DNA of 44,903 bases from an uncultured Verrucomicrobia subdivision 3 bacterium (lineage in GTDB: Bacteria > Verrucomicrobiota > Verrucomicrobiia > Limisphaerales > UBA11358): positions 1-44,903 of the forward strand of contig CAIPKV010000026.1 in the NCBI GenBank assembly GCA_903865745.1, read 5' to 3'. Each line of letters opens with the position of its first letter. Within the stretch, counting starts at the first letter, position 1. Below, one piece after another: positions 1 through 44,903 of the stretch. The position numbers were made by a program, and so were the translations under genes. Below the pieces are notes generated by a model, which worked only from the letters and a program-made list of their open reading frames with translations, ran no database searches and had not been told where the DNA came from.

Positions 1-3000
1 ATGGCGTCAAAACACCTCCCACGCCGGGCAAAAACCAAGGGCGGACTGGAAAAATGTCTTGCAAATCCCGGGAGCAGGCAGAAAATCACGAAAACCACCC
101 ACGCCGTTCGTGGGTTACAAACCAAATGGGAAATCCCAGTTGAAAAGGTAAATGGCCCGGCGGGACTATTGCTGGCGCGGTACAGAATATACCCTACCGC
201 CCCACTGACGGGCGTCCAAGTGATCAGCGCTGATTGGTTGGTACTGGTGACCGTAGTATTAATGTGGACTACGGGTGGGTTTGCGGGCGGCGGCGGCACT
301 GGCTTGGCCGTGACGGCAGCGGAAGCGCCACTGGTACCACCGGCACTGGTAGCGGTCACCAAATAACTGTACGTGCAACCCAACGTACCCGAAGCATCAG
401 TGTAGGTGGTGTTGGTGGTTGTGTTGCTCAAGATGATATAGAACGGCACGTAGCCAAGTTTATTGACGACTGTGCCGCGCTGGATGGTGTAAAAGTTTGC
501 ACCAGGTGAGGCGCTCCACGTAAGCGTCACGGCGTTGTTGGTGCTGGCAACGGTCAAACCCGTCGGCGTAGCGGGCGCCGTACTCGATAAGCTGGTCGAA
601 GGCGTTACGCCGCCGCTGGCTGGCGAATTGGTGCTCGTGCCTGTGGGATTCGCGGATTGCACCTCGTAATAATAGGTGGTGCCGTTGATTGGGTTATTGT
701 CCACATAGGTCGCATTGGCTGGGCCGCTGCCCGAGACCGGGCCAGTCACGCCATTGGTTAGGGCGGTAAAGCCGTTGGTGGGATTAGTGGAACGGAACAG
801 ATTGTAACTGGTGGCCCCGGGCACCACCGGCCAGCTTAACAGCACTTGCTGGTTACCCGGATAAGTTGTAATCCCCGCTGGCGCAGGTGGCACATAGCCG
901 GTTAGTTCCAACCGGATGTAATCATACATGAAATGATTGAAAAAACTAGCTGCTCCCGCCTGTCGCAACGTGATGATGATCGTGTTGGTGCCAGCGACCA
1001 AAAGTTTGCCTGGGAAAGTAATGCGTTCGTCCGTGGCTGGCCCGTGATTGCCTTCGCGGACACTGGTGTCATCACCAACCGGCGGCCCGTAACCAGTGGC
1101 GGGCAAAGAACTCGGCGAAGCGGTCATCCCGGAGACGTTGGCCAGATTCTGACCGTTGTTGGTGATAATCACCGCATCCGCGTCATTGGCCGCCAAAGCG
1201 ATATACAGCGACGCGGTGGAGTTGGTGGCGGGTGCCGTTGCCAGAACAAAGTTAATCGTCGAACTGGTGGTCAGCGAATTCCCCGCGAGATCCGGCTCCG
1301 ACGATTGAACATAATTCCAATCCGTGCTCCAGCGGCTCTGGCCGACGTTGTAATTCACGCCGTTGGGAAAATCAAAAGGATACTCGATGAATTTATTCCA
1401 GATTGGGCTGGGGGCAGTCGGGCTGGGGCCAACGTCGCCCACGTTATAGTCGTCGCCATGCCGAAACTTGTCAGCTTTGCGGTCGGGATAACCTATTTCA
1501 AAGACCGTCGGCCCCACGCGCGTAGGAGTCCAGATGTTGGTACCCAGATTGTTTGTCGCTCCGCCGGTAACCGTCACCGCAAATGCGGGCGACGCCACGT
1601 TGAACGACATCGGCGGGTTGCCGCCCGTTTGCGCTTGGGATAAGTAGGATCCCGCCGCGCCGGGGCCAAAGGCGTACAACGTATAATTATTCGTCGCCAC
1701 GACATTGGAAATCGTGAAGTTGCCGTTAGCATCTGTCTTAGCCCAGAAATGCAGCGGCTTCGCCCATTGTTGAAAGTCATAATTGTTAGTGACCGTAATC
1801 GGCTGGCGAACTAAGCCCACCCATAAGTTCGCGGCGGAGGCGTTCGGGTTGCCGGGGTCGTTGATAACGAACTTGCCGGTTACGGTGCCGCGCTGGGCGG
1901 CGGGCGCATAGACCGGCTGATTGAACCAACTGTAAGGCCACGCGGAAACCTCGGCACTGGCTTGGGCTTGAGCATCGCCAAACAAAGCCCGCGAGGTGAC
2001 GACCGGGTCCGTCAGGGTATTCGTGACGTTATTAAAATAGATGAAATAAGGACCGGACGCGCGCGACCAGACTTCGCCTGCGCCATAAGTGTTATCCAAG
2101 CTGAAGGAATGACTCCCGCCAATCATGTTCACCATTGGCGCATCGGTGAGATCCGCATTCAAGGGACCGCCAGCGTCATATTCCGAACTGGCCTTGATGT
2201 GCCAGATGCCGATGTTCTGCCCGACCACCCCGGCGGCGGCATCGCTGACACTGCTCCAGCCCCACACGCGTAATGAAATCAAATCGGTGATGCCCTTATA
2301 CTTGTCATCGTAAATTCCCTGCCGGATACCGGAAGTCACCAACGAATTTTCCACTGGGGAATAAAATGCCGGAGTATGGCCTTCACCGAGGCCAATCTCC
2401 CAATCCCGCGCGGCGTCCACACTCTCCCAGTTGAAGACCGGCGCGAAGTAAATGTTATCCCGCATCTCGCCCGTGCCCATGTAGACATCCTGGGCGCGAT
2501 GACTCCAAATCGGCGTCACATAGAATCCCGGCGACCCGCGCAGCATGGAGTAATGGATATCCACTGTGCCATTAGTTGCGGAATCGCTGAACAGGTCCGC
2601 CTCGGCATAGTTGCCGTTATTGGAGACCGAGGTGAAGGTGAAACTGCCCGAGCTGAAGCCGCCCAGTTCCCAGTAAAACGTCCCGCCATTCTTGCCACCG
2701 CTGAGCACTTGATTGGTCACGGTCCTGCCGCCGTTGTTGTAGGTATAATAAATCTGGTTGATGTTCGCGCTGTTGGTGGTGATGACAATTGAAACAATGC
2801 CATTGGCCATCGTAACGGTGCCGTCGCCGTTGTTCACCATCGTCACGTTTGGCCCCGTACCGTTGCCGCCGCCGGGTATATTGGCCACAGCCAACGGCGT
2901 TAGGGCAAGCATCGCGCCGAGCCAGAGCCCGAGGGCGGCTATTTTAAAGACTTTTTTCAAGGTGTTGACCGTTAATTTACACCATCGGGGCCAATTTATC

Positions 3001-3047
3001 GCCTCAACAATTCTGGTGACGTTGACCTGGCCGATGCCGCGCGCCAT
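1..3047 (-). CDS. Secreted rhamnogalacturonan lyase, PL4-like, with C-terminal FN3 domains (3' end outside window)
   Basis: A minus-strand frame is open from 3047 to the left edge, 1015 codons without a stop; I translated it by hand. Residues 30-56 form a basic stretch plus hydrophobic signal peptide, then a Gly/Asn-rich linker. Residues 60-380 resemble the PL4 catalytic beta-sandwich, with a Lys-rich DDKYKG near 248-252. Residues 385-500 look like PL4 domain II (GKFVIND, ANLWVGLVRQ). Residues 510-720 look like the jelly-roll domain III, with the family signature EIGYPDRKADKFRHGD. Two FN3 domains follow (about 720-820 and 825-915) and a third starts near 926. The family cleaves the rhamnose-galacturonate backbone of pectin by beta-elimination, outside the cell. 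The start is uncertain: ATG at 3047, or TTG at 2960 next to the signal peptide; neither has a clear Shine-Dalgarno. The last 40 residues no longer look like FN3. Confidence 0.8.
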   Translation of the reverse strand, partial: MARGIGQVNVTRIVEAINWPRWCKLTVNTLKKVFKIAALGLWLGAMLALTPLAVANIPGGGNGTGPNVTMVNNGDGTVTMANGIVSIVITTNSANINQIYYTYNNGGRTVTNQVLSGGKNGGTFYWELGGFSSGSFTFTSVSNNGNYAEADLFSDSATNGTVDIHYSMLRGSPGFYVTPIWSHRAQDVYMGTGEMRDNIYFAPVFNWESVDAARDWEIGLGEGHTPAFYSPVENSLVTSGIRQGIYDDKYKGITDLISLRVWGWSSVSDAAAGVVGQNIGIWHIKASSEYDAGGPLNADLTDAPMVNMIGGSHSFSLDNTYGAGEVWSRASGPYFIYFNNVTNTLTDPVVTSRALFGDAQAQASAEVSAWPYSWFNQPVYAPAAQRGTVTGKFVINDPGNPNASAANLWVGLVRQPITVTNNYDFQQWAKPLHFWAKTDANGNFTISNVVATNNYTLYAFGPGAAGSYLSQAQTGGNPPMSFNVASPAFAVTVTGGATNNLGTNIWTPTRVGPTVFEIGYPDRKADKFRHGDDYNVGDVGPSPTAPSPIWNKFIEYPFDFPNGVNYNVGQSRWSTDWNYVQSSEPDLAGNSLTTSSTINFVLATAPATNSTASLYIALAANDADAVIITNNGQNLANVSGMTASPSSLPATGYGPPVGDDTSVREGNHGPATDERITFPGKLLVAGTNTIIITLRQAGAASFFNHFMYDYIRLELTGYVPPAPAGITTYPGNQQVLLSWPVVPGATSYNLFRSTNPTNGFTALTNGVTGPVSGSGPANATYVDNNPINGTTYYYEVQSANPTGTSTNSPASGGVTPSTSLSSTAPATPTGLTVASTNNAVTLTWSASPGANFYTIQRGTVVNKLGYVPFYIILSNTTTNTTYTDASGTLGCTYSYLVTATSAGGTSGASAAVTAKPVPPPPANPPVVHINTTVTSTNQSALITWTPVSGAVGYILYRASNSPAGPFTFSTGISHLVCNPRTAWVVFVIFCLLPGFARHFSSPPLVFARRGRCFDA
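97..115. repeat. Small palindrome in the end of the PL4 gene
   Basis: Perfect 7-bp stem ACCCACG / CGTGGGT with a 5-base loop (CCGTT). It lies where the encoded protein stops resembling FN3, so it may mark an inserted dispersed repeat. The reading frame stays open across it. Confidence 0.5.
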
Positions 3048-3132
3048 TTCGGCGGCTTGGATGCCACGCGCTGCGACCACGTCAGCGTCAAACCCTGACC
3101 ACGCGCCTGAACCTCCCCGCGCCGGGGCTGAT

Positions 3133-3395
3133 GCGAACCTGAGGTCCGAGACGGCTCGACCGTCGTCCGAGGCTACTCGGCTGACAAGGGAGTGTACTCG
3201 GCCACCGATTTCTTACACGCGAACGATGTTCGCGTGTGCGCGGACGCCGAGGGAGTATACTCGGCTGAAGATTTCTTACACTCGGACAACAATTTCGTAC
3301 ACTCGGACGACGATTTCGTACACTCGGACGACGATTTCGTACACTCGGTTGACGATTTCGTACACTCGGTTGACGACTGAGTATACTCCAGCGTC
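3133..3395. repeat. Array A: about 12 degenerate repeats, period 21 bp
   Basis: The anchor ACTCGG (or a close variant) recurs at 3154, 3175, 3196, 3217, 3238, 3259, 3280, 3301, 3322, 3343, 3364 and 3385, always 21 bp apart. Units 3270-3374 are nearly identical (core TACACTCGG followed by A/T C/T GACGATTTCG), and the last two full units are identical to each other. The outer units are strongly diverged but stay in phase. Palindromic pieces include GAGTATACTC (twice) and a 9-bp stem CACGCGAAC-GAT-GTTCGCGTG at 3216-3236. The array lies between the divergent PL4 and FN3 genes. Short open frames cross it because 21 is a multiple of 3; I do not call them genes. The rest of the 3048-3558 gap shows nothing else clear. 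Confidence 0.9.
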
Positions 3396-3558
3396 GTCTG
3401 AGCGGTGCTAAATTGGAATTAGCACCACAGTCTTTGGCCTTGCCATGAGGGTTTTAAAGGCGTTTGCTACTAATTAAGCGTTTTCAGTGAGGATTCAACC
3501 GTCGGCGGACCTGAACCACGGCCCCGACTATCCGCATTCCTAACCGGAGTTACCCATC

Positions 3559-4188
3559 ATGCAAAAATATAATCTAAGTTTCCGCAACCAGACCTTTCCG
3601 CAGCGGCTCGCCACGCTGGAAAAGCTGGTCGCGTCTGGTAATCAGCTCACCGCCGAACAGCAGGCGGCGATTCCGGCGCTGGTGGAGTTTCGCCAGCAGA
3701 CCGCCGCCGCGCGCACGAGCCAGCTCCGCCTCGCCGAACTGCGCGCGGAGGTGAAGGCTGAGTTGACCCGGCGCAAGGCGACATTCGCGGTCGCACAGTT
3801 TAATGCAAGTCGCGTCGGCAACGGTCTGGCCGCGAGCGTGGCCTGGCAGCCCGCCGGGATGCTGGGCGTGGGCCTGGAATTGCCGGCGTCGCACACCACG
3901 CGCCTCGGTCGGGTGGGCGCGCCGGCGAATCTGCGCGGGACACCAACGACCAAGGATGGCGAAGTGCAGTTGCGCTGGCAGCGGCCGCAGCGGCGGTGCG
4001 CCTTCGAAGTGCAATGGCACCGCGACCCGCCCGCGGATGACGGCTGGACGCCGGCCTCGACCTGTATGCGGCAAAGTTGTGTCGTCAAAGGGCTGGTCAG
4101 TGGACGGAAGTATTGGTTCCGGGTCCGCGCGCATACCGCCACCGGCCCCGGCCCGTGGAGCCAGCTTGTGTGCGTCCGGGCGAAGTGA
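3559..4188 (+). CDS. Fibronectin type III domain protein, function unknown
   Basis: 209 residues. Residues 1-80 are helical and charged, with many Ala, Glu, Gln and Arg, and could form a coiled coil. Residues 115-209 form one FN3 domain: PANLRGT at its start, a Leu-Arg-Trp strand, and the typical GLVSGRKYWFRVRAHTATG followed by GPWSQ at its end. No signal peptide or membrane segment is seen, so the protein is probably cytoplasmic. A GGAG 12 bases upstream of the ATG supports the start. It stands alone: upstream is array A and downstream a palindromic element precedes thiG. I recognise the architecture (short helical domain plus FN3) but no function. The reading frame is well supported by the FN3 match and strong codon-position GC bias. 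Confidence 0.75.
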   Translation: MQKYNLSFRNQTFPQRLATLEKLVASGNQLTAEQQAAIPALVEFRQQTAAARTSQLRLAELRAEVKAELTRRKATFAVAQFNASRVGNGLAASVAWQPAGMLGVGLELPASHTTRLGRVGAPANLRGTPTTKDGEVQLRWQRPQRRCAFEVQWHRDPPADDGWTPASTCMRQSCVVKGLVSGRKYWFRVRAHTATGPGPWSQLVCVRAK

Positions 4189-4192
4189 GTTT

Positions 4193-4353
4193 TAGCCACC
4201 GATGCTCACGGCTGAAACACCGATTCAAATCAACCGGAAACCGAGTCGCGGAGTAGCGGCTGATCATGGCCCACGGTTTCAACCGTGGCTATGCAGCCCG
4301 TGGAAGTTTTGCCCCGACCCCACTGTGTTTCATCTGTGCCCATCTGTGGCCAA
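4193..4353. repeat. Composite palindromic element upstream of thiG
   Basis: The left part (AGCCACCGATGCTCACGG and on) and the right part (near 4331-4353, CATCTGTGCCCATCTGTGG) are degenerate inverted copies of the ATCTGTG...CCACAGAT family also seen at 18528-18598. Between them sits a second palindrome, CCACGGTT-TC-AACCGTGG, at about 4269-4286, which looks like a repeat nested in a repeat. No TPP riboswitch signature was found here although thiG follows. Confidence 0.55.
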
Positions 4354-4400
4354 ACTCTTCCCGCCTCGACAATTCGCGGCAATTTTCTAAATTGTTCGCG

Positions 4401-5183
4401 ATGTCTTTCAAACCTTTGGTCATTGCCGGACGTGAATTTCGCTCGCGTCTGATTCTCGGCACAGGCAAGTTCCCGTCGCCGGAAGCCATGCGCGATGCGC
4501 TCGCCGCCAGTGGCACGGAAATGGTCACGGTCGCCCTGCGCCGCGCCGATTTGTCCGGTAAAAAAGATCCGTTCGCCAACATCCTCGAATTCATTGACCC
4601 GAACAAATATCTCCTGCTCCCGAACACCAGCGGCGCGATGAACGCGGAGGAAGCCGTCCGCCTCGCGCGCCTCGCGGTCGCCGCCGGCTTGCCCAAATGG
4701 GTAAAGCTCGAAATCCATCCCGACCCGCGTTACCTGCTGCCCGACCCGATCGAGACGTTCAAGGCGGCGGAGATTTTGGTCAAAGAAGGTTTCACGGTCC
4801 TGCCCTACATCAACGCGGATCCGGTTTTGGCGAAGCGTTTGCAGGAAATCGGCTGTGCGACCGTGATGCCACTGGGTTCGCCCATCGGCTCGAATCGCGG
4901 CGTCCAGACGCGCGACCAAATCCGTATCATCATCGAGCAAGCCACTGTTCCCGTCGTCGTCGATGCCGGCCTCGGCGCACCAAGTCAGGCAGCGGAAGCG
5001 ATGGAGTTGGGCGCGGACGCCGTGCTGGTGAACACTGCCATCGCCGTGGCGAACGACCCGAACCGCATGGGCATCGCCTTCAAGCTGGCGGTGGAAGCGG
5101 GACGCAGCGCATTCGAAATCGGACTCGGTGCGACCAGCGAGACGGCGAACGCGACGAGTCCATTGACGGCTTTTCTTAATTAA
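4401..5183 (+). CDS. thiG: Thiazole synthase ThiG
   Basis: 260 residues, the usual length. ThiG builds the thiazole phosphate of thiamine in the cytoplasm from deoxyxylulose 5-phosphate, dehydroglycine and the ThiS thiocarboxylate. Visible hallmarks: the opening [28 protein letters not shown], the Schiff-base lysine K102 in WVKLEI, and the phosphate-binding loops [11 protein letters not shown] and VVVDAGLG with [10 protein letters not shown]. The ATG at 4401 is chosen because the homologous protein begins with the strand KPLVIAG; the longer open frame from 4266 reads through repeat DNA. The thiG partners thiS, thiF and thiH/thiO are not in the window. The next gene starts 2 bp after the stop, so the two are probably cotranscribed. 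Confidence 0.95.
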
Positions 5184-5185
5184 TT

Positions 5186-6202
5186 ATGAATGGCAAAACC
5201 TTATCCGCAGCGCGCGCCCGGCAGATTCTGACCGCCGCGCAAAAGACCCGCGTCCTCGTCGTTGGCGACGTGATGCTCGACCAGTTCATCTGGGGCGGCG
5301 TCTCGCGCATCTCGCCGGAAGCGCCGGTGCCGGTAGTGGAGTTTTCGCGCGAGAGCTTCATGCCCGGCGGTGCGGCAAACGTCGCCCGCAATCTGGTCTG
5401 CCTCCAAACACCCGCCGAACTGTTTGGCGCCATTGGCCAAGACGATGCCGGACGCAAACTGCTGAAACTTTTGGCGGAGCAAAGCATCGGCTGCACCGGT
5501 CTCGTAAAAAGTTCGGCGCGGCATACCAGTATCAAGACACGCATCGTCGCGCACCAGCAACAGGTGGTGCGGATCGACCGCGAAACACGCGACGCGCTGG
5601 ATCGCCCGCTGACGGGGCGGTTGATCGCTGAATTAAAATCTAAATTGCCACAAGCCGATGCGGTCATCGTGGGTGATTATGGCAAAGGCGTGGTCACGCA
5701 GCCGTTGCTGAATGAAATCAAGTCCCTCTGCCATGCGCGCGGCGTGTGGCTGAGCCTCGACCCGAAGCCGGTGCATCATCTGGATTTGAGCAAGCTGTCG
5801 CTCATCACGCCAAACCGTAAAGAAGCGTTCGAACTCGCGGACTTGCCGGACGACACGAAGAACATCAATCCGTTCGCGGACAAAAACCTGATGCAGGTCG
5901 CCGACCGGCTGCTGAACCATCTGAGTCCGGCGCTGCTCCTAATCACCCTCGGTGAACTGGGTATGCTACTGTGCCAGCGCGGGCAGAAGCCGTTTCATAT
6001 CCCGACGGTCGCGCAAGAGGTATTTGATGTGTCCGGCGCCGGCGATACAGTCATCGCGAGCTTCACGCTGGCAATTGCGGCGGGAGCGTCGCCGATTGAA
6101 GCAGCGATTCTTTCCAATCATGCCGCCGGCATTGTGGTCGGCAAAGTCGGCACGGCCACGACCACGCCGGATGAGTTGGTGAAAAGCTTTGAGCAACGTT
6201 AA
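5186..6202 (+). CDS. HldE-type (RfaE domain I) sugar kinase, PfkB family
   Basis: 338 residues. This is the ribokinase/PfkB fold in the form seen in the kinase half of HldE, which phosphorylates D-glycero-beta-D-manno-heptose 7-phosphate at C1 for LPS core synthesis. Motifs: VVGDVMLDQFIWG near the start, PGGAANVARN at 60-69, VGDYGKG at 162-168, SLDPKP at 190-195, the NRKE segment at 210-213, and the anion-hole/catalytic DVSGAGDTV at 281-289 with D287 as base. The C-terminal nucleotidyltransferase half of bifunctional HldE is absent, so an HldC would be needed elsewhere. The start is 2 bp after the thiG stop. A substrate other than heptose phosphate cannot be excluded. Confidence 0.85.
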   Translation: MNGKTLSAARARQILTAAQKTRVLVVGDVMLDQFIWGGVSRISPEAPVPVVEFSRESFMPGGAANVARNLVCLQTPAELFGAIGQDDAGRKLLKLLAEQSIGCTGLVKSSARHTSIKTRIVAHQQQVVRIDRETRDALDRPLTGRLIAELKSKLPQADAVIVGDYGKGVVTQPLLNEIKSLCHARGVWLSLDPKPVHHLDLSKLSLITPNRKEAFELADLPDDTKNINPFADKNLMQVADRLLNHLSPALLLITLGELGMLLCQRGQKPFHIPTVAQEVFDVSGAGDTVIASFTLAIAAGASPIEAAILSNHAAGIVVGKVGTATTTPDELVKSFEQR

Positions 6203-6279
6203 AGAGTTAAATGGTTGAAATGTTAAGTCGGCGCAAGCCCTAGACAATTCAACGATTCAACTCTTTAACCATTCAACCC
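6203..6279. repeat. Imperfect inverted repeat between the kinase gene and panB
   Basis: Built from GTTAAATGGTTGAAATG-like words on the left and ATTCAAC, CTTTAACCATTCAACC words on the right, which are approximate reverse complements. It starts directly after the kinase TAA and ends at the panB ATG, so any panB start signal lies inside it. Confidence 0.5.
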
Positions 6280-7041
6280 ATGAAAGTAACCCCCGAGACC
6301 ATTCGCGCCATGAAGGCGCGCGGCGAGAAGATCGCGGCGCTCACGGCGTATGATTATCCGATGGCCAAACTGCTCGACGAAGCTGGCGTGCCGCTGCTGC
6401 TCGTCGGCGATTCGCTCGGCATGGTCGTGCTCGGCTACCCCGACACGACGCACGTGACGATGCAGGAGATAGTGCACCATGTGCGCGCCGCCGCTCGCGC
6501 GAAACCAAACGCCTTGCTCGGTGCGGATTTACCGTATCGGAGCTACGAGGATGTTGATAGCGCGTTGGCCAATGCGCGTCAGCTCGTGGCGGCTGGCGCG
6601 GACTATGTAAAGGCGGAAGGCGGCGTGGAAATTTTGCCGCAGGTCAAAGGTATCATTGCGGCGGATATTCCATTTTGCGGTCATCTGGGGATGTTACCGC
6701 AGCATGTTTTGGAGGAAGGCGGCTACCATATCAAGGGCAAGCGCGATGCGGAGCATCAGAAGCTGCTTGATGATGCGAAAGCTTTGGCAGACGCGGGAGT
6801 TTTCGCAATCGTGCTGGAATTAGTGACGCCACCCGTGGCGAAGGAGATTTCACAGGCCATCGCCATTCCCACCATTGGCATCGGCAGCGGACCGGATTGC
6901 GACGGGCAGATACTGGTGACGCACGATCTGACCGGTAGTTTCCCGTGGTTCATCCCGCGCTTCGTAAAGCCGAAGGTGAACTGCGCAGCGGAAATCAAGT
7001 CGGCGGTCGCGGCGTGGAAGAACGAAATCGGCCGGCGATGA
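6280..7041 (+). CDS. panB: 3-methyl-2-oxobutanoate hydroxymethyltransferase PanB
   Basis: 253 residues, slightly short of the usual 260-280. PanB transfers a hydroxymethyl group from methylene-tetrahydrofolate to 2-oxoisovalerate, giving ketopantoate for coenzyme A. Motifs: TAYDYPMAKLLDEAG, the metal site LVGDSLGM (D44), GADLPYRSYE (D83), VKAEGG (K111, E113-region), GHLGMLPQ at 134-141, the catalytic Glu180 in VLELV, and IGIGSGPDCDGQILVTHD at 199-216. The start ATG is placed by the conserved VTPETIRAMKARGEKI. The stop overlaps the next start as ATGA at 7038-7041, indicating translational coupling to the lipoprotein gene. No other pantothenate genes are present. Confidence 0.95.
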   Translation: MKVTPETIRAMKARGEKIAALTAYDYPMAKLLDEAGVPLLLVGDSLGMVVLGYPDTTHVTMQEIVHHVRAAARAKPNALLGADLPYRSYEDVDSALANARQLVAAGADYVKAEGGVEILPQVKGIIAADIPFCGHLGMLPQHVLEEGGYHIKGKRDAEHQKLLDDAKALADAGVFAIVLELVTPPVAKEISQAIAIPTIGIGSGPDCDGQILVTHDLTGSFPWFIPRFVKPKVNCAAEIKSAVAAWKNEIGRR

Positions 7042-7385
7042 AAGCGGGCTGGATCATTTTAATCTTCGCGCTGGTCGCCGGCTGCACGACCAATTCATCC
7101 GCGCGGCTCAAGGCACAAAACGCCTATCTGGCAGGCCAAAACGCGGCGCTGCAACGACAATCGGCGGGCGTAACCGTAATCGGCGCGGTACAGAATCCGC
7201 AAGTGCCGTGGGTGGCGGGACTGACGCTGGCGCAGGCGATTGCCACCGCGAACTTCACCGGTGCGGACACGCCCAAGCAGATTCTCATCACGCGGGCGGG
7301 CGAAACAGCGACGATGGATGCCAAGGTTTTGCTGGACGGCACGGACATCCCGCTGGAAGTAGGCGACGTGATTGAGCTGCGCTGA
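7038..7385 (+). CDS. Small lipoprotein with an SLBB-like (beta-grasp) domain
   Basis: 115 residues. A hydrophobic signal ends in the lipobox LVAGC, making Cys16 the expected lipidated residue, so the protein should sit on the periplasmic side of a membrane. Residues 17-42 are polar and Gln/Ala-rich. Residues 45-115 have the pattern of an SLBB or polysaccharide-export tail: VTVIGAVQNPQVPW, then LTLAQAIATANFTG, ILITRAG, and a final IPLEVGDVIEL. In the export family this beta-grasp domain is linked to sugar or ligand binding. The gene overlaps panB by 4 bp (ATGA); the function link between the two is not evident. The longer frame from 6945 is a shadow within panB. Confidence 0.7.
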   Translation: MKAGWIILIFALVAGCTTNSSARLKAQNAYLAGQNAALQRQSAGVTVIGAVQNPQVPWVAGLTLAQAIATANFTGADTPKQILITRAGETATMDAKVLLDGTDIPLEVGDVIELR

Positions 7386-7499
7386 TTTCTCTGATTCTTC
7401 CCCTGGACGGCTCAAAAAAGTATTTTAAGAAATCTTTAGGGTTGGACAGCTTTTGTCCCACCCCCTCTGCGAAAGTGTTGTCGTAATTAAAACATTATT

Positions 7500-7727
7500 A
7501 TGACAACCAACGAATACAACCAAACGACTGACGAACAACTCGAACTCGGCTTCAACGGCCTGCAAAGCCGCATCTACGGCCGGCCGCGCACGCGCGTGAC
7601 GCGGGCGCAATGGTGGTTCGCGAAGATGCGCGCTGCCGTGGCCGACGCGGTGAACTGGCAAAACGAAACTCCGTCGCGCCCGGAACAAATCTGGATGCCC
7701 GGCGCGAACCGCAGTTTAGAAGTATGA
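7500..7727 (+). CDS. Small conserved-looking protein, function unknown
   Basis: 75 residues, no membrane segment or signal. The N-terminus is acidic (MTTNEYNQTTDEQLELGFNG), the middle is Arg-rich (GRPRTRVTRAQWWFAKMRAA), and the end holds PEQIWMPG. The composition suits a small nucleic-acid or protein-binding protein, but I recognise no family. The stop codon (7725-7727) lies within the left arm of a palindromic element. A stop-free frame with GC-rich third positions and an isolated ATG behind a 114-bp AT-rich leader support it as real. Confidence 0.6.
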   Translation: MTTNEYNQTTDEQLELGFNGLQSRIYGRPRTRVTRAQWWFAKMRAAVADAVNWQNETPSRPEQIWMPGANRSLEV

Positions 7728-7793
7728 AGGCAGAAGGTTGAATGATGAAGTGAAACCGACGTGCTTATTTCATAATTCAAAATTCATACTTCT
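7718..7793. repeat. 76-bp inverted-repeat element between convergent genes
   Basis: Perfect 11-bp ends AGAAGTATGAA (7718-7728) and TTCATACTTCT (7783-7793), with further GAATGATGAAG-like and TTTCATAATTC words inside. The left arm contains the stop of the small plus-strand gene; the right arm abuts the stop (7794-7796) of the minus-strand hydrolase. It may act as a two-way transcription stop, but there is no clear T-run. Confidence 0.7.
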
Positions 7794-8420
7794 TCATTTC
7801 CCTGAATAGCCAGCGCGCACGAAGTCGCGGATGACGGCAATCTCTTCCGTGCCGTGGATGGTGTGCTCCTTAGGGAACTCATGCCACGCCACGTTGAGCC
7901 CGGCGCTCTTCAGTCGCTGCACCTGCGCCTGCACCTCGGCAAAAGAAATGATTGGGTCGAAGTGGCCGTGGGTAATGAGCAGCCGCTGTGACCGCGCGAC
8001 GGGCGTGAGGTCGCGGATTAAGTTCTCAAGCTCAAACACCCAGCCGCTGAGGCCGACGATGCCAGCCAGCCGCTGCGGATAATGCAAGCCGGTTTCAATG
8101 GACATGAGACAGCCTTGTGAAAATCCGCCGAGCGTGATCTGGTCGGCTGGGAAGTTTTTGGCGCGCAAATCGTCGAGTAGTTCAAAAAGCAACTGCCGGC
8201 TGCGACGGATACCAGGAACGATGTCGCCCGGATAATCGAACCACGAATAGCCGCCGTAGTATTCGTCCGGCGCGTTGACGAGGAGATAGTTCAGCCACGA
8301 CAAATCCAGGGCGCCGGGCAGCCAGCGCCAACCTTCGATGGAATCGCCGAGTCCGTGCAGCACGACAAACAGCCGCCGGGAATTCTTATCAGCCGCCGGA
8401 ATGAATTCGCCGTGCAGCAT
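7794..8420 (-). CDS. Alpha/beta hydrolase, phospholipase/carboxylesterase family
   Basis: 208 residues, typical for the abhydrolase_2 group that hydrolyses short carboxylic esters or lysophospholipids. Motifs: LFVVLHGLGDS for the oxyanion loop (residues 17-27), the nucleophile elbow GFSQG with Ser101, Asp155 in GHFDPI, and a catalytic His in EHTIHG (186 or 189). No signal peptide, so it is probably cytoplasmic. It starts 6 bp after the stop of the two-component regulator gene and is likely in the same transcript (kinase, regulator, hydrolase). The true substrate cannot be told. Confidence 0.85.
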   Translation of the reverse strand: MLHGEFIPAADKNSRRLFVVLHGLGDSIEGWRWLPGALDLSWLNYLLVNAPDEYYGGYSWFDYPGDIVPGIRRSRQLLFELLDDLRAKNFPADQITLGGFSQGCLMSIETGLHYPQRLAGIVGLSGWVFELENLIRDLTPVARSQRLLITHGHFDPIISFAEVQAQVQRLKSAGLNVAWHEFPKEHTIHGTEEIAVIRDFVRAGYSGK

Positions 8421-8426
8421 GCGAAT

Positions 8427-9611
8427 TCAGCCCTTAGGGTCGAGCCGCAGCTGCGAGCGCATGACGCAGATGAGCGCCTTGACGGTCAGCTCAATGAACA
8501 GAAACGGCTTGGCAATGAAATCGTTGCCGCCCGCCATGGTGGAACTCGTGCGGTTTTCAAAATCATTCAAGCTGGTGACGAAAATGACCGACGTCTTTTT
8601 ATGGTGCGGCATGGCGCGCAGCTTCGCGCACAACTCGTAGCCGGTCATGCCCGGCATATCCACATCAAGAAACACGAAGTCGAAGTCGTTTTCCACGAGC
8701 AAGCGCAGCGCGTGTTCGGGCTCCTCGACGTTGACAGACTTGAGCCGGGCCTTTTCGAGGGCGTACACGATGGCGCGACGCGAGATGACTTCATCATCCA
8801 CGACGAGGATTTTAGAAACGGGAATTTCCTGCTTATCCTCCAGCGGCGCACGGGCAAACAGCGAGCCCAGAAAATCCACCGCCGCCGCAATGGTGCGCGT
8901 GGTGGAAGCATTCATGTTTTTCGGCTTCTCGTAAATCTCCTTGAGCAGCGCCTCCAGCGCGGACGACATGTGCGCGATAAGCACGAGGCCCGCGAGACCG
9001 GCGTTGCCGTTCAGCGCGTGGACGCGACGATAGAGGTCGTAGATATTGCGCAGCCGGACTACCTCGTTCTCCGATTTGATCAGCCCCTGCAAACCTTGGC
9101 GCAACGAATACAGCGTGGTCGGCAGGCTATCAATAAACGTCTTCCGCAAATCATCCTGAAACTCGGCGTCATCTTCCGAGGCCAGGCTGGCTGACTTACC
9201 TACATCCGGAGCCTCAACCGCATTTGCCTGAGGCAATGCGCCGCTGTCGCCAATCGTAGCGCGAACGACATCGATGAAATCCTTCGGCGAGCAGCTCGAC
9301 TTGGAGAGGCACTTGCTCGCGCCCGCCCGCCACGCGTCCTGAATAAGATTGGTCAGGTAAGTATTGGAAAAAACGATGATCGGCGTCTTGGTGAAATCCT
9401 GCTCAATCCGAATCTCCTTGATTACGTCCACGCCGGAGATGGTCGGCAGCATCAGGTCCAAGATGAACAGGTCCGGCTGGAAGACGCGCATGATCTTCAA
9501 GCCCGCCTCGCCGTCCGGCGCGACCTCGGCCTGATAGCCCTCCACCGCCAGCTTGTTGCGGTAGACGTTGGCGACAATCGGGTCGTCCTCAATGATCAGA
9601 ATCTTCTTCAT
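8427..9611 (-). CDS. Response regulator with REC-Hpt-REC architecture
   Basis: 394 residues. The first receiver domain (1-120) has the acidic pair ED at 8-9 and phospho-acceptor Asp52 in LFILDLMLP. Residues 150-250 form a helical Hpt-like phosphotransfer domain with the motif RRVHALNGNAG and His198 as acceptor. A second receiver (265-390) has VVDDE and phospho-acceptor Asp316 in FVFLDVDMPGMTG, with KPF near the end. No DNA-binding output domain is present, so it must act by protein contact or by passing phosphate on. The start overlaps the kinase stop as ATGA (9608-9611), so the two should be made together. Confidence 0.9.
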   Translation of the reverse strand: MKKILIIEDDPIVANVYRNKLAVEGYQAEVAPDGEAGLKIMRVFQPDLFILDLMLPTISGVDVIKEIRIEQDFTKTPIIVFSNTYLTNLIQDAWRAGASKCLSKSSCSPKDFIDVVRATIGDSGALPQANAVEAPDVGKSASLASEDDAEFQDDLRKTFIDSLPTTLYSLRQGLQGLIKSENEVVRLRNIYDLYRRVHALNGNAGLAGLVLIAHMSSALEALLKEIYEKPKNMNASTTRTIAAAVDFLGSLFARAPLEDKQEIPVSKILVVDDEVISRRAIVYALEKARLKSVNVEEPEHALRLLVENDFDFVFLDVDMPGMTGYELCAKLRAMPHHKKTSVIFVTSLNDFENRTSSTMAGGNDFIAKPFLFIELTVKALICVMRSQLRLDPKG

Positions 9612-12085
9612 GCGGGCATAACGGGGGGCGTGACCGGCGGCGTAACCGGATTAAGATTAGCAATGACCCGGGCCAGCTCCGGCTGGGTCTTCAAGAATTC
9701 GCAAACGCGTTCGAACTCCGCCTCTGCCGCTTCGCAAATCTTATCGGCGTCCGTCAGCGTCCCCGAAGCGCCGAGCTTTTCCAACTCGCGCAGGCGCGGC
9801 ACCAGCAGCGTCATGCCCATCGTCGCGCTCGCGCCGGCGCAACTATGCGCCACGCGCCGGACGGCATCGGCCTTGCCATCGCGAACCGCCTCGCGCATCT
9901 GGATAAATTGTTTTTGCGTCTGCACAAAATACATTTCCACCAATTCGCGCAAGTTGTCCAGATTGCCATCCGTCAAATCATTCATGCGCGCCAAATCCAC
10001 CGGTGCATCCTCCGCCACCTCAACCTTGGCAGGTTCGCGGAGCACGGCGGAATCCATGGCGATCTTTCCGCCCCACTTTTCAATCATTTCGCGAACATCC
10101 TTGGGCCGAACCGGCTTCGACAGATAATCATCCATGCCCGAGGCAATACACTTCTCGCGGTCACCCGCCATCGCGTGCGCCGTCATCGCGCAGATAATAA
10201 TGCGCGACTGAAAATTCGCGTGTTCGCCGCTCATCTGGCGTTTGCGGATCTGGCGCGTCGCCTCCAGCCCATCCATCTCCGGCATCATCACGTCCATAAA
10301 CACCAGATCGTATGCCTCGTGGCTCATGGCCTCCAACGCCTCGCGCCCGTTGCCAGCCACTTCCGGCTGATAGCCCATCTGCTGCAAAATTCTTACCGCC
10401 ACTTTTTGATTAATGACATTGTCATCCACCAGCAACACGCGCAACGGCAGCCGCGTGGCCAGCGAAACTTCCGGCTTAGGCGCTTCCAACTGGCCCGATG
10501 GAATGCGCGGGCTCAGGAGCGCGCGCTCCAATACTTTGCACAATTGCGCCGGCTTAATCGGCTTGTTGACCGTGTGCCCAAACATCACCCGCGACTCGCC
10601 GGCCGCGCCGTTCTTAACCCCCACCGCCGTCAGCAACACGATGGGCATCATGGCCGCCGCCGGAAATTTTTGCAGTTCCGCCGCCACCGTCGCCCCGTCC
10701 AAGCCGGGCAACGCGGCATCGATTACCGCAAGGTCAAACATCATGCCGCGCCGGAACAGCTCCATCGCTTGCGCCGAGTTTTCAACCGCCTGCGGCTGCA
10801 TCCCCCAGCGACGGCATTGCTCGAAGAGTAAATTTCTAGCGGTCGCGTTATCTTCCAAGATCAAGATTTTAAGCTCGGCCAATTGCAACTGCCGCTTCGC
10901 GAACGGCGGCGGCGCGGACCCGACCGGCACCGTCAGATTGACCGTGAAATGGAATGTCGAACCTTCGCCCGGCACACTCTCCGCCCACATCCGACCACCC
11001 ATCAGCTCCACCAAGCGCCGACTGATGACGAGGCCCAGACCGGTGCCGCCGTATTTGCGCGCCGTCGAGACATCCGCCTGCGAAAACGGCCGGAACAGCC
11101 GCGCCAGCCGGTCTGGCGGCACGCCGATGCCGGTGTCGCGCACCGCGAAGTGCAACCGCAGCGCGGACGGGTTCTCCGCCTCGGCCGCTGCCGGCGCGAG
11201 TTTTTCCACATTGAGTACCACGCTGCCTTTTTCCGTGAATTTCAGCGCATTGCCTACCAAGTTCACCAGCACCTGCCGCAGCCGCTGCCCGTCGCCTTCG
11301 ACCAGCGCGGGAATCGTGTCGGCCGCCACGTAGGCCAAATCCAGTTTCTTTTCGTTCGCGCGCGGCGCGAGCACGTCCAGCGATTCCTCGATGCACGCGC
11401 GCAAATCAAACTCGCGCCGTTCCAACTCCATCTTGCCCGCCTCAATCTTGGAGAAATCCAGAATGGCGTTGATGATGTTCAACAGCGATTCGCTACTGTT
11501 ATAAATTGTGTCCAGATAGCCGCGCTGATCGGCGGTCAACGACGTCTCCATCAGCAAACCCGTCATCGCGACCACGCCATTCATCGGCGTGCGGATTTCG
11601 TGGCTCATCGTCGCCAGAAATTCCGACTTCGCGCGCGAGTTCGCCTCCGCCACCCGGCACGCCTCCGTCAATTCCGTCTGCTTCTTCGTCAATTCCTCCA
11701 AGCGCGACCGGATCTGTTGCGCCCCGGCCAGCCGCGCGCGGAGCAGGCCGTTCTCAAACGGCACCTGGATGTATTCATTCAGGCCCAAGTCGAAGGCCCG
11801 CAGCGTCGCCGCCGTTTCACCCACCGCGCCGAACGCGACCGTGAATACGGGGAGTGGCAAGGGATGATGTTTTAACTGCCGCAACAAGTTCAGGCAGTCC
11901 GCCTCGGTGCTTTTAAGGTCGAGAAAAACGAAGTCCGGCGGATGCGTCTGGAGATAGCGGAGCGCGTCTGCGTAATTGGAGACCGAGCCCAGCGTGCCGC
12001 CATCCAGGCGCACGACCAGCAGGAGCGTTTCCGCGAGTTTATGGTCCGACCCGAGCAGTAGGGCGTGATATTTGTTAGGGTTCAT
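9608..12085 (-). CDS. Hybrid sensor histidine kinase, REC-HisKA-HATPase-REC-REC-Hpt
   Basis: 825 residues, no transmembrane segment. The N-terminus is a receiver-like domain with Asp56 in DFVFLD. A coiled coil leads to HisKA with His162 in ATMSHEIRTPMNG. The ATPase domain shows the N box (NLVGNALKFTEKG), DTGIGVPPDRL, a GGTGLGL loop and GEGSTF. A receiver with LILEDN and VIDAALPGLDG follows, then a classic receiver (LLVDDN, FMDVMMPEMDG), then a C-terminal Hpt with RRVAHSCAGAS. It is a soluble multistep phosphorelay kinase. The N-terminal receiver suggests it is switched by another kinase rather than by a ligand. The gene is divergent from the dehydrogenase operon, with array B in its upstream region. 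Confidence 0.93.
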   Translation of the reverse strand: MNPNKYHALLLGSDHKLAETLLLVVRLDGGTLGSVSNYADALRYLQTHPPDFVFLDLKSTEADCLNLLRQLKHHPLPLPVFTVAFGAVGETAATLRAFDLGLNEYIQVPFENGLLRARLAGAQQIRSRLEELTKKQTELTEACRVAEANSRAKSEFLATMSHEIRTPMNGVVAMTGLLMETSLTADQRGYLDTIYNSSESLLNIINAILDFSKIEAGKMELERREFDLRACIEESLDVLAPRANEKKLDLAYVAADTIPALVEGDGQRLRQVLVNLVGNALKFTEKGSVVLNVEKLAPAAAEAENPSALRLHFAVRDTGIGVPPDRLARLFRPFSQADVSTARKYGGTGLGLVISRRLVELMGGRMWAESVPGEGSTFHFTVNLTVPVGSAPPPFAKRQLQLAELKILILEDNATARNLLFEQCRRWGMQPQAVENSAQAMELFRRGMMFDLAVIDAALPGLDGATVAAELQKFPAAAMMPIVLLTAVGVKNGAAGESRVMFGHTVNKPIKPAQLCKVLERALLSPRIPSGQLEAPKPEVSLATRLPLRVLLVDDNVINQKVAVRILQQMGYQPEVAGNGREALEAMSHEAYDLVFMDVMMPEMDGLEATRQIRKRQMSGEHANFQSRIIICAMTAHAMAGDREKCIASGMDDYLSKPVRPKDVREMIEKWGGKIAMDSAVLREPAKVEVAEDAPVDLARMNDLTDGNLDNLRELVEMYFVQTQKQFIQMREAVRDGKADAVRRVAHSCAGASATMGMTLLVPRLRELEKLGASGTLTDADKICEAAEAEFERVCEFLKTQPELARVIANLNPVTPPVTPPVMPA

Positions 12086-12185
12086 CCAGCGTATGACCGC
12101 AGTTAAAATAAAGGAACGCGCACGGATTTAACAGTTTTTAACACTGCCAGCCAGCGGAATTTTCAGCCCCGCCATGGTCCAGACC

Positions 12186-12512
12186 AGTTTGTCTGGCAAA
12201 ATGATGACGTCCTAAATCCAAAATACCCCGTGGCTGCCGCCTGCGACCATGTCCTTTTTCAAATTTACCACGTCCTAAATTGAAATAAGGACGTCCTTAT
12301 TTCTAAAAAGGACGTCCTAAAAAGGTTTTACCACGTCCTAAACCGGCGCGACCACGTCCTTTTTGGGAATTACCACGTCCTTAATTTAAAAAAGGACATG
12401 GTAAAATATTTTACCATGTGGTGTCGGGTCGCGAGGACGTCCTAAATTCAAAAAAGGACGTCCTAAATTCCAAATCTGACATGGTTTTCCAGCGGGAAGA
12501 CGTCATTCACCG
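12186..12512. repeat. Array B: about 15 degenerate repeats, period 21 bp
   Basis: The core ACGTCC (or CCGTGG, ATGTCC, ACATGG, ATGTGG, ACGTCA) starts at 12207, 12228, 12249, 12270, 12291, 12312, 12333, 12354, 12375, 12396, 12416, 12437, 12458, 12479 and 12500. Every step is 21 bp except one of 20. Several cores extend to the palindrome GGACGTCC; others read CCACGTCC. AT-rich spacers (TAAATT, AAAAA) separate them. No open frame of 60 codons crosses it, so a coding origin is unlikely. It lies between the divergent kinase and E1alpha genes. Confidence 0.92.
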
Positions 12513-12559
12513 ACCCAAACCCCTGATAATATCGGGAAAGGGTTAAAACGGGACAGTTT

Positions 12560-12840
12560 CAAGCCGGGGAATTTAACGCCAAGGCGCCAAGGGGCAAAGA
12601 CGCGGGGTGAAGTCGGGCGTCATCAGTCTCCTGCTCCTCCGCCGAATCCTGAAAGGATGCCAGCATCCAGACCAAGGTTGCGCGCCCCGCGCTACCTTGG
12701 GTTAAACGCACCATATATTTACCTAACCTGAAAGGGTTGAATCATTTAACCCTTTCAGGGTAGTAAATTTTGTGGGGACGGTTTACCCGGTGTAGCCGCT
12801 GCGCGTCAACACTGGGCTGGATGATGGCCAGCCTTACCGG
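12560..12840. repeat. Cluster of dispersed palindromes upstream of E1alpha
   Basis: Several hairpins follow each other. A GCCAAGGCGCCAAGG block near 12570 resembles the elements at 40434 and 40831. CCAAGGT/ACCTTGG (12672-12700) encloses GCGCG-CCC-CGCGC. A perfect 12-bp stem CCTGAAAGGGTT / AACCCTTTCAGG spans 12727-12759 with a 9-base loop. CCCGGTGT pairs with ACACTGGG around 12787-12816, and CCAGCC-TTAC-CGGCTGG lies near 12829-12845. They look like REP or small non-autonomous elements; no transposase gene is present. Together with array B this fills the 12086-12966 gap, which contains no gene that I can support. Confidence 0.65.
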
Positions 12841-12966
12841 CTGGCGGGCTGGGAAGACCACCTTCATTCCACCGTCACCTTCGCGGCGTTGTGAATGCTG
12901 ATGCATTTACCGCCGTCACCAGAAAGTTTTATTGCTGGCCTGATTCATTGGCGATAAACTTTTGGC

Positions 12967-13983
12967 ATGTTGCAAACTGTCTCCGGTTCTCACGCTGTGG
13001 GTGAGACGCAACTGGCCGCCTACCGCTTCATGCTGCGGGCGCGACTGTTGGACGACAAATTTGCCGCGCTTTATCGCGCCGGCAAAATCCACGGCGGTGT
13101 CTTTCTCGGCCGGGGCCAAGAAGCCTTGAGCGCCGCCATCGGGGTTTCCCTTAATAAATCCGACGTCTTTGCGCCCCTCATCCGCGATGCCGCCGGCCGT
13201 CTGGCTTTCGGCGAACCCATCATTGACGCCGTCCGCACCTATCTCGGCTCCGCCCTCGGCCCGATGCGCGGGCGCGATGGCAATGTCCACCGCGGTCGCC
13301 CGCTGGAAGGTTATCTGCCGATGATCAGCCACCTCGGCGCGATGGTTTCCGTGGTGAACGGCGTTTTGTTCGCGCGCCGCATGAAGGGGATTACCGGCAT
13401 CGTCGGCGTGGCGTGCCTCGGTGAAGGCGCGACCTCCACGGGTGCGTTCCATGAATCCTTGAACCAGGCTGCGGTGGAAAAACTGCCGCTGGTCCTCGTC
13501 GTGGCCAACAACCAATTTGCCTATTCCACGCCGACCACCAGCCAGTTTGCCTGCGCGGATCTCGCGAACAAGGCCACCGGCTACGGCGTCGAATCCCATT
13601 CGCTGGATGGCACGGACTTTTCGGACTGCGTGGAAACCGTTGGCTCCGCCGTGGCCCGCGCGCGTGCCGGTCACGGCCCGCAGCTCGTCATCGCTACGTT
13701 GCTCCGCCTCTGCGGTCACGGCGAACACGACGACGCCGGCTACATTGCGCCGGAACTTAAGAATTCTGCGCTCGGCCGCGACTGCTTAAAGGGGGCGGAG
13801 GAATTTCTTTTGAAACATAAGCTGGCCGACGCCGCGCAACTGGCCGTCTGGCGCAGCGAAGCCATCCGTGAAATCGAGGAAGCCGTCGCGCAGGCGCAGC
13901 GCGAGCCCGCGCCCGACCCGTATGAGGAAAAGTGGAGCGCGCTGTCCTCGGAGCATCTCAACGAATTGCGGACCGAAGCTTAA
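12967..13983 (+). CDS. 2-oxoacid dehydrogenase E1 component, alpha subunit
   Basis: 338 residues. This is the thiamine-diphosphate subunit of a pyruvate, acetoin or branched-chain 2-oxoacid dehydrogenase. Seen: YRFMLRARLLDDKFAALYRAGKI at the start, GRGQEALSAAIG at 48-59, the HRGRPLEGYLP region near 108-118, and the ThDP/Mg2+ motif LGEGATSTGAFHESLN at 151-166 ending in VVANNQFAYSTPT (N181, N182). The family's usual GDG is GEG here. The gene is followed 6 bp later by E1beta and then E2. Specificity is not certain: pyruvate or acetoin are likely given the short E2. The 'pdhA' symbol is withheld for that reason. Confidence 0.88.
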   Translation: MLQTVSGSHAVGETQLAAYRFMLRARLLDDKFAALYRAGKIHGGVFLGRGQEALSAAIGVSLNKSDVFAPLIRDAAGRLAFGEPIIDAVRTYLGSALGPMRGRDGNVHRGRPLEGYLPMISHLGAMVSVVNGVLFARRMKGITGIVGVACLGEGATSTGAFHESLNQAAVEKLPLVLVVANNQFAYSTPTTSQFACADLANKATGYGVESHSLDGTDFSDCVETVGSAVARARAGHGPQLVIATLLRLCGHGEHDDAGYIAPELKNSALGRDCLKGAEEFLLKHKLADAAQLAVWRSEAIREIEEAVAQAQREPAPDPYEEKWSALSSEHLNELRTEA

Positions 13984-13989
13984 ATTGCG

Positions 13990-14955
13990 ATGAGCATTAC
14001 CTATCTCGAAGCCATCCGCGAAGCGCAGGCCCACGCCTTGCGCGATGACCCGCGCGTGTTTATCTACGGGCAGGACGTCGGCGCGTTCGGCGGCGCGTTC
14101 AAGGCCACGAAGAACTTGCAGAAGGAATTCCCCGGGCGCGTCCTCGACTCGCCCATTAGCGAAGATGCGATGATTGGTCTCGCTGTCGGCACCGCCATTG
14201 AAGGCATGCGGCCGATTATTGAGATGCAGTTCGCAGATTTCTCCACGGTTGCGTTCAACCAGATTGTTAATCAGGCCTCGACGCTGTTCTGGCGCACGAA
14301 TGTTCCCTGCCCGATTACGGTGCGTCTGCCCTTCGGCGGCACGTCGGGCAGCGGACCGTTTCACAGCCAATGTCTTGAAGCGATTTACGCGCATTATCCC
14401 GGCCTGGTTGTGCTCACGCCGGCGACGGTGGAAGACGCTTATTCCATGCTGCTCTCCGCGGTGGCCATTGATGACCCGGTGATTTTCTGCGAGCACAAAT
14501 TTCTTTATTACCATCTCAAGGCCGAGAAATTGCCGAGCGAGGCGCTGCCCATCGGCAAGGCGCGCATCGCCCGCGAAGGTCGCGACCTGACCATCGTTAC
14601 TTACAGCGCGATGGTGCATGAGGCGCTCGCGGCCGCGGACGAACTCGCGACCGAAGGCTGGCAGGTGGAAGTCGTGGATTTGCGTTCCATCAAGCCGCTG
14701 GACACCGACACGGTCGTCGCGAGCGTGGCGCGTACGGGCCGTTTGCTCTGCGTTGGCGAAGCGTGGCCGTGGGGTGGCGTGACGGCGGAAGTCATTGCGC
14801 GCGTTTCGGCCGAAAGCTATGGCCTGCTCGACGCGCCGCCGCAGCGCTTGAACGCCAAAGACACGCCGGTGCCGTATCATCCGAACCTCTGGGCCGCGCA
14901 TCGCCCGACCGCGCGCAGCGTGGCCGCCGCCGCCCGCAAACTCATCCGCTTTTAA
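13990..14955 (+). CDS. 2-oxoacid dehydrogenase E1 component, beta subunit
   Basis: 321 residues, the full usual length. Seen: ITYLEAIREAQAHALRDDPRVFIYGQDVGAFGGAF at the start, then FPGRVLDSPISEDAMIGLAVGTAIEGMRPIIEMQFADF, the core of the pyrimidine-binding domain with the conserved Glu of ISE. PFGGTSGSGPFHSQ, with the family's active-site His, follows at 115-128, then the C-terminal transketolase domain with DLRSIKPLDTDTVVASVARTGRLLCVGEAWPWGG. It pairs with the alpha subunit as an alpha2beta2 E1 that decarboxylates the 2-oxoacid and passes the acyl group to lipoyl-E2. Spacing is 6 bp after E1alpha and 3 bp before E2, a tight operon. Confidence 0.93.
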   Translation: MSITYLEAIREAQAHALRDDPRVFIYGQDVGAFGGAFKATKNLQKEFPGRVLDSPISEDAMIGLAVGTAIEGMRPIIEMQFADFSTVAFNQIVNQASTLFWRTNVPCPITVRLPFGGTSGSGPFHSQCLEAIYAHYPGLVVLTPATVEDAYSMLLSAVAIDDPVIFCEHKFLYYHLKAEKLPSEALPIGKARIAREGRDLTIVTYSAMVHEALAAADELATEGWQVEVVDLRSIKPLDTDTVVASVARTGRLLCVGEAWPWGGVTAEVIARVSAESYGLLDAPPQRLNAKDTPVPYHPNLWAAHRPTARSVAAAARKLIRF

Positions 14956-14958
14956 TTT

Positions 14959-16158
14959 ATGCCGCAGATTTCCATCATCATGCCGCAGCTCGGCGAATCC
15001 ATCGCTGAGGCCGCCATCATCAATTTTCTTGTGAAGCCGGGCGACCACGTCGAAGGCGGCCAGGACTTGATCGAGGTGGAAACGAACAAGGCCACCATGA
15101 CCGTCACCGCGCCGTGCGGCGGGCGCATCGAGAGTTTTTGCGCGCAGCTCAATGAGAGCTACGCCGTCGGCGATGTGCTGGGGAAAATCGAGGCGACCAA
15201 GGAAGAGGCTGCGCGCTTCGGCCTTGACGTTCCCGCGCCCACCAAGAGTTGCGACACGGACTCCGAAGTCATTTCCAAGAAATCACGCAATGCCACCGGT
15301 TCGCGCGTGGAACCGACCGTGCGCGGCTTGCCTGTGCCCGCCAACGCCAGCGGCGCGAGCTACATGTCGCCCCGGCTCAAGGCGCGGATGCACGAGCTCG
15401 GCTTGAGCGCCGCCGACCTCGCGGGCATCGCCGGCAGCGGTGCCGCAGGGCGTGTGACCGTCGAAGATTTTGAAAAGTTCATGGCCAACTTGGAACAGCA
15501 GAAGCTGACCAAGGCCTCCTCCATGCGCGTAGCCGTGGCCGACGCGATGCGTCGCAGTTGGACGCGGCCGATTGCCACCGTCGGCCTGCCCGTGCAACTC
15601 GATCCGGTGCTCGCTCATCGCAAAACCTGCGAGCCTAAACCCGGCCCGGCGCTGTACGCCTTGCGTGCGCTGGCCGTGGCGCTCGCGGAAAACAGCGCGG
15701 TCGCCGGCCGGCTCGTCGGTAATAATATTGTTCATCCGTCTGCCATTGACGTGGGTTTCGCTGTGGAAGCTGAAGACGGCGTATTGGTTCCGGTCTTGCG
15801 CGGTGCAGACAAAAAGCCGTTGAAGGAATTGGTTTTGCGCTACAACGAACTCGTGGAACTCGCGCGTCAGCGAAAATTGCCGGCGGACGCCACCGGCGGT
15901 TCCGTTGCAACCGTGACCAACTTCGGCACGTTCGGATTAATCTGGGCCACGCCGATTCCGCTGCCGGAACAGACGCTGGTGTTGGGTCTTGGTGCGGGTC
16001 GGAAGATGCCGCATTGGGACGAGGCGAAGGGACAATTTGTACCGGTCACGGAGGCTTATCTCACGTTGAGCTTCGATCACCGCGTGCTGGACGGCGGTGC
16101 GGCGGGCCGTCTCCTCTTGCGTATCAGTGATTTGATGAAGCAGCCGGAGAAGTTGTAA
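14959..16158 (+). CDS. Dihydrolipoamide acyltransferase (E2) of the 2-oxoacid dehydrogenase
   Basis: 399 residues. The lipoyl domain (1-78) carries the attachment lysine K44 in VETNKATMTV. A linker rich in charged residues and Ala/Pro leads to the peripheral-subunit-binding domain at about 133-175 (SPRLKARMHELGLSAADLAG, SGAAGRVTVEDFEKF). The catalytic domain (about 185-399) is near the usual length and ends with the CoA acyltransferase signature SFDHRVLDGGAAGRLL, where His and Asp are catalytic. It takes the acyl group from E1 and hands it to CoA. The E3 dehydrogenase gene is not in the window. LipA, needed for the lipoyl group, is about 2.4 kb downstream on the other strand. Confidence 0.93.
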   Translation: MPQISIIMPQLGESIAEAAIINFLVKPGDHVEGGQDLIEVETNKATMTVTAPCGGRIESFCAQLNESYAVGDVLGKIEATKEEAARFGLDVPAPTKSCDTDSEVISKKSRNATGSRVEPTVRGLPVPANASGASYMSPRLKARMHELGLSAADLAGIAGSGAAGRVTVEDFEKFMANLEQQKLTKASSMRVAVADAMRRSWTRPIATVGLPVQLDPVLAHRKTCEPKPGPALYALRALAVALAENSAVAGRLVGNNIVHPSAIDVGFAVEAEDGVLVPVLRGADKKPLKELVLRYNELVELARQRKLPADATGGSVATVTNFGTFGLIWATPIPLPEQTLVLGLGAGRKMPHWDEAKGQFVPVTEAYLTLSFDHRVLDGGAAGRLLLRISDLMKQPEKL

Positions 16159-16219
16159 GGGCGCAGAGGTTTACCCGTTGTCAGCAAACTCTGGCCTGGT
16201 TCGTGGAAATAAAAAAAGA

Positions 16220-16247
16220 GCTTCTGCCAGATCTCTCCGGCAGAAGC
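16220..16247 (-). terminator. Rho-independent terminator of the nitroreductase gene
   Basis: Perfect 9-bp stem GCTTCTGCC / GGCAGAAGC with a 10-base loop. On the minus strand it is followed by TCTTTTTTTATT, the U-run needed downstream of the nitroreductase stop at 16270. On the plus strand only CCCC follows, so it would not stop the E2 transcript well. Confidence 0.85.
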
Positions 16248-16269
16248 CCCGGTTCCCCACCCTAAAAAA

Positions 16270-16914
16270 TCAGACGACCTGGACTAGTTCCGCCGCAGGA
16301 TAACGAATCTTGGCCAGGCTCGCATATTTGTCACTCGTCGCCCGGTAGCCGAGCGCAAGGGCCACGACGGTCTTGTAGCCAGTGCCTTCGAGTTTCAAAA
16401 CCTTGTCGTATTCTGCCGGCACGAGCCCTTCCATCGGACACGCATCCACGCCGAGTACGGCAGCGGCAGTCATGAGATTGCCGAGCGCGATGTAGCACTG
16501 GCGCGCCGCCCATTCGTGTGCGATTTTTCCGCGCGGACCATTTACCACATCGCCCAGCATCATGCCGCGATACGCGTCCAGCGCGCCAGCGGGCAGCTTG
16601 CGCAGCTCGACGGTGCGCGAAATCAATTTGTCCACATCCGCTTCCTTCATGTCCGTCCGCGCGGTGAAGACGATAAAATGCGAGCAATCTACGACCTGCT
16701 TTTGTCCCCAAGAATGCGGCAGCAGCGCGGCGCGGGTGGCCGCGTCTCGAACATCGAGAAATTTATACGGCTGCAAACCGTAGCTCGTGGGCGTGAGCAC
16801 GAGGGCGTTTTCCAGCGCGCTCCACACGTCGGCGGGGATTTTTTTGGTGGCGTCAAAAACCTTGGTGGCGTAGCGCCATTGCAAGGCGTCAAGTAGTTGT
16901 TTGGGGTTACTCAT
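16270..16914 (-). CDS. Nitroreductase-family NAD(P)H-dependent flavin oxidoreductase
   Basis: 214 residues. This is the FMN-binding nitroreductase fold, similar to NfsB-like enzymes that reduce nitroaromatics or quinones with NAD(P)H. Seen: LQWRYATKVFDATKKI near the start, with the Arg-Tyr-Ala-Thr-Lys that contacts FMN phosphate, the loop LTPTSYGLQPYKFL, the IVFTARTD strand, WAARQCYIALGNLMTAAAVLGVDACPMEG, and the end LALGYRATSDKYA. ATG at 16914 is preferred over an upstream start at 16977 because the family begins with this helix. Soluble dimer expected. It converges on the E2 gene with a terminator between them. Confidence 0.9.
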   Translation of the reverse strand: MSNPKQLLDALQWRYATKVFDATKKIPADVWSALENALVLTPTSYGLQPYKFLDVRDAATRAALLPHSWGQKQVVDCSHFIVFTARTDMKEADVDKLISRTVELRKLPAGALDAYRGMMLGDVVNGPRGKIAHEWAARQCYIALGNLMTAAAVLGVDACPMEGLVPAEYDKVLKLEGTGYKTVVALALGYRATSDKYASLAKIRYPAAELVQVV

Positions 16915-17004
16915 AATTATTTTAAATGTCCGCGTACAATTACACAGTCCGCCGTAAATGTAAATTTTTCTTCGCACGGGAAAGATTTATTGCAGAATCA
17001 ACCC

Positions 17005-17616
17005 ATGCCATCGCTGCACATCCGCCGCGCCACCGTGGACGACCTGCCCGCGCTTATGGCCCTGTGGCTCGCCGCCCAGCTGCCCGCCGAAAAACTCAAG
17101 GATCATCTCACGGAATTTCAGGTCGTGGAGGCCGATGGCCAGTTTGCGGGCGCGCTGGGCGTACAAATTGTGCGCCAGCACGCGCGGCTGCATAGCGAGG
17201 ACTATTCAGATTTTGCCGTGGCCGACGCTGCGCGCGAACTGTTTTGGGAACGCATCCAGAAGCTCGCCGCCAATCACGGCGTCTTCCGCGTCTGGATGCT
17301 GGAAGATTCACCCTTCTGGACGCGTTGGGGTTTTCAACCGGCCAACGCCGACATCCTCACGCGCTTGCCCGACGAATGGAAAAACCTGGAAGGCCGCTGG
17401 CTAACGCTGGAGTTGAAAAATGAGGACGTCATCAACGCTGCGCTGCAAAACCAGTTCGCTGGCTTTCTGGAGGCCGAGAAAAAATCAGCAGCGCAACTCA
17501 CCGAACGCGCCCGCCAACTCAAACTATTCGTCACCCTGGTCGGCTTTGCGATTTTCTTTGTCTGCGTGATTATCGCGGGCTGGCTACTAATACACCGGCC
17601 GGCGCTCGGTCGCTAA
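17005..17616 (+). CDS. GNAT-like N-acetyltransferase with a C-terminal membrane anchor
   Basis: 203 residues. The opening LHIRRATVDDLPALMALW is the typical first strand and helix of GNAT acetyltransferases. The middle holds GALGVQIV and a segment with FRVWMLEDSPFWTRWGF, the late GNAT strand-helix where the substrate helix sits. The classical acetyl-CoA loop (Q/RxxGxG/A) is not clear, so activity is uncertain. Residues 145-175 are charged and helical, and about 175-195 form one strongly hydrophobic membrane span followed by a few basic residues. The acyltransferase domain would face the cytoplasm, tethered to the membrane. The gene converges on lipA with only 12 bp between stops. Confidence 0.7.
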   Translation: MPSLHIRRATVDDLPALMALWLAAQLPAEKLKDHLTEFQVVEADGQFAGALGVQIVRQHARLHSEDYSDFAVADAARELFWERIQKLAANHGVFRVWMLEDSPFWTRWGFQPANADILTRLPDEWKNLEGRWLTLELKNEDVINAALQNQFAGFLEAEKKSAAQLTERARQLKLFVTLVGFAIFFVCVIIAGWLLIHRPALGR

Positions 17617-17628
17617 ACTCTTAGTAAA

Positions 17629-18516
17629 TTACCCGTGCGCGGCCGGCGCGTTGAACTCGTCCGCGTGATAGGAGCTGCGCACCATCGGCCCGCTCGCGAC
17701 GTGGACAAAGCCCATCGCGTCGGCGCGCACTTTGTATTCCGCGAATTTCTCGGGCGAGACAAATTCCACCATCGCCAAATGTTTCAACGTCGGCTGCAGA
17801 TACTGGCCGAGCGTAAGAATGTCGCAGCCTGCCGCGCGCAAATCTTGCAAGGCCGTCAGCACTTCTTCCTCGCGTTCGCCGAGACCGAGCATCAAACCCG
17901 ATTTCGTGTAAATGGTATGGCCGCGTTTGTCCTTCACTTTTTTCAACACGCTCAATGACCGGTCATACGTCGCGCGGTGCCGGACTTCCGGCGTGAGGCG
18001 GCGGACGGTTTCGAGATTGTGATTAAAAATTTGCGGATTGGCCGCGAGCACGCGTTCGATGGATTCGTCGCTGTCTTGAAAATCAGGAACCAAGACTTCG
18101 ATGACGATGCCGGGATTTAATTTTCTAACTTCCTCAATCGTCAGGCGAAAATGTTCTGCGCCGCCATCCGCCACGTCATCGCGCGCGACGGCAGTGATGA
18201 CGACGTGCTTCAATTTCATCCGGCGCGTGGCCTCGGCCACGCGCAGCGGTTCATCGGCTTCGAGCGGCAGCGGTTTGGCGGTGCTGACGGCGCAAAAGCC
18301 GCACGCGCGCGTGCAGCGGTCGCCCGCGATCATGAACGTCGCGGTGCCTTTCTCCCAGCATTCCCAATGGTTTGGGCACTTGGCGCTTTCGCAGACGGTG
18401 TGGAGCTTGAGTTCGCCCAGCAGGTTGCGCGTGCGGGCAAAGCTGTCCGACGTGGGCAGCTTGATGCGCAGCCATTCCGGCAAACGCGGGCGGGTTTTCA
18501 ATTCAGTCGTCGTCAC
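17629..18516 (-). CDS. lipA: Lipoyl synthase LipA
   Basis: 295 residues. A radical SAM enzyme that inserts two sulfurs into octanoyl-protein to form lipoyl groups. Both iron-sulfur clusters are visible: the auxiliary one with C42, C47 and C53 (CESAKCPNHWEC) and the radical SAM one with C68, C72 and C75 (CTRACGFC). Other signatures: VVITAVARDDVADGGAEH, FNHNLETVRRL, and the C-terminal GPMVRSSYHAD whose Arg-Ser-Ser-Tyr supplies the serine ligand. The location near the E2 operon fits its target. The glutaredoxin gene lies upstream on the same strand, separated by a palindromic element; lipB is not in the window. Confidence 0.97.
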   Translation of the reverse strand: MTTTELKTRPRLPEWLRIKLPTSDSFARTRNLLGELKLHTVCESAKCPNHWECWEKGTATFMIAGDRCTRACGFCAVSTAKPLPLEADEPLRVAEATRRMKLKHVVITAVARDDVADGGAEHFRLTIEEVRKLNPGIVIEVLVPDFQDSDESIERVLAANPQIFNHNLETVRRLTPEVRHRATYDRSLSVLKKVKDKRGHTIYTKSGLMLGLGEREEEVLTALQDLRAAGCDILTLGQYLQPTLKHLAMVEFVSPEKFAEYKVRADAMGFVHVASGPMVRSSYHADEFNAPAAHG

Positions 18517-18527
18517 AAATTTATTTT

Positions 18528-18598
18528 AACCACAGATGCACACGGATGGACACAGATAAAACAAATGCATCCGTGTTTATCCGTGTCCATCCGTGGTT
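18528..18598. repeat. Palindromic element between glutaredoxin and lipA
   Basis: The left arm AACCACAGATG...GACACAGATAAA (18528-18560) and the right arm TTTATCCGTGTCCATCCGTG plus GTT (18576-18598) are inverted copies with a few changes. The left arm carries an internal duplication. The right arm encodes the last six residues and the TAA stop of the glutaredoxin. A degenerate copy lies upstream of thiG. Confidence 0.75.
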
Positions 18599-18831
18599 GA
18601 AATCTTTTCCCAAAACTTCGCCAGCTCGTCCGGGCCGAAGTCGGCAAGAATCTTCCCGTCCACATCAATGACCGGCGCAAGGCGCTGGCCGGAGAGGTTG
18701 ACCATTTCCGTCATCGCCTTGCTGTCGGTGATGACGTCGAGCTTTTCGTATTGGACGCCGCGCGCGTCGAGCCAGGCAACCGCCTTATGGCACCACGGGC
18801 AATAGGGTTTGATGAAGAGCCGGATTTTCAT
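18577..18831 (-). CDS. Glutaredoxin-like thiol-disulfide protein
   Basis: 84 residues, the size of a small glutaredoxin. The fold signs are the first strand KIRLFIKPYCPWCHKA, with the dithiol active site CPWC at residues 10-13, the second strand with YEKLDV, and the cis-proline loop RLAPVIDVDGKILADFGPDEL. Such proteins reduce disulfides or mixed glutathione disulfides in the cytoplasm. The ATG at 18831 is chosen since an upstream in-frame start would add a segment unlike the family. The last residues (TTDGHG) and the stop come from the right arm of a dispersed palindrome, so the original C-terminus was replaced. The gene is read towards lipA. Confidence 0.85.
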   Translation of the reverse strand: MKIRLFIKPYCPWCHKAVAWLDARGVQYEKLDVITDSKAMTEMVNLSGQRLAPVIDVDGKILADFGPDELAKFWEKISTTDGHG

Positions 18832-19031
18832 GCTTAATGTTACAATACACTCTGCGCGGAAAAATATATCAGCTCGCGCGCTGATAAAAAATAAAATCAA
18901 ACCGCCGGCCAATCTTTCTTGGTCCCGCGACGGCATAAGACCGGCATTGATATCCCGCCGCGCATCCCTATAATTTCCAAATTATTGATGCCATGCATCA
19001 CGCCCAGTCAGCACCGAACGGAACCGCCTGA

Positions 19032-19046
19032 TTTCAGGCCCTGAAA
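19032..19046 (+). promoter_or_regulatory. Small hairpin in the leader of the FNR gene
   Basis: TTTCAGG and CCTGAAA form an inverted repeat with a one-base centre, ending 10 bases before the ATG at 19057. It could affect ribosome access, or it could be an operator half-site pair; there is no other evidence. Upstream there is also ATCAGC-TCGCGC-GCTGAT near 18868-18885. Nothing else is visible in 18832-19056. Confidence 0.3.
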
Positions 19047-19056
19047 CGATTTCATC

Positions 19057-19881
19057 ATGAGCACCGAAACCGCCAATGCCAACGCCTGCAACGCCAGCGT
19101 CATCGGACGCGAGCAAATCCATCCCGAGCTGATCGTGCTCCGCGTCCGGCCGGACGGCAAGCTGTTCGACTTCAAGCCCGGCCAGTTCGCCGTGCTCGGT
19201 TTGCCCGGCTCGGCGCCCCGCGTGCCGTCTGCCGAAGTCGAGGTGCCTGCGCCGGAACCGGATAAACTCATCCGCCGCGCCTACAGCATCGCCTCCGCCA
19301 GTGTGGAACGGCGCTATTGCGAATTTTTCATCACCCTCATCAACAGCGGCGGACTGACCCCGCGCCTGTTCGCGTTGAAACATGGCAGCAAAGTTTTTCT
19401 CGGACCCAAAGCCAGTGGCACCTTCACCCTGGACCGGACGGCGCCGGGCAAGACCGTGGTGCTCATTGCCACCGGCACGGGCCTCGCGCCCTACGTCTCG
19501 ATGTTGCGGACGATTCTCGCGACGGAGACCCAGCGCAAATTTGTCGTCCTGCACGGCGCGCGCTACAGTTGGGACCTTGGCTATCGCGGCGAACTCGAAA
19601 CCTTGTCCCGCCTGCGCCCGAATTTTACCTACATCCCGAGCATCACGCGTCCCGACCAGGATCAACATTTCCTCGGCCGCATCGGCCGCATCCAGGCGAT
19701 TCTCGAACAGAGCGCGCTGGAAAAAGATGCGGGCGTACAGCTCGACCCCGAACACGCGGATGTCTATCTCTGTGGCAACCCGGAGATGATTAAAGTCGTC
19801 AGCGAGATGTTAGGAAAGAAAGGTTTTAAGCGCGGCGACGGCAAGAACCCCGGCAATATCCACATCGAAGAATACTGGTAA
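19057..19881 (+). CDS. fpr: Ferredoxin/flavodoxin--NADP+ reductase
   Basis: 274 residues. A plant-type FNR of the bacterial short class. Seen: the FAD-binding core FDFKPGQFAVLGLPG, the FAD motif RRAYSIASAS at 72-81, the NADP motif IATGTGLAPYVSML near 143-156, VVLHGARYSWDLGY, the conserved DVYLCGNPEMI, and a C-terminal aromatic residue (IHIEEYW) that stacks on FAD. The enzyme moves electrons between NADPH and ferredoxin or flavodoxin, so it could serve the radical SAM enzyme LipA nearby; that link is an inference. A strong terminator follows. The first 15 residues are Ala/Asn-rich and not conserved, so the start could be slightly later. Confidence 0.92.
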   Translation: MSTETANANACNASVIGREQIHPELIVLRVRPDGKLFDFKPGQFAVLGLPGSAPRVPSAEVEVPAPEPDKLIRRAYSIASASVERRYCEFFITLINSGGLTPRLFALKHGSKVFLGPKASGTFTLDRTAPGKTVVLIATGTGLAPYVSMLRTILATETQRKFVVLHGARYSWDLGYRGELETLSRLRPNFTYIPSITRPDQDQHFLGRIGRIQAILEQSALEKDAGVQLDPEHADVYLCGNPEMIKVVSEMLGKKGFKRGDGKNPGNIHIEEYW

Positions 19882-19929
19882 GCGCCGTTCCCGGCCGGAT
19901 TCGTCCGAGCCTTCCGCATGTTCTCCGCA

Positions 19930-19953
19930 GGCTGCCGGAAATCCCCGGCAGCC
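19930..19953 (+). terminator. Rho-independent terminator of fpr
   Basis: Perfect 9-bp stem GGCTGCCGG / CCGGCAGCC with a 6-base loop, followed by TTTTGCTTTTT. It lies 49 bp after the fpr stop. Confidence 0.85.
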
Positions 19954-20052
19954 TTTTGCTTTTTCCCCGCCTCGTTCAGCGCACTCGCGCCGAACTTCCG
20001 AGGATGCGCGACAAGGTCCGGCGGGTTGGTGGCAGCCTCGGATGGATACGCG

Positions 20053-20388
20053 GGAAGAATCCGGGAGTCCGCCGGGCTATTCCGAGGAACTTCTGAGGCT
20101 TTGGTAGGTTCCTCCGAGCCATTCCGAGGAACTTCCGAGCCGTCGGTAGGTTCCTCCAGACCATTCCGGGAAACTTCCAGGTCATCTAGAAGTTCCTCCA
20201 GACCGTCTGGAAGTTTCCCCAAGCCGTCCAGAAGTTTCTCCAGACCGTCCAGAAGTTCCTCCAAGTCGTTTGGAAGTTTCCCTGGGCCTTCTGGAAGTTC
20301 CTCCGAATGATTGGGAGGAACCTCCGGATGGTCTGGAAGTTCCTCGGAACCATGGGAAAGTTCCCCCAAATCATCTGGAAAAGCCGTT
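20053..20388. repeat. Array C: about 16 degenerate repeats, period 21 bp
   Basis: Units start at 20053, 20074, 20095, 20116, 20137, 20158 and so on every 21 bp up to 20368. Each has a core of the form GGAAGTTCCTCC or GAGGAACTTCC, close to the palindrome GGAAGTTCC/GGAACTTCC, followed by AGACCGTC-like spacer. No length change was found in the whole run. Overlapping frames on both strands are open through it (21 is a multiple of 3) and encode Leu/Glu/Asp-rich or Arg/Ser-rich heptads; I treat them as shadows. The array lies downstream of the fpr terminator, between the ends of fpr and gcvT. The rest of 19882-20532 holds no gene. Confidence 0.93.
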
Positions 20389-20532
20389 TTCTCGCTAAAA
20401 CAGTCCTAAAAAGACAAAAAAAGGAGTTTTGGGGTGTCCCGAAGGTTGGACTGTATAAAAAGAGCCACCGCGCGGAGGATTGCGGAGTTACCCCCTAACT
20501 GAAATATACCCTCACCCGAGCGATTCCTTCGC

Positions 20533-21657
20533 TCACTTCTTGTAAATCGGTTTGGGCACGATGACGGCGGCATAACGCTTGCCCCGAATCTCAATTTCAA
20601 GCTTCGTGTCCACCTTCGCGAACTCGGGCGGTACGTAGCCCAGGCCAATGCCGACATTGAGCGAGGGACTTTGGGTGCCGCTGGTGACGGTGCCTACATT
20701 CGCGCCATCCACGTAAATCGGATAGTGGGGTCGCGGCGGGGCGGATTTGTCCGTCATCTTGAAGGCCACGAGTTTTTTCTTCACACCGTTGGCCTTCTGG
20801 TCGGCTAGCACGGAACGACCATTGAAATCGCCCTTGTCGAGCGCCACAAAAAATCCCAGGCCGGCTTCGATGGGTGTGGTTTGCTCATCGAGTTCGTGGC
20901 CGTAAAGCGGATAGCAGACTTCCGTGCGCAACGTGTCGCGCGCGCCGAGTCCGCAGGGCTTGATGCCGTACGGCGCCCCGACCGCGAGAAACTTGTCCCA
21001 CAAATGTTGGATGGCGGAATCGGTGCCGAGAATTTCGAAACCGTCCTCGCCGGTGTAGCCGGTGCTGGCGACGAGCACGCTATGGTTCTCAAAATGGAAG
21101 CTGGCGATCTGGTTTTTCTTTAAATCCGAAACGGCATTGAGGGACATGACCGCCGAAGACGCGCCGGGGATGCATTGGTTGATAAAATCCCGCACCTTGG
21201 GACCTTGCACGGCAATTGCGGCGTATTGATGCGAGGCATCGGTAAGGTTCACTTCGGGGCCGGTAAATTTCGCGGCCTGCGCCTGCAGCCACGCGACATC
21301 GTCGGCAATCCGCGAGGCATTGATGATGAGCAGATAGACATCCGTGGAGAGCCGGTAGGCATAGAGATCATCAATGACGGTGCCGCGCTCATGGCACATC
21401 AAGGTGTATTGCCCCTGCCCGGACGTAAGCTTGCGGAGATTGTTCGTGAGGGTTTGATTGAGAAATTCCACGGCACCGGGGCCGCTCACGGTGACTTCGC
21501 CCATGTGCGAGATGTCAAAAATGCCGGCCGCGCGACGTACGGCGAGGTGTTCGTCGGTGATGCTGGTGTATTGTACGGGCATTTCCCAGCCGCCAAAATC
21601 AATGAGCTTACCGCCGAGTTTTTGGTGCGCGGAAAAGAGAACGGTTCGCTTGAGCAT
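20533..21657 (-). CDS. gcvT: Aminomethyltransferase, glycine cleavage system T protein
   Basis: 374 residues from ATG 21657 (a TTG 6 bp earlier is less likely). GcvT transfers the methylene unit of aminomethyl-lipoyl-GcvH to tetrahydrofolate, releasing ammonia. Seen: LFSAHQKLGGKLIDFGGWEMPVQY at the start, FDISHMGEVTVSGPGAVEFLN, QGQYTLMCHERGTVIDDLYAYRL, TGYTGEDGFEI, and the folate/catalytic GLGARDTLRTEVCYPLYGHELDE with the conserved Asp of ARD. The end has GTVTSGTQSPSLNVGIGLGYV. The substrate GcvH is lipoylated, so LipA in this window also serves it. gcvH and gcvP are not in the window. No glycine riboswitch is seen in the 63 bp upstream. Confidence 0.96.
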   Translation of the reverse strand: MLKRTVLFSAHQKLGGKLIDFGGWEMPVQYTSITDEHLAVRRAAGIFDISHMGEVTVSGPGAVEFLNQTLTNNLRKLTSGQGQYTLMCHERGTVIDDLYAYRLSTDVYLLIINASRIADDVAWLQAQAAKFTGPEVNLTDASHQYAAIAVQGPKVRDFINQCIPGASSAVMSLNAVSDLKKNQIASFHFENHSVLVASTGYTGEDGFEILGTDSAIQHLWDKFLAVGAPYGIKPCGLGARDTLRTEVCYPLYGHELDEQTTPIEAGLGFFVALDKGDFNGRSVLADQKANGVKKKLVAFKMTDKSAPPRPHYPIYVDGANVGTVTSGTQSPSLNVGIGLGYVPPEFAKVDTKLEIEIRGKRYAAVIVPKPIYKK

Positions 21658-21661
21658 CCCC

Positions 21662-21734
21662 AATTAAAAACCAGAACCGGGAAATTAAAAATGACAAAAT
21701 GCGGCGGCGGTGATTTTTAATTAATTACCGCCGC
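21662..21734 (-). terminator. Nested inverted repeats at the parA end, possible terminator
   Basis: AATTAAAAA (21662-21670) pairs with TTTTTAATT (21714-21722), overlapping the parA TAA. A GC stem GCGGCGGT (21704-21711) pairs with ACCGCCGC (21727-21734), the latter in the last parA codons. On the minus strand the GC stem is followed by ATTTTGTCATTTTTAAT, which resembles a weak terminator between parA and gcvT. Confidence 0.45.
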
Positions 21735-22518
21735 TGGCCGCCCCGGTCTCCAGCCGGACAATGAACTCCTGCGCCAGCAATTGGTACGCTGCGGAACCCG
21801 TGCTGTAAGGATCGTAATGGATGATGGGCTTGCCGTGGCTCGGCGCCTCGGCCAGACGCGTGGTGCGCGGGATTTCGGTCTCGAAAACTTTTGCACCCAG
21901 CAGCCGCCGAACTTCACTGACGACTTCATTGGACAACTTTGTGCGGCCATCAAACATCGTCATCACGACGCCGAAGATTTCCAACTTGGGATTTACGCCC
22001 GCGGCGCGGAGTTGGTCGAGAATGCGGTTCATCATCGAGATGCCTTCGAGCGCGTAATATTCGCATTGAAGCGGAATCAAAATGCCGTCGCAGGCCGCGA
22101 AGGCATTGAGCGAAAGAATTCCGAGCGAGGGCGGGCAATCGATGAAAATCACGTCGTAGCGCCCGCTATCGCGGATGGGCTGAAGCACGAGGGCGAGGCG
22201 GTGCAGATGATTATCCAAGCGCGCCAGCTCCAAGTCGGCGGCACATAAATCGACTTCACTGGGAATCACGGACAGGTGGTCGAAAACCGTGGGTTTGATT
22301 TTATCCAGCAGACTGCCTTCACCGAGGAGAACCTGATAGGCGCTGGCACCTTCAACTTTTTCAACGCCAACGCCGCTCGTGGCGTTGGCTTGCGGGTCGA
22401 GGTCAAAGAGCAGGATATTTTTCCCGACGGACGCGAGGCAGGCGGCGAGGTTGACGGCGGTAGTGGTTTTTCCCACGCCGCCTTTCTGGTTGGCTACCGC
22501 AATGACTTTGGTTGGCAC
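21721..22518 (-). CDS. ParA/Soj family ATPase
   Basis: 265 residues from the GTG at 22518; the frame is open to another GTG at 22560, but the family begins with KVIAVANQKGG. It has the deviant Walker A loop KGGVGKTTTAVNLA with its signature lysine, DLDPQANATSGVG as A' motif, Walker B FIDCPPSLGILSLNA, and the ParA segment PLQCEYYALEGISMM. C-terminal PRTTRLAEAPSHGKPIIHYDPYSTG is typical of chromosomal Soj/ParA proteins that segregate DNA on the nucleoid. No parB follows, which is usual for Soj when it is next to Spo0J; gcvT follows instead. It may therefore position another cargo. An unrelated MinD or BcsQ role is less likely. Confidence 0.88.
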   Translation of the reverse strand: MPTKVIAVANQKGGVGKTTTAVNLAACLASVGKNILLFDLDPQANATSGVGVEKVEGASAYQVLLGEGSLLDKIKPTVFDHLSVIPSEVDLCAADLELARLDNHLHRLALVLQPIRDSGRYDVIFIDCPPSLGILSLNAFAACDGILIPLQCEYYALEGISMMNRILDQLRAAGVNPKLEIFGVVMTMFDGRTKLSNEVVSEVRRLLGAKVFETEIPRTTRLAEAPSHGKPIIHYDPYSTGSAAYQLLAQEFIVRLETGAASGGN

Positions 22519-22582
22519 TGCGAGAATTAAATGAAAAGCGCGGTGGCGTTTCAAGCGCACACCGCGTTAAAGCGGGAATATA

Positions 22583-23104
22583 TTACTGGCCAGCGGGCAT
22601 GAAGCCAGCCGGCTGAAACAGCGGGGAAGCCGAGGCCTGGCCAAATAGGGTCGCTGTTGGCTGGAGGCTGGTCACGGGATTGGTGCTGGCAACGATGCCG
22701 GACGAATCGGAAGCGGGCGTCAGCGCGGGCGCATCATTCATGGAAGCAACTTCGGAACTAGGTGTACTGGCAATAGCCGGTTCAGAAACCGCGAGGAGAT
22801 TTTTGGGGGCCACATCCGAATGATCGGAAAAAATCACGGATAAAACCAGCAACAGGCATAGGCTGGTGGCCAGACCACCAACCAAACCGGGACGGGTCTC
22901 GAATATCTGAAGAAAATTCCCAAGCCACGGGACATCCTGCTGGAGCCGTTCGATTAAGCTTTGGGAGCCGCCGGCTTCGCCGGCGCGGATACGCGAAATT
23001 ACCTGGTCGGAGAACTTGTTGAAATAACCCGGCGGCGGCACCTCGTGCTGCTTTAATTTAAGCAGCGTTTTCAGATTTTCAAAATTTTGTTCAGTTTGAT
23101 TCAT
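22583..23104 (-). CDS. Single-pass membrane protein, putative anti-sigma factor
   Basis: 173 residues. The N-terminal 70 residues are soluble and charged (NFENLKTLLKLKQHEVPPPGYFNKFSDQVISRIR...), then one membrane span at about 73-92 (GLVGGLATSLCLLLVLSVIF), and a Ser/Ala/Thr/Pro-rich outer tail of about 80 residues. This N-in, single-span layout and the ATGA overlap with the upstream sigma gene (23101-23104) fit an anti-sigma factor. The zinc-binding HxxxCxxC motif of the common ZAS type is missing, so it would be a different class. The PPPGYF motif, followed by a short helix, is a recurring anti-sigma-like element in this phylum as far as I recall. The function is inferred from context only. 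Confidence 0.6.
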   Translation of the reverse strand: MNQTEQNFENLKTLLKLKQHEVPPPGYFNKFSDQVISRIRAGEAGGSQSLIERLQQDVPWLGNFLQIFETRPGLVGGLATSLCLLLVLSVIFSDHSDVAPKNLLAVSEPAIASTPSSEVASMNDAPALTPASDSSGIVASTNPVTSLQPTATLFGQASASPLFQPAGFMPAGQ

Positions 23105-23730
23105 GCTGGTTTCGCGTATTCGGTCAAATAACCCTGCAACTGCTGCCGCGCATAGAATAGCCGCGACCGGACGGTGCCGATGTTGCAGTCCATGATTTCC
23201 GCAATTTCTTCATGTGACTGCCCCTGCACATCATGCAACACTACGACCATTCTGTGAGGTTCTGACAGCTTCAATAGCGCTTCGTTCAATTTTTTTTGCA
23301 ATTCCGTCAGCCCCACCTCCCGCAGCGGCGTCTTGTCGGAAATCAAGGCCACCAAATCCGGGTTATTTTCGGCCTGGAAATCCAGATCGTTCAGGCTGAA
23401 ATGCTGCTTGTGCTTGCGCTGCTTGAGGAAATTGATGGTTTTATTGACCGCAATCCGGTAGAGCCAGGTGTAGAAACTGGATCCGCCCTTGAAGGATTTG
23501 AGGGCCTGAAACGCCTTGATGAAAGAATCCTGCGCGAGGTCATTGGCGTCCTCATGGTTTGCCGTCATGTGGTAAATGGTCGCGTAGATTCGCTGCTGGT
23601 AACGCTTCACCAATTCGTCGTAAGCAATCAGGTCGCCTTTACGCGCCTGGTTGACTAAATCAACTTCTTGCGGCTCGGCCGGCGCATTGGAATCTGATGT
23701 GGCATCAGGTTCAGACATACTCATGGTCAT
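23101..23730 (-). CDS. RNA polymerase ECF sigma factor
   Basis: 209 residues. Group 4 sigma-70. The N-terminal 25 residues are acidic and Ser/Ala-rich. Region 2 includes LIAYDELVKRYQQRIYATIYHMTANHEDANDLAQDSFIKAFQALKSF, then the tryptophan-rich FYTWLYRIAVNKTINFLKQRK that melts DNA and reads the -10 box. Region 4 holds LKLSEPHRMVVVLHDVQGQSHEEIAEIMDCNIGTVRSRLFYARQQL, the helix-turn-helix for the -35 box. Regions 1.2 and 3 are absent. It overlaps both neighbours by 4 bp (ATGA) and is followed by a membrane protein probably acting as its regulator. Its regulon is unknown; the polyprenyl synthetase upstream hints at envelope stress. Confidence 0.93.
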   Translation of the reverse strand: MTMSMSEPDATSDSNAPAEPQEVDLVNQARKGDLIAYDELVKRYQQRIYATIYHMTANHEDANDLAQDSFIKAFQALKSFKGGSSFYTWLYRIAVNKTINFLKQRKHKQHFSLNDLDFQAENNPDLVALISDKTPLREVGLTELQKKLNEALLKLSEPHRMVVVLHDVQGQSHEEIAEIMDCNIGTVRSRLFYARQQLQGYLTEYAKPA

Positions 23731-24818
23731 TGAACCGTCAAGATTGCCGTTTGTTGCGCAATAAAATCGGTCAGTTGCAGCAAACCCGCCTGCCCCGGCG
23801 ATGCGGGCAATACCCGCAATGCCCGCCGTGCGGTTTCGAGGTGACGTTCGATTTCGCCCACGGACGGCGCGAAAGTCTCATATTTCAAGAGTAGAGCTTT
23901 AACTGCCGCAAAATTTTCCGAGTGCCATTTGGCAATCAGATTTTCCAGCGCAGCGCGGTCGGTGGCGGTGGCACGCTCCCAGGCAAGCAACACGGGCCAG
24001 GTCAATTTGCCCTTGGCCAAATCCGTACCCAGCGATTTTCCCGCCTCAGCCTCCGTGCCGAACAAATCCACACAGTCATCGTAAATCTGATACGCCGTAC
24101 CCACCGCCGCACCGAACTCACGTAACGCCGCACGCTGCGCAGGCTTGGCCTCGCTCAAAAACGCTGCCAAGTCACAGGACAGTGTGAACAGCTCGCCCGT
24201 CTTCATTTCGATAACGCGAAAATAATCCTGCCGGGCCGCGCTGAAATTTCGCCGCTGCTGCGTCTGCAATATTTCGCCAGAACACACGGTGTTGGTCGCC
24301 AGTGAAACGGCGCGGCAGATTTCCGTCGTCGGAAATTCCGAGGCCAGCTTCAATGCCTGAGCAAACAAACAGTCGCCGAACAACACGGCGATTTCATTGC
24401 CCCATTTCGCCGCGACCGTCGGACTGCCGCGACGGATTTGCGCCTCATCCATCACGTCGTCATGAACCAGCGTAGCGAGGTGGATCATCTCGATGATGAC
24501 CGCCGCCGTGACATGGGATTCATTTGGCTGACCGAAGCAGCCCGCCGCGAGCGCGACGAGCGTGGGACGAAGATGTTTGCCGCCGTTGTTAAGGGCATGC
24601 TCGGCATAGGGCACAATCTGCGGATCGAAGTCGCGCGCCTGGCGTGTCAACCGCAGCGTCACCGCATGCAGAAACGGCTCCACCGGTTCCACAATTTTTT
24701 TCCAGGAACGGGCGGGGTCTGAAGCGAGTCCGGTTTGGGAGTTCCCCACTTTGGTTTCAGCAGCCAGCATTGTCATGATTTTACTTTCGCCACGCAGTCG
24801 AGTCAAACCTGTTGTCAT
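23727..24818 (-). CDS. Trans-type polyprenyl diphosphate synthase
   Basis: 363 residues from ATG 24818; ATG 24776 or 24770 would also suit because the first 30 residues are not conserved. This enzyme adds isopentenyl diphosphate units in trans, giving chains for quinones or related lipids. Seen: GGKHLRPTLVALAA for substrate binding, the first Asp-rich motif HDDVMDEAQIRRG, the second DDCVDLFGTEAEAGKSLGTDLAKGKLTWP, and an intact KTGEL segment. Its chain length cannot be read here: the residues before the first DDxxD are LATLV, without a bulky stop residue, so a long product is possible. It sits at the head of an operon with the ECF sigma gene, overlapping by 4 bp. Confidence 0.9.
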   Translation of the reverse strand: MTTGLTRLRGESKIMTMLAAETKVGNSQTGLASDPARSWKKIVEPVEPFLHAVTLRLTRQARDFDPQIVPYAEHALNNGGKHLRPTLVALAAGCFGQPNESHVTAAVIIEMIHLATLVHDDVMDEAQIRRGSPTVAAKWGNEIAVLFGDCLFAQALKLASEFPTTEICRAVSLATNTVCSGEILQTQQRRNFSAARQDYFRVIEMKTGELFTLSCDLAAFLSEAKPAQRAALREFGAAVGTAYQIYDDCVDLFGTEAEAGKSLGTDLAKGKLTWPVLLAWERATATDRAALENLIAKWHSENFAAVKALLLKYETFAPSVGEIERHLETARRALRVLPASPGQAGLLQLTDFIAQQTAILTVQ

Positions 24819-24924
24819 GACTGGAACAAAATCTGGTTAATCGCAGACGGCAGGTTTGGCTTGTTTTTCTGTAGGGAAATCAAGATTATCCGCCTGCGCC
24901 AAACGGTTTTCGGCGCTCAACGAG

Positions 24925-25965
24925 ATGAAAGAATCCCGCATTATACCGCTGATTGCATTACTGTTATTGATTGGCATCATGGCATTCAGCGTCGTTTACC
25001 GACCTTCAGCCTCGGCACCAACATCGGTAGCCACAGCCACCATGCCCGCCGCAAATTCATCAACGCCCACTGCAACCGCCGCGCCAACCGCGACCTCAGT
25101 CATCAGCACCCCACCGCCCGCCACCACCACGGTCAAGGCCGAGGCTGCACCGGAAAAAATCCAGGAAACGCCGGCACCCACCCTGCCCGCTGCCACGCCC
25201 GCGCCGAAGATTGTGGAGATGCCTGCCACCGCGCCGAAGCCGCCTGCGAAGTTTTACACCAGCGACATGGCCGCTTCGCCCACGGCTACCAACCAGAATT
25301 ACTATTTCCGTTTCCGCGCCGGCTACCAGCACACCAGCTTTGGCGCCAACAATAACGACACCTTCTTCCTGAGCGCAAAGTTTTACGCCCATGGCGACCA
25401 GTGGCGCCAGAATGTTGGCAAAAACGCCTGGCTCGTGCCGGACATCACCGCTGAAGTTTCCCACCAGGATTTGCCAAATGACCAGAGCGGCAAGAACACC
25501 GGCACCACCGACGGCCTACAAGTCGGAGCGAATTTCTTCTGGCCATGGTTCAACTGGGCCATGAACAGCTGCAGTCATAACAATACTTATTGTCCTTTCA
25601 GCGGTCCATTGGCAGTTGCGCTCGGGCCCACGGTCAACGGCGGGTTCGACCAGCTTTTCAACTCCAATTACGCGCCAGCCACCTTCTTCCACGGCGGCGC
25701 GCGGCTGACACTCAACCGTGACGCCTTCATCGAATACACCGTGGGCGGCGCGCAGGATTTGCCCGGCACCCGGCAGCAACTTGCCGCCGAACTGCCGCTC
25801 TACCAAAGCCGTGACGGTCAGGTGCGCTACGTCGTGCGCGGACTATGGGATCACGTTGGCGGCGACCATCCCGATTTGCTACAAGGTACGCTGCTGGTAG
25901 AAATGCCCTTTGACCTGCTCGTCACGCCTTCCAAGTGGCACGACTTGGTTCCCTTCACAAAATAA
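24925..25965 (+). CDS. Membrane-anchored envelope protein with a P/A/T-rich linker, function unknown
   Basis: 346 residues. One N-terminal hydrophobic helix (residues 5-25, IIPLIALLLLIGIMAFSVVY) could be a signal anchor. Residues 27-110 form a low-complexity linker rich in Pro, Ala and Thr, suitable for crossing the peptidoglycan. The C-terminal 230 residues alternate hydrophobic and polar residues with many aromatics and Gly/Asn turns (NYYFRFRAGYQHTSFG, HDLVPFTK at the end), which suggests beta strands, perhaps an outer-membrane-like barrel. A pair of cysteines occurs at NSCSHNNTYCPF. I recognise no family. It stands alone between the divergent polyprenyl synthetase gene and convergent pnp. 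The ATG at 24925 is preferred over one 69 bp upstream because the helix starts there. Confidence 0.7.
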   Translation: MKESRIIPLIALLLLIGIMAFSVVYRPSASAPTSVATATMPAANSSTPTATAAPTATSVISTPPPATTTVKAEAAPEKIQETPAPTLPAATPAPKIVEMPATAPKPPAKFYTSDMAASPTATNQNYYFRFRAGYQHTSFGANNNDTFFLSAKFYAHGDQWRQNVGKNAWLVPDITAEVSHQDLPNDQSGKNTGTTDGLQVGANFFWPWFNWAMNSCSHNNTYCPFSGPLAVALGPTVNGGFDQLFNSNYAPATFFHGGARLTLNRDAFIEYTVGGAQDLPGTRQQLAAELPLYQSRDGQVRYVVRGLWDHVGGDHPDLLQGTLLVEMPFDLLVTPSKWHDLVPFTK

Positions 25966-26035
25966 TATTTTACAGCGATAAAAACTTCGAGCTCGACTAA
26001 TCCTTCGTCCTTTGGGCAGGTTTTAAAAAACAAAA

Positions 26036-26067
26036 AAGGCGCGGACGGCTTTCGCCATCCGCGCCTT
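26036..26067 (-). terminator. Rho-independent terminator of pnp
   Basis: 10-bp stem AAGGCGCGGA / TCCGCGCCTT with an extra inner GGC/GCC pair in the loop. On the minus strand a TTTTTTG run follows. It lies 15 bp past the pnp stop; the plus-strand gene ending at 25965 may use it less well. Confidence 0.85.
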
Positions 26068-26082
26068 GAATTACTTTTGAGA

Positions 26083-28230
26083 TTATGCCTGTGCCGTAGC
26101 TGGGGCGGCAGCGGCTTCCTGCTTGTCGCGATCTTCCATCGCGGCTTTGCGCGAGAGGCGGACACGGCCTTTTTCATCCACGCCAAGACATTTCACCGAG
26201 ATTTCGTCGCCTTCCTTGACGACGTCTTCGGTGCGCTTCACGCGGAAGTTAGCCAGTTCGCTGATGTGCACCAAACCATCCTTGCCCGGGAGGAACTCAA
26301 CAAACGCGCCGAATTCCTTCACGGTCACGACGCGGCCACGGTAGATCTTACCAATCTCAGCTTCAGCCGTCACACCGCTGATGGCGTCCACGGCAATCTT
26401 CATGCCCTCCGCCGAGACGGAGAAGATGTTGACCGTGCCATCGTCCTCGATGTCAATCTCGCAACCGGATTCCTCGACAAGGCGTTTGATATTCTTGCCA
26501 CCGGGTCCAATGATTGCACCAATCTTTTCGGGGTTGATCTTGAGAGTGGTGATGCGCGGGGCGTATTTGCTGATGTCCTTGCGGGGTTCAGAAATCGTCT
26601 TGGCCATTTCCGCGAGAATGGAGAGGCGGGCAACGCGGGCTTTTTCCACCGCGATTTCCATAATTGAATGCGGCAGGCCTTTCAACTTTAAATCTAGTTG
26701 GAAGCCGGTGATGCCCTTTTCCGTGCCAGCGATTTTGCAGTCCATGTCGCAGTACGCATCCTCCCAGCCGATAATGTCAGTGAGGAGTTGGTATTTGGAA
26801 ATGCTATCGCCGCTGTATTCGGTGCAGATACCGACGCTGATGCCAGCCACCGGACGAATCATCGGAACGCCCGCATCCAGCAGCGCGAGCGTGCCACCGC
26901 AGACGGACGCCATCGAGGTGGATCCGTTGGATTCCATGATCTCGCTGGTAACGCGAATGGTGTAGGGATAATTCGCCGTCGGAATCATGGATTCAATCGA
27001 GCGTTCGGCAAGCGCGCCGTGGCCGATTTCGCGGCGACCAGGACCGCTGATGCGGCCAGTTTCACCTACAGAGAAATTCGGGAAGTTATAGTGCAGAATG
27101 AATTTCTTCTCATTCGAGCCGCCGGTATAGGAATCAAATTCCTGCGTGTCATCGCCGGTGCCGAGCGTCGCGAGCGTGACTGCCTGCGTTTCGCCACGTG
27201 CAAACAGTGCGGAACCGTGGGCGCGTGGAAGAATGCCTACTTCGCTGGTGATAGCGCGAACCTGTTCGAAATTACGACCGTCGAGGCGCTTGCCGCTCTC
27301 GAGAATCAATTTGCGAACAGCTTCTTTCTGGATGTAATAAAATGCGTCGTTGATGACGAACGGCGTGACTTTTTCCGCGCCGTATTTAGCGACGAGTTTT
27401 TCACCGACCTCGTTCTTGATGGCGTTGCACGCGCCTTCGCGGTTGAGTTTGCCAGGCGTAAGCAGCGCGGGGACGAAACGGTCGCCAGCGAGGGCTTTCG
27501 CGTCAGCAAGGATTTCGTCAGGAACAATCTTGAGTGTGATTTCGCGCTTCTTTTTGCCAACCTTCGCGGCTAGTTCTTTCTGCGCGGCAATCTGCGGCTG
27601 GATGACTTCTTGGGCGAATTTTAACGCGGCATTGAAGTCAGCTTCGGAGATTTCCTTGGCCGCGCCTTCGTACATGACAATGTCTTTTTCGTTGCCGACA
27701 TAGACGAGGTCAAGATCGCTCTCCGCCTGTTCGGCATGAGTAGGATTGGCAATAAACTTGCCACCGATACGACCGATACGCGCTGCGCCGAGTGGCCCAG
27801 CCCACGGAATATCGGAAACCATCAAGGCCGCACTCGCACCGATGATGCTCAAAATATCCGGATCGTTCTCGCCATCTGCGCTCAAAAGCACGGTTTGGAC
27901 CTGAACTTCGTTGTACCAGCCCTTCGGAAAGAGCGGGCGGATCGGCCGGTCAGTGAGACGGCAGGTAAGAATTTCCTTCTCAGTCGGACGACCTTCGCGC
28001 TTAAAGTAGCCACCGGGGAATTTGCCAGCGGCGGCGGCCTTTTCACGGTAATCAACGGTGAGTGGGAAGAAATCCTGGCCGTCTTTGGCCTTCGTTGCGG
28101 CCACGGCGGCCACGATGACGATGGTTTCTCCCATCTGGACGGTCACGGCACCATCGGCCTGCTTGGCCAATTTGCCGGATTCAATGATGATTTGTTTGTC
28201 GCCGATAGCGGCGGTGATTTTTTCTGACAT
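26083..28230 (-). CDS. pnp: Polyribonucleotide nucleotidyltransferase PNPase
   Basis: 715 residues, the usual full length. PNPase degrades RNA from the 3' end with phosphate, giving nucleoside diphosphates; it can also add tails. Domains in order: first RNase PH core (about 10-140), the helical linker (about 145-240), the second, catalytic RNase PH core (about 310-545) with [25 protein letters not shown] and [16 protein letters not shown] (Asp metal ligands), the KH domain with [15 protein letters not shown], and the S1 domain with [29 protein letters not shown] conserved rpsO lies 202 bp upstream on the same strand, the usual pairing. Ends in a short Ala-rich tail. Confidence 0.98.
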
Positions 28231-28245
28231 AACTGCTTTCTTTAA

Positions 28246-28312
28246 CCGCCTTCTGAGGAACTTCAGTGAACCCCGAATGGTTTCGGAGCTGAATGAAATT
28301 TCCCGAAGGCGG
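28246..28312 (-). promoter_or_regulatory. Structured leader of pnp, possible autoregulatory element
   Basis: An 8-bp outer stem CCGCCTTC / GAAGGCGG (28246-28253, 28305-28312) encloses two smaller hairpins: CTGA-GGAACT-TCAG near 28254-28267 and CCGAA-TGGT-TTCGG near 28273-28286. This gives a three-way junction about 16 bp before the pnp ATG. In E. coli, pnp controls itself through an RNase III-processed leader hairpin between rpsO and pnp. A similar use here is inferred from position and shape, not from sequence identity. Confidence 0.45.
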
Positions 28313-28432
28313 ATTTGTTTCTACGCGAGGTTTTGGTGGTGGAATCGGGGTGTTCGCGCGGACAACCAAATTCCAGAAACGACCGGCGGGCTTGAAGTAA
28401 GAAAAAGCCGCGCCAGTCGAAAATTGTTTGAG

Positions 28433-28690
28433 TTACTTGCGCAGCTTGAGCTTTTTCGTGACCGCTTGATAACGGCTCACGTCCGTGTCGGCAAGATAGT
28501 CCAGCAGCCGACGGCGCTGACCAACCATCAGGAGCAGTCCGCGACGGGAGCTGTGGTCTTTCTTGGCCGTCTGCAGGTGCTCGGTCAAATGGTTAATGCG
28601 TTGCGTAAGCAGCGCGATTTGCACGTCGGCAGAACCCGTATCTTTGGCGTGCGTCTTAAATGATTCAATCGTTTTCGTCTTTGCTTCCAT
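28433..28690 (-). CDS. rpsO: Small ribosomal subunit protein uS15
   Basis: 85 residues, slightly short of the E. coli length of 89. Hallmarks: [56 protein letters not shown], with the H-D-x-S-S-R-R-G-L loop that contacts 16S rRNA, and [16 protein letters not shown] at the end. The protein binds the central domain of 16S rRNA early in 30S assembly. It lies directly before pnp, the common pairing, and 51 bp after the tilS end. The rpsO stop is followed by a 202-bp gap with a folded leader before pnp. Confidence 0.98.
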
Positions 28691-28741
28691 AAATAAATGA
28701 GTTCAGGAAGATAAATATTCACATCCTTGCTGTAAAGCGAA

Positions 28742-30139
28742 TTAAGCCGCGATTTTCGACCAGTCCCACCGCAACTGCCACTCCGTCGCCTCCGTCAGCT
28801 TGAATTTTTCGCCAATCCGTAGGCCTTCCACCCAAAAAACCCCACCTGTTAAAGTCGTCGCCACAACCAGCGAGCGCCGGTGCTCGGCGGGAATCTTGGC
28901 ATTCACAAACAAATCCTGCAGCTTGACTGCCGACTGCATGCCAATGGGCTGAAACCGGTCACCCGCGCGCCAGTGGCGCAGAATGATTTCATCCCCAACT
29001 TTGTCCGCATCAAAAAACTCCAGCATGAGCTTACGAGGTAAACGATCTAGCAATCCATCGTGTTTTTTCAAAACCAAACGAAATTGCATACCGCCAAATT
29101 CAGCCCGCCCTGCTCCTTGCGACAACTTTAATTTCAATTCATCCGGCTTAAAGGATTCCTCCAGGCGCCCAACTAATCTTTTATTTTGAACCTTTCCATT
29201 TTTATCGCACACGACAGATAAAGTGGAATTTACACTGACTAATTTCCCTGGTGACTGCCGGAGCTGCTCAACCAATTCGAAATCTGAAACCACGCCAAGT
29301 TCGGTCAATTGCCGCTGTAAAACCTTACGCTGAACCGCAACTGGCAACTTTTCAAACACCCACTGCGGCTTTACCAGCCAGGCCGACGCCGTTGCGCTGG
29401 CAAATCCTGCTTCCGCGCCGGCAATTTCCATGGCCCGCAAAACGGTTTTATCCACCGCAGGTTGGTATTTTTCGCGAATCAACGGCAACAGTTCGTTGCG
29501 AATCCGGTTGCGGAGAAAATCAGATGAGTAATTTGTGGCATCATTACGAAAGGCAATTTTGTTCTCACGAGCAAACTCCAGAATTTCCGCTTTCGAAAAG
29601 CTGAGCAATGGACGCACCAGCGAAATCTTTTGATCGGCGGGCGACCGCGAACGCCACTTCATCCCCCCCAAGCCTTCCCCGCCCGCGCCGCGGAACAGGC
29701 GCAGAAAAAATAGTTCGACCTGATCATCGGCGTGGTGCGCCAGCGCGACGGTGGAAATCTTATTTTCCCGCGCCGTATTGGCCAGAAATTTATGGCGCAA
29801 CTTTCGCGCGGCCATTTCCACCGATACTTTTTCCTCACCCGCATATTTATTTACGTCCGCACTTCCGAAACAATATTGCAGCCGAAATTTTTTTGCGATT
29901 AGTCGAACACTATTTTCATCCGCATCGCTGGCACGTCCTCGCAATTGATGGTTGAAGTGTGCGACAGAAATTTGCCAGTGATATTTTTTTGCAAGTGAAT
30001 TAAGAATAAACAGTAACACCAGCGAGTCCACTCCGCCGGAAACGGCGACGAGAATTTTTTGTCCACGTAAAAGCAGACGGTGATTCTTAATTTCCGCTTC
30101 GGCGCGCTGGAGCAATCCGGTCACACCGTTAGCTTGCAA
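28742..30139 (-). CDS. tilS: tRNA(Ile)-lysidine synthase TilS
   Basis: 465 residues from TTG 30139; GTG 30124 is an alternative start. The enzyme changes C34 of tRNA-Ile(CAU) into lysidine with ATP and lysine, so that the tRNA reads AUA. Motifs: the PP-loop ILVAVSGGVDSLVLL at 29-43, VAHFNHQLRG, HADDQVELFFLRLFRGAGGEGLGGMK, NDATNYSSDFLRNRIRNELLPLI. Two further domains follow: the TilS substrate-binding domain with the AMEIAGAEAG helix, and the C-terminal TilS_C with RHWRAGDRFQPIGM, KLQDLFVNAKIPAEHRRS. An essential gene in most bacteria. It lies between the S53 protease genes and rpsO, all on one strand. Confidence 0.95.
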   Translation of the reverse strand: MQANGVTGLLQRAEAEIKNHRLLLRGQKILVAVSGGVDSLVLLFILNSLAKKYHWQISVAHFNHQLRGRASDADENSVRLIAKKFRLQYCFGSADVNKYAGEEKVSVEMAARKLRHKFLANTARENKISTVALAHHADDQVELFFLRLFRGAGGEGLGGMKWRSRSPADQKISLVRPLLSFSKAEILEFARENKIAFRNDATNYSSDFLRNRIRNELLPLIREKYQPAVDKTVLRAMEIAGAEAGFASATASAWLVKPQWVFEKLPVAVQRKVLQRQLTELGVVSDFELVEQLRQSPGKLVSVNSTLSVVCDKNGKVQNKRLVGRLEESFKPDELKLKLSQGAGRAEFGGMQFRLVLKKHDGLLDRLPRKLMLEFFDADKVGDEIILRHWRAGDRFQPIGMQSAVKLQDLFVNAKIPAEHRRSLVVATTLTGGVFWVEGLRIGEKFKLTEATEWQLRWDWSKIAA

Positions 30140-30172
30140 TTTTTTAACGTACTCAGCAAGCGGCTCCGCGAT

Positions 30173-33100
30173 TCATTGCACCAGTTTGAGTCGGTAGAAT
30201 TGGAATGAAAAATTGGTGGCTGACGAATCGGTGAATTGCCAATGACCATCGGTGCCAAGCGTATTAGTGGCAATCGGCAGCCAGTTTGCAGACTGAACCA
30301 GATTGGTAGTGGCCTCCAAAATGTAGGTATAACCGGGCGCGCCAGCGAGATTCAGATTAAAGCTGCCATCGTGATTGGCAGAGACAGCATTGATTGCTGG
30401 CGCGGGCAAATTCACCGTCAGAATGGCGACAGCGCTAGTGATTGAGCCACCATTCGCACTGGCGACAACATAATAATTTCCTGCCGCCGCCAAAGTGAGA
30501 TTAGACAATGTCAAAGTGGCATTGTTGGGATACATCAATGCCGCGTTGTTAGAATACCACTGGAACATCAGCGGCGTGCAAGCGGTGGCGGCAACGCTAA
30601 AAGACGCGATGCTCCCAATGAGTTTGGTCTGACTTTGCGGCTGGCTTAAAATTAACGGCGGCGTCTGGTCCTGCACAACAATTGTGTTGGTTGAATAGGA
30701 CGTGTTACCATAGTTATCCGTGACAGTAATAACGACCGAGTTGACGCCGATTGGCAAAATTAAATTATTTGTCGGGCTTTGAGTAATCGTCAACGGCGGG
30801 GAGAGATCCGTGGCAATAATATAATTCGTTCCAGTCACATCAGGCATCAGAGCGACACAGTTGGAATTAGCCGCCAACACCAAATTCGTAAAGCTCCACC
30901 ATATTGTCGGTGGCGTGGTGTCAATCACGACGACAGTTCGCGTTACGCTGTTAGTGTTGCCACTGCCATCCACAGCCGTGTAGGTCAGAGTATTCGTACC
31001 AACCGCATTAATGTTGACGGTACCGTTCGTGGTCAACAGGGCGATGCCTGAACACGAGTCGCTGGCGGTTACACCAGAATCGTTGAACACCGCGCCAAGC
31101 TGGTTCGTCAGCAGATTGCCACCGTTCAGCGTGATGACCGGCGGCGTCTGGTCCTGCACGATTATCGTGTTCGTAGAATAGGCCGTGTTGCCATAGTTAT
31201 CAACGACAGTGATTACGACGGTGTTGGTACCGAGCTGTAAAATCGAATTGTTCGTGGGGCTTTGCACAATCGACAGCGGCGGGGATAAATCGGTTGCTAT
31301 AATATAATTTGTTCCAGTCACATCAGGCACCAGCGCGACACAGTTGGAATTAGCCGCCAACACCAAATTCGTAAAGCTCCACAATATTGACGGCGGTGTG
31401 GTGTCGCGCACAATGACGGTGCGCATGGCCAAGTTGTTATTACCACTACCATCCCCAGCCGAATAAGTCAGCGTGTTAGTACCGACGGTGTTGGTATTGA
31501 CCGTACCGCTTACCACCACACTGACTGCGCCCGCACAAAGGTCATTGGCGGTCGCGCTGGGATCGGTGAATGCGCCGCCCAACTCGACGTAAAACGGGTT
31601 GGCACCGTTTAGGGAGATGGCGGGTGGAATAATGTCCTGCACGGTCAGCACGGCGTTGCTGGCAAGGCTGCCGTAAAGGTTGGTGACGGCAACGGCGATA
31701 TAGTGCGGGGATGGGAGATGGAGGTTGGTGACGGAATAGCTGGTATTAGTTGCATTCAAAACCGGCGAACCGTCGAGGCTCCATTGGTAATTCAGCGGCG
31801 CGGTGCCTGTCGCGGTTACAATAAAAGTGTTGGTATTGCTGCCACACTGCAAGGTACGATTGGTGAGCGTTGAACTGGTTATGGTCGGCGGAGTTAATAC
31901 AATCAGGGCAACTACGCTGCTCGTGACCGAACCATAGGCGTTGGTGACAACAACACTATAATTGCCAGCGCTGCTGTTGTTAATCGCAGTGATCGTTAGT
32001 ACGTTACTGGTCACGCCGGAGATGATACCGCCGTTGGCAAGGTTGACGCCATTGTTGCGCCACTGGTAACCCAGTGGCGCGGTACCGCTGGCGATAGCGG
32101 TAAAAATAACATTGCTTCCGGCCAAGTTGGTTTGGCTGACTGGCTGCTGCGTGATGGCCGGCAGGTTGACCGGCGTGACGGAAATGTCGTCAAGCACAAA
32201 CGAACGTGAAGAACTTGATGAGGAGTTCAGCCCAAATTGGAGTTGGGTGTTGGTGCTAGTGGCGGTAACGATGATTTTCTGGTTGCTCCAACTAGTTTGA
32301 GGACTAGAGGTGCTGTAAACGGTGGTACCATTCCAATTGGCATCAAAAATCTGCCCACTGCGGGTACTCGTGACGTAGGACCAGAATGAAAGCTGGTAGG
32401 TTTGTCCTGGCATCGTGGGCAGATTCTGCGTGATATAGCCGAGTGAACTCGACAAAGCCTTGAGACCATACGCTCCAGAATGCACATAGGTTGATGAATT
32501 AGTTACCACAAAGGAACTTGAACTGCCCGACAACGTCCAGCCGGCAAAATTGCCAGTTTCAAACCCGCCATTCTGAACAATGTTCTGACCAACTGATATT
32601 GAAAAAAGAAGGTTTTGCGTCAAGTGACTAGACTGGTTGGAAAGCACTAGTGTCGTGTTGTAAATATTGCTGGATAAAGTGGCCGTAATGTTATTGGTGG
32701 TGACCGTCACAGAAACCGTGCTGTTGCCAGAAACAGAACCGCTGCTGGCGGAAACCGATAGCCACGAGGAAGTGTTGATGAGGCTCCAAGAAACCGTGCT
32801 GGCGTACAGGTTGGTGAACAAAACGGTTTGGGAACCCGGGTAGAACGGCCCGCCCACCGCTCCGTAAGCGGTGAAGCCGTTGGTGGCCAGCAGCACCAGC
32901 GAATCGGTAATTTGAATTGTAAATTGGCGGTTTTGAAGAATTTGGCTGGTCAAATTCGAAAAACCAACCGTCGCGGAATAATTTCCCACCGCAAGGCTGT
33001 TGGCAGCAGAATTCAAGCTGATGGACACGTTGGCTTGTCCGGCAACCTCCAGCGTCCCGCTGCTGGAAGAAACGTTGAGCCAGGCCGAAGTATTGATGAC

Positions 33101-35005
33101 TGACCAGTTAAATGAAGAAGCCCCGTAATTAGTGAGCGTAAAAACTTGGGACGAAGGCGAAAACGGCCCGCCCGAGATTCCGCTGGCGGCAAAATCTGAA
33201 ACCGGAGTTACTATTAAAGAAGCATCAGGGTAGCACGCAAACGCATAAATGAGATTTGTCCCGTTCGGCGTACCCCAGCCGGTGCAGAGGTCATAACCCG
33301 TCACGGCGGGAAAATTTGTCGGACTGCCGGACCAATAATTGTTACCAGTCGTGGTGTCATGGAAGCAAGAGGCGTAGCTACAATATGGATTCAACCCTTT
33401 ACCAATGGCATAAATCGCAGGATTAATGAAGCCAACGGAATTGGTGGCAAGACCGGTAATTGCGGCAAGCTTCTGATTGACCAACGCCATAAAACCCGCC
33501 CACAGCGGCGCAGCACAACTGGTTCCACCAAACCATGCGCTGTGTCCGTTGGTATAATCTACGAAAACGTGGTCCGCCGTCAGCGCCACATCAGGAATGT
33601 TACGCATGGTCGCAGACCCGCCGTTGGCAGCCATGCTGATCCCTTGTTGCCAAGAAGGAATTGAGTAGGTCGTGCTAATGCCACCACTGGTGCCTTTACC
33701 GTCGTAGGCAGAGCCATATTCAACATCCCAATTCCAAACCGTTTCTGACGCATATGAAGCGCCGGTGCCATTCATGGTCAGCGTAGTACCACCGACCTGC
33801 GTGATGTTGGTACTTTCGGAAGGAAAGGGTACTGACCCGGTAAAGGCGTCACTGTCGCCGCTGGCGTTGAAGAATGACTGTCCCTGCGCAGCAAAAGTCT
33901 TGAAAATGCCTTCAGAAGTCGCGTTGGGGCCGCCGCCCCCCCACGAACAACTTAAATTCTTAATCTGGTTGCTGGCTGCCATCGCGTTCAAAACGTCATT
34001 GAAATAGGCAGTGCTGTTGGGCGCCTCAAAAACCACAATTTTTGCCAGTCCTGGAGCCATGGCCATCGCCATTTCGATATCCAAAGAAACTTCGCCGTTG
34101 CCGCTGTTCGCCCCCGTTGTCGGCACGCCGTTGAACCCGTCCAGCAAGACAGTTTGAATTACAATATTCGTCCGCCCGCCACCCGCCGTAGTTGCATAAG
34201 TGGCGATGTCATTGGAAAAAAAGCCGTCAAACTGTAGTAACCCGACCATTTGCCCCGCACCGGTCAAAGTTGTTCCCGGCACGTAGGCGTTGCGAAAATC
34301 ATCACCGAAATAAGACGAACCGTCCGGCGCCGAACCAATTCGAGGCGTAGCCATGATTGGATTCATGACATGGGACTTGGGAAACGGTCGAGTGAAATCG
34401 CTCAACCCTTGGATATCAATGACCGGCAAGTTTGTCGGCACAGACGGCTCGATGTCGGTCGCAAAAAAATCGCGCGCTTCCTTCGGATGATGATAGGTGC
34501 GAAAGGTGACGCGGAAAGTACGCCCGGCATTTGCCGCGCTGGCCTCCACGTCCAGCAACAAATGGTTGCGGGACTGGCCAGTGATGACAAAGCCATTCGA
34601 TTTGGCAAAGTCAATTACCGCCTCATAATCTGATTCCGTCGGGCCAAAGCGTGCAGTAAATTCTTCTGGCGTGAGAAATTTGTGAAAGCTGGGGCTGGCC
34701 GGGTCGTAAAGCTCCTGCAGCAGCTTGTCCAATACATCCTCATTTCTCAATGGTAAACCGATTGCCAGATGAAGCTGGTTCGTCGCCGGCAGATATCCTT
34801 GCGGCGTCAGGTGCGCGACCTCCGCCGGCACATGACCTTTCAACATTTTCCTGCTGGGCACGGCACTGCTCGCCGTCAACTCAGCTAAACACAAAATCAG
34901 CAGCAGAAGGCCGGTTTTATTTCCACATGATATCAGCTTAAGTATGGCCTTAATAACCGACGGCGAAAACTGCGGGAGCAACTTATGGCGTTTGCTGGCG
35001 TACAT
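30173..35005 (-). CDS. Secreted S53 (kumamolisin-like) peptidase with Ig, BACON-like and HYR-like repeats
   Basis: 1610 residues. A signal sequence near 31-48 (TGLLLLILCLAELTASSA) is followed by the pro-kumamolisin activation domain (about 55-200) with FHKFLTPEEFTARFGPT. The S53 catalytic domain (about 225-590) has Glu305 and Asp309 in GEVSLDIEMA, oxyanion Asp384 in NASGDSDA, and nucleophile Ser496 in GGTSCAAPLWAG, plus the Ca2+-site region GYDLCTGWGTP. Family members are acid-active endopeptidases outside the cell. The tail has two BACON-like beta domains, a carbohydrate-binding-like domain (QNGGFETGNFAGW), two Ig-like domains, HYR-like repeats, a last Ig and a C-terminal 70-residue domain shared with its neighbour. 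Tandem paralogue 20 bp upstream. Confidence 0.92.
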   Translation of the reverse strand: MYASKRHKLLPQFSPSVIKAILKLISCGNKTGLLLLILCLAELTASSAVPSRKMLKGHVPAEVAHLTPQGYLPATNQLHLAIGLPLRNEDVLDKLLQELYDPASPSFHKFLTPEEFTARFGPTESDYEAVIDFAKSNGFVITGQSRNHLLLDVEASAANAGRTFRVTFRTYHHPKEARDFFATDIEPSVPTNLPVIDIQGLSDFTRPFPKSHVMNPIMATPRIGSAPDGSSYFGDDFRNAYVPGTTLTGAGQMVGLLQFDGFFSNDIATYATTAGGGRTNIVIQTVLLDGFNGVPTTGANSGNGEVSLDIEMAMAMAPGLAKIVVFEAPNSTAYFNDVLNAMAASNQIKNLSCSWGGGGPNATSEGIFKTFAAQGQSFFNASGDSDAFTGSVPFPSESTNITQVGGTTLTMNGTGASYASETVWNWDVEYGSAYDGKGTSGGISTTYSIPSWQQGISMAANGGSATMRNIPDVALTADHVFVDYTNGHSAWFGGTSCAAPLWAGFMALVNQKLAAITGLATNSVGFINPAIYAIGKGLNPYCSYASCFHDTTTGNNYWSGSPTNFPAVTGYDLCTGWGTPNGTNLIYAFACYPDASLIVTPVSDFAASGISGGPFSPSSQVFTLTNYGASSFNWSVINTSAWLNVSSSSGTLEVAGQANVSISLNSAANSLAVGNYSATVGFSNLTSQILQNRQFTIQITDSLVLLATNGFTAYGAVGGPFYPGSQTVLFTNLYASTVSWSLINTSSWLSVSASSGSVSGNSTVSVTVTTNNITATLSSNIYNTTLVLSNQSSHLTQNLLFSISVGQNIVQNGGFETGNFAGWTLSGSSSSFVVTNSSTYVHSGAYGLKALSSSLGYITQNLPTMPGQTYQLSFWSYVTSTRSGQIFDANWNGTTVYSTSSPQTSWSNQKIIVTATSTNTQLQFGLNSSSSSSRSFVLDDISVTPVNLPAITQQPVSQTNLAGSNVIFTAIASGTAPLGYQWRNNGVNLANGGIISGVTSNVLTITAINNSSAGNYSVVVTNAYGSVTSSVVALIVLTPPTITSSTLTNRTLQCGSNTNTFIVTATGTAPLNYQWSLDGSPVLNATNTSYSVTNLHLPSPHYIAVAVTNLYGSLASNAVLTVQDIIPPAISLNGANPFYVELGGAFTDPSATANDLCAGAVSVVVSGTVNTNTVGTNTLTYSAGDGSGNNNLAMRTVIVRDTTPPSILWSFTNLVLAANSNCVALVPDVTGTNYIIATDLSPPLSIVQSPTNNSILQLGTNTVVITVVDNYGNTAYSTNTIIVQDQTPPVITLNGGNLLTNQLGAVFNDSGVTASDSCSGIALLTTNGTVNINAVGTNTLTYTAVDGSGNTNSVTRTVVVIDTTPPTIWWSFTNLVLAANSNCVALMPDVTGTNYIIATDLSPPLTITQSPTNNLILPIGVNSVVITVTDNYGNTSYSTNTIVVQDQTPPLILSQPQSQTKLIGSIASFSVAATACTPLMFQWYSNNAALMYPNNATLTLSNLTLAAAGNYYVVASANGGSITSAVAILTVNLPAPAINAVSANHDGSFNLNLAGAPGYTYILEATTNLVQSANWLPIATNTLGTDGHWQFTDSSATNFSFQFYRLKLVQ
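30670..31445 (-). repeat. Internal duplication in the S53 tail
   Basis: Two stretches offset by about 483 bp (161 codons) are nearly the same DNA; one shared run starting at 30854 and 31337 includes CACAGTTGGAATTAGCCG and continues for over 40 bases without a change. Each encodes a DTTPP...DNYGNT...QDQTPP block, an HYR-like adhesive repeat. Confidence 0.8.
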
Positions 35006-35025
35006 GGTGCTATGATGCGCGGTTA

Positions 35026-38000
35026 TTAGGGTAGCGGCTGCAAGCGGTAGAACTTTTGCGGATATTTGGCAATATCTTGATCCAAGAACTCCAACGCGTT
35101 GGTCTCAGAGGAAACCGGCGCGCCCAGATTAATCCAATCCGGCTGCGTCAGATTGGTCTTATATTGTATCTGGTACAGTTCACCCGGTCCGGCATCGAAA
35201 GCGAATTTATAGCCTGCCGGACTTGCCGCAACCGCGCGGAAATGCGGGACGGCCACCGGCTTCACCATGATATCGTCCAGCCCGAGATAATAGGGATCGT
35301 CCTGGAACCCGAATTGCAGCAGCGAGCCCGACATGGTCGCCGTGACAGTAAACTGCAAATTAGTCCATGCCGTGAAGGGCAAGTTAACCCCGTCATAAAT
35401 CGTCGCGCCCTCCCATTGCACCTGAAATTCGTTCGGCGTTGCGCCGTTGGAATTATTCGGATTCGTGAGCCAGAGCGAGAGCAGGTACGTCTGCCCAGCC
35501 ATGGTCGGCAACGATTGTGAAAGATAACCCAGCGTGGCCGGCTGCCCCAGCTCCGCACCATATTTACCGCTATGAACCAGCCCGGTACGATTACCAACCT
35601 GCGTGCTGCTGGAATCGGCACTAAGCATCCAACTATTAAAATTACCAGTCTCAAAGCCGCCATTAAGCACAATGTTCTGACCCACACTCAAGGTGAACGG
35701 CAAGCTCTGCAAAATCTTATTCTTACTGTTCTCCAACTTCACGGTAGCCTTGTAAACCCCGGCCTTCAGTTTGTTTGCCGCGGCGGTCAGGCTGACGGTG
35801 AAATTGTTTTGGCTGACGGCCGGCACCGTCCCGCTGGCTGGACTAATCTTAAACCACGTGCCCGTACCTACCAGTTTCCAGGCGGTGGCGGTGCTGCCAA
35901 AGTTGGCAATGGTAAAATTCTGTGTCGTGGCGATGAACGGCCCGCCTGCCGGTCCAACCGCGGTGAACCCAGCGGCCGGCTGTACGGACAACACCGGCAA
36001 AACCTGAAGCTGGAAGGCTACCGACTGGACCTCCGGCGCGGTTGCGTTCGTAAAATATAAACTGGCGGGATAATTCCCCAGCGCCAGACTCGTCGCCGCA
36101 CTGGTAAAACTAACCGTCAGATTGATAGTCGACTGCGGGCTAATCGTGCCGCTAGCTGGCGACACACTCAGCCACGTCGTCGCATTCGGATTGGCCCAAC
36201 CCCACGCCAACGGCGTAGTGCCGGAGTTGGTCAGCGTGATCACCGAGGTCGTCGGCGTAAACGGCCCGCCCACCGCCCCGCTGGCCGAGAGCTGCGCGCT
36301 TGAAACGATGCCCAGATAATTTGTCGTTGCAAACGTCGAACCGCCCTGCCCCACCAGCGCGTCAATCAGGCTCTGCCCCGCCGGTGTGCCCCAGCCAGTG
36401 CAAAGATCATAGCCGCTCACCGCATAAAACTGCGAGGTACTGCCGCTCCACGTATTGTCCCCCTTGTTAATATCATTGAAAGCCTGTGCATAACCCGAGC
36501 CATTGCCAATCGTATATACAATTGGATTTATAAAACCAACGGGTGCCTTGCCAAGCCCAACGGCCTGCTGATTGGCCAGCGCCATCACCCCCGCCCACAG
36601 CGGCGCGGCGCAACTGGTCCCCCCAAAGGAACCGGATGAGCCGTTGTCTGAATTGACATAAACATTATCCGCCGTCAGCGCCACGTCAGGAATGTTGCGC
36701 TTCGTGGTCGAACCTTGATTGGATGCCATGCTCACATTCGCCTGCCAGGAAGGAATACTATAGTAACTGCTGATGCCGCCGCTACTGCCCGTGCCGTCAT
36801 AAGTCGCCCCAATCGAGTTGCCCCAGTTCCACACGGATTCCGATTGCCACGCGCCGCCCGGCCCGGTCGTCACCAAAGTCGTGCCGCCCACCTGCGTAAT
36901 GTACGGCGAACTCGATGGCGCATTCTGGTTGTTCGGATTATCCACGCCATTGGCTGAAGTCACGCCCGTCGTGAACGCGCAGCTGTCGCCGGCGGCATTG
37001 AAGAAAGACTGTCCCTGCATCATCATCTTCTGGAAGATTGCGTCCGTTGTCGCACTCGGCCCACCGCCCCAGCCCCAGGAACAACTCAAGTTTTTCACCG
37101 CGTTGTTCGACGCCATCGCGCTCAAAACATCGTTTTCATTGCCGTTGGGGCCACCCGTGAAACTAATAATCTTAGTCAGCCCCGGCGCCATTGCCATCGC
37201 CATCTCGATATCCAACGCCACCTCGCTGTTGCCACTGTTCCGGCCCGTCGTCGGCACACCACTATAGCCGTCCAGCAAAACTGTCTGGATGGCAATACTC
37301 GTCCGCCCCCCCCCCGCCGCCTGCGCATAAGCCTTGACGTCGTTGCTATAAAACCCATCGAACTCCAGCAGGCCCACCGACTGCCCCGCGCCGGTCAGCG
37401 TTGTTCCCGGCAAATACGCCGCGCGAAAATCATCACCGATATAGGAATAGCCATCCGGCGCCGAACCATACCGTCCCACCACCTTGCCCGCTACGGCCTG
37501 CTTTTTAACCAACTTGGGATACGGCAAAACATAATTATTCAAGCCCGTGATATCCACCACCGGCAATGCGACATCCACAGTCGGCTCCGCATCCGGCGCA
37601 TAAAAATCCCGCACCTCGCGGGGATGCTTGAACTTCCGCAGGTTCAAATGAAATGCCCGCTGGATATCCGCCACGTTCGCGCGCACATCCAGCAGCAACC
37701 GGTCGTCATGCGTAGCGGTGATTTGAAAGTTGTTTGCCTGCGCAAAACTTCTTACCGCCGCATAATCTTCTGGCGTCGGCCCAAACCGCGCGGTGAATTC
37801 TTCCGGCGTGAGATAATGCCGGTAGTTCGGGCTGGCCGGATTATACACCTCCGCCAGAAAATTGCTCAAACCCGCCGGGTCACGCAACGGCAGCCCAATC
37901 GCCAGCCATAGCTGGTTGGTTGCCGGCCAATTGCCGGTCGATTGCAACTGCTTAGTGATCGCCGGCACATGCCCGTGCAGGGTTTTCAAGTTGCCGCCAA

Positions 38001-38076
38001 AAACTGGACACACGCCTACGCCCCAAATGAGACAAAAAATGGCAAGCCCCCTAAACCGGCTGATTTTGCTGGTCAT
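35026..38076 (-). CDS. Secreted S53 (kumamolisin-like) peptidase, paralogue of the downstream gene
   Basis: 1016 residues. A signal peptide (residues 8-28, FRGLAIFCLIWGVGVCPVFG) leads to the pro-kumamolisin domain (about 33-190, YLTPEEFTARFGPT). The catalytic domain (about 205-575) has Glu285 and Asp289 in SEVALDIEMA, Asp364 in NAAGDSCA, and Ser488 in GGTSCAAPLWAG, with GYDLCTGWGTP near 555. Next come two BACON-like domains, one with SGAVGGPFTPTT, a carbohydrate-binding-like domain (NGGFETGNFNSW) and a C-terminal domain ending in KFYRLQPLP. About the same architecture as the next gene but without the Ig/HYR repeats. All catalytic residues are present. The next gene starts 20 bp after the stop, so both are likely cotranscribed and arose by tandem duplication. 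Confidence 0.92.
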   Translation of the reverse strand: MTSKISRFRGLAIFCLIWGVGVCPVFGGNLKTLHGHVPAITKQLQSTGNWPATNQLWLAIGLPLRDPAGLSNFLAEVYNPASPNYRHYLTPEEFTARFGPTPEDYAAVRSFAQANNFQITATHDDRLLLDVRANVADIQRAFHLNLRKFKHPREVRDFYAPDAEPTVDVALPVVDITGLNNYVLPYPKLVKKQAVAGKVVGRYGSAPDGYSYIGDDFRAAYLPGTTLTGAGQSVGLLEFDGFYSNDVKAYAQAAGGGRTSIAIQTVLLDGYSGVPTTGRNSGNSEVALDIEMAMAMAPGLTKIISFTGGPNGNENDVLSAMASNNAVKNLSCSWGWGGGPSATTDAIFQKMMMQGQSFFNAAGDSCAFTTGVTSANGVDNPNNQNAPSSSPYITQVGGTTLVTTGPGGAWQSESVWNWGNSIGATYDGTGSSGGISSYYSIPSWQANVSMASNQGSTTKRNIPDVALTADNVYVNSDNGSSGSFGGTSCAAPLWAGVMALANQQAVGLGKAPVGFINPIVYTIGNGSGYAQAFNDINKGDNTWSGSTSQFYAVSGYDLCTGWGTPAGQSLIDALVGQGGSTFATTNYLGIVSSAQLSASGAVGGPFTPTTSVITLTNSGTTPLAWGWANPNATTWLSVSPASGTISPQSTINLTVSFTSAATSLALGNYPASLYFTNATAPEVQSVAFQLQVLPVLSVQPAAGFTAVGPAGGPFIATTQNFTIANFGSTATAWKLVGTGTWFKISPASGTVPAVSQNNFTVSLTAAANKLKAGVYKATVKLENSKNKILQSLPFTLSVGQNIVLNGGFETGNFNSWMLSADSSSTQVGNRTGLVHSGKYGAELGQPATLGYLSQSLPTMAGQTYLLSLWLTNPNNSNGATPNEFQVQWEGATIYDGVNLPFTAWTNLQFTVTATMSGSLLQFGFQDDPYYLGLDDIMVKPVAVPHFRAVAASPAGYKFAFDAGPGELYQIQYKTNLTQPDWINLGAPVSSETNALEFLDQDIAKYPQKFYRLQPLP

Positions 38077-38223
38077 ATTGATAACAGATTAACTTTTTTG
38101 GCTATTAAGCACTTCGCGTTCCGAGTAGCACAAAATGAACTAAAAAAGACTACCGTATCCCGCCGCCAAGTCAAATTGCGCAAATCAATTTACCCCGCGC
38201 CCTTCTCCGGTTAAAATCCGTTC

Positions 38224-39060
38224 GTGTCCGTTCATTTCACCATTCTCGGCAGCGGTTCCTCCGGCAATTGCGCCTATCTCGAGACCGGCGAGACGCGCCT
38301 CCTCGTGGACGCCGGGTTCTCTCCGAAGCAAATCCGGCTGCGGCTCGCCAGTATTGGCAAAACGCCGGAGAAACTTTCGGCCATCCTCATCACCCATGAA
38401 CATTCCGACCATATCAGCGGGTTGCTCGGGCTGGCCGATAAATATCATATCCCCGTTTTTTGCAATCGCGGCACCCAGGACGGCACCCTCTGGGCCTTCA
38501 AAGAAAAGTGGCGCAAGCAAGCCGACACCGGGCTGGAATCGTCCGATGCACTCAAATCCAAGCTCGACTGGCGAATTTTCGAAACTGGGGCCAGTCTGGA
38601 GATCGGCGAGGTCGCCATCGATACTTTTTCCATCCCGCACGACGCCCAAGATCCGGTTGGCTATATTGTGCGCACCGCGTCGGGCAATATCGGGTTTGCC
38701 ACCGACCTTGGGCACGTTACCAAGTTAGTGCTCGACCGCATCCGCACCGCCAACGTCCTCGTCCTCGAATCCAATCACGACGTAAAAATGTTACAGGATT
38801 GTCCGCGCCGGTCGTGGGCACTCAAGCAGCGCATCCTCGGGCGGCACGGTCATATTTCCAATGCCACCGCCGCCGAGACTGTCGCGCAAATCATGTCCGC
38901 CGGATTAAAGCAGCTTTACCTCGCGCATCTGAGCCGGGAATGCAACAAGCCTGAGCTGGCCCAGCACGTCATGGCCGAGCAACTCCATCATATCGGTGCC
39001 AACCATGTGGGTCTGCAAATCGCCGCGCAGGATGTCCCCTGTGCCACGCTGGAGCTGTAA
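38224..39060 (+). CDS. Metallo-beta-lactamase-fold hydrolase, WalJ/YycJ type
   Basis: 278 residues with a GTG start. Opening VHFTILGSGSSGNCAYLETGETRLLVDAG is the typical first strand pair of the YycJ subgroup. The metal site is THEHSDHISG (HxHxDH, residues 58-66 region); later ligands include the Asp in ATDLGH near 160 and the His near 216-224. LESNHDVKML and HLSRECNKPE match the family. Such enzymes are linked to DNA mismatch repair exonuclease or cell-wall control (WalJ) roles, but the substrate is not settled. GTG is chosen because the frame has no earlier start behind a stop-free stretch and the strand SVHFTILG is usual at the N-terminus. Divergent from the S53 gene. Confidence 0.88.
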   Translation: MSVHFTILGSGSSGNCAYLETGETRLLVDAGFSPKQIRLRLASIGKTPEKLSAILITHEHSDHISGLLGLADKYHIPVFCNRGTQDGTLWAFKEKWRKQADTGLESSDALKSKLDWRIFETGASLEIGEVAIDTFSIPHDAQDPVGYIVRTASGNIGFATDLGHVTKLVLDRIRTANVLVLESNHDVKMLQDCPRRSWALKQRILGRHGHISNATAAETVAQIMSAGLKQLYLAHLSRECNKPELAQHVMAEQLHHIGANHVGLQIAAQDVPCATLEL

Positions 39061-39098
39061 AAGCTATTTTTCGCTCAAAAAAAGGTTTTTAAGGGGTT

Positions 39099-39430
39099 TC
39101 AAATGATATTTTAACGATACATTTATCTTTTTTAGCGGTTTCAATGAACTTAGGAAGGATTCAAAACGTTTTTCAAGGCGCTCAAAAGGTCTTTGCAGCC
39201 GTTCAAAAGGTTTTTCAGACGGTTCAAAAGGTTTTTTGAACGCCTTAAAAGGTTTCTGGGACGGTTCCAGAAGCTCTTCAACCCGCTCCAAAGGTTTCTA
39301 GAACCCTTCCAGAAGTTTTTTGAGGCGCTTAAAAAGGTTTTGGAATGCCTCAAAAAGTTTCTGGATACCATCAAAAAGCTTTTTAAACGGTTCAAAAAGT
39401 TGACCGGACGACACGAAACGTTCCCGGCGA
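39099..39430. repeat. Array D: about 15 degenerate repeats, period 21 bp
   Basis: The word TCAAAAGGTTTTT or a variant is phased with C at 39120, 39141, 39162, 39183, 39204, 39225, 39246, 39267, 39288, 39309, 39330, 39351, 39372, 39393 and 39414, always 21 bp apart. Most units carry an A-run and a T-run (AAAAGGTTTTT), close to a palindrome, so the DNA may be curved. Plus-strand frame 39193-39441 would encode heptads such as FKRFFRR, LKRFLGR, FQKFFEA with Phe/Leu kept at fixed places; frames on the minus strand are open too. I do not call a gene. The array lies between WalJ and the TrmH-family gene, on the same strand as both; the rest of the 39061-39534 gap shows nothing else. Confidence 0.92.
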
Positions 39431-39534
39431 ATCCGCATTAACTTTGGCAGCGCCACAAGAAGATATCCGCCACCCCGCCACAGTTGCCGGTTTGCAGGCT
39501 GGTTTTTTCCCGGCCTTGGCGCAATATCATTGAA

Positions 39535-40437
39535 ATGCTCCGCATTGAAACCATCACCTCGCTCGACCGGCCGGAACTCGCGCCGTATCGCACGCTCAAA
39601 CGCTCGGCCGCGCACGCGGAACTCGGCATCTTCGTGGTGGAAGGCGACAAGGTTTTGGATCGGATGTTGGAAAGTGATTTTACCGTCGTCTCGGTGCTGC
39701 TCATTGAGGAGCGACTCGCGGAATACGAGCCGCGCCTGCGCGCCCGGCCGGAGACAGATATCGCGCTCTACGTCTGCGAGCGGTCGGTGATGGCGGACAT
39801 GGTGGGCTTTGAAATTTATCAAGGCGTGCTGGCTATCGGCAAAATTCCGCCGCCCATTACTTTGGAAAAAATCCTCGCGGACAGTGCACGGCCGCGATTT
39901 TTTGTCGCCATGGATGAGCTGTCCAATTCGGAGAATGTCGGTGCCCTCATGCGCAACTGCGTGGCGTTCGGCGTGGGCGCGCTCATCTCCGGCGAGACGT
40001 GTTGTAGTCCGTTTCTGCGTCGCACGGTCCGTAATTCCATGGGCGCGCTGTTCAAGCTGCCGGTTTTGGTATTGGGGGAACCGGATGCCGCACGGTGGGG
40101 CGAGCGTCCTCGCGAGCCGCTGGCATCCGACGGCTCGCGGGGACGCTCGCCCCACCCATCAACCTTGGTGGAAACTTTGCGCGAACTGCGCGCGCACGGC
40201 GTGCGCTGTCTAGCGGCGCATCCGCACACGGACAAGAAAATCTTGTCGCAGGCCAATTTCACCGGGGATGTCTGCGTGGTGTTCGGCAGCGAAGGTCACG
40301 GGATTTCGCCGGCAGTTTTAGCTGTGTGTGACGAAGCAGTGGCCATCCCGATGGCGAACGACGTGGATTCGCTCAATGTCAGCGCAGCGGCAGCGGTATT
40401 TTTTTACGAGGTAAACCGGCAGCGCGGGAAAAGTTAA
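39535..40437 (+). CDS. TrmH/SpoU-family RNA 2'-O-methyltransferase with an inserted repeat
   Basis: 300 residues from ATG 39535. The N-terminal substrate-binding part (RIETITSLDRPELAPYRTLKR, FVVEGDKVLDRML) leads to the SPOUT methyltransferase domain with its three motifs: motif 1 DELSNSENVGALMRNCVAFGVGALI, motif 2 CVVFGSEGHGISPAVLAVCDE, motif 3 AIPMANDVDSLNVSAAAAVFFYEV, where the trefoil knot binds S-adenosylmethionine. The target RNA (tRNA or rRNA) cannot be told. Between motifs 1 and 2, residues from about 187 to 207 are encoded by a 63-bp palindrome, exactly 21 codons, which looks like an in-frame insertion. The stop lies within another palindrome (40434-40505). Confidence 0.9.
   Translation: MLRIETITSLDRPELAPYRTLKRSAAHAELGIFVVEGDKVLDRMLESDFTVVSVLLIEERLAEYEPRLRARPETDIALYVCERSVMADMVGFEIYQGVLAIGKIPPPITLEKILADSARPRFFVAMDELSNSENVGALMRNCVAFGVGALISGETCCSPFLRRTVRNSMGALFKLPVLVLGEPDAARWGERPREPLASDGSRGRSPHPSTLVETLRELRAHGVRCLAAHPHTDKKILSQANFTGDVCVVFGSEGHGISPAVLAVCDEAVAIPMANDVDSLNVSAAAAVFFYEVNRQRGKS
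40094..40156. repeat. 63-bp palindrome inserted in frame in the TrmH-family gene
   Basis: Two 26-bp arms (40094-40119 and 40131-40156) pair over their whole length with a single T-G wobble, and an 11-base loop CTGGCATCCGA. It starts GGTGGGGCGAGCG and ends CGCTCGCCCCACC. At 63 bp it adds 21 codons without a stop (RWGERPREPL, then ASDGSRGRSPHP). A REP or MITE-like insertion is likely. Confidence 0.9.
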
Positions 40438-40505
40438 ACCGCCAAGACGTCAACAACGCCAAGGCGGGAACAAAACTTGGCAAGCTTGGGGTCTTGGCGG
40501 TTTAA
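40434..40505. repeat. Palindromic element after the TrmH-family gene (copy 1)
   Basis: Perfect 15-bp ends TTAAACCGCCAAGAC / GTCTTGGCGGTTTAA. Its first bases supply the gene's TAA stop. A 27-bp stretch from 40438 (AACCGCCAAGACGTCAAC and nine more bases) recurs exactly, inverted, at 40854-40880. Confidence 0.85.
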
Positions 40506-40563
40506 ATAATTTCTACCACCAATTCGCTCTCGACAAACTTGGGGTTCGGAGGAAAATCCGTAC

Positions 40564-40830
40564 ATGAAGCCCAAACAACTTGCCAATGTCCTCACCCGCA
40601 TACTCGGCCTGTCATTGATTGCGCATGGTATTCCAGGTTTGATAAACAGCTTCTACGGCTGGATTCAGTTTGCCTCAGATAATCACGCTTCTTTGCTGTC
40701 GAATGCGGGGCGCGAATCGCATTATTGGATGGTTGTGCTGTACGACCTTTACCCTTTAGTCATCGGTATTGCGCTCATCGTTGGTAGCCGCTGGATTACC
40801 GAAAAACTTTTTAAGGACGAGGCGGAATAA
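40564..40830 (+). CDS. Small membrane protein, function unknown
   Basis: 88 residues with two predicted membrane spans: about 8-30 (VLTRILGLSLIAHGIPGLI) and about 56-75 (VVLYDLYPLVIGIALIVGS). A polar loop of about 20 residues with SDNHASLLSNAGRE joins them. The N-terminus is basic and the end acidic (KLFKDEAE). I recognise no family. The gene sits between two inverted copies of the same palindromic element (40434-40505 and 40831-40883), so it could have moved with them, though this is only a suggestion. An AGGAAAATCC stretch lies 10 bases before the ATG and may act as ribosome-binding site. Confidence 0.65.
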   Translation: MKPKQLANVLTRILGLSLIAHGIPGLINSFYGWIQFASDNHASLLSNAGRESHYWMVVLYDLYPLVIGIALIVGSRWITEKLFKDEAE

Positions 40831-40883
40831 TTTAAGCCAAGTTTATTCCTTCGCTTGGCGTTGTTGACGTCTTGGCGGTTAAA
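40831..40883. repeat. Palindromic element after the small membrane-protein gene (copy 2, inverted)
   Basis: TTTAAGCCAAG (40831-40841) pairs with CTTGGCGGTTAAA (40871-40883) apart from two lost bases. It shares 27 bp with copy 1 in reverse orientation. It separates the convergent ends of the small membrane-protein gene and the glycosyltransferase gene, whose stop begins 2 bp further. Confidence 0.8.
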
Positions 40884-40884
40884 C

Positions 40885-42075
40885 TCAGCCCTGCCGATCT
40901 CGGTGAATTTCTTCCAGCCGTTGCACTACACGGGCGCTGAATGGCCGCCAGTCTAGCTCCGTCCGCACTTTCTCACTGGCAGCACTTCCCCATGCCTGAC
41001 GATTCGCCGGCGTTTCATCAAACCAAGTCAGAACTTTCTCCGCGAAGCTAATCGGATTCATTTCCGAAAACCGGATGATGGGATTATGCCCCCAGTAACG
41101 CATGGTTCCCCGCAGCGGGGTGCATACCATTGGCACGCCCATCGCCGCATACTCCACCGTCTTGGCCACCATTGTACACTGGGCCCCGGTTGAAGTCGCG
41201 TAGGGCACTATCCCAACCGTCGCATCATGAATCTTTTTCGCCACATCGGCGTAGGGCACGAAATCGGTGCACTCAATGGCCGTATCGGGGATGCGGCCTT
41301 TGAGCATTTCCAGCGTGCGCCGCAGCGCGTCGGTGCGCTTGCCCACAAAACGGAATCGGGTATCCGGCCGCTTCTGAAAAACCTGCGCCAGGGCCGTTGC
41401 GCCAAACTCGTTGATATGATGATGATCCAGCGAACCGTGCATCACGACCAGCGGCGTGGGCGAAGTTTTAAAAGTAGGTTGAAATAATGCCCCGTCGTAG
41501 CCGTAATAAATCGGCAGGGTCTTTTTTTCAGGATAGCCGGCTTGCTGAAAAAGGTCAGCGAGTTCATCCGAAATCGTAAAAATCCCTTCGGCGGAATATT
41601 TGATGGGCAGGGATAGCTCAAACTTCTTGAGCTGATTTACAATGGCAGGCGGCGCAAGATATTTTGGCCAGCTATCAAAGTAGCCGGTGAGATAATCGAG
41701 GAAATTCATCGCCACGGCACAGTCCAGCGACTGCCGCAAGCCACCGGCGGCCGCACAGGAAATCGCGTGTTGCGCGAGCAGCACATCAAATTTCACATCG
41801 CGCGCCGTCTTTTGGACGAGCCGTTTCAGAAAAAATGGGTACGCGAGATATTTCAGATTGCGCAGCGAGGTGTTGCGCCCCATCTGCCACGTCGTGAACG
41901 GATGCAGCTTGATTTGAAACTTCGCCTCCAGCTCCGCGACTTGGTCGGATTGCGGCGCGAAGACGTGGACTTGATGGCCGCGCCGGACCATTTCTTCAAC
42001 GAGATAAATCGCCTGCGAAGAGCCGCCGCCGCTGGGCGGATAAAAAGGTTCGTGCGTGAGGATGCCGATGTTCAT
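40885..42075 (-). CDS. Glycosyltransferase, GT4 family
   Basis: 396 residues from ATG 42075. GT-B fold, retaining family. The N-terminal domain opens with NIGILTHEPFYPPSGGGSSQAIYLVEEMVRRGHQVHVFAP, the usual Gly-rich donor loop start. The C-terminal domain begins near 205 (TPLVVMHGSLDHHH) and holds RFRFVGK, DFVPYADVAKKIHDATVGIVPY and the nucleotide-sugar site CTMVAKTVEYAAMGVPMVCTPLRGTMRYW. The protein has no membrane span and probably acts on a lipid-linked or capsule sugar at the inner membrane. The gene is divergent from a nucleotide-sugar epimerase gene (117 bp apart), which suggests a shared pathway for surface polysaccharide. Confidence 0.88.
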   Translation of the reverse strand: MNIGILTHEPFYPPSGGGSSQAIYLVEEMVRRGHQVHVFAPQSDQVAELEAKFQIKLHPFTTWQMGRNTSLRNLKYLAYPFFLKRLVQKTARDVKFDVLLAQHAISCAAAGGLRQSLDCAVAMNFLDYLTGYFDSWPKYLAPPAIVNQLKKFELSLPIKYSAEGIFTISDELADLFQQAGYPEKKTLPIYYGYDGALFQPTFKTSPTPLVVMHGSLDHHHINEFGATALAQVFQKRPDTRFRFVGKRTDALRRTLEMLKGRIPDTAIECTDFVPYADVAKKIHDATVGIVPYATSTGAQCTMVAKTVEYAAMGVPMVCTPLRGTMRYWGHNPIIRFSEMNPISFAEKVLTWFDETPANRQAWGSAASEKVRTELDWRPFSARVVQRLEEIHRDRQG

Positions 42076-42192
42076 CAAGTTGAAAGGGTAATTTAAGAAA
42101 TGCGCGGTAAAGGCACAAGCGCGCGAATGGAACCGGCTTACCCTGAAATAAAATTTTGACTCCTTCGGGAACGGATGTTTTCCTATCCACCT

Positions 42193-43203
42193 ATGCCTAA
42201 ATCACTGGTCACTGGTGCCGCCGGTTTCATCGGGTCGCACGTCTGCGATGAGCTTCTGAAAATGGGGCACACCGTGGTCGCGCTGGATGATCTTTCGGGC
42301 GGGTTTCCGGAAAATGTTCCCGCGCGCACCAAGTTCGTGAAGGGCAAGGTGGAAAATAAGGTGCTGATAGCGAAGCTTTTTAAGCAGCACAAGTTTGATT
42401 ACGTCTTTCATCTCGCCGCCTACGCCGCCGAGGGTTTGAGCCATTTCATCAAGACTTTTAATTACACCAACAATCTGATTGGCAGTGTTAATCTCATTAA
42501 CGCCGCCGTCAATACGGGTACGGTGAAATGCTTTGTGTTCACGTCGTCCATCGCGGTGTATGGCCGCAATCAGTTGCCGATGCGCGAAGATCTCGTGCCG
42601 CAACCGGAAGACCCCTACGGCATCGCCAAATATGCGGTGGAACTGGATTTAAAGGAAGCGCACGAGATGTTTGGGTTGAATTACGTCGTGTTCCGGCCCC
42701 ATAACGTTTACGGCGAACGCCAGAATCTGAGTGATCCGTACCGTAATGTCATCGGCATCTTCATGAAGCAGATCCGCAATGGCCAGCCGATGACGATTTT
42801 TGGCGACGGCAAACAGACGCGCGCCTTCAGCTATATCAGCGATGTCGCGCCGATCATCGCGCGCAGCGTGGAGCGGAAGAAAAGTTATAACCAGATTTTT
42901 AATGTGGGTGCTGACCACGCGTATTCCGTGCTGGAACTGGCGCGGGAAGTTGCGCAGTGCATGGGCGTAAAACCGGACGCGCGCCATTTGGAAGCGCGCA
43001 ATGAAGTGGTCAATGCGTACTCGGCGCACGACAAGGCGCGGGAATATTTTGGCGACTTGCTTAAAGATGTTTCCTTGCACGACGGTCTGGCGCGGATGTC
43101 GGATTGGGCCAAAACTGCCAAGCTGCGCAAGACGAAGCCGTTTCAGGGCATTGAAGTGGTGAAAAACCTCCCGCCATCGTGGGCGGCAATGATGAAAAAG
43201 TGA
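42193..43203 (+). CDS. NAD-dependent epimerase/dehydratase (SDR, GalE-like)
   Basis: 336 residues from ATG 42193. Extended short-chain dehydrogenase fold acting on nucleotide sugars. The Rossmann motif SLVTGAAGFIGSHVCDELL is at 4-22, D32-D33 binds the ribose, and HLAAYAAEGLSHF follows. Catalytic residues are Ser118/Ser119 in VFTSSIAVYG and the pair Tyr142 and Lys146 in PYGIAKYAVE. FRPHNVYGERQNLSDPYRNVIGIF and FGDGKQTRAFSYISDV are typical of UDP-glucose 4-epimerase-like and dTDP-glucose 4,6-dehydratase-like members. The exact sugar is not certain. The tail (residues 305-336) is basic and unusual. It shares a 117-bp divergent intergenic region with a glycosyltransferase gene. Confidence 0.88.
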   Translation: MPKSLVTGAAGFIGSHVCDELLKMGHTVVALDDLSGGFPENVPARTKFVKGKVENKVLIAKLFKQHKFDYVFHLAAYAAEGLSHFIKTFNYTNNLIGSVNLINAAVNTGTVKCFVFTSSIAVYGRNQLPMREDLVPQPEDPYGIAKYAVELDLKEAHEMFGLNYVVFRPHNVYGERQNLSDPYRNVIGIFMKQIRNGQPMTIFGDGKQTRAFSYISDVAPIIARSVERKKSYNQIFNVGADHAYSVLELAREVAQCMGVKPDARHLEARNEVVNAYSAHDKAREYFGDLLKDVSLHDGLARMSDWAKTAKLRKTKPFQGIEVVKNLPPSWAAMMKK

Positions 43204-43245
43204 TTTTCCAGTCACGGCGACGAGCCAACGGCAATGGAAAATGCT

Positions 43246-43273
43246 TTGACTTACGGCCTAAAAAATTTAGACT
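43246..43273 (+). promoter_or_regulatory. Sigma-70-like promoter for tRNA-Ala
   Basis: TTGACT at 43246-43251 and TAGACT at 43268-43273 with a 16-bp spacer, about 22 bp upstream of the tRNA 5' end. A C/T-rich stretch follows that would be transcribed. The match to the consensus is moderate. Confidence 0.5.
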
Positions 43274-43294
43274 GCGCTTCCGTTTTTTCCGGAT

Positions 43295-43370
43295 GGGGTC
43301 ATAGCTCAGTTGGTAGAGCGTCTGAATGGCATTCAGAAGGTCAGGAGTTCGAGCCTCCTTGGCTCCACCA
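43295..43370 (+). tRNA. tRNA-Ala (anticodon GGC), with encoded CCA
   Basis: 76 nt fold as a cloverleaf. Acceptor arms GGGGTCA and TGGCTCC pair with two G-T wobbles. The D arm has TAGCTCAGTTGGTAGAGC, and the anticodon stem TCTGA/TCAGA holds loop ATGGCAT with anticodon GGC at 43328-43330. The T arm is AGGAGTTCGAGCCTCCT. The last bases are A then CCA, so CCA is encoded. GGC reads GCC and GCU alanine codons; the wide use of GCC in this window fits. Confidence 0.97.
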
Positions 43371-43383
43371 TCCGAAAAACTTA

Positions 43384-43427
43384 AAACTCCCGATTTCACA
43401 CCTTGGTGAAACCGGGAGTTTTTGTTT
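43384..43427. terminator. Bidirectional terminator between tRNA-Ala and rhaT
   Basis: AAACTCCCG (43384-43392) pairs with CGGGAGTTT (43413-43421), and inside it TTTCAC pairs with GTGAAA with one mismatch between. TTTTTGTTT follows on the plus strand. On the minus strand TTTTAAGTTTTTCGG follows, so it can also end rhaT, whose stop is at 43459. Confidence 0.85.
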
Positions 43428-43458
43428 AAAACGCCAGCGGACGCAGCGGGAGACTGGT

Positions 43459-44646
43459 TTATTTCTGCGGGGCTTGAACGGCGGTTGCCGCGGCCGCCTT
43501 GGCGGCGTCCTCGGAAATTTTGTTACCCCAGCCGATGATACAGGTCGAGCCAACGAGGCAGAGCAGCATCACAACGACAAGGGATTTGGTCACGGCCTTC
43601 GCCCCGCGCCATTCCTTGAAGAAAATTCCCCACAGCGTGCTGAAGATGATGATGCTCGCCATGTGCAGCGTCCAACTGGAGAACTTGTAGTTGCCCATCT
43701 GGCTTTCGCCCATCTGATAAAAAAAGAATTGAAAATACCAGAACGTGCCGGCCAGCGCGCAGAATAGCCAGTTACCCAACACCGGGATTTTAAGGTCAGT
43801 CGGCGCGGCGGCAGCAGTCGTCTGGCCGGGGGCGTGTTCGCTGCCGCCCATACCGCCGTGGTGCGCATGCTCGGCTTTGACGTGCGAAGCGAGGTATTGA
43901 TAACCCGTGCGGTTCTTGATGTTCAACAGCACGCACCAGATAAAATTCGTGGTCAAGCCGCCGAGCAGAATTACCAGAATCACGGGCAGACCAACCCACA
44001 ACGGGCCGGTGCCGTGGCTGGCGGAGATTTTAGTAATGGGATCGCCGAACTGAAATCCGTAGGAAAAACAGGAACTCATCACGCCGGAAAAGGTCGCAAT
44101 GGCCAGCCCCTTCATCAGGCTAAACTCGGCGATGGCCGAAGATTTGCCGTCGTTGCCCATGTCCTTTTCCTTGCGCACACCCGCAACGCCGCCGATGGCA
44201 ATGCCGACCAAACAAACAATGACGCCGAGGAAACAGATATTGCCGCCATGGGTCTGTAGCAACTTGGCGGCAAACTCGCCTTTCACCAGCGGGGGCACCA
44301 AGGTGCCGAAGGCGGCACAGTAACCAAGCGCAACCGCCATGCCGAGCGACATGCCAAGATAGCGCATAGTCAAACCAAACGTCAGACCGCCCAACCCCCA
44401 GAGCGCGCCCATCAGATACGTCATCCAAAAGGTATAGGACGAAGTTTCATGCAGCACGGCCAGCAGATCCTTGGTCAGCAAAAGGCCGCCAATCCACGGG
44501 CAGATGAGCCAGCTGAACAAACCGCCCGCGAGCCAGAAAGTTTCCCATGACCATTTACGGACACCTTTGTAGGGCACATAAAAAGTGCCGGAGGCCAGAC
44601 CGCCGAGCCAGTGAAAGACGACGCCAAGAAGAGGATTCGGTTGCAT
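43459..44646 (-). CDS. rhaT: L-rhamnose/proton symporter RhaT
   Basis: 395 residues, slightly longer than the E. coli protein (344). About ten membrane spans. The opening NPLLGVVFHWLGGLASGTFYVPYKGVRKWSWETFW is the typical RhaT N-terminus, and the second half keeps LMKGLAIATFSGVMSSCFSYGFQFGDPI and GGLTTNFIWC. A loop of about 25 residues rich in His and Gly (AEHAHHGGMGGSEHAPG) between mid-protein spans is unusual. The tail is Ala-rich. It sits 24 bp downstream of an L-rhamnose isomerase gene on the same strand, the expected operon for rhamnose import and isomerisation. Function is supported by both sequence and neighbour. Confidence 0.92.
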   Translation of the reverse strand: MQPNPLLGVVFHWLGGLASGTFYVPYKGVRKWSWETFWLAGGLFSWLICPWIGGLLLTKDLLAVLHETSSYTFWMTYLMGALWGLGGLTFGLTMRYLGMSLGMAVALGYCAAFGTLVPPLVKGEFAAKLLQTHGGNICFLGVIVCLVGIAIGGVAGVRKEKDMGNDGKSSAIAEFSLMKGLAIATFSGVMSSCFSYGFQFGDPITKISASHGTGPLWVGLPVILVILLGGLTTNFIWCVLLNIKNRTGYQYLASHVKAEHAHHGGMGGSEHAPGQTTAAAAPTDLKIPVLGNWLFCALAGTFWYFQFFFYQMGESQMGNYKFSSWTLHMASIIIFSTLWGIFFKEWRGAKAVTKSLVVVMLLCLVGSTCIIGWGNKISEDAAKAAAATAVQAPQK

Positions 44647-44670
44647 TATTTGGGGATGGTTGGTTTAGGT

Positions 44671-44903
44671 TTAGTTGCGTTTGCTTAAGATGTTTTTCTC
44701 GTAGCTCTTCACTTCTGCCAGCCAATGGTCGCCCACCGGCACGCCCTGCTGCTCGCAGTAATAATCCCAGACAGCCCCGAACGGCAGCGACTTGGCTTCT
44801 TCCTGCAACGCGAGGCGCGTGGTATAATCGCCGCTGGCTTCCGCCGTACGAATGAGCGGAGTTTCCAAAAGGGCGATGAGCAGCGCTCGGAGCATGTTGC
44901 GCG
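44671..44903 (-). CDS. L-rhamnose isomerase, C-terminal end (5' part outside window)
   Basis: The last 76-77 residues of a gene whose start lies beyond the right edge. The frame is open to base 44903; the ATG at 44895 is internal. Residues run [60 protein letters not shown], which match the C-terminus of the L-rhamnose isomerase group, including the Phe-Gly-Ala-Val-Trp-Asp-Tyr segment. The enzyme converts L-rhamnose to L-rhamnulose. rhaT follows on the same strand after a 24-bp gap. With so little sequence, a related xylose-isomerase-like member cannot be fully excluded. Confidence 0.8.

Follow-up and report, generated by a model that had tools for sequence, protein, structure and literature searches.

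A probable REPIN-like palindromic dimer inserted in frame in a SpoU-type methyltransferase gene of a Limisphaerales bacterium

The 63 bp at positions 40094-40156 of the window (the whole 44,903-nt stretch of DNA analysed here) are a copy of a dispersed repeat; comparison with orthologues identifies it as an insertion, and it keeps the reading frame of its host, a methyltransferase gene. We consider it very probable that this copy is a non-autonomous, REPIN-like, head-to-head dimer of a GTGG-tagged REP which entered a length-tolerant loop of a SpoU-type enzyme, a loop in which such inserts are tolerated, decay and are hit again. In-frame palindromic inserts of this kind would offer a direct route from selfish DNA to protein, and relatives that are empty, filled or differently filled at one and the same codon position would form a natural series for studying target choice, tolerance and decay.

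An in-frame palindrome in a SpoU-type methyltransferase gene

The host gene (39535-40437, plus strand) encodes a SpoU/TrmH-type 2'-O-ribose methyltransferase, RlmR/YsgA/MRM3-like, whose 300 aa plus stop are intact except for the insert (Pfam, Foldseek). While the list of open reading frames has TTG 39484 as the start, we chose ATG 39535 since the resulting 300 aa agree with the orthologue lengths of 270 to 301 aa. Pfam assigns two stretches of the protein to PF00588 (SpoU_methylase; E 4.2e-32); the best of them begins at residue 209, right after the insert. An AlphaFold2 model of the 300-aa enzyme (mean pLDDT 85.6) finds its best Foldseek match in RlmR (9h1k_A; E 2.1e-20, TM 0.74/0.84) and resembles RlmR of Thermus thermophilus, YsgA and further SpoU enzymes. 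Domain and fold thus agree on a SPOUT host (Pfam, AlphaFold2, Foldseek). In the model, the insert comes after strand 177-179 and before helix 211-220; its residues 184-196 and 200-207 have a pLDDT of <50 within a mostly confident surrounding fold, and the inserted residues are predicted to form a disordered loop. The preliminary description had located the palindrome between SPOUT motifs 1 and 2, and its position fits: NVGALMR (residues 134-140) and GSEGHGIS (residues 251-258), which we take to be these motifs, flank the insert. A second SpoU-type protein is encoded in the same genome (G000:C68:43431-44231); it is ~46-52% identical and free of the insert, so the gene in the window may be partly redundant.

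The left REP arm (GGTGGGGCGAGCGTCCTCGCGAGCCG; 40094-40119, plus strand) bears the tag GTGG on its outside. It is followed by an 11-nt loop (40120-40130), the sequence of which is not common to other copies, and by the right arm (40131-40156, plus strand), an inverted copy that completes a head-to-head dimer. The arms, 26 nt each and 11 nt apart, are 96% complementary, the sole non-Watson-Crick pair being a T·G at arm position 17; together with the intact host gene, this agrees with the earlier account of a near-perfect, in-frame palindrome of 63 bp with a single wobble. Exactly 21 codons without a stop had been reported as well, which holds for the palindrome but not for the gain of the protein, which is ~28 residues relative to insert-less orthologues (300 vs ~272 aa). 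About seven of these residues come from additional linker codons upstream of the palindrome (LGEPDAA; about 40072-40092, plus strand), which alignments show to be missing from those orthologues and which, to judge from the sequence, may be the relic of an older linker.

Folded as RNA, the 63 nt reach -65 kcal/mol, compared with a mean of -30.2 (SD 3.4) for dinucleotide shuffles (z -10.1; 0 of 200 as good), and the single arms fold no better than their shuffles (z -0.8 and -0.2). A scan for intrinsic terminators, covering loops of 3 to 8 nt, returned none at the palindrome, and neither arm has a T run behind it.

The palindrome belongs to a dispersed family

Searching the genome from which the window stems (G000) with a 91-base query gave 31 matches on both strands, corresponding to 14 distinct places, a recurrence that puts the palindrome far beyond chance. 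Two of these copies are truncated by contig ends (C63 and C43), and in another one arm is eroded (C69). When 10 own-genome copies were aligned, the arms proved nearly invariant and the loops unlike one another and different in length, their similarity hardly exceeding that of shuffled loops (0.37 vs 0.30). A covariance model built from this alignment, here called R1, found matches in 34 of the 59 genomes searched (own included), spanning 6 of 24 genera. Matches per genome range up to 79, with both strands counted and three genomes at 60 to 80, and copies are 51 to 91 bp in size. The search for further copies that the preliminary description had proposed thus revealed an entire family. Five copies (L046, L047, L114, L116 and L117) sit at or near contig ends, with mirrored flanks in the case of L117; as the repeat seems to break assemblies, R1 copy numbers are probably lower bounds.

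For closer inspection, we collected 87 copies, namely the 76 best-scoring ones from relatives and 11 from the own genome, a non-random set in which L116 and L117 look like one copy entered twice. Arm position 17 is paired as T/G in 28 of them, T/A in 30, C/A in 17, C/G in 6 and otherwise in the last 6; the wobble seen in the window copy is common in the family. One copy (C79) is a tail-to-tail dimer. The flanks of R1 copies have a positional base bias, for example a pyrimidine before and a purine after the element. In addition, 8 nt of the 11-nt loop in the window (GGCATCCG) recur in reverse complement in the 5' flank, as CGGATGCC. Inverted loop/flank matches of this length were found in 7 of 84 R1 copies, with 2.6 expected (18 of 1,000 swaps as high); for 7 nt the figures are 12 vs 9.7 (257 of 1,000), and for 9 nt, 2 vs 0.7 (151 of 1,000). 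This is a hint that the loop may be derived from flanking sequence.

The palindrome is an insertion relative to orthologues

A search with the methyltransferase protein yielded matches in 56 of the 59 genomes; we aligned the 30 top-scoring loci, among them that of the window. In 13 of these, an LPVLE-like strand runs straight into the next helix with no insert at the site, which identifies the 63-bp palindrome as an insertion; in the other 17, a linker is present that varies in length and sequence. The proposed alignment with insert-less relatives therefore bears out the idea of an in-frame, REP-type insertion tolerated as a loop, as do the additional copies and the predicted disorder of the inserted residues. 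The same residues encoded by non-palindromic DNA in relatives had been named as the finding that would argue against a mobile insert. Instead, the residues are missing or different, the exception being one species (G004) with a palindromic copy of its own.

Loci from named genomes numbered 23, of which 18 were used (L049-L066) and seven then removed as duplicates, including L050, which is the same as the linker-bearing L010. All 11 of the remaining loci are without the linker, three of them looking conspecific with loci already counted.

In the gene tree, the window locus (L009) sits among insert-less sequences, with most of the nodes around it weak (25-71%). Two further placements have 100% support: the linker-bearing L010 is sister to the linker-less L032, and L016, which bears R1, is sister to L018, which does not. 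Because of these insert-less or R1-less sisters, a single ancestral insertion shared by descent is insufficient as the sole account of L009, L010 and L016, which are scattered in the tree.

R1 copies reside in unrelated protein genes

In 29 of the 87 copies, a frame free of stop codons runs through the element for at least 180 residues, including 40 to either side of it. Reading these against Pfam domains or alignments, we accept 17 as in-frame inserts within genuine genes: two SpoU genes, PheT, ThiD, four MutS, PurD, a nucleoside phosphorylase, two RibD, two AMP-binding enzymes (one with an acetyl-CoA synthetase N-terminus), RecN, a radical SAM protein and an SDR, where any name beyond the Pfam domain is our own reading. 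One Pfam stretch spans the insert in four proteins (MutS_III in L127, PNP_UDP_1 in L131, AMP-binding in L042 and SMC_N in L045), and in the ThiD and SDR hosts the domain match is broken into pieces around it. The insert falls between two domains in PheT, PurD, RibD and L166, and in L003 it comes after the first part of a DUF4080 match. Placement was by alignment for the other MutS, by flanks for the second RibD and by orthologue alignment for the SpoU gene of G004. As for the other 12 of the 29, nine went through the Pfam scan, five of them showing no domain and four a domain located solely beyond the insert.

Both orientations of the element occur, and the frames read differ between genes (WGERPREP, GGASVLAS, VGRASSRA), so no single peptide is selected. 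A copy elsewhere in the own genome (L006, G000:C15, ~5010-5081) is found at a putative ORF start, with downstream residues that in our reading resemble a DNA glycosylase.

The SpoU linker and a MutS loop are used repeatedly

The methyltransferase linker is occupied by more than one kind of repeat. G004 (L016) has its own R1 copy at the same linker (72.5 bits). In G013 (L010), the linker consists of a different dispersed repeat, with seven nearly full-length places in that genome, self included. The linker of G001 (L015) is matched by three further places over 43 to 57 bases (86-93% identity) and by weaker ones. In our reading, the SpoU linker thus probably holds dispersed repeats of three families in four species (G000, G004, G013 and G001), and the linkers of L010 and L015 are candidate REP dimers; the folding of these two is unremarkable (z -1.6 and -1.5). 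Across all 17 SpoU linkers, only three (L009, L016 and L011) fold with z < -3, as against 2 of 85 control stretches. The other 13 linkers, searched with the R1 model only, gave one chance-level match (L033, E 0.24).

Several R1 copies from relatives share one loop of MutS. A MutS search gave matches in 49 of 59 genomes, and in the best 30 loci (L195-L224) this loop folds with z < -3 in 19 cases, compared with 3 of 178 control stretches from the same loci. We read these as in-frame palindromes, apparently of several kinds, across related species. Apart from R1, three of the kinds have further places in the genomes that contain them: that of G030 at eight places, self included; the GGTAGGGCAGAGC kind in G013, G029 and G020, with only two places in G028; and that of G018, with regard to the left arm only, at 25 places, self included. 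Searched in G000, none of the three kinds gave a match.

Palindromes in so many of the 30 MutS loci, and the very strong fold of the window copy, could mean that the hairpin itself is functional in mRNA or DNA, be it through translational pausing, RNA stability or supercoiling, and is selectively kept. We regard this as most improbable given that 13 of the 30 SpoU orthologue loci have nothing at the site, that the own-genome MutS loop (L206) gives no hairpin signal (z 0.4) and that no T run follows the palindrome. Nor does covariation in seven MutS copies rise above shuffles (one compensated cell; 221 of 500 as high).

That different families return to one site in each of two genes exceeds a purely random neutral expectation, which counts against the favored reading. 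It is conceivable, if doubtful, that REPs prefer existing REP palindromes as targets, entering or overwriting them, in which case the loop would be a targeted or self-perpetuating docking site where an ancient insertion gives way time and again to the resident family. R1 in the SpoU linker of G000 and G004, with a second family in G013 and a third in G001, would fit this account, and so would the several kinds of MutS palindrome and the recurrence of three of them elsewhere. Likewise, another inverted repeat encloses 5 of 84 R1 copies (score at least 28; the fold-back L117 aside), where ~0.4 of 85 would be expected. The majority of R1 copies are un-nested, however, and permissiveness alone could yield such recurrence if most other sites were purged. 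The account would also have loop centres kept while arms change; in MutS, nine centres all lean this way on average, but the test is weak, as 13 to 54 of 164 null loops matched their scores. In its general form, in which fixed housekeeping loops of this Limisphaerales group (the SpoU-methyltransferase linker and the MutS domain-III loop) serve as permanent docking sites in frame, with REP families overwriting one another serially, the idea appears rather unlikely to us. Were it true, a protein segment would be rewritten repeatedly, its coding sequence being supplied serially by REP turnover.

Element class and mobilization

Returning to the favored reading of a REPIN-like dimer in a tolerant loop, R1 comprises two inverted repeats with a short, highly diverse spacer and is dispersed in many copies (14 places in G000; 34 of 59 genomes). 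With regard to the GTAG superfamily, its tag is GTGG and its single arms are poor stem-loops, as noted above for the window copy. The latter point counts against a REPIN-like element: a canonical REP unit forms a stem-loop on its own.

The long, near-perfect terminal inverted repeats (ends GGTGGGGCGAGCG) and the pyrimidine/purine bias of the flanks would also suit a classical MITE of a DDE-type IS, bounded by terminal inverted repeats and a duplicated target. Such an origin is very improbable. Among 86 copies and 81 combinations of length and offset, no clear direct duplication a few bp long emerged around the element (best z 3.0; identity 0.35 vs 0.28), the loops differ between copies, and the tail-to-tail dimer C79 is unexpected for a fixed-end MITE.

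A RAYT-type transposase elsewhere in the genome had been suggested as a further check, and the outcome is divided. Two Y1_Tnp genes (RAYT or IS200-type TnpA) are indeed present in G000, both with other palindromes nearby, and such genes occur in 52 of the 59 genomes overall. Yet no R1 copy flanks the 12 Y1_Tnp loci examined out of well over 100 listed (flanks up to ~1.5 kb, less at contig ends), for which reason we can only infer that a Y1-type (RAYT) transposase made the copy.

In the mechanism that we envisage for the dimer, a Y1-type (RAYT) transposase would act in trans and copy the element via a single-strand hairpin. With arms that are stop-free in the frames read here, a net length that is a multiple of three and a flexible loop to accept it, a copy could survive as 20 to 30 disordered residues rich in Arg, Pro and Ser. 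Being neutral, the insert would then decay, and the permissive loop might be hit again by whichever REP family is active.

Relation to published elements

Intragenic, in-frame REPs are already on record in the published parts consulted for Opitutus and Rickettsia, making this an element of a known kind. REPINs are described, in the parts of PMC8049555 considered here, as two inverted repeats with a short, highly diverse spacer. R1 shares with them and with GTAG-superfamily dimers (PMC3733652, likewise in part) the inverted short repeats, the diverse short spacer, the outside tag and the dispersal. It differs from REPINs in the poor stem-loop of its single arm and in having no copy beside a Y1 transposase at the 12 loci examined. 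In the consulted part of PMC3733652, most GTAG-20 elements of the verrucomicrobium Opitutus terrae are given the GTGG form of the GTAG tag, intragenic REPs are said to be numerous in this species and intragenic REP dimers to encode 20 to 30 residues; R1 is similar in its GTGG tag, its verrucomicrobial host and its intragenic dimers. No sequence matching R1 occurs in the text parts consulted of PMC3733652 and PMC8049555.

Rickettsia palindromic elements (RPE; Ogata et al. 2000, 2002) are portrayed in the relevant part of PMC10969869 as in-frame palindromic repeats tolerated in unrelated protein genes, as is R1; the likeness is one of description, RPE being ~150 bp long as opposed to the 51 to 91 bp of R1 and belonging to a different phylum. 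Another parallel, again from part of PMC3733652, is recB of Xanthomonas campestris and X. oryzae, with different REPs at about one gene position in different species. Unlike in that case, several families and more species are involved here, and the genes are those for MutS and the methyltransferase. Measured against these published parts, what is less expected is how many different families share a single codon position, and this in two genes within one group. Among the titles listed from the open-licence literature, none is about REPs in this group's MutS or SpoU genes. REPs in repair genes are reported in PMC3733652, the main text of which does not contain the word mutS, and our MutS case touches the speculation, put forward in its discussion, that mutation is influenced by REPs inserted in such genes.

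Other repeats in the window

The window contains further repeats. A second palindromic repeat (accgccaagacg...cttggcggttta) is located at 40434-40505 and about 40845-40885, on both sides of a small ORF (40564-40830). Upstream of the methyltransferase gene, an 82-residue ORF without a Pfam match (39193-39441) consists of degenerate FKRF/LKRF repeats. At 12246-12485, AGGACGTCCT-type repeats that are inverted with respect to one another are densely clustered. At 18531-18595 lies a CACGGATGGACACAGAT-type palindrome, similar inverted repeats to which surround the R1 copies L044 and L139. Lastly, positions 20122-20349 comprise inverted arms of 59 nt (TTCCGAGGAACTTCC) with 110 nt between them.
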